Program-made: the position numbers and the translations under genes
Part shown: positions 1 through 25,262 of the stretch, piece by piece
Numbering within the stretch: the stretch's first letter is position 1
Layout of the letters: each line of letters starts with the position of its first letter
Notes under the pieces: generated by a model
Seen by the model: only the letters and a program-made list of their open reading frames with translations
Databases searched by the model: none
What the model was told of the DNA's origin: nothing
IMG/VR virus record: IMGVR_UViG_3300043434_000519
Coordinates: 1-25,262 of that record
Reading direction: 5' to 3' (one strand)
Source: a virus
DNA length: 25,262 nucleotides

Positions 1-1342
1 AATCATTTCCACTTTGAGTGACAAAAATTGTTTTACCAATTGGTTTATATGCATCTATCTTAACACTTCCCTTTCCATTTATTGGGGTAATTGTGATTCC
101 AATTCCAGGGATAATCGACGTAACAATTCCAGAAAGTTGGGCACCAGAACCAAGAAAAGTAGTTGCATTTATTGTCTGGAATGTTGCAGCACCAGAGACA
201 TTGACATTGTTTAATGTAGTTATACCAGCAACATTTACATCCTGGAATGTGCTTAATCCAGTTACATTAATACTTGTTAGTGCATTTAATCCAAGATCTG
301 CTCTAAATGCTGCTGCAGTAGTTGAATCTATTCCAGATAAATTTTGAAGTTGTCTTGATTGACTAATAATTTGTGTTGAACCAACACTAATAGTGCTTAC
401 TGTTGTAACACCAGAAATATTTACTCTTGTTGCATTTAAATTGGTAATATTCGATGTTACTTGTGTTGATACACCAGTTACATTTAAATTATTTAATGTT
501 GTTATTCCAGTTACTCTTAGGGCATCAAATGTACTTAATCCAACAACTGTTAAGTCATTTAATACATCCAATCCTAGTGAAACTTCTATAGTATTTTTTG
601 TTGTTTCATCAATAGAAGTTACACCTTGTAGGGTAGGTATTCTTGCACTTAGGGCAAATAAATTATTTGTTGTTGTTAATCCAACAGTTCTTGAAATACC
701 ACGAACATCTAAATTTGCTAGTGGGTCATTTGTGCCAATTCCCACATAATTTAGAGCTGGATTATAAACTAAACCAGATGGATTTACAAATGCACTTGTA
801 TCCTTATCAAAATCTTTTGTATAAGTTAAAAATTGAACTTGATTATCTGTTTGCTCATTAATCGTCAATGAAGCAGCAGCACCAACTGCCTGATAAGCAG
901 TTCCAGTAATATCAATGTTATATACACCACTAAGTCTTTCTGCTGGAACTATTCCTCCAGTTATATTTGATGCATTTGTTAAAGAATTTGAAGTTGCTGC
1001 AACACCAGTAATACTAATATCATATAAACCGTTGAGTCTTGCTCTAGGTACAGTACCACTTAAAATATTAGTTGCATTACTTAAAACATTAGCAGTTGAT
1101 ACACCAATAGGGTAAAAACCACTTAACCTATTGGGGTTAATTATACCACTTAAGATATTTGCACCATCAAAAAGAAAGGTTGATGTAGTAGCAGAACCAG
1201 CTAAATTTCCAATGAATTGGGTTGCAGTAATAGTAGAAGCACCAACAATACTATTTCCCAACAAACTTAAATTGTCATTTTCTGCCAATTCCTCTATCTG
1301 TTTTGAATTCGGATTGGCAATTAAAGGATATCTGTCCGCCAT
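1..1342 (-). CDS. Fibre-like virion structural protein, C-terminus cut by window edge
   Basis: I read this directly from the minus strand: ATG at 1342, open through base 2, so at least 447 residues are visible and the C-terminus lies outside the window. The N-terminus begins MADRYPLIANPNSKQIEELA, and a low-complexity, beta-rich body follows. Residues about 61-150 hold three imperfect ~30-residue repeats built on NILSG...R-L-G-Y-I-TG. Residues about 200-420 hold many ~11-residue units of the type GITTLNNLNVT or GLSTF. Such Thr/Asn/Gly/Val repeats are usual in trimeric beta-structured phage fibres and in cyanophage structural proteins. It is the last visible gene of the minus-strand late block, 53 nt after the 566-residue structural gene. 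A role as fibre or baseplate appendage is inference; no receptor-binding tip or chaperone domain is visible. Confidence 0.75.
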   Translation of the reverse strand, partial: MADRYPLIANPNSKQIEELAENDNLSLLGNSIVGASTITATQFIGNLAGSATTSTFLFDGANILSGIINPNRLSGFYPIGVSTANVLSNATNILSGTVPRARLNGLYDISITGVAATSNSLTNASNITGGIVPAERLSGVYNIDITGTAYQAVGAAASLTINEQTDNQVQFLTYTKDFDKDTSAFVNPSGLVYNPALNYVGIGTNDPLANLDVRGISRTVGLTTTNNLFALSARIPTLQGVTSIDETTKNTIEVSLGLDVLNDLTVVGLSTFDALRVTGITTLNNLNVTGVSTQVTSNITNLNATRVNISGVTTVSTISVGSTQIISQSRQLQNLSGIDSTTAAAFRADLGLNALTSINVTGLSTFQDVNVAGITTLNNVNVSGAATFQTINATTFLGSGAQLSGIVTSIIPGIGITITPINGKGSVKIDAYKPIGKTIFVTQSGND

Positions 1343-1395
1343 TATAGAATGAGATGTTCTTTTTTTCTTATACTATATAGGTTCATTTTTTTATT

Positions 1396-3096
1396 CTACT
1401 TTTCATATTTCGACCAATCTGTGTTTTCTATTGCACTAATTTGTTCTCTTAAATTTTTAATATCTTCTCTTGTTTTCGAAGCAGATTGTAAAAGTGACCA
1501 CGCATATTTTTCTTTTTCTGCTCTTTTGTCTCTTAGCACTTTAGATTTAGTTGCAACATCCCTTGCTAAGGGTTCATACTTAGATTTGTTTGCATTATGA
1601 GTTGCTTCTGCAGAAGATATTGCAGAGTCATAACTAGAACAATTTGCTGGAGTATTTGGACCAGTGCTAGCATAAGAAATTGTAGGACCAGTTGTTCCTC
1701 CAATGGTTACTGTTGTTCCTCTAGAAGCATATGTAGTAGAGCAAATAATAGGAGACTCCCCTCCACCACTACATGTAGTTATTGTTGGCCATTGAGTAGT
1801 TCCTATCCAATATTCTGCTCTACCTGCCCCAACAAAAGGTTCTTTAATTGCTGGAAGATCATCTGCTCCCTTTATTTTTATTCTTTCTCTTGCAGTTTCT
1901 GGTTTCCATGAACGAGATTTATTTGGATCTCCATTTGAACTGTATGTCAAACTATGTCCAATTCCCAAGTTAGATGCATTCAGCATTCCAATCTCCTCTG
2001 GACTATTTGGATTACTTGTATAATCAAATCCCGCATCAATTTCTCCTTGAGTTCTAAGTACGTACATGTCGGAAGTTGTTGAAGATGCCAAAGCAACTGT
2101 AGATATTGAAACTGCTGGAATCGTTGTTACTATACCAACTCTAAAATCTCCTTCCTCTAACCCAACCAATGCTGGATTGCTTAGAGTTATTGTATTCACA
2201 GTAAGTGTTGTGGTAGTTAAAATTCCAGCAGAGTCGTAATATTCAATAACTTGAGTTCCTGTTCCAAATCCCGTTATCTCCGTATAACTACTTGATGTAA
2301 AAATTCCAACAAAATTAGTTCCAAGTCCTGTTACTTCTGGTTCCAACAGTACCATTCCAACAGTAACTATTCCAATATTTCCAGCACCAAAATGATAAAA
2401 AACATTGCTACCAGTTGATATACCACCAACTAAAGTTGTCAATATTCCAACAACATCGGTTGTACCAAATCCAGTTACTTCTGGCAAATCTCCAGTAGTG
2501 AATAGTTGGGGATTATCCAAATCGTCAGTTAAAGTATCACCTATCTGTATTTGTGATGGTATTGTTGGAATAACGTCTCCTAAAAAATTGACTGTGGATA
2601 TTCCAACCCAAGTGGACCCAAGTGAAACATGGGCAGTAAACTGGGTTACTAAATCTGAACCGTAGTCTTTATTTGAAGGTCTTTTATGGTATTTGAGACC
2701 ATGGTATGAAGTATATCCATATGTTCCTGTACCAGCACCTCTCCCATCATCTGGTGGTCCCCCATTTAATACGACTTTCCAAGTTTCGAAAGTTGTAGAT
2801 GTTGCTCCATCCCCAGAACCAGAGAATCCAGTCCAAGAACTTTTCTTTTCCCAAATTAAGTTTGTCCTACATCCAGAAGAAATCCTTGCATCATATGCTT
2901 GTTTTATAGCAGGAATTGTTGTATTTACATTTTGAACTAATCCCAATGCTTCGGCATCTACAGATTTAATTAATCCAGTATATCTATCTATTTCAATATC
3001 AACCAATGCGAGTCTATCGAGAATTCCTTCTCTTTGCTTGATTTTGCTTTCCAACTCTTCCTTTAAATTTTCAAGTATTTCTTGCGATACGGTCAT
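1396..3096 (-). CDS. Repeat-rich virion structural protein (566 aa)
   Basis: A 566-residue protein whose predicted coiled coils at both ends (about residues 1-60, rich in E/K/L/I, and about 490-566) flank a beta-rich centre. The centre repeats a motif of the form E-V/I-TG-F/L-GT followed by VGI-T three times (about residues 200-300), and has several Cys residues and a Gly/Ser-rich segment (about 425-470). No catalytic motif is visible. An AATAAATA box (3118-3125) lies 21 nt before the start codon, so it may have its own late promoter. It sits between the 2OG oxygenase and the fibre-like gene. I recognise it only as a cyanophage-type structural protein; fibre, collar or baseplate attachment are all possible. 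Confidence 0.7.
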   Translation of the reverse strand: MTVSQEILENLKEELESKIKQREGILDRLALVDIEIDRYTGLIKSVDAEALGLVQNVNTTIPAIKQAYDARISSGCRTNLIWEKKSSWTGFSGSGDGATSTTFETWKVVLNGGPPDDGRGAGTGTYGYTSYHGLKYHKRPSNKDYGSDLVTQFTAHVSLGSTWVGISTVNFLGDVIPTIPSQIQIGDTLTDDLDNPQLFTTGDLPEVTGFGTTDVVGILTTLVGGISTGSNVFYHFGAGNIGIVTVGMVLLEPEVTGLGTNFVGIFTSSSYTEITGFGTGTQVIEYYDSAGILTTTTLTVNTITLSNPALVGLEEGDFRVGIVTTIPAVSISTVALASSTTSDMYVLRTQGEIDAGFDYTSNPNSPEEIGMLNASNLGIGHSLTYSSNGDPNKSRSWKPETARERIKIKGADDLPAIKEPFVGAGRAEYWIGTTQWPTITTCSGGGESPIICSTTYASRGTTVTIGGTTGPTISYASTGPNTPANCSSYDSAISSAEATHNANKSKYEPLARDVATKSKVLRDKRAEKEKYAWSLLQSASKTREDIKNLREQISAIENTDWSKYEK

Positions 3097-3117
3097 TATT
3101 ATAATAACAGTTTTTAA

Positions 3118-3125
3118 TATTTATT
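3118..3125 (-). promoter_or_regulatory. Late-promoter-like box AATAAATA before the 566-aa structural gene
   Basis: One base from TATAAATA, 21 nt before the ATG at 3096, in a 32-nt gap after the 2OG oxygenase start-to-end junction and slightly overlapping no conserved coding motif. It may give the last two structural genes their own late transcript. Confidence 0.5.
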
Positions 3126-3128
3126 TTG

Positions 3129-3812
3129 CTATAGTTGCTTCCATTGGGATGGATGAGTACAACCCTGATGATGCTTATAATGTTCTGGCTTAAGAGTTAC
3201 TCTCAAATCTCCCGCAATCGCACATCTTTCATTGACTCTGGGAATTGTTTTTTTAGTATGATGATAAGTTCCTGTTGGCATCAATAATACAGTACCCTCA
3301 TGTGGAGTTATGGTATAATGATTACAGTTAAATTTATTAAATCCAGTCATTACATTATGTTTATCCGCAACATCAAACCACCCCTCACATACTTGATTTG
3401 CATTATCATCTGGAACTCTGCTTACAACGAACTTATCAGAGGTTTCGTCAGTATTTAAATAATAGACAAAACTTATATTTGCTTCATTGTGTTTATGGAA
3501 TGCTAATGGTGGAGTTGTATCATCACGATGATATACAACCCAAGACTTTATAATATGATAATTCATTAAATCATAATCAATTCCTAAAACTTCTAGATAT
3601 TCATCTAGAGCAGTTTTGAGTGATTCGAAAAATTGATTATATTCCTCTTTTAGGTGAACGAATATTCGTGAAGATGCTTCTGGTGATTCGTATTCATATC
3701 CATTAAACCAATATTTTTTTAAACTTTCATAATGTTTTTGTTTAAATTCTTTATGGCAGTCTATTGTCGTTTGATAAATTGCTAATGGAAAAATTTCATG
3801 GGTTTTTTTCAT
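3129..3812 (-). CDS. Putative 2OG-Fe(II) oxygenase
   Basis: The 227-residue protein has the layout of the phage/marine 2-oxoglutarate- and Fe(II)-dependent oxygenase family (PF13759-like). A HKH motif (residues 106-108) is followed by NISFVYYLN. Late in the chain comes GTVLLMPTGTYHHTKKT (His184/His185 as candidate distal ligand), then Arg192/Arg196 near AIAGDL, where the family usually binds 2-oxoglutarate. Family members hydroxylate protein or small-molecule substrates with O2 and 2-oxoglutarate; the substrate here is unknown. It lies inside the structural operon, 8 nt after the hexapeptide-repeat protein and 32 nt before the 566-residue structural protein. That suggests, without proving it, late expression and a virion protein as substrate. 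The protein is full length, with no membrane segment or signal peptide. Confidence 0.75.
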   Translation of the reverse strand: MKKTHEIFPLAIYQTTIDCHKEFKQKHYESLKKYWFNGYEYESPEASSRIFVHLKEEYNQFFESLKTALDEYLEVLGIDYDLMNYHIIKSWVVYHRDDTTPPLAFHKHNEANISFVYYLNTDETSDKFVVSRVPDDNANQVCEGWFDVADKHNVMTGFNKFNCNHYTITPHEGTVLLMPTGTYHHTKKTIPRVNERCAIAGDLRVTLKPEHYKHHQGCTHPSQWKQL

Positions 3813-3820
3813 AATTTAAA

Positions 3821-4693
3821 TTAAAAACCATATTCACTATTATCTCCTGGATAATCCTCTGGTGTCAAACCTTTATACTCTGGGATATTTTTAGCAACAT
3901 CTTTTCTTTCTGCAGTTACCGTATAATAACACTTAATTGTTCCACCAGTATTATTTTTAATATGAATTGCATTTTCGTCTTCTATTCTATCTACGTATAA
4001 TTCTTGGTGCATTCTAATTGGAGTCAACTGAACACCAATTGTATTCATATCAACTAGACCTTTCCAATAATCTGGTAGTTCTATTTTATTGGTTCCATCA
4101 AGATAACCACGAACATAAACTTCTGCTGCTGGACCCTCCAAGCAAACATAACGAAGTCTATGATCTTTTTTAGTTGGATGGAGAATATCAAATGGTTTCT
4201 TCGAAAGTGCTATCCCATAAGTTTGGACTAGAGATGTTCCTCCAGCAAAGAAATCAGCAGCAGTGCAAATGCCATCAATGGTTACTGCCCCATGAAAAAT
4301 CCCTGGAGCATTATTTAAGCATAAAGCATTTCCAATATTAATTGCATTTTTTAAGTCAACTCCATTCTTTAGACTTAATGCATTCTTAATAGTTATTCCA
4401 TTTTTTGTAGTAACACCAGTAAATAAACTTACTGCAAATACATTTAAAGAACCAATAATATTGGTAATTCCAGTTACCTCTAATGATGCTGGAACTGCAA
4501 GTGAACCTAACGGTGGTCCTATCATGCAAGTGGCACGAGCAATTCCGAGCTGTGCAGTTGCACCAATATATACTGGACCATTTAAAACTGCAGTTCCTGG
4601 AGTTACTCTACTGGAAGCAGTCAAAAATGAAGTATCAATTTGTCCAACTACTAGTTTATCACCAACTGTAGAAATAGAAGATAGTGCTGGCAT
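3821..4693 (-). CDS. Virion structural protein with hexapeptide repeats
   Basis: A 290-residue protein in three parts. The N-terminal ~95 residues are beta-rich. Residues 97-132 form six consecutive six-residue repeats (KNGITI, KNALSL, KNGVDL, KNAINI, GNALCL, NNAPGI). The C-terminal domain from about residue 165 starts KPFDILHPTKKDHRLRYVCL and ends with conserved-looking ELPDYWKGLVD and TVTAERKD segments. I recognise this C-terminal domain as a module common in structural proteins of T4-like cyanophages; its biochemical role is not known to me. The repeat block probably folds as a small beta-helix or triple-stranded stalk. The gene lies directly after the needle-like protein, their ends nearly touching, so a tail-tip or fibre role is a reasonable inference. 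Confidence 0.72.
   Translation of the reverse strand: MPALSSISTVGDKLVVGQIDTSFLTASSRVTPGTAVLNGPVYIGATAQLGIARATCMIGPPLGSLAVPASLEVTGITNIIGSLNVFAVSLFTGVTTKNGITIKNALSLKNGVDLKNAINIGNALCLNNAPGIFHGAVTIDGICTAADFFAGGTSLVQTYGIALSKKPFDILHPTKKDHRLRYVCLEGPAAEVYVRGYLDGTNKIELPDYWKGLVDMNTIGVQLTPIRMHQELYVDRIEDENAIHIKNNTGGTIKCYYTVTAERKDVAKNIPEYKGLTPEDYPGDNSEYGF
4298..4405 (-). repeat. Hexapeptide repeat block in the 290-aa structural gene
   Basis: Six consecutive 18-base units encode KNGITI, KNALSL, KNGVDL, KNAINI, GNALCL and NNAPGI (residues 97-132). Aliphatic residues recur at positions 4 and 6 and Asn at position 2, as in a beta-helix or stalk. Confidence 0.8.
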
Positions 4694-4694
4694 A

Positions 4695-5246
4695 TCAAAT
4701 TAACTGTAAGAATTTCTTTAAGTTTCCAAGTGAGTTTAATATTTGACCAATAAAAGAACCTTGAAAAATATCAACCAAAGATGAACTAGATTCCTGAACT
4801 CCTGCTGCAGTCTCTACATATTGACCCATTATATTTACTGAATTTTGAGCAGGAATGTCAATATTTGTTCCTTTTATTCTACTAGTTGGTCCATCTATCT
4901 CAATTACCTTTCCTGCTTGAATAGTAACTTCTCCCTCACCATCTTCTGCCACAAGACGAATGCTTCTTGCTTTTAGGGTAATTTGACCATTAACTGCTTC
5001 AAAATGAATATCTCCATTTTTTGCATAGATTATTTTTGCTGGTTCCTTTTCATTTGTCTTTCTTCCGCAAACTTCTAATGAAGTTTTTAATGAAATATCT
5101 AATTTATCCCCATTTTTGTAATAAGAATATCCAGTATGCTCGTCAGTTATCATGGCATACCCAACTTCTTTACCATTTATTTGCGTTCCAGATTGGACTT
5201 TAAATCCAAATCCTTGCTGCCACCATTCTTTCTTTTGTTCAGCCAT
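4695..5246 (-). CDS. Needle-like beta-helix baseplate protein (gp5C-like)
   Basis: I chose the ATG at 5246 (MAEQKKEWWQQGFGFK, 183 residues). The longer open frame up to 5369 would add hydrophobic residues read out of the end of the gp5-like gene. Residues about 75-150 consist of short alternating strands with G/D turns (GDIHFEA, GQITLKA, SIRLVA, GEVTIQA, GKVIEID, SRIKGTNIDI). This resembles the repeats of the T4 gp5 C-terminal needle and VgrG spikes. The C-terminus is an amphipathic helix (SFIGQILNSLGNLKKFLQLI). Because it follows the gp5-like hub gene by 19 nt, the needle that T4 makes as the C-terminal part of gp5 may here be a separate polypeptide. That is inference; a general baseplate structural role is safer. 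Confidence 0.65.
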   Translation of the reverse strand: MAEQKKEWWQQGFGFKVQSGTQINGKEVGYAMITDEHTGYSYYKNGDKLDISLKTSLEVCGRKTNEKEPAKIIYAKNGDIHFEAVNGQITLKARSIRLVAEDGEGEVTIQAGKVIEIDGPTSRIKGTNIDIPAQNSVNIMGQYVETAAGVQESSSSLVDIFQGSFIGQILNSLGNLKKFLQLI

Positions 5247-5265
5247 TATGCAGAGAGTTTTTTTT

Positions 5266-7857
5266 TTATTTAGTAATACAATCAATGATGTTGATAACAC
5301 CAAACTGATTAACAACAGTAATCTTGTTAAATGATGGGGTGTATTGAATAACTGGATATGCAGATGCACCTTCTCCTGTTGTTGTTATTATGTCCGCAGA
5401 TCCTGGATTTTCAGAAAAATTATTACTACAAATACCAGCAATAGAAGTAACACCAACTATAGAACCAGTTGGTGTTACTATTACATTATAGGTACACTCA
5501 CCAAATCTAATAGTATCACCAGATGTATATCCAAATCCAGGATTTTTAATAACGATATTGGTTATTATTCCTACAACATTAGTTCCTATTCCAGCAAATG
5601 TTCCTATTCCAGCAAATGTTCCTATTCCTGGGAATGGAACTAAATTACCAGAAATTGAGGTAGTTCCAATTCCAGTATTTCCACCAAAATCATCTGGAAT
5701 TGGAGTTCCAGGTGGAGATTCATTTGGTTGATTAAGTGCTGGTGAAAGAGTTGGAGCAAGTCTATTTCCTATAATTATTGTTGTTTTTGCAACATAATCT
5801 TCATCTGGATCATATAAATTAAATACCATTGTTTCGACAGGTTCTGTCAAACTATCTTGTCTAATTTTTACTGGTATTTGAGCAGTATTATTGACTATTT
5901 TTATTTTTCCAGAAAGTGACAATAAATCCAAATCTTCTATCTTTACGTCACCAGTTATTTCATAATACAATTCTATATTATCTGCGACATTGGTAGTGGT
6001 TATGGTAAAGTTTACTGTTTCTCCCTCAAATACTGTATACCTATCAGCAGAAACCACATAAGTTGGAGAAACAAGGAAACTTGAATAGTCTCCTGGACAA
6101 TACCCAGACCCAGGATTTAGTACATAGATAGATTCAATTCTTCCATCGACAATTTTTGCCTCAAGTTCAGCACCAGAACCATGATTTGTGTTATCTATTA
6201 CATTTACTGATGGTGGACTAGTATATCCCTTCCCTGGATTTAATACCTGAACAGTAAGTACAGAACCATCATTTCCAACAATCGGAACTGCCTGTGCATT
6301 TATTCCTGTGCCAAATATTTCTATAACTGGTGGAATACATGTTGATGATTTCACTCCAGGAGGCATTGGAGTTTTTTCATCCTGAGATGTTGGATTTATT
6401 GCCTTTTGAGAACAATCTCTGAATGGTGATGGTCCTGTATAACCAAATAAGGAAGTAGAACCAAATGCTTGGTCAATGTCAGAATTTATTCCCTTCATAA
6501 AGTTCATTTTTTTGAGGGTTCTTGTCCAACTATCTTTTCCATTTTTGGATGGTCCAGTGTTTGAACACCATTGAGAAGCAGTCTCACATTTTAATTGATC
6601 GCAACCTATAAAATTGAGAATTTGCTGAGCAACTGAAGATACTTGGCTGAGAACTGATGTAATTTGTCCAATCCCCCCCAACAACCAATCAAGACCAGAC
6701 ATAACTGGTCCTAACAAATCATCAATAAAATCCATCAACTTGGATAAAATACCAGCAACAAATTCTTCTACAGCACATAATGGGGCATTAATTGCCCTAC
6801 CAATCATGTTAGTTAAAAGGTTAACGATGTAGTCAATAATTAGGGGAATTAATTTTTCAAATAAGCAAAATATAATATTAATAATATTCTTTGTTGCCTC
6901 TGCTACAGGAGGATGTTGGGGAAGTGGAAGAACCTTTGCGATGAAATCCCGAAATAGATTAGTAACCAGTTTAATTATTGCTCCTCTTAAATTATTAACT
7001 ATAAACTTTACAACACCAACAATTCTTCTTGCAAATCCCCTTATCTCATTTACTATATCTACAAATTCATTCAATATTGGATCAACATAAGTTCCAATAA
7101 AATCTTGTATTCTCCCAACAAATTGAATAAACTCTTGTAGTATTTTTGATATTTTTCCAATTAAATTATCATTGCATCCATTTTCTCTTGTAATGCATAT
7201 ATTTCCCTCTGCTGCAAACTGCTGAGATGCTAAATCTTCTCTAATTGCTTGGTCTGCGCCTGGTTTATTTTCTTCTCTTGCTGTCTCTACTAAATTTCCA
7301 ATTTCTTTCGAAAATGCAATATCTGTTATTGAACTTGATGATGTTTTGGGTTCTCCCTGAACACCATCATTCTGTTTTCTTATTTGGGTTGCACCTTGTC
7401 TTAGTGGACCAGTGTGACCAGTGAATGGTCTCATCTGGTCTCCAATTGATTCTTCTGGAAAATTTACGACACTTTCATTTCTATGAAGACATCCAACAAT
7501 AACTGGTTGCTGCCCGTCATCACCATCAAGAAAAAATCCAAAGGCAGTTTCCCCACCAGTTAATCTTAATGTTTGACCCACACCTCCTTGGTATGTTCCT
7601 TCTGCACCAGTTGCCATTACATGTGCCCACGGCAAATCATTATCGGGGAGAACATTTCTATCAAATGGATGATATCCAATAATTCTTACTTTGCATCGAT
7701 ATGCCCAACTGCCACCAGTCTTGCCTTTTTTGTTTTCACCAGCATCTAGTGCAGACTTTTCATCTCTCCATACCTTTGCAGGGGCAACCTGACCAATCCA
7801 CCAAATGAATCCGTCTTTGCCCAAATAATTTGATTTTAATAAAGAACCTTCAATCAT
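5266..7857 (-). CDS. 5: gp5-like baseplate hub protein without lysozyme domain
   Basis: The start at 7857 (MIEGSLLKSNYLGKDGFIWW, 863 residues) overlaps the previous gene's stop by 8 nt, suggesting coupled translation. Residues 1-130 match the gp5 OB-fold: GKDGFIWWIGQV, then RCKVRIIGYHP, DLPWAHVMA, GFFLDGDDGQQPVIVGCL. In T4 this domain trimerises on gp27 and is followed by a lysozyme and a needle. Here neither follows. Instead there is a long hydrophobic/amphipathic helical region (about residues 235-440), two GYTSPPSV/GYCPGDY-type modules (about 540-600), a Calx-beta-like Ig-fold segment starting YTVFEGETVNFTITT (about 610-700), a tandem FAGIGT repeat and a Cys-containing C-terminus. The absence of the lysozyme suggests the lytic role lies in the two large upstream proteins. 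Confidence 0.8.
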   Translation of the reverse strand: MIEGSLLKSNYLGKDGFIWWIGQVAPAKVWRDEKSALDAGENKKGKTGGSWAYRCKVRIIGYHPFDRNVLPDNDLPWAHVMATGAEGTYQGGVGQTLRLTGGETAFGFFLDGDDGQQPVIVGCLHRNESVVNFPEESIGDQMRPFTGHTGPLRQGATQIRKQNDGVQGEPKTSSSSITDIAFSKEIGNLVETAREENKPGADQAIREDLASQQFAAEGNICITRENGCNDNLIGKISKILQEFIQFVGRIQDFIGTYVDPILNEFVDIVNEIRGFARRIVGVVKFIVNNLRGAIIKLVTNLFRDFIAKVLPLPQHPPVAEATKNIINIIFCLFEKLIPLIIDYIVNLLTNMIGRAINAPLCAVEEFVAGILSKLMDFIDDLLGPVMSGLDWLLGGIGQITSVLSQVSSVAQQILNFIGCDQLKCETASQWCSNTGPSKNGKDSWTRTLKKMNFMKGINSDIDQAFGSTSLFGYTGPSPFRDCSQKAINPTSQDEKTPMPPGVKSSTCIPPVIEIFGTGINAQAVPIVGNDGSVLTVQVLNPGKGYTSPPSVNVIDNTNHGSGAELEAKIVDGRIESIYVLNPGSGYCPGDYSSFLVSPTYVVSADRYTVFEGETVNFTITTTNVADNIELYYEITGDVKIEDLDLLSLSGKIKIVNNTAQIPVKIRQDSLTEPVETMVFNLYDPDEDYVAKTTIIIGNRLAPTLSPALNQPNESPPGTPIPDDFGGNTGIGTTSISGNLVPFPGIGTFAGIGTFAGIGTNVVGIITNIVIKNPGFGYTSGDTIRFGECTYNVIVTPTGSIVGVTSIAGICSNNFSENPGSADIITTTGEGASAYPVIQYTPSFNKITVVNQFGVINIIDCITK
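5582..5635. repeat. Three tandem 18-bp repeats inside the gp5-like gene
   Basis: The 18-base unit gttcctattccagcaaat occurs at 5582-5599 and again, identical, at 5600-5617. A diverged third copy covers 5618-5635. On the minus strand the units encode FAGIGT-like hexapeptides. Exact copies imply recent slippage or a homogenised repeat. Confidence 0.9.
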
Positions 7858-8059
7858 CGAAAATTTTACACTCAGGTGCGTCTGGATTTGTATGACAATA
7901 TAATTCAAAATTTGTTGGACAATCAAAAACATCTGGATTGTGTTTTTGATAGTCTAAAAGTTCAGATAGATATGTTTCCAAATATCTTTTTCTTTGTTTA
8001 TTTATTGCGGGACTTTCCAGTTCCTCGCATACATCATTAATTACTTGTTGAAGTTCCAT
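7850..8059 (-). CDS. Small conserved-looking protein between hub genes
   Basis: A 69-residue acidic protein (MELQQVINDVCEELESPAIN...) with a helical N-terminal two-thirds and a C-terminal Cys/Pro/Asp-rich tail containing three Cys (FDCPTNFELYC...PECKIFDD). Its start lies 5 nt after the gp27-like stop and its end overlaps the gp5-like start by 8 nt, so it is tightly embedded between the two hub genes. Position and coupling argue that it is real and co-translated with the hub. It might be a hub assembly factor or a small virion component. I do not recognise a named family. Confidence 0.7.
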   Translation of the reverse strand: MELQQVINDVCEELESPAINKQRKRYLETYLSELLDYQKHNPDVFDCPTNFELYCHTNPDAPECKIFDD

Positions 8060-8064
8060 TGTTT

Positions 8065-9375
8065 TTATTTGTTAGAAGACCCATAAAGACCATAACTATC
8101 ACGAATCAATTTTAAACTCGTTACTGTTTGAGTTGCTTCAAAATGGTGTCTTAATTCTTTGATTAAATAATTTCCACTTTGTTGTTTATCTACTTGTTTT
8201 TTGTCAGTTACTTCGATTGCGGGAAATTCAGCATGAATTATGTCACCAGCTTTTAAGTTGATATTGCATGGTACTACCATATTTAGTGCCTGTGTGAACA
8301 AAATATTATATCTTGATGCAGATTTTGCCATATCAGCAACATCTCTTCCAGACTCCTTAATAACGGTCTCTTTATCCAGTACTCCTCTATCGGAAGTACG
8401 AACCATCATTCTTGTCCAAGATTCTCCCAATTCTTTTGATACGGCAATAGTATCATCTGTCCCTAAAGTATTTTTAATTTGCTCTTTTAATTTATAGATG
8501 TATATGTCCATCTTGCCAGTATATAAATCGTAAAAATAAGTTTTATTCGAATACATTCCAACTCGCAATCCCTTCAATAAATCAATATTTTTTTCTATAT
8601 TGTAATTCAAAATTATAAAAGGATTCTCAGTTTTTCCTGCTTCTACGGCACCTGTAAATACATATTTTGGAATATTCTTTAAGTCTGCAGAAGAAGAACC
8701 AAGTTGTGTATTGGATACTAAACTGTCGGCACTTTTAAAATTAAATCCATCTTTATTCTCATAAAAGAGGTAACCAGAAGTTCCCTTTGCCTCACCATTA
8801 TTTCCTTCCCCAGAAACTCCACCAGAAGATAGTGGAGATGCTTTTGGTCCTAACCAAGTTAATACTGTAAATGGTTTTCTTGTATTACCAATAAAACTAT
8901 AACTATTTGAAGTACTTTCGATATTTTCAGATTTATATTTTGTTGTTTTTAAATCATCCTTTAATATAGTTTCAACAGTTGTCTTTATATTGCCCTCATA
9001 TCGCCTAAAGCATCTTGTTGTTTCATTGGTAATACCTTCTCTGGAAATTAAATGCAAAGTGAATGTTTCTTTAGTGTCCTTTGCCATAACATCACTAACC
9101 TTAAACACATACATTGAATATTCTTCATCCAAAGAAAATTCACCAGAACCAGTGTTAATACTAAAGGCAACTCTTTCTCCACCACGTATTGGTAAAAAAT
9201 TATAAATCGAAGTGGAATTGGAAATCATCATACTCATAGTTATACATGGGGATAAAATATCCTCAAAGTAATCTACAAATAAAATTGAATTGGTAATATC
9301 AATTTTTTTAGAACCATCAAGTGATTCTATAACTGCATAATTATAACTTAAACCTTCTATTGCTGGATTTGACAT
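8065..9375 (-). CDS. 27: gp27-like baseplate hub protein
   Basis: A 436-residue protein with features of the T4 gp27 / phage hub fold. The N-terminal domain reads DITNSILFVDYFEDILSP. Then come the segments FLPIRGGERVAFSI, YSMYVFKVSD, TFTLHLISREGITNE and RRYEGNIKTTVETILKDDL, typical of hub proteins that cap the tail tube. The C-terminal half includes VPCNINLKAGDIIHAEFPA and SGNYLIKELRHHFEATQTVTSLKLIRDSYG, a pattern shared by gp27/gpD-type hubs. T4 gp27 is 391 residues, so the length fits. In T4 gp27 forms a trimer joined to gp5, and here the gp5-like gene is next but one in the same operon. The start overlaps the upstream stop as TAATG. The fold is well supported; the exact T4 number less so. 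Confidence 0.75.
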   Translation of the reverse strand: MSNPAIEGLSYNYAVIESLDGSKKIDITNSILFVDYFEDILSPCITMSMMISNSTSIYNFLPIRGGERVAFSINTGSGEFSLDEEYSMYVFKVSDVMAKDTKETFTLHLISREGITNETTRCFRRYEGNIKTTVETILKDDLKTTKYKSENIESTSNSYSFIGNTRKPFTVLTWLGPKASPLSSGGVSGEGNNGEAKGTSGYLFYENKDGFNFKSADSLVSNTQLGSSSADLKNIPKYVFTGAVEAGKTENPFIILNYNIEKNIDLLKGLRVGMYSNKTYFYDLYTGKMDIYIYKLKEQIKNTLGTDDTIAVSKELGESWTRMMVRTSDRGVLDKETVIKESGRDVADMAKSASRYNILFTQALNMVVPCNINLKAGDIIHAEFPAIEVTDKKQVDKQQSGNYLIKELRHHFEATQTVTSLKLIRDSYGLYGSSNK

Positions 9376-11480
9376 TATGTTTGAGATAAATTGGTAAGAA
9401 GAAGAGTTTTCATCAAACTATTTACCATCTGTGATTCTGGTTTTCCTATTATAGTTGGTGCTTGAGGTGAACCTTGAGGTAAGGTTATTGAAGGAGTGCT
9501 GCTGCCAACTGGTGCGGATGGAGTTTTAATTGGAATGAGAACTATCGATGAACCTGGTGAATTGTATTCTGGATAATTAGAAATATTCTTTTGCAATTTT
9601 GATAGTTCTTCTGGAGCAAACATAGAAACGTCAACTCCCATACCACCATATCCACCTCCCATCATATCCTGTAATTTTTTACTATACTTTTGGTAATTTG
9701 GATGAACTTTATCCGTAGCATTAAAACCTCCAGCAAATTGAACGAATCCAGGGAATTCATTTGCCAATGCTTGAAGTTTTGAATTTATGGGAGATAAATC
9801 TGATCTATCAACACTAGTTCCCATTAATTGAACACCCTTTGCTCCCATAGATTTGGCATACTGCAATTGCTGTCTAACTGTTGCTAAATCGGATGGTTGA
9901 TTTGAAATTCCAGAAGATAACCTAATTAGTTTTCCGCTCATATCTTGGGATTGCATCATTTGCAATACATCTTTTGGACTTGCTCCAGATTTTGCATAAC
10001 CAGCACTTCCAGTTTTGTCTTTCACTCCCTGTGCAATACTATCACCAATTGTTAGCATGGGTGCAGACATAATATCATTTGCACTGAATTTTCCTGCTTG
10101 TCCATTTGATGTTGGTGCCACTGCTGGTGTTCCAGTTTTTATTGGTGATACTTTTGGAGTTTTGGGAGAAGTTCTTAAAAATGGTCTTGGGTCAATGATT
10201 TTTCCAGACGTATTATATAATTCAAAATGTAGATGTGGAAAATCCTTTGAACTTGCAGTATCTGCAGGTGAAACTGTTCCTATTTTTTCTCCTGTTTTAA
10301 CTTCTTTTCCAACAGAAACGTTTGATAGTACATGCACATATCTTGTTTTTGTGCCATCTTTGTGTAATATTCCAATAGTTTGACTACTTCCACCTCCTTT
10401 TTGGAATGGATAACCACGACCAACTTCAACTACAGTTCCTGCCATTGCTGCTAAAACTGGATCTCCTGCATTTTGGTCTGCAATATCTTGTCCAGCATGT
10501 CTTCTTCCACCACCCCTGTCTGCTCCAAATTGTGCCCCACCATACGTGCTCACATGCCCAGTCACAAATGGAGCAACCCGTTCTACGTTATCAAATCCAG
10601 GATAATTTGCATCTGTTGTTCCTTGGTCATCTACTCCAGGTCCAATATCGTTTTGATCCGCTGATATTATATCTGTTTCTGTTCCTTCACCTATTGGACT
10701 ACTAGAATCTAAAGAAAACCCCATAGCAAAATCACTAAATTTGTTAACAACACTTTCAAACTTATCCATTGCATTTTTAAAACCACCAGAATCTTCTGAT
10801 AATCCTTTTTGTTTCTGCTCTTGTGCTTTTAGTCTTTCTTTTTGTTTTTGTTCTAATGACTTCTCCCCAGTTACTCCTTCATATGCCCTATCTGCTGCGT
10901 ATCCACCAATAAAATTTCCTGCCATACTTCCAATTACAAATCCAACTCCTGGGATTGGTATGAGTGTTTGTCCAATTGCACCACCAAGTAAACTACCAGC
11001 AAGAGCACCACCAGTACCAGCAGCAGATTTTCCTATACTTTCACCACTTGCAAGACCCGTGGCAAAATCCAATCCAGCAAATATACTATTAACAATTCCT
11101 ATACTTCTTAATCCAGTAAATCTCAGACTCTTTCCTTTGGGGATTGGATTCTTTGGTTTTTTTGTTGATTCTCCAGGTTGTTTTCTTCCAGAAAACATAT
11201 TTCCAAGGAATCCAGCAACATCAAAAGAACCACCAATCAATGACCTCAACAAATTACCAATATTCCCAAAAGAACTAGCAACATTTAAATTTGCCAATTC
11301 TTTTATTTTTCTTTTTGTTGGTAATTTTATGGTTTGAAGTTCTTTAGTTTCTTTTAATAAAAAAGATGAGAATGATTTGTATTCTGACTGCATTTTAGTC
11401 AGACTTCTCTTAGTGCTACTATTAAGTGCAGCAATGCTATTAAAAGATGTAATTAGAGGTGAAGAAATTGTTTTTGCCAT
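9375..11480 (-). CDS. Tail protein with M23 endopeptidase and SGNH hydrolase domains
   Basis: A 701-residue multidomain protein. Residues 1-100 are helical. Residues about 141-195 form a glycine-zipper-like, membrane-friendly stretch (GGALAGSLLGGAIG, VIGSMAGNFIGGYAA). Residues 300-436 are a LytM/M23 zinc peptidase: ligands H328 and D332 in RRHAGQD, H383 in YVHVLS, and H416/H418 in HLHFEL. Residues 474-606 look like an SGNH hydrolase: GDS with Ser481, GISN with Asn527, and D590-x-x-H593 in TDKVHP. A C-terminal GVDVSMFAPEE motif is shared with the upstream neighbour. M23 domains cut peptidoglycan cross-bridges; the SGNH domain could deacylate or de-esterify cell-wall or outer-membrane polymers. 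Both ends overlap neighbours as TAATG. It probably acts at the tail tip during DNA entry rather than in lysis, since no holin or secretion signal is present. Confidence 0.85.
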   Translation of the reverse strand: MAKTISSPLITSFNSIAALNSSTKRSLTKMQSEYKSFSSFLLKETKELQTIKLPTKRKIKELANLNVASSFGNIGNLLRSLIGGSFDVAGFLGNMFSGRKQPGESTKKPKNPIPKGKSLRFTGLRSIGIVNSIFAGLDFATGLASGESIGKSAAGTGGALAGSLLGGAIGQTLIPIPGVGFVIGSMAGNFIGGYAADRAYEGVTGEKSLEQKQKERLKAQEQKQKGLSEDSGGFKNAMDKFESVVNKFSDFAMGFSLDSSSPIGEGTETDIISADQNDIGPGVDDQGTTDANYPGFDNVERVAPFVTGHVSTYGGAQFGADRGGGRRHAGQDIADQNAGDPVLAAMAGTVVEVGRGYPFQKGGGSSQTIGILHKDGTKTRYVHVLSNVSVGKEVKTGEKIGTVSPADTASSKDFPHLHFELYNTSGKIIDPRPFLRTSPKTPKVSPIKTGTPAVAPTSNGQAGKFSANDIMSAPMLTIGDSIAQGVKDKTGSAGYAKSGASPKDVLQMMQSQDMSGKLIRLSSGISNQPSDLATVRQQLQYAKSMGAKGVQLMGTSVDRSDLSPINSKLQALANEFPGFVQFAGGFNATDKVHPNYQKYSKKLQDMMGGGYGGMGVDVSMFAPEELSKLQKNISNYPEYNSPGSSIVLIPIKTPSAPVGSSTPSITLPQGSPQAPTIIGKPESQMVNSLMKTLLLTNLSQT

Positions 11481-13357
11481 TATCCGTCAACGATATTATA
11501 AACTATTTTAGAATACATTGTTAAGAAATTAGCAGGATCTGATGATGATAGTAATGGAACCGTTGGACCCTCATTTTCTGGTGGGACTACTATTTGTCCA
11601 CCTCCACCTGTTGATTGTTGTGGTTGCTGCCCACCCGACATATCACCAATTGGAAGCATAGAAATTGTTGATTTTGCCTGAGATGGTGGTGGTTGAGAAA
11701 TATTCATTGCCAATTTTGCTCGTTCTTCTGGAGCAAACATTGATGGATCAACACCAAGACCACCCATTCCTTTATCTGGTTTTGCTTGTGGTTTTCCATA
11801 AAACTGGTTATAAATTCTTAAACTATCTGCTACAGTTCTAGAGGTTTGTCCCGTTGCTTCTCCATGGACACCTGCCCAACCAGCACTTCCACCAGCTTTC
11901 CTAATTGTTGCTTCTGTAGCTCTCTTTGATGGGTCAATTCCAATTGCTTGTAAGTGTGCTAATGCCAGTTTATCTTGTATTTCGGGAGTCATGGGGGTAT
12001 TTAAATCTACTCCTGCTCTACGTGCCGCTGCCCTCAACGTATCTGGCATAAACTGATATGCACCAGTAGCACCACTCACTCTACCTCGATATTTTCCATA
12101 TGCTATTTGCTTTCCACCAAGTCTATCTGGAAGTTTTCCAGTTTCGGACATTCTTGCAGCTTCTTCAATCGTTAATTTACCTTCTGCCAATTCTTTAACT
12201 ACTTGCCCACCAAAAACTTTACCGTATCCGTCTTGTCCAGCAGTTCCCTCTGTGGCACGAAGAGTCTGCAACCATGCCTTTTCTTCTTGTGTATCAGCAG
12301 TAACATCTGATGCTCCACCTGTCATTCCACCACCAGAAGTAGATGGTGGTTTTGGTGTAGTTGTGCCACCCCCAGGAGCAGATGTTGATGGGGAAGATTT
12401 ATCTTTTTTGGGACTTCCTTTTATCATCTCTTCAACTGCATTTGCAAATTTTTCAACAATAAAAGCAAACCTATCTGCAATACCCATTGGTATGTTAGTT
12501 ACTTGTGGCATCGATTGGAGTCTGTCACTATCAGCAAGTGCATTTACTGCCAATCCTCCACCAACAGCACCCAAACCCAAACCAAGGAGACCAGCACCTT
12601 TACGACCAAACTTTACATTTCTTGGTGCAGTTCTTCGTAATGGTCCACCAGGAACATCGACATCTAAATTTATTCCAGGACTACCTCCTGAAGATACTTG
12701 TGGTAAGTTTGATAACTGGGAAACTATTTTTAAAATTGTTTGTCTTATTAATTTTGCAATCTCAAAGCTTTCAGTAAAAGATGTTTTAAGTGTTTGTAAT
12801 CCTTCTCTTAATTGTTTTATATTTTTTCCACTTCCAAAAAATTGAATAAATCCAACAGCATTTTGATATGCTTTTAGGAATTTATCCAATATTCCTATTG
12901 GTTTAGCACTATCAATATCTTCAGTTCTTTTTTTATAATTATCAGTTAACTGCTCTACAAAATTTTTAGTTTGTTGTTGAATATTTTGTACTACAGTTTG
13001 AAGTTGAGTTACTTGATTTGTTTGTTGTTGTTTTATCTGCTGTATTTGATTTGTTATATTTGATGATACTTGTTGTATTTTATCATCTGTTTGCTTATTA
13101 GTTATGTTAGTGGCATTTCTAACGCTATTATCTACTTGATTTAAAATATTTGACGATATTGTACTTACAATACTATTAATATCTGGAGTTACTGGTTTTA
13201 CTGCTGCACGTTGAAATCCTACAATTTTATTTGCTGCCGAAGAAACAACAGAAGACCCAAGTGGAACACCGCCAGATATAAAATTCTGTGCAGATTCAAC
13301 ACTTTTTGGACTTCTTCCTACTATTGTTTCTGGTCTAAGGGCAGACTTAATTGCCAT
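11480..13357 (-). CDS. Tail protein with lysozyme-like (transglycosylase) domain
   Basis: A 625-residue tail protein. Residues about 60-145 are a Gln/Asn-rich coiled coil (NITNQIQQIKQQQTNQVTQL). Residues 254-275 are Gly-rich, and 315-350 form a Ser/Pro/Gly linker. Residues 360-520 carry a lambda-gpR/GH104-like muramidase fold: LQTLRATEGTAGQDGYGKVF with candidate catalytic Glu370, then GATGAYQFMPDT and a helical LALAHLQAIGID segment. The C-terminal tail holds GLGVDPSMFAPEERAKLAMN, matching the next gene's tail, and ends in a hydrophobic segment. The enzyme would cleave glycan strands, complementing the M23 peptidase next door. The start overlaps the 59-residue gene by 11 nt; the end overlaps the M23/SGNH gene as TAATG. 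The long linkers and zipper-like segments also fit a tape-measure-like or hub-attached protein. Confidence 0.82.
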   Translation of the reverse strand: MAIKSALRPETIVGRSPKSVESAQNFISGGVPLGSSVVSSAANKIVGFQRAAVKPVTPDINSIVSTISSNILNQVDNSVRNATNITNKQTDDKIQQVSSNITNQIQQIKQQQTNQVTQLQTVVQNIQQQTKNFVEQLTDNYKKRTEDIDSAKPIGILDKFLKAYQNAVGFIQFFGSGKNIKQLREGLQTLKTSFTESFEIAKLIRQTILKIVSQLSNLPQVSSGGSPGINLDVDVPGGPLRRTAPRNVKFGRKGAGLLGLGLGAVGGGLAVNALADSDRLQSMPQVTNIPMGIADRFAFIVEKFANAVEEMIKGSPKKDKSSPSTSAPGGGTTTPKPPSTSGGGMTGGASDVTADTQEEKAWLQTLRATEGTAGQDGYGKVFGGQVVKELAEGKLTIEEAARMSETGKLPDRLGGKQIAYGKYRGRVSGATGAYQFMPDTLRAAARRAGVDLNTPMTPEIQDKLALAHLQAIGIDPSKRATEATIRKAGGSAGWAGVHGEATGQTSRTVADSLRIYNQFYGKPQAKPDKGMGGLGVDPSMFAPEERAKLAMNISQPPPSQAKSTISMLPIGDMSGGQQPQQSTGGGGQIVVPPENEGPTVPLLSSSDPANFLTMYSKIVYNIVDG

Positions 13358-13526
13358 TTGATTGTTGTTGTTTTAATTTTTCTTCTTCAATATGCTGCTG
13401 CAATAATCCAACGTAAATATCCCTTTCCCAGGGTATCATATTTTCAATCTCAGTCAATGAGTATTTATGGAACTGCATGAGGGCAAAATTGATTCTAAAA
13501 TAAGCCTCAAGATCCATATGAGACAT
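13347..13526 (-). CDS. Small gp51/chaperone-like tail assembly protein (59 aa)
   Basis: I read this short gene directly: ATG at 13526, TAA at 13347-13349, 59 residues. It starts MSHMDLEAYFRINFALMQFH, contains LTEIENMIPWERDIYVGLL and ends in a Glu/Lys/Gln-rich helix. An alternative start is the ATG at 13517. It sits 2 nt after the gp26 stop and overlaps the next gene's start by 11 nt, as expected of a translated, coupled gene. Small proteins with a LTEIENM-W-R-Y pattern next to gp26 look like tail-assembly chaperone partners (compare P2 gpE), and cyanophage annotations often use the name gp51. Which function applies cannot be decided from sequence alone. Confidence 0.75.
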   Translation of the reverse strand: MSHMDLEAYFRINFALMQFHKYSLTEIENMIPWERDIYVGLLQQHIEEEKLKQQQSNGN

Positions 13527-13528
13527 AA

Positions 13529-14260
13529 TTAGCCGAAAAAACTCGTTAACCCCTCCAACGTCACTTCATTTACTACTCCAGTTTTAGGATTTTTTACTTT
13601 TAAAGTATGAGAAAGTTTTGGCATGGTCTCAAAGAAATGCTCAATTTTCTTAAATTGAGAAGAATTCATTTGCTCAATGAACTCAATTAATTCTTTTTTT
13701 GTGCAGTCTGATGCTGCCCAGGATTCCTCATCATTATACACCATATCAATACAGGAAGAAATAATATCAAAAGACTTTTCAATATTGTTTTCACTTTGAA
13801 CTTCACTAAAATCAAAATTATTTTTAATGAATTGGTCCAAAGATGGATACTTCATCTTCATAATCAAATTGTCATCCAATTTTATATCAGAAGAATGTTC
13901 TGGATTTTTTTGAACTTTTATTTCATCAATATAAACTGTCACTGGAACTTGTGTGTTCTCATTATCATCATAGCACGTAACAATCAAATCAATATTTTCT
14001 CCTACAGATTTCCCCCTAACATTTAGAAATACATATTCAATATCAAAAGTTGGAAGATCCTCTACTTTAACTCCTTTAGTGAGGATGCATTCTTTTAATA
14101 CCTGCTTTATTGCATTTGTAATTTGTTTGGTGTCTTTAGATTCTAATGCAATAATTAAAATTTTTTCTTCTTTAACTAAAAATGGTCGGTATTTAATTAT
14201 TTTCCCATTTGATGGTAATTCCAACTCATATGTTGGTGTAGAAATCTTCGGTAAAGGCAT
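13529..14260 (-). CDS. 26: gp26 baseplate hub assembly protein
   Basis: A 243-residue protein that begins MPLPKISTPTYELELPSNGK, followed by YRPFLVKEEKILIIALES and a helix with KQVLKECI. This is the signature N-terminus of the T4 baseplate protein family (gp26, PF12322; T4 gp26 is 208 residues). The central part has FLNVRGKSVGE and a beta segment VPVTVYIDEI; the C-terminus is charged (LKVKNPKTGVVNEVTLEG). Gp26 helps assemble the central hub of the baseplate and may act as a tail assembly chaperone with the small downstream gene. An AATAAATA box at 14289-14296 lies 28 nt upstream of its ATG, so a late promoter probably drives this and the following genes. Confidence 0.88.
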   Translation of the reverse strand: MPLPKISTPTYELELPSNGKIIKYRPFLVKEEKILIIALESKDTKQITNAIKQVLKECILTKGVKVEDLPTFDIEYVFLNVRGKSVGENIDLIVTCYDDNENTQVPVTVYIDEIKVQKNPEHSSDIKLDDNLIMKMKYPSLDQFIKNNFDFSEVQSENNIEKSFDIISSCIDMVYNDEESWAASDCTKKELIEFIEQMNSSQFKKIEHFFETMPKLSHTLKVKNPKTGVVNEVTLEGLTSFFG

Positions 14261-14288
14261 AATAACCCAATAAAATATTCAGTATAAT

Positions 14289-14296
14289 TATTTATT
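14289..14296 (-). promoter_or_regulatory. Late-promoter-like box AATAAATA before gp26
   Basis: AATAAATA differs from the T4 late consensus TATAAATA only at position 1 and lies 28 nt before the gp26 ATG, overlapping the end of the gp54-like gene. The same box at a similar distance precedes three other genes in this window, which strengthens the call. Confidence 0.6.
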
Positions 14297-15080
14297 ATGC
14301 TCCACGAATCGTTCCCCTATTGTGCTCATAAACATATCTAGAGTAACTAAATTCCACAGTAGTTTTTGTTATCGTACTTCCTTCATATGATACTGGCAAC
14401 GCAGTAATGTTTGTTGGAAATGCTTCTATCAATCTATAAGTAATTGATGGCACATTTCCCAATTCACCTCCAGGTATAGTTGGGTCTAACTTAAAATTTC
14501 TTTCAAATTTAACAATACTAATAGTTCTCTTGTAATCATCTGGATACTTCATTCTAAAAAAATCATTTCTGTTTTTTCCATTTCCAAAACCATTTGTACT
14601 TGGACCAAATCTACCACCTGCTTCATTACCATCAAGTCCATATAGTGGATTAATAAAATTCATCCACTCCTCAAATAAACGAAGTAACTTATAATCATTA
14701 TCAACATAAAAGGTTAATGTTATTGGTGCATATACCCTTCTTGTCGGAAACCTTTCGATTATTCCCTGACGACTTCCAGATTCTTCCGTAACTTCAAAAG
14801 TTGCTCCAGGAATTACTGCTTCTGAGCAATAAAAATCATAGTAAGTATTTTGTGCCAAATCAGTTGTAAGTCCAGAAGAACTCAACCACTGCATTAATTT
14901 ATCTTCACTAGAATTTGAGTTTGTTAAATGTAGAGAAACTTTAAATTGACTAGTTAATGATAAAGCACCAAAAATATCTCTAGCACTATCAAGTTGAACT
15001 GCCCCATCACTTCTTGGGGTAGTCATCTTAACATACAAAGGACCTATTTCTGGAAATCCTCTGGAGTTTGTTTGTGCCAT
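14295..15080 (-). CDS. 54: gp54-like tail tube initiator / tail-tube-fold protein
   Basis: A 261-residue protein with the tail-tube fold pattern: FKVSLHLTNS at the start, then CSEAVIPGATFEVTEESG, RRVYAPITLTFYVDNDYKLL, LFEEWMNFINPLYG, and late YRLIEAFPTNITALPVSYEG followed by TTVEFSYSRYVYEHN. The same order of segments (preferred strands, EAxxP, W-x-x-x, then an A-P...S-Y strand) is seen in T4 gp54 (320 residues) and gp19. Gp54 sits on the baseplate and starts tail tube polymerisation, with gp48 as its partner. gp48 is encoded just across the divergent promoter region, which supports gp54 over gp19. A plain structural tail-tube-fold protein remains possible. The gene is first in the minus-strand late block, and its ATG (15080) is followed by MAQTNSRGFPEIGPL. 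Confidence 0.62.
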   Translation of the reverse strand: MAQTNSRGFPEIGPLYVKMTTPRSDGAVQLDSARDIFGALSLTSQFKVSLHLTNSNSSEDKLMQWLSSSGLTTDLAQNTYYDFYCSEAVIPGATFEVTEESGSRQGIIERFPTRRVYAPITLTFYVDNDYKLLRLFEEWMNFINPLYGLDGNEAGGRFGPSTNGFGNGKNRNDFFRMKYPDDYKRTISIVKFERNFKLDPTIPGGELGNVPSITYRLIEAFPTNITALPVSYEGSTITKTTVEFSYSRYVYEHNRGTIRGA

Positions 15081-15081
15081 T

Positions 15082-15089
15082 TATAAATA
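15082..15089 (+). promoter_or_regulatory. T4-type late promoter TATAAATA
   Basis: This is an exact match to the T4 late promoter -10 box, in the intergenic gap between the divergent gp54-like and gp4 genes. It lies 26 nt before the gp4 ATG at 15116. In T4 such sites are read by host RNA polymerase with gp55, gp33 and gp45, and a gp33 gene is present in this window. It would drive the plus-strand block gp4 to the 96-residue gene. I see no equally good box for the opposite strand in this gap. Confidence 0.8.
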
Positions 15090-15115
15090 TTTTTAAAAAA
15101 ATACCTATACTATGT

Positions 15116-15583
15116 ATGCCACATAAAGATGATTCGGGTTACCGACAGGGTAAATTTAAACCACAAAAACCAGAAAAATATAAGGGTGATCCAACAAAAA
15201 TAATTTATAGGTCATCATATGAATTGAAATTTATGCAATATTGTGACCTAACAGAAAGTGTAAACGAATGGAGGTCAGAGGAATTTTTTATTCCATATAT
15301 TTCTCCTATAGACAATAGAGTACATAGATATTTTCCAGATTTCTTTGTTAAGTATACTGATAAAAATGGCAACAATAGAACTTTGGTTATAGAAATTAAA
15401 CCAGAAAAGGATTTAAAAATGCCAGAACAAAATCCAAAAAGAAAAACAAAGTCTTGGGCATTTCGAGTTAAAACGTGGGCAGTTAATCAAGCAAAATGGA
15501 AAGCAGCCAAAGAATTCTGTGAGGATAGAAAATACGAGTTCAGAATTTTAACCGAAAAGGAATTGGGAATACCAGTAAAATGA
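15116..15583 (+). CDS. 4: gp4 head completion protein (nuclease fold)
   Basis: I chose the ATG at 15116 (MPHKDDSGYRQGKFKPQKPE, 155 residues; T4 gp4 is about 150) over the frame's earlier ATG at 15068, which would place the late promoter inside the gene. The protein has a TnsA-like PD-(D/E)XK layout: E36 in YRSSYELKF, D75 in RYFPDFFVKY, and E93-x-K95 in LVIEIKPEK. A basic helix near SWAFRVKTWAVNQAKWKAAKEF follows. Gp4 (also called gp50) completes the head after DNA packaging and is needed before the tail can join. The gene opens the plus-strand late block; its end overlaps the next start by 4 nt (ATGA). Confidence 0.87.
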   Translation: MPHKDDSGYRQGKFKPQKPEKYKGDPTKIIYRSSYELKFMQYCDLTESVNEWRSEEFFIPYISPIDNRVHRYFPDFFVKYTDKNGNNRTLVIEIKPEKDLKMPEQNPKRKTKSWAFRVKTWAVNQAKWKAAKEFCEDRKYEFRILTEKELGIPVK

Positions 15584-16077
15584 TTTCAGAAGAAGTAAAA
15601 AAACAAGCAGGGAAAAAATTTAGAAGCACAAATTGGTGGACCAATGCCACCATGAATGAACTAAGAAATTATCAAAGAAGAAATATAAATGAACTTGATA
15701 CAAATTTTATAGTACCAGGTGATTTAGTATTCTTTCTTTATTCTGCAAAATATCCTCAAAAATATGAATGGTGGGATAGGCATCCACTATCTTTTATAGT
15801 TGATGTAAATCCAAGAGAAGGAAGTTTTGTTGGAATAAATTTACATTACTTAAATCCCCAATATAGAGGGGGATTTGCCAAATCACTCCTAAATAAAACA
15901 GGAGTTTCCAATGCCCCAAAAAAGACTATTCACAAATATCTTTTTTCTGGAGTAATGAGTGAATTATTTAAGGTCCCAAAAAAAGATTGGGTTGGCGTTT
16001 CATTATTACCGACAGAACAATTTGTCGATAAAAACGGGCAATCCGTACCAAAATACAGAGTCTGGGACGCACCTTAA
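15580..16077 (+). CDS. Conserved T4-like phage protein of unknown function
   Basis: A 165-residue protein. A basic N-terminal helix (MISEEVKKQAGKKFRSTNWW; ELRNYQRRN) is followed by a beta domain: GDLVFFLYSAKYPQKYEWWD, RHPLSFIVDV, GSFVGINLHYLNPQYRGGF, and a C-terminal VGVSLLPTEQ. The P-GD-FF...WWDRHPL...G-NLHYL pattern recurs in many T4-like phages next to gp4 and baseplate genes. I have seen it linked, weakly, to labels such as DNA end protector, but I would not assign that. The gene overlaps gp4 by 4 nt and its stop (TAA) directly abuts the gp48 ATG, so it is co-expressed with head-completion and tail-cap proteins. A small virion or assembly factor is likely. Confidence 0.75.
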   Translation: MISEEVKKQAGKKFRSTNWWTNATMNELRNYQRRNINELDTNFIVPGDLVFFLYSAKYPQKYEWWDRHPLSFIVDVNPREGSFVGINLHYLNPQYRGGFAKSLLNKTGVSNAPKKTIHKYLFSGVMSELFKVPKKDWVGVSLLPTEQFVDKNGQSVPKYRVWDAP

Positions 16078-17607
16078 ATGGGATATGAATTATTAAAAGA
16101 TAATTATTACGTATCGGGGATTGCTCCTTTAGGAGTTCCTTTAGGATTTGGATTAAGATATGATCCAAATACTGGTGATTACGAATTAAAGCAAAAGGGT
16201 CTTGGTGGAAGTTATGATATTGGAATAGGGTTGGCAGTATTCTACAAAAATGGAAGTTGGTATGGAGATGCACTAAGAGACCCAAAATTATTTAAAGATG
16301 GAAAACCAACAGCGTTAGCAAACCAATTAAGTGAAGATATTAGAAGAAAAGTTAATGCTGCGTATATAAAAGGTGGTGGATCAAACTCTGGACTAAAAAT
16401 AAACAAAACTGCAATAGATCCCACAGGAACTGCGGGGATTAATAATTTTTTCCCAGGAAATAACGCAGGACTTGCCACTGCTGTTCCTGGAGGTACAATT
16501 CTTTCATCACCACCTGGGTCTCTACCGAAATTCAGTGAACCTTTAGATTTTCCAAGTGCCAATGAAGAACCTTTATTTGGAACACAGTCAACAAAAGACA
16601 GCAGAAGTAAATTACTAGTGTATCCAGTTGATATCCTTGAAAATAGACAAGATACACTTAGAATAACCATGTATAATTATTCTTCTCCAAGTGGAGAATC
16701 TTTGTTTGGTGGACAAGACCCTGGAAAAATTGTAGTAGATGGACTTCAGCGTTTATCTGGTGCCAAATTTGGAAAAGAAGAATTCAAAGGAACTGTGATT
16801 TTGCCAATTCCAAATAATGCTTCTGACGCAAACTCAGTTGCTTGGGCAGAAGACTCCATGAATAATATTACTGCTGCACTGCTTGCAAAGGCATCTGGAA
16901 ATTTAGCACTCGCTGCTGGTGGTGCTCTTGCTGGAGCATTGACTAAAGCAGTTGCTGGAGTAAATCCATCACAAGCAATTTACTATCTTACATTATTACA
17001 AGAAATAAATCCAGATCTAAAAGACCCAAAAGTTCTCAAACAAGTAAATTCCCTAGTAGCATCACTATCATTAAAACAAGCAGGAATTGACATCTCACCA
17101 GAAACTATACTTTCCAGAGGTTTTGGTGTAGTGCCAAATTCTAATATGGAACTTCTATTTAATTCACCAAAATTAAGAAGTTTTGAATTTTCTTGGAGAT
17201 TAAGTCCAAGAAGTGCAAATGAGGCAAAAACAGTAAAAAGAATTATAAGATTCTTCAAGCAGGGAATGGCAGCAAGAAAATTAAGTGCAAGTTCGGGAGC
17301 AGGTGCAGCATCAGCGCTTTTGGGAACTCCAAATGTATTTAAGTTGCAATATAAAACTGCAGATGATAAAGCAATCTCTGGATTAAATAGATTTAAATTA
17401 TGTGCTTTAACAGGATTTTCGGTAAATTACACTCCAGATGGTCAGTGGTCTGCATATGATGAGGGACAACCAGTATCTGTAAATTTAGGTATGGGATTCA
17501 CGGAACTAGAACCAATATTTGAATCCGATTATCAAGATAAAATATTTAAAGATTTGAAGGGTGCTCCAGATCTAGATGAAATTGGTCCAGACGACGTAGG
17601 TTACTAA
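16078..17607 (+). CDS. 48: gp48 tail tube cap / baseplate protein
   Basis: A 509-residue protein whose C-terminal half carries the T4-tail_cap signature (PF11091): RGFGVVPNSNMELLFNSPKL followed by SFEFSWRLSPRSANEAKTVK, RIIRFFKQGMA, and near the end FKLCALTGFSVNYTPDGQWS and PVSVNLGMGFTELEPIF. T4 gp48 (364 residues) binds the baseplate with gp54 and starts the tail tube. The extra length here is N-terminal: a Gly/Pro-rich region (about residues 1-170) and a membrane-friendly Ala/Gly helix (NLALAAGGALAGALTKAVAG, about 279-298), like other T4-like cyanophage gp48 proteins. It abuts the previous gene and ends 1 nt before gp53. Confidence 0.85.
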   Translation: MGYELLKDNYYVSGIAPLGVPLGFGLRYDPNTGDYELKQKGLGGSYDIGIGLAVFYKNGSWYGDALRDPKLFKDGKPTALANQLSEDIRRKVNAAYIKGGGSNSGLKINKTAIDPTGTAGINNFFPGNNAGLATAVPGGTILSSPPGSLPKFSEPLDFPSANEEPLFGTQSTKDSRSKLLVYPVDILENRQDTLRITMYNYSSPSGESLFGGQDPGKIVVDGLQRLSGAKFGKEEFKGTVILPIPNNASDANSVAWAEDSMNNITAALLAKASGNLALAAGGALAGALTKAVAGVNPSQAIYYLTLLQEINPDLKDPKVLKQVNSLVASLSLKQAGIDISPETILSRGFGVVPNSNMELLFNSPKLRSFEFSWRLSPRSANEAKTVKRIIRFFKQGMAARKLSASSGAGAASALLGTPNVFKLQYKTADDKAISGLNRFKLCALTGFSVNYTPDGQWSAYDEGQPVSVNLGMGFTELEPIFESDYQDKIFKDLKGAPDLDEIGPDDVGY

Positions 17608-17608
17608 T

Positions 17609-18460
17609 ATGTCATATTTCAGAGAACTTCCCAACTTACAATACCCATCACAATTTCAAGTAAGAAATTACATTGATGAATATGTAAGTGCAAAAAATCT
17701 TTTCAGAAGAGCAAAACTAAGAGGTGATGTGGCAAACTATGCCACTGCATTTACATACTATCAAATAGTAGATAGAGAAAGACCAGACCAAATTGCTCAA
17801 AAATTATATAATGATTCAAATTTAGATTGGATTATTTTACTTACAAATAATATTAAAAATTTGAATAATGAATGGCCCCTAGATAATGATTCACTTTATA
17901 AGTACATGATTGAAAAATATGGATCAGATGAAGAACTGGCAAAAGTTCATCATTATGAAACAGTAGAATATAAAGATGAATTTGGACGAATAATTATTGA
18001 AGGTGGTCTTCAGGTAGATCCTGGAAAATCAGAAACAATACAAACAAGAGAAGATACAAATGAGTATCTGCTAGAATCTTTCCCAAGTGCAAAAAGCAAT
18101 ACTGTTATCAGTATAAATCTTTGTCAAAAATTAACAGTATATGGAAGGGACATTAAAACAAGTGAATATTTGATTACAGATATTCAAACTAATATATCAT
18201 ACTTAAAAATCAAATCCAAAACTTCCAATGGATTTGGTGATGTAACTGTGTTAAATAGTTTAGCAGATTGGCCTTTTAGTTGGGGTGGAATTTTAAAATT
18301 GAAACAAAGAAATGGCAATGAAGTTGAAGTAAAATTAACCGATGCCATAACAGATACAAAAATAAGAATACCAGAAAGACTTTATGAAATCACTGGAACA
18401 CTAGTCGATGGTATTCTACAACCAACATTTAAGTTCACTAACGAGTTACCAGCAGCATAA
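17609..18460 (+). CDS. 53: gp53 baseplate wedge protein
   Basis: A 283-residue protein with the gp53 N-terminal signature: MSYFRELPNLQYPS, then AFTYYQIVDRERPDQIAQKL YNDSNLDWIILLTNNI (about residues 48-83), a LysM-like segment of the wedge family. T4 gp53 (196 residues) locks neighbouring wedges around the hub and completes the hexagonal baseplate. The additional C-terminal ~150 residues are beta-rich (LCQKLTVYGRDI, GDVTVLNSLADWPFSWGG, GTLVDGILQPTFKF), as in cyanophage homologues. The gene starts 1 nt after gp48 and its stop abuts the ATG of the 96-residue gene. Confidence 0.88.
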   Translation: MSYFRELPNLQYPSQFQVRNYIDEYVSAKNLFRRAKLRGDVANYATAFTYYQIVDRERPDQIAQKLYNDSNLDWIILLTNNIKNLNNEWPLDNDSLYKYMIEKYGSDEELAKVHHYETVEYKDEFGRIIIEGGLQVDPGKSETIQTREDTNEYLLESFPSAKSNTVISINLCQKLTVYGRDIKTSEYLITDIQTNISYLKIKSKTSNGFGDVTVLNSLADWPFSWGGILKLKQRNGNEVEVKLTDAITDTKIRIPERLYEITGTLVDGILQPTFKFTNELPAA

Positions 18461-18751
18461 ATGAAATTCCCATTTCCTGGAATGAAAGTCTTTATCGAGT
18501 CCGATAGTCAAATATTGGAGTACCTTGATACGACAGGAAGCATACAAACAGTAAAAAATGTAGTGAATCCAGTCACAAATTATGAATATGAAGTAAAAGA
18601 AAATGAAAGAAAGAGAACAATACTCGTATTGAGACCAGAGTATATTGGTGCAGTTACTTATGATATGAGAAATATGATGAAATATGATAGATCGTCTCAG
18701 TATGTAGACTCATCAACTAAGAAAACATATAACCCAAGAAATAACATATAA
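18461..18751 (+). CDS. Small baseplate-associated protein after gp53
   Basis: A 96-residue basic protein (MKFPFPGMKVFIESDSQILE...). Its segment VVNPVTNYEYEVKENERKRT followed by ILVLRPEYIGAVTYDMRNMM resembles the C-terminal end of longer gp53-like wedge proteins, where a NEKKR-I-VL-P-Y pattern closes the chain. It begins immediately after the gp53 stop. It may be a separated C-terminal domain of a larger ancestral gp53 or an independent small wedge protein. It is the last gene before the bidirectional terminator. Confidence 0.72.
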   Translation: MKFPFPGMKVFIESDSQILEYLDTTGSIQTVKNVVNPVTNYEYEVKENERKRTILVLRPEYIGAVTYDMRNMMKYDRSSQYVDSSTKKTYNPRNNI

Positions 18752-18754
18752 AAA

Positions 18755-18789
18755 TCCCGCAAAACCTTCATAGAGAAAATTTTGCGGGA
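18755..18789. terminator. Bidirectional rho-independent terminator
   Basis: TCCCGCAAAA (18755-18764) pairs perfectly with TTTTGCGGGA (18780-18789) around a 15-nt loop. A T-rich run follows on the plus strand (AATTTTTTC), and TTTTTA follows on the minus strand. It stands between the plus-strand late block and the converging gp32 operon, so it can end transcripts from both sides. Confidence 0.9.
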
Positions 18790-18827
18790 AATTTTTTCGG
18801 ACCCTTTTTTAATTTAAAGGTGATTTT

Positions 18828-19067
18828 TCAACAAGGGTAGTATTGAACTTCTTTAAATGTTCTTACGTATGGTTCTACCCTACCTTCACCAGAGACTACT
18901 TCTTCACGAAAGATTTCTCTTTTGCAATTTCCATTATATCCATAATATCTTGGATAGTAATTTGTGTAATATCCACCATATCTAAATGGTCTCCAAAATT
19001 GATCCCATGTTATTGCATAAGATGGGGATATTGTAAAAATTACAGAAAGAAAAATCAAGTATTTCAT
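18828..19067 (-). CDS. Small secreted protein with signal peptide
   Basis: A 79-residue protein with a clear Sec signal: MKYLIFLSVIFTISPSYA with likely cleavage after SYA. The mature part is about 61 residues, rich in Tyr/Arg (FRYGGYYTNYYPRYYGYNGN), with two Cys (CKREIF; C-terminal YYPC) that could form one disulfide in the periplasm. Its ATG overlaps the gp32 stop (TGATG), so it should be translated with gp32 from the early promoter upstream. I recognise no family. Possible roles are a periplasmic or envelope modifier during infection, such as superinfection exclusion, but nothing in the sequence proves this. The bidirectional terminator ends the operon just downstream. Confidence 0.75.
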   Translation of the reverse strand: MKYLIFLSVIFTISPSYAITWDQFWRPFRYGGYYTNYYPRYYGYNGNCKREIFREEVVSGEGRVEPYVRTFKEVQYYPC

Positions 19068-20008
19068 CAGGATTCTGCAAGTTTTTGGAAGTAGCTCAGG
19101 GCATCATCATCTTCGTCTTCATCATCACTAGAACTTGAAGACGAAGTACTGACATCATCATAAGATGCGGAACGAGATGAGGACGAACTTACAGATTCAC
19201 CACGACGTTCACGTTCCCACTCTTCCTCCTCGGCAACAACTTCTGGGTCTTGGTTCTTAGGAACACCACGGAGACCAAGAGTGTATTCAAGACGCTTCTT
19301 GAGGTCATCATAAGACTTAAACTCTTTGGGGTCTGTAAAGTCATTCAGGTTGTTGAGGGACTTATAAATTCGTTCCAGTTCATCATCATCACCATCAAGA
19401 AGAGCAGAAGGTGCAGCAAACTCAGACTTGTCGTAGTTCCAGTATCCATCTTTCTTAACAAGTTTCAGCTTGAAGTGAGCACCAGTCCAGAAATCGAAGG
19501 GATTAATGGGAGTTTCATCTTCAAACTCAGGTTGCATTGCCGCAAGAATCTTATCATAGATTTTCTTACCAAACTTATAGAGGAAGACTTTACCCTCATT
19601 GTCAGGATTGGCAGGATCACGAACAACATAAATGTTTGCGTAGTAAGAAAGTTTACGCTTTTGCTTACGTGCTTCTTCTTTATCACGATCAGAACCAGAG
19701 TTCCAGAGAACACGGTTCTTTTCACACACAGGACATTGCTGACCAAGAGTGGTGAGGCAGTTGTCAATCAACCAACCACCAGGACCTTGGAATGCGTGAG
19801 ACCATACTTGTGCCCAAGGCAATTCACAACCTTCGGGGGCAGGAAGGAAACGGATAACTGCGGAACCTACACCGCTCTTATCCATAACAGGTTTCCAAAA
19901 ACGGTCGTCATCCTTGGAACCAGAATCGTTGAGTTTCTCGACTTGTTTGATGAGTTTTTCGGTGAGGGAACCCATCTTAGATTGCTTTTTAAGATCAGCA
20001 AAAGACAT
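19067..20008 (-). CDS. 32: gp32 single-stranded DNA-binding protein
   Basis: A 313-residue protein that begins MSFADLKKQSKMGSLTEKLI. The central OB domain includes the zinc site His71, Cys84, Cys92, Cys95 (SHAFQ...DNCLTTLGQQCPVC); the 71-84 and 92-95 distances equal those in T4 gp32. Core segments KLSYYANIYVVRDPANPDNE and FLYKFGKKIYDKI are typical. The acidic C-terminus (about 255-313) has two Ser runs and a DDEDEDDDA tract; in T4 the acidic tail recruits gp59, gp41 and polymerase. It coats ssDNA in replication, recombination and repair. A GGAG ribosome site precedes the ATG and a TTGACG-17-TAGACT promoter lies at 20063-20091. The coding DNA is visibly more GC-rich than its neighbours, fitting high expression. 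Confidence 0.96.
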   Translation of the reverse strand: MSFADLKKQSKMGSLTEKLIKQVEKLNDSGSKDDDRFWKPVMDKSGVGSAVIRFLPAPEGCELPWAQVWSHAFQGPGGWLIDNCLTTLGQQCPVCEKNRVLWNSGSDRDKEEARKQKRKLSYYANIYVVRDPANPDNEGKVFLYKFGKKIYDKILAAMQPEFEDETPINPFDFWTGAHFKLKLVKKDGYWNYDKSEFAAPSALLDGDDDELERIYKSLNNLNDFTDPKEFKSYDDLKKRLEYTLGLRGVPKNQDPEVVAEEEEWERERRGESVSSSSSRSASYDDVSTSSSSSSDDEDEDDDALSYFQKLAES

Positions 20009-20062
20009 TCGTATTCTCCGTATTAATCGTATTTGAAGTGTGTGCCGTATTGGTACGTATTA

Positions 20063-20091
20063 AGTCTAGCAGCAGAAGGGTCAATCGTCAA
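20063..20091 (-). promoter_or_regulatory. Sigma70-type early promoter of gp32
   Basis: On the minus strand, -35 TTGACG (20086-20091) and -10 TAGACT (20063-20068) are separated by exactly 17 nt. Transcription would start near 20056, leaving a leader of about 50 nt with GGAG just before the gp32 ATG. The -35 box lies inside the last codons of the DUF1825 gene. Confidence 0.78.
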
Positions 20092-20413
20092 GAGTTTTCT
20101 CAAGATACTCAATCTGAGATTCTAAAATCTTGAAAAATTCATCCACTGTTCCATTTTTACCCAACCCAAAAAGTTGGGCAGAATCAAGTATTCTATTTTT
20201 CATTTCGATTGCTTCTGGGTCATCTGAAAGGGATAACCTAAAAATAAAAAGTTTTTGCTTTTCTAAAAACTTTTTCATTAAATCAAGATGTTCTTTCTTT
20301 CCATTTTTATCATAAAATGATAGATTCAAAACTTGCTCAAAAAGTTTTTGTTGAATTGCATCCAATTCAATTATAGATTCTCTGACCATTTCGGAATCAA
20401 AAAATCTACTCAT
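20081..20413 (-). CDS. DUF1825 family protein
   Basis: A 110-residue helical protein matching the DUF1825 pattern of cyanobacteria and their phages: MSRFFDSEMVRESIIELDAI, then KKEHLDLMKKFLEKQKLFIF followed by RLSLSDDPEA and a C-terminal helix. The function is unknown. Its ATGA start overlaps the gp59 stop, so it is translationally coupled to gp59. It lies between gp59 and gp32, which are adjacent in T4, so it is an insertion into that replication cluster. A role in replication, or in changing a host process shared with the cyanobacterial homologue, is speculation. Confidence 0.8.
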   Translation of the reverse strand: MSRFFDSEMVRESIIELDAIQQKLFEQVLNLSFYDKNGKKEHLDLMKKFLEKQKLFIFRLSLSDDPEAIEMKNRILDSAQLFGLGKNGTVDEFFKILESQIEYLEKTLDD

Positions 20414-21000
20414 AATACTATCTCCTTTAAAATTTGCTTAAATTTAGACTCATCTATATTTAGAAATGGTTTATATTTTTTTATTTTAAAACTTACGGTT
20501 TCCCACACAGGGTCTGTGAGTTTTTTATCAAAATGAGAAACATAACCCAAGATTGAATCTAAAATTACAAGTGTTTCTAATGTAATTGCTCCTTGCAAAT
20601 ACTTTTTCAATATCTCTGGATGCTTATTTGCTTTGCATTCAAACAAAGAGTCTAAGTTTTTATTGCCAATAAAAACTTCACTTTCTGTTTTAAACATATA
20701 AGACAAACTTTGATATCTTTTTAACCACTCTAGATAATTCTTTTCCCCATTAGAAATTATTTCACCTATCCATAATGATTGAGGGTCAGTGCATTCTATA
20801 AAACTAGCAACAAAATAGCATTTTATTTCAACATCACTTTTTTGTCTTGATAATTTTTCAAAAAAATATCTATCTTTTCTTTTGTGGAAAGAATCAAGAC
20901 TTGCTCTTGATCTTCCACAATATTTAAAATAATCATATCCCTCTTTTGTGAAATGATTTTTTATTGATAGATAAGTTTTATATACATCAAAAGGTGTCAC
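20410..21000 (-). CDS. 59: gp59 replicative helicase loader
   Basis: A 196-residue all-helical protein. It aligns by eye with T4 gp59 (217 residues): T4 SVYKLYLMIKQH...RRDKYFFQKLSE corresponds to DVYKTYLSIKNHF...RKDRYFFEKLSR; later QSLWIGEIIS matches DAWIGDIS, TLETLVILDSILGYV matches the T4 FILLDSFLN helix, and the C-terminus ends KPFLNIDESK. The start is GTG at 21000 (MTPFDVYKTYLSIK), with no better ATG upstream. Gp59 loads the gp41 helicase on gp32-coated forks and starts recombination-dependent replication. It follows gp33 by 3 nt. Confidence 0.9.
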   Translation of the reverse strand: MTPFDVYKTYLSIKNHFTKEGYDYFKYCGRSRASLDSFHKRKDRYFFEKLSRQKSDVEIKCYFVASFIECTDPQSLWIGEIISNGEKNYLEWLKRYQSLSYMFKTESEVFIGNKNLDSLFECKANKHPEILKKYLQGAITLETLVILDSILGYVSHFDKKLTDPVWETVSFKIKKYKPFLNIDESKFKQILKEIVL

Positions 21001-21003
21001 AAT

Positions 21004-21258
21004 TTAAAAATTCAAAGTTGCTCTACTAGTCTTTTTGAGGAAATTTAATTTTGTTGCTTCATATTTAAGTTTTTCTTTGAGTGGTTTAGAAATTAACTTT
21101 GGGACTGTTTCTATTTCTATTGAATTATCATCGCAATAAGTAAGTATTGCATCGATATAACTAATCTTAGAAATTTTTACAATTTTTTCAATGTCTTGAG
21201 CAAATTTTTGCGGACATAAAAACTTATCCTTAATTACATCTTTTATGTTATTTTCCAT
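21004..21258 (-). CDS. 33: gp33 late transcription co-activator
   Basis: I chose the ATG at 21258 (MENNIKDVIKDKF, 84 residues), one nucleotide after the upstream nuclease stop. The longer frame to 21363 would overlap that gene by over 100 nt. The core FAQDIEKIVKISKISYIDAI, CDDNSIEIETVPKLISKPL and EKLKYEATKLNFL lines up with T4 gp33 (FIIEKMVEEFGMSYLEATTA, FLEENSIPETQFAKFIPSG). The chain lacks the T4 N-terminal extension, and T4 gp33's clamp-binding DFLL-like tail appears here as ATLNF. Gp33 links RNA polymerase to the gp45 sliding clamp at late promoters, consistent with the NATAAATA boxes in this window. T4 also keeps 33 next to 59 and 32. Confidence 0.82.
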   Translation of the reverse strand: MENNIKDVIKDKFLCPQKFAQDIEKIVKISKISYIDAILTYCDDNSIEIETVPKLISKPLKEKLKYEATKLNFLKKTSRATLNF

Positions 21259-21259
21259 G

Positions 21260-21955
21260 TTAATTAAGTTTACTGTTAACAAACTCTCTAATGTATTTGG
21301 TGAGCAACTTAATATATTTTTGTTTATCGTATTCTTCATAGACAATACATTCTCCATTTTCACATGCCATTAAGATAACAAATTTTTTAACTGGGATTCC
21401 AGTCAATTCATAGAGCATACAAGCGTACGCTGCACACTGCACAAAATAATGCTCAATCCATTCAACTGGTTTGGGTTTTTTAGAAGTTTTAAAATCTATG
21501 ACTGCTAATTCACCATTATACTCTGCTATGCAATCTACAGTTCCTGCAATACCAAGAATCTTACTATACAGTGAACTTTCTAAAGCATGAATATTATTTA
21601 TTTTATTTAATTCTGGTTTTGCTATTTTAAATAAGAAAGTTGATAGTGGTTGAACTTCGGGTAACTGTAGAGAGTTATAAAGATAATTCTCTACTAAACT
21701 ATGCATATCAGTACCACGACTTGTTGCTTGTCTTGTAATTTTGTCTGCTTCCGCATCTCCTACTTTTTTCCTCCAGTTAGCAAAAAACTGTCGATTTTTG
21801 TGAGATGTTACAGAAGTAATAGAAACAAATCTAAGGAGTTCTCCATCACTTGGAATTTTATAATATCGAACTCCATCTATTGTTTCCCTTTCCAATTTTG
21901 GTAGATCTAAATCAATATGATTAAATCTACCTTCCATTTTTAAATTACTAGACAT
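21260..21955 (-). CDS. RecB-like PD-(D/E)XK nuclease
   Basis: A 231-residue protein with the motif order of the Cas4/RecB exonuclease superfamily (PF12705-like). GTDMHSLVE carries His85, GIAGTVDCIAEY carries Asp141, and LAVIDFKTSKKPK has Asp154-x-Lys156. VQCAAYACML with Gln173/Tyr177 completes the QxxxY motif. It would be a Mg-dependent DNA exonuclease used in recombination, repair or host DNA breakdown. No helicase domain or iron-sulfur Cys cluster is visible. It overlaps the PhoH stop by 8 nt and is followed after 1 nt by gp33, placing it in a replication/transcription operon. Confidence 0.85.
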   Translation of the reverse strand: MSSNLKMEGRFNHIDLDLPKLERETIDGVRYYKIPSDGELLRFVSITSVTSHKNRQFFANWRKKVGDAEADKITRQATSRGTDMHSLVENYLYNSLQLPEVQPLSTFLFKIAKPELNKINNIHALESSLYSKILGIAGTVDCIAEYNGELAVIDFKTSKKPKPVEWIEHYFVQCAAYACMLYELTGIPVKKFVILMACENGECIVYEEYDKQKYIKLLTKYIREFVNSKLN

Positions 21956-22709
21956 TCAATCCAGATTCCATTTTTGCGACTAGGTATTCTTTAACAAGTC
22001 CAGAACGAACAATATCATCAATACCAAATTCAATTATATCAAAAGATGGCATTTTTCTCAAGATATCCATAAAATCACTAATTCCATTTCTTTCATTTGA
22101 TTTAGTCAAATCCGATTGAGATGCATCCCCACAGAACATAATTTTGGAATCTTCTCCAATACGAGTAATGATTGAATCAAGTTCATGAAAATTCATATTT
22201 TGAAATTCATCAACGATAACAATTGAGTTATCCAATGTTGTTCCACGAACAAATGAAGTACTCCAGAATTTGATTGTTTCTTGTTGCTTTAGATTTCCAT
22301 AAAGCATTTCAAAATCTGTTTCTGTTGGAAGTTGGAACATGTATTTAACCATGTTCTTATAAGGAATTTGATACAAAGAAGATTTATCTTCATGATCACC
22401 TGGAAGAAATCCAATTTCTCTAGTAGCTACAAGAGAACGAACAATATAAATTTGCTCATATGGAGTGATTTCATTTAAAACTTCCCTCAAAGCATTATAC
22501 AAAGTGATAAAAGTTTTTCCAGTTCCTGCTGCACCGTATGCAACTAAATGTTTTCCCTTTGAATACGAATCAAAAAGTTTTTTTTGATTCTCTGTTAGTG
22601 GTTCTATATTAAGTAGAAGATCCGAATTCAAAGGTCTTTTTCTTTTCATTTGTTTAGCAGTCATGCCAACACCAATAGGTTGGTCCGAATTCCTTCTTTT
22701 TCTTGCCAT
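21948..22709 (-). CDS. phoH: PhoH-like ATPase
   Basis: A 253-residue protein with Walker A GAAGTGKT (residues 59-66), Walker B IVIVDE (163-168), and PhoH family blocks TENQKKLFDSY, IYIVRSLVATREIGFLPGD, FVRGTTLDNSIV and FCGDASQSD. A basic N-terminus (MARKRRN, KRKR) precedes the domain. PhoH is an RNA/nucleotide-linked ATPase of uncertain function, often induced in phosphate starvation in hosts and very common in marine phages. Its ATG overlaps the previous stop as TAATG, so it is read with the 82-residue gene from the box at 22981-22988. Confidence 0.93.
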   Translation of the reverse strand: MARKRRNSDQPIGVGMTAKQMKRKRPLNSDLLLNIEPLTENQKKLFDSYSKGKHLVAYGAAGTGKTFITLYNALREVLNEITPYEQIYIVRSLVATREIGFLPGDHEDKSSLYQIPYKNMVKYMFQLPTETDFEMLYGNLKQQETIKFWSTSFVRGTTLDNSIVIVDEFQNMNFHELDSIITRIGEDSKIMFCGDASQSDLTKSNERNGISDFMDILRKMPSFDIIEFGIDDIVRSGLVKEYLVAKMESGLNV

Positions 22710-22957
22710 TAAATCTTTCCTACTGTAGCACCAGGCATTTTAGAAGCTCTAGTCAGAACTTCATTCCATCCTGGTTTTGATTTTGCGAGTTTATCTTTCC
22801 ATTCACCAACTTCACCACTTCCAGGGCAAGTTGATGGGTCGGACCAGTCTCTATCCCAGTCTGGGTTTTCTTTTTTCCACTGGTCCCATTCGTGAACACT
22901 CATTGTCACTTCTTTTTGCTCACCAGTCTCTTTATGAATAACAGGATAAGTTGCCAT
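22709..22957 (-). CDS. Small Trp-rich protein upstream of phoH
   Basis: An 82-residue protein (MATYPVIHKETGEQKEVTMS, then VHEWDQWKKENPDWDRDWSD, ending PGATVGKI). Six Trp are spread through the chain and only one Cys is present (STCPGSG). The opening strand and spacing resemble FmdB-type zinc-ribbon proteins but without the paired Cys residues, so zinc binding is unlikely. It starts a two-gene unit with PhoH (TAATG overlap). An AATAAATA box lies 23 nt before its ATG. I know it only as a conserved cyanophage protein; the function is unknown. Confidence 0.78.
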   Translation of the reverse strand: MATYPVIHKETGEQKEVTMSVHEWDQWKKENPDWDRDWSDPSTCPGSGEVGEWKDKLAKSKPGWNEVLTRASKMPGATVGKI

Positions 22958-22980
22958 ATGTTATGAAATCACGATAATAA

Positions 22981-22988
22981 TATTTATT
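22981..22988 (-). promoter_or_regulatory. Late-promoter-like box AATAAATA before the 82-aa/phoH genes
   Basis: It differs from TATAAATA only at the first base, lies 23 nt before the ATG at 22957 and overlaps the thyX stop. The gap between thyX and the next gene (22958-22983) is one of the few real spacers in this block. Confidence 0.55.
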
Positions 22989-23712
22989 CTATAGTAATAG
23001 AAGGTGCATCAGAACATTCTGGACAATTTTCTGCTTCCCACCCAAGTGCTTCTGCAATGTCTGGAAACTGACAGATAAAGACACACCGTGCTGCCTCAGC
23101 AATCTCCATATGTTCTTTTTGAGTGCCGTGAGCAGAACGTAGGTCAATGTAATGGATCCATGACCTTATAGAGCCCTTCATGTAAATACGGGTTGGTGTT
23201 GCGAGTGGAAGCACAAATCTTGCACATTCTTTCGCAACTCCTGCATCGAGCATCTTATCGTAAAGACGTTGAGACTCCTCAAAGTGTTGCTCAATCATTC
23301 CTTCAAACTTTTCACGTACATGTTCATCCAAATCATTGGTTGAGTTCTGACGGTTCTTCTCGTCCTGTCTGCGAAGTTCAGGTACTTCAGGAAGTTCGGT
23401 CAGAAGTTTAGTATCTGCATACCGTTGCGAAAATTCTTGAAATACGAAGGACCTATGACGAAGCACTTGCGCTGCTATACCACGAGTAGTATTAATCTCA
23501 AGGGTCATATCTGCTTGCTCGAAGATAGACCAGTGGTTTTGTTTAATACAATACCGAAGAAGTCCTGCAGCAGTATCAAACTTAAGTTGATTATTTGGAT
23601 TACTTACACGAGCAGTATATGTAATCACTTCTTGTGCAGATTTACCTGCAAGTTCTCCTGCACCTTGAGTAACAGAAATCAATTTAACAATAGGTTTATT
23701 CTGGGTAGGCAT
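22984..23712 (-). CDS. thyX: ThyX flavin-dependent thymidylate synthase
   Basis: I prefer the ATG at 23712 (MPTQNKPIVKLISVTQGAGE, 242 residues) because GGAG ends six bases before it. Other in-frame ATGs stand at 23715, 23718 and 23727. The ThyX signature RHR-x7-S is present (RHRSFVFQEFSQRY, residues 85-95), with upstream HWSIFEQADMTLEI and downstream LPLATPTRIYMKGSIRSWIH and YIDLRSAHGTQKEH. ThyX makes dTMP from dUMP with FAD, NADPH and methylene-folate, supplying thymidine for an AT-rich phage genome. The start overlaps the previous gene by 17 nt. The coding DNA is more GC-rich than its neighbours, like gp32. Confidence 0.95.
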   Translation of the reverse strand: MPTQNKPIVKLISVTQGAGELAGKSAQEVITYTARVSNPNNQLKFDTAAGLLRYCIKQNHWSIFEQADMTLEINTTRGIAAQVLRHRSFVFQEFSQRYADTKLLTELPEVPELRRQDEKNRQNSTNDLDEHVREKFEGMIEQHFEESQRLYDKMLDAGVAKECARFVLPLATPTRIYMKGSIRSWIHYIDLRSAHGTQKEHMEIAEAARCVFICQFPDIAEALGWEAENCPECSDAPSITIE

Positions 23713-23866
23713 CATCATCTCCGTCATAAAAAACTTCGTCGTAATCTGTTATTTTTGGCTCTTGTTGCCTTTTATATGTCTCTGTATCAGAGTATATTTC
23801 GGACTTCAGAGAATCAACCAAAAGTTCTAAATTACGGACAATTAGTTTAAGTTTGTCCTTGTCCAT
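23696..23866 (-). CDS. Small acidic protein upstream of thyX
   Basis: A 56-residue protein (MDKDKLKLIVRNLELLVDSL..., ending DEVFYDGDDDAYPE): an N-terminal amphipathic helix and a very acidic, disordered C-terminus. I chose the ATG at 23866 over the in-frame GTG at 23884, because the promoter at 23888-23916 would start transcription near 23881, downstream of that GTG. Its end overlaps thyX by 17 nt, so the two are coupled. I recall similar short proteins in cyanophages but no function. Confidence 0.72.
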   Translation of the reverse strand: MDKDKLKLIVRNLELLVDSLKSEIYSDTETYKRQQEPKITDYDEVFYDGDDDAYPE

Positions 23867-23887
23867 AAGAATGTATTCTCTCACTGC

Positions 23888-23916
23888 ATTTTACACAAAA
23901 AAAGAGAGGAAGTCAA
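23888..23916 (-). promoter_or_regulatory. Sigma70-type promoter with -35 in a terminator loop
   Basis: -35 TTGACT (23911-23916), a 17-nt spacer, and -10 TAAAAT (23888-23893) on the minus strand. The spacer contains the 3' stem and T-run of the terminator at 23903-23929. It would drive the 56-residue gene and thyX with a leader of about 15 nt. Confidence 0.75.
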
Positions 23917-23929
23917 ATAACTCCTCTCT
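23903..23929 (-). terminator. Rho-independent terminator of the small-gene operon
   Basis: On the minus strand AGAGAGGA (23922-23929) pairs with TCCTCTCT (23903-23910) around an 11-nt loop. Seven T (23897-23903) follow. It lies just after the last of three tiny genes and ends their transcript. Confidence 0.85.
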
Positions 23930-23937
23930 CCAATTTA

Positions 23938-24108
23938 TTATCTTTTTTTATTATAAATTGGTTCAATTTTTAGCATTTTATTAAACCAATCTCGCAAATG
24001 TATTCGATAACAAGACCAATATTTACACCCTCGATATGTCAATTGATAACAAGCAGGTGGTCTGTTATCTGCATCCATATCGTCAAAGTGATATCGGTAG
24101 TCTTGCAT
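23938..24108 (-). CDS. YRG-motif small protein, third gene of micro-operon
   Basis: I read this directly: ATG at 24108, stop TAA at 23938-23940, 56 residues. It starts MQDYRYHFDDMDADNRPPAC, then YQLTYRGCKYWSCYRI, and ends in a basic helix (WFNKMLKIEPIYNKKR). It has three Cys, and a TYRG-C-K-Y motif like the two YRG motifs of the first gene in the operon, a pattern typical of DUF4278 peptides from cyanobacteria. It overlaps the previous stop as TAATG and ends just before the terminator. The function is unknown. Confidence 0.68.
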   Translation of the reverse strand: MQDYRYHFDDMDADNRPPACYQLTYRGCKYWSCYRIHLRDWFNKMLKIEPIYNKKR

Positions 24109-24206
24109 TATCTATTACCAACAAGTTGAGCAATAGATGCTTGATGACGACGATCTTGCTTTTGTTTTTGCTCTTTAATGAGTTGAAGTATGTTAATTTT
24201 CTTCAT
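24108..24206 (-). CDS. Tiny basic peptide (32 aa), second gene of micro-operon
   Basis: ATG at 24206, stop at 24108-24110. The peptide starts MKKINILQLIKEQKQKQDRR and continues HQASIAQLVGNR: one amphipathic basic helix rich in Lys/Gln. It overlaps both neighbours by a TAATG junction, the best evidence that it is translated. I do not recognise it; no SD motif of its own is seen beyond the coupling. Confidence 0.55.
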   Translation of the reverse strand: MKKINILQLIKEQKQKQDRRHQASIAQLVGNR

Positions 24207-24343
24207 TACTTATGCCCCTCTTTTACAAACTTAACACCACGATAAGTTTCATTATACTGTTGGGGTTGTTGCATCATTTGTTGCTGGTACTGAAGACGCT
24301 TTTCGGTATCGTATTCAATACCACGATATACTACTTTAGACAT
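24206..24343 (-). CDS. DUF4278-like YRG peptide controlled by riboswitch-like leader
   Basis: I chose the ATG at 24343 (MSKVVYRGIEYDTEKRLQYQ, 45 residues): GGAGG stands 9 nt upstream, and the longer frame to 24403 would run through the structured leader. The peptide has two YRG motifs, VVYRGIEY at the N-terminus and ETYRGVKF near the C-terminus, linked by a Gln/Met-rich stretch. YRG-x-x-Y/F is the hallmark of cyanobacterial DUF4278 proteins. A short peptide right behind a glnA/Downstream-peptide-type RNA is just the arrangement after which that RNA class is named. A role in tuning host nitrogen metabolism is inference. It is the first of three coupled genes. Confidence 0.78.
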   Translation of the reverse strand: MSKVVYRGIEYDTEKRLQYQQQMMQQPQQYNETYRGVKFVKEGHK

Positions 24344-24344
24344 T

Positions 24345-24357
24345 AGGATTTTCCTCC
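24345..24357 (-). promoter_or_regulatory. SD-masking hairpin before the YRG peptide
   Basis: AGGA (24352-24355) can pair with TCCT (24345-24348) around AAA, hiding most of the GGAGG ribosome site (24353-24357) two bases before the ATG. It is a candidate expression platform for the upstream aptamers. Confidence 0.55.
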
Positions 24358-24370
24358 AGAATGAGATTAT

Positions 24371-24466
24371 TAGTCCCGTTCCTTCGGGCGGTTTGCGTCC
24401 CATTGGGATGAACGATCCGTTCCGCCGTCCTACTTGCGTCAGAGATTCCTCTGATGAACGTAGGGT
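24371..24466 (-). promoter_or_regulatory. Tandem glutamine-riboswitch-like leader (glnA/Downstream-peptide type)
   Basis: Read on the minus strand. Unit 1: CCTAC (24460-24464) pairs with GTAGG (24429-24433), enclosing CGTTCATC, a 5-bp hairpin CAGAG-GAAT-CTCTG (24440-24453), then GACGCAA. These core bases (CGUUCA before the hairpin, GACG-AAGUAGG after it) match the glutamine-aptamer core as I remember it. Unit 2 repeats CGTTCATC (24407-24414) and GACGCAA (24393-24399) around a short CCC-AAT-GGG hairpin, but GTAGG is replaced by a CCG that may pair with CGG or GGCGG upstream. A last hairpin CCCG-AAGGAA-CGGG (24375-24388) follows. No covariance model could be run. Confidence 0.72.
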
Positions 24467-24467
24467 C

Positions 24468-24496
24468 AGTTTAGACCCGATTTTCTATATAGTCAA
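24468..24496 (-). promoter_or_regulatory. Sigma70-type promoter of the riboswitch leader
   Basis: -35 TTGACT (24491-24496), exactly 17 nt, -10 TAAACT (24468-24473) on the minus strand. Transcription would start at about 24460-24463, right at the first aptamer stem, so the leader is nearly all aptamer. Confidence 0.75.
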
Positions 24497-24502
24497 ATAG
24501 TT

Positions 24503-24528
24503 TTGTAAAGTTTGATACCGTTTTACAA
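24503..24528 (-). repeat. Inverted repeat after the lysine-rich gene (weak terminator?)
   Basis: TTGTAAA (24522-24528) pairs perfectly with TTTACAA (24503-24509) around a 12-nt loop. No long T-run follows on the minus strand, so intrinsic termination is uncertain. It separates the upstream operon from the riboswitch promoter. Confidence 0.45.
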
Positions 24529-24711
24529 TTACTTTTTTTCTTTTTTATCCATTTGCATCACTTGATACAAAGGAGTCTTTTGAAACTTTTTAATTTTTTT
24601 ATACTCTTTTATTACATTTTTAAGTTCGGATTGATTTAATTGAATATTCATCTGGTTTTCAAATTCTTTTTTAAGTTCTTTTCTGAGAACATCTTCAAAT
24701 TTTTCTTTCAT
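24529..24711 (-). CDS. Lys/Glu-rich small helical protein
   Basis: I chose the ATG at 24711 (MKEKFEDVLRKELKKEFENQ, 60 residues): it overlaps the previous stop as ATGA, while the ATG at 24750 would overlap it by 43 nt. The protein is almost wholly helical and highly charged, with a C-terminal KTPLYQVMQMDKKEKK. No motif or family is recognised. The coupling to the 85-residue gene supports translation. Confidence 0.62.
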   Translation of the reverse strand: MKEKFEDVLRKELKKEFENQMNIQLNQSELKNVIKEYKKIKKFQKTPLYQVMQMDKKEKK

Positions 24712-24965
24712 CTTTTCTTTTTTTCCGAACTTTTTGACTGAATATTCCAAAGTTTGGGATTTGTTCTTCCCTCAGATTGTTTAAATGACAACAAATTTTC
24801 CCTATATCTATCCCAATAATAATCAAATATATCTACCTTTTTGTTCGTCAATACAAGATCATATTTTGTTAATCCTTCATCTTCATAAGATACAAGGTAA
24901 GTATTATAAGGTAAACTTCTATCATTTGCTATTTCTGGTGAGCAATCTTGATGAAGTATTTTCAT
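24708..24965 (-). CDS. Conserved-looking cyanophage protein of unknown function
   Basis: I chose the ATG at 24965 (MKILHQDCSPEIANDRSLPY, 85 residues), which overlaps the upstream stop as TAATG; the longer frame adds only MGWTWI. The chain has a beta start NTYLVSYEDEGLTKYDLVLT, then VDIFDYYWDRYRENLLSFKQ, and a basic C-terminus. I recall this opening from T4-like cyanophages but know no function. It is coupled to both neighbours. Confidence 0.72.
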   Translation of the reverse strand: MKILHQDCSPEIANDRSLPYNTYLVSYEDEGLTKYDLVLTNKKVDIFDYYWDRYRENLLSFKQSEGRTNPKLWNIQSKSSEKKKR

Positions 24966-25262
24966 TATCCACGTCCACCCCACTTAATATCTGGGTATGC
25001 TTCGGATACAATTTCTTTACTAATTTTATATTTTTCTTGAAGTTTTTTATCTTTGCACAAACATATAATCTCTGCTTCTAATGGGTGCAATCCTTCTAGA
25101 AGATTAATGAATATATTTTCTCTCCTCAGAGAACTTAGAGAATCATTTCCACCTTTTACAAAGTTATAAAATTTTGTATATTCAGTTCTAATAGTGGTGT
25201 ATTTTGTATCTGATGCTCCTATGGAATCAGAACTTAAATCACCCATAGTATCAACTGCTTGC
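24965..25262 (-). CDS. DUF6433-like protein, N-terminus cut by window edge
   Basis: The frame is open to the right edge (codons before the ATG at 25246 read QAVDT), so the true start may lie outside; a start at 25246 would give 93 residues. The visible part has TEYTKFYNFVKGGNDSLSSL, RRENIFINLLEGLHPLEAEI and ICLCKDKKLQEKYKISKEIV, followed by SEAYPDIKWG. The LRRE-FI-LLEGLHP-EA-I...DKKL-KYK-tKE-V-EA-P pattern is that of the T4-like phage family DUF6433, usually longer. The function is unknown. It overlaps the next gene as TAATG. Confidence 0.68.
   Translation of the reverse strand, partial: QAVDTMGDLSSDSIGASDTKYTTIRTEYTKFYNFVKGGNDSLSSLRRENIFINLLEGLHPLEAEIICLCKDKKLQEKYKISKEIVSEAYPDIKWGGRG

Follow-up and report, generated by a model that had tools for sequence, protein, structure and literature searches.

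The window analysed here is a 25,262-base virus fragment from IMG/VR, with the gene content of a T4-like cyanophage. Genes for thymidylate synthase and PhoH are found close to the element described below (names from the similarity of the region to annotated cyanophages), and in S-PM2, Bellamy, S-CAM7 and S-SM2 the same element is followed by a short gene and then by thymidylate synthase. Gene content and locus order agree with the cyanophage origin assumed in the original prediction, which had been made from the sequence alone. A promoter, two copies each of CGTTCATC and GACGCAA, a short leader and a 45-aa gene occupy positions 24343-24496, all on the minus strand; the promoter (TTGACT-17-TAAACT), both repeats, the SD and the gene (ATG at 24343) lie exactly where they had been predicted. 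The features, named after the fold discussed below, are the following.

24491-24496, minus strand: -35 element TTGACT, with a 17-nt spacer; family-wide the promoter reads TTGACT-17/18-TATAAT
24468-24473, minus strand: -10 element TAAACT (family consensus TATAAT), inside the inverted repeat GGGTC-TAAACT-GACCC (24478-24463)
24460-24453 and 24414-24407, minus strand: the two copies of CGTTCATC, seen in the sequence
24440-24434 and 24399-24393, minus strand: the two copies of GACGCAA, seen in the sequence
24423-24418 and 24382-24377, minus strand: two copies of GGAACG, seen in the sequence
24456-24460, minus strand: 5′ strand CGUUC of the outer P1, pairing with 24381-24377
24439-24454, minus strand: outer P2 hairpin UCAGAGGAAUCUCUGA, strongly covarying; site of nested ORF1 in 97/440 relatives
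24434-24438, minus strand: CGCAA of the outer core; C 24436 is nucleotide 23, with partner G 24376, paired in 440/440 loci
24429-24433, minus strand: GUAGG, loop-E strand of the outer core, in the first copy only; its last G closes P3 with C 24387
24425-24427, minus strand: P3 5′ strand CGG, pairing with CCG 24391-24389; P3 covaries across classes
24418-24422, minus strand: 5′ strand GAACG of the inner P1′, pairing with CGUUC 24414-24410
24415-24417, minus strand: inner P1′ loop GAU; G 24417 is the inner nucleotide 60, with partner C 24395
24410-24414, minus strand: 3′ strand CGUUC of the inner P1′ (RNAfold, RNAalifold)
24398-24408, minus strand: inner P2′ hairpin UCCCAAUGGGA, covarying; site of nested ORF2 in 180/440 relatives
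24393-24397, minus strand: CGCAA of the inner core; C 24395 is the inner nucleotide 23
24389-24391, minus strand: P3 3′ strand CCG, pairing with 24425-24427
24377-24386, minus strand: CGAAGGAACG, comprising the loop-E partner GAAG and the outer P1 3′ strand GAACG (24381-24377), from the covariance-model alignment
24376, minus strand: outer nucleotide 60 (G), partner of C 24436
24353-24357, minus strand: Shine-Dalgarno (SD) GGAGG of the downstream gene
24206-24343, minus strand: 45-aa DUF4278-like gene MSKVVYRGIEYDTEK... (PHROG 5049), from Pfam and PHROG matches

The 45-aa product is a short DUF4278-like YRG protein, which matches PHROG 5049 with an E-value of 1e-11 and DUF4278 (PF14105) with 19.4 bits (E 0.0014), below the Pfam gathering score of 25.3. 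Among the related loci a short ORF lies within reach in 401 of the 411 that have enough downstream sequence; 328 downstream ORFs carry an N-terminal YRG-type motif, and in 14 others inspected YRG is located further in. Judged by these motifs, a DUF4278-type gene follows the element in nearly all relatives and in the window. IF17, the inactivating factor of host glutamine synthetase, has DUF4278 as its N-terminal part, and glutamine-I riboswitches are tied to DUF4278 genes in cyanobacteria (PMC6316151).

The leader had been predicted to contain a tandem glutamine aptamer, a decayed second copy and a single Downstream-peptide RNA with a pseudoknot being the alternatives. At the curated Rfam cut-offs no match is found within the window. 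With relaxed limits the proposed covariance-model scan does give a signal: the glutamine-I model RF01739 (cut-off 35 bits) assigns 32.9 bits (E 1e-5) to the second half of the element and 17.6 bits to the first. Several relatives pass this cut-off (L042, 50.2 bits; L837, 42.9 bits; L119, 35.8 bits), and the model aligns L042 and L837 as single aptamers with 46 and 48 nt, respectively, inserted in P3. In S-CREM1 (L501) and S-PM2 (L498) the search favours the second half alone at 33 bits, as in the window. The shortfall of the window most likely results from the insertion in P3, for which reason the element is filed as a glutamine-I variant and not as an exact member of RF01739. To rely on a match at the cut-off would have been misleading, since the window element falls below it although relatives pass. 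A model of the whole element finds the window at a single place with 78.1 bits (E 3e-19), the window being one of its 58 training rows; on this score the element is not a chance match.

A glutamine-II (Downstream-peptide, RF01704) RNA with an H-type pseudoknot is suggested by the segments CGCA and GGAACGGG, which resemble that family, and by weak matches of 22.3 bits in the window and 27.3 and 24.6 bits in relatives. All scores in everything tested, however, stay below the cut-off of 33 bits, whereas the whole element of L042 scores 50.2 bits with RF01739, and loop E, P3 and the partner of nucleotide 23 fit glutamine-I instead. On these scores and the fold the glutamine-II reading was rejected, and it is scarcely credible.

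Taken alone, the Rfam scores look like one good and one poor copy of a tandem. An arrangement of two consecutive, separate glutamine-I aptamers, each with its own P1 and joined by a kissing contact in the T1/T2 helix, would account for the presence of CGUUC, P2, ACGCAA and GGAACG in each half and for the score that the second half reaches by itself. Tandem glutamine riboswitches are known (PMC2864571, PMC9481103), and one of the loci collected here, L016, is an ordinary one. The halves of the window element are, however, complementary rather than equivalent: the first has GUAGG but no GAAGG, the second GAAGG but no GUAGG, and no half carries both. As an alternative to the tandem, the outer P1 strands of the two halves may pair with each other, so that P3 is extended into a second junction and one aptamer is nested within the other.

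The two arrangements were compared in at least 440 loci with both halves, obtained from pattern scans of viral contigs and from ten named phage records. The scan patterns demanded GTARG, GGAACG and CGTTCA; the invariance of P1 and P1′ is therefore partly built in, and these helices cannot discriminate between the folds by covariation. The tested pairs were left free by the patterns, one scan fixing x1 alone and another only the first nucleotide after GAACG(1). Scans for P1′ variants and a pattern scan of genome contigs gave matches dominated by chance.

A discriminating contact is provided by nucleotide 23, the x of ACGxAA, which in the glutamine-I structures of Ren et al. from 2015 reportedly pairs over a long range with nucleotide 60, immediately 3′ of P1. 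The published sequence of a bound glutamine-I RNA is consistent with this pair (PMC5393176). In the nested fold the x of the first half should match the nucleotide after the second GAACG, and in the tandem the nucleotide after the first. The nested register pairs in 440/440 loci (289 C-G and 151 G-C, counts that do not mirror natural frequencies because the two scans just mentioned picked unusual variants), with compensatory changes. In the tandem register standard pairs form in only 249/440 loci for each unit, the first failing in 191/440 and the second in 191/440. The inner 23-60 pair of the nested fold forms in 406/440 loci (C-G 330, G-C 64, U-A 6, G-U 6); most exceptions are four-nucleotide NNGY loops with x2 = C, of which the third nucleotide could be a stand-in partner. 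All four combinations of outer and inner pair states occur among the 440 loci. Mapped onto a tree of the downstream gene, the 23-60 pair of the outer core undergoes 32 Fitch changes, x1 and n60 switching together each time; this number is an upper guess of independent events, the gene being short and recombination possible.

Alignment A1, comprising 58 distinct sequences, leads to the same result. The nested structure pairs 93.1% of its cells, with 233 double-change cells as against 73 in shuffles, and alignment pair 37-123 is formed in 58/58 sequences with 16 double changes, whereas the tandem versions of the 23-60 pairs form in 50.0% and 51.7%. P2 and P2′ covary across the alignment, P2 strongly. 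P3, taken as the nucleotides after GUAGG against those before (C/U)GAAGG, has 37 distinct combinations, in which 158 of 185 core pairs are formed; shuffling, which ignores relatedness, gives 131.8 ± 3.4 and reaches the observed value in 0/5000 trials. Examples range from a perfect UUAACG/CGUUAA (L039) to a bulged CG(U)GUG/CACCG (L094, L108). In the window's class P3 has only 3 bp, and in longer classes its central pair is often A-C. The comparison with related cyanophages proposed at the outset has thus revealed compensatory changes in the 23-60 pairs, P2, P2′ and P3.

Structure prediction agrees with nesting. Unconstrained RNAalifold returns the outer P1, P2, the inner hairpin and P2′, and RNAfold finds the outer P1, P2 and the inner hairpin in the window, with a z-score of just -0.87. 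The nested fold is better by about 4 kcal/mol (-19.6/-20.0 versus -15.6 kcal/mol for the tandem). The hallmarks of RF01739 are present in the nested arrangement: P1 (CGUUC/GAACG), P2 and P3 surround a three-way junction, and the loop-E strands GAAGUA(A/G) and GAAG are represented by CAAGUAGG and CGAAGG in the window and conserved in alignment A1. The window's CAAGUA is a variant of GAAGUA, and its inner core has no loop E. The outer shell takes GUAGG from the first half and GAAGGAACG from the second. Units that are each complete with their own 23-60 pair are not found, tandem partners pairing in 50-52% of distinct sequences. The tandem model, with 23-60 pairs that fail in more than 40% of loci and about half of the distinct sequences, was rejected on this test and must be considered very improbable. 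The glutamine-aptamer identity that had been predicted holds, supported by the RF01739 matches and by glutamine-I features in 440 relatives; what changes is the count of aptamers to which the two half-motifs belong. They very probably constitute one glutamine-I aptamer, judging from the covariation, with P3 capped by a circularly permuted core.

This inner core (GAACG-loop-CGUUC, A, P2′, ACGxAA and P3) has, at the level of sequence motifs, the cyclic order of the glutamine-I junction, opened at P3 and closed at P1, which makes it a circular permutation of the glutamine-I core. The absence of GTAGG from the second copy was correctly observed, but it is not a loss: the loop-E strand is normally confined to the outer core, and most loci lack inner GUA/GAA strands. 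In six loci (L532, L645, L653, L692, L727 and L729) loop-E-like GUA/GAA strands occur in the inner core as well. The inner 23-60 pair swaps to G-C in 64 loci, so the inner core is not a decayed copy, and decay of the second unit, one of the predicted alternatives, was rejected on these compensatory changes. The 23-60 pair adjoins the ligand pocket in glutamine-I, and its inner equivalent is under compensatory selection; together with the six loop-E loci this makes a second glutamine site plausible. The inner core may instead be a ligand-free structural lid, in the strong form a decayed remnant, in line with the missing loop-E strands of most loci. The persistence of the inner CGUUC/GAACG, ACGxAA and P2′ in hundreds of loci, together with the compensatory inner 23-60 changes, excludes the strong form but leaves a purely structural inner domain unaffected. 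Such a domain is possible, though rather less than probable. P2′ measures 22 nt in 94 loci, and a recurrent 22-nt hairpin TTCGCTATT-CGCAAATAGCGAA, or a close variant, is seen as P2′ (for example in L611, L654, L655 and L681) and as P2 in L587; it is possibly a spreading repeat or a protein site.

In many relatives the aptamer loops house genes. ORF-sized inserts occur in P2 in 97/440 loci, in P2′ in 180/440 and in both in 40, and an ORF is present in 97/97 P2 and 179/180 P2′ inserts, starting 9-21 nt, and nearly always 9-12 nt, from the start of CGTTCA (CGTTCATCCTATG...). The P2 ORFs often stop with TAG or TAA directly at GACGCAA, and the P2′ ORFs typically continue across GACGCAA to end at the UGA/UAA that the aptamer has ahead of AGGAACG. 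Their pooled pN/pS of 0.32 (P2) and 0.28 (P2′), about 0.3, marks them as coding. On either side of the ORFs the stem ends are complementary over a mean of 5.7 and 6.0 bp, as against 4.2 and 3.8 bp in shuffled sequences (0/2000), so the P2 and P2′ hairpins are kept despite housing genes. Examples of the nested ORFs fall into PHROGs 504, 6471 and 13397, all of unknown function. The P1′ loop GAG, which provides GGAG upstream of the P2′ ORF, commonly accompanies that ORF (60 loci) and is not among the commonest loops of loci without it. In L121 and L136 a 549-nt insert is located in the inner P1′ loop itself; that of L121 encodes a 189-codon ORF with similarity to HNH/homing endonucleases, ending in P2′. 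The P2, P2′ and P1′ loops of the window contain no nested ORF. A side observation concerns the C-termini DAND* and DAKAD* of P2′ ORFs (e.g. L741, L742 and L730), which are encoded by the aptamer's own sequence of the GACGCAAACGACTGA / GACGCAAAAGCCGACTGA type, so that RNA and protein constraints overlap.

The promoter, too, is a feature of the family. Among 331 distinct upstream regions of relatives the best -10 box is exactly TATAAT in 177, and the box most often lies 7-8 nt 5′ of the first CGTTC (207/331), with a spacer of usually 17-18 nt to TTGAC-like -35 boxes. By this comparison TAAACT in the window is a degenerate form of the family TATAAT, and from the position of the box the transcript is expected to start at about the first nucleotide of P1. 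The -10 box is also situated in the loop of an inverted repeat (24463-24478, minus strand), likewise upstream of relatives, the arms of which differ between phages and remain complementary (mean length 4.8 versus 3.0 in shuffled sequences). Since the left arm is upstream of the expected transcript start, the repeat may act in DNA or in read-through RNA.

How the fold may act on the downstream gene was examined from the predicted accessibility of its SD. In the class with x1 = G, the sequence CUCUUU starts at nucleotide 60, right after P1, and is able to pair with the SD AAGGAG; in hosts, GCCUC/GAGGC could pair likewise. For this class the predicted accessibility increases from 0.13 to 0.35 once P1 and n60 are occupied, which fits an ON switch like that of the host. 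In the window's class the predicted values differ little, 0.26 in the free RNA and 0.40 with the aptamer formed, so that the sign of control is taken from analogy only. The predicted SD-masking hairpin (AGGA/UCCU) has its elements in the window and is not general among relatives. A translational switch near the 3′ strand of the outer P1 is likely.

In the proposed mechanism the 85-nt 5′ leader RNA, beginning at about the first P1 nucleotide, very probably adopts the fold of a nested double glutamine-I riboswitch. Its outer aptamer is complete, with P1 (24460-24456/24381-24377), P2, loop E (GUAGG + GAAG) and the 23-60 pair, and the P3 stem ends in an inner three-way junction that repeats the P1/P2/ACGCAA core as a circular permutation. 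Binding of L-glutamine would lock P1 and the 23-60 pair beside the leader of the DUF4278 gene, and the locked fold would control translation of that gene, probably as an ON switch by analogy with cyanobacteria. The inner core would probably bind glutamine too, giving two sites in one fold, and in relatives with genes in the P2, P2′ or P1′ loops folding of the aptamer should affect their start codons. The comparative sequence data document the fold, the nesting, the promoter, the gene association and the coding constraint on the nested ORFs. The full reading goes further: two aptamers, one of them permuted, would share P3 in a head-to-head nested arrangement and would both bind glutamine, the start codons of the loop genes would close with the aptamer, and host glutamine would act through one RNA on the DUF4278 gene as well as on one or two internal genes. 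It is offered tentatively, as falling somewhat short of probable. On the biological side, the element suggests that phages infecting marine cyanobacteria sense the glutamine of their hosts and control a DUF4278-type protein accordingly.

The closest known system is the glutamine-I riboswitch (glnA RNA, RF01739; crystal structures 5DDO/5DDP), with which the phage element shares P1 (CGUUC/GAACG), P2, loop E (GAAGUA/GAAG), P3, the 23-60 pair and the downstream DUF4278 gene. Among 386 sampled cyanobacterial genomes, 23 had matches to R1, a covariance model built for the nested element, the host matches listed being 50-76 nt long; the 19 examined in full prove to be ordinary single aptamers, each with G23-C60, equivalent to the outer shell without the inner module, and with the filters used no nested element was seen in these host genomes. 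The phage element differs in that a second core of the same aptamer, circularly permuted, caps its P3, in that 23-60 is C-G in the window and most relatives found but G-C in every host copy examined, and in that its P2, P2′ and P1′ loops can hold genes. It is regarded as a new glutamine-I variant.

Published tandem glutamine-I riboswitches (Weinberg 2010; PMC2864571; 157 doublets and 4 triplets in PMC9481103) likewise carry the core motif twice within a single leader. In true tandems, however, both units are complete and separate, whereas in the phage element the two units have swapped halves and one is enclosed by the other; nested elements may be present among the published glutamine doublets. 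The ordinary tandem mentioned above (L016 3696-3808, minus strand) consists of two complete glutamine-I aptamers of 62.5 and 55.1 bits. On the contig of locus L007 a PhotoRC-II RNA was also seen (6940-7035). Glutamine-II (RF01704; 6QN3) has CGUUCA, CGCA and GGAACGG segments in common with the element, has according to the literature the same kind of ligand pocket and, like the phage inner core, has no loop E. The phage element differs by the absence of the H-type pseudoknot hairpin, by the permuted segments of its inner core and by scores below the cut-off.

Glutamine riboswitches in phages are already known (PMC9964418, PMC9004378). An element of this kind (L501) is present in Synechococcus phage S-CREM1 (OP535465), where its annotation is a single 99-nt glnA riboswitch, and the consulted part of that description mentions neither a nested second core nor a class-wide architecture (PMC9964418). 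The accessible literature searched gave no description of the nesting, of a permuted inner core or of loop genes. The element would represent a natural riboswitch made by inserting one aptamer into the stem of another with permuted strand order, an architecture kept in hundreds of cyanophage contigs and a test case for cooperative sensing without tandem repeats. Genes housed within RNA loops are familiar from group I introns; here, conserved genes reside inside the loops of an aptamer, for which no riboswitch paper was found in the accessible literature searched.
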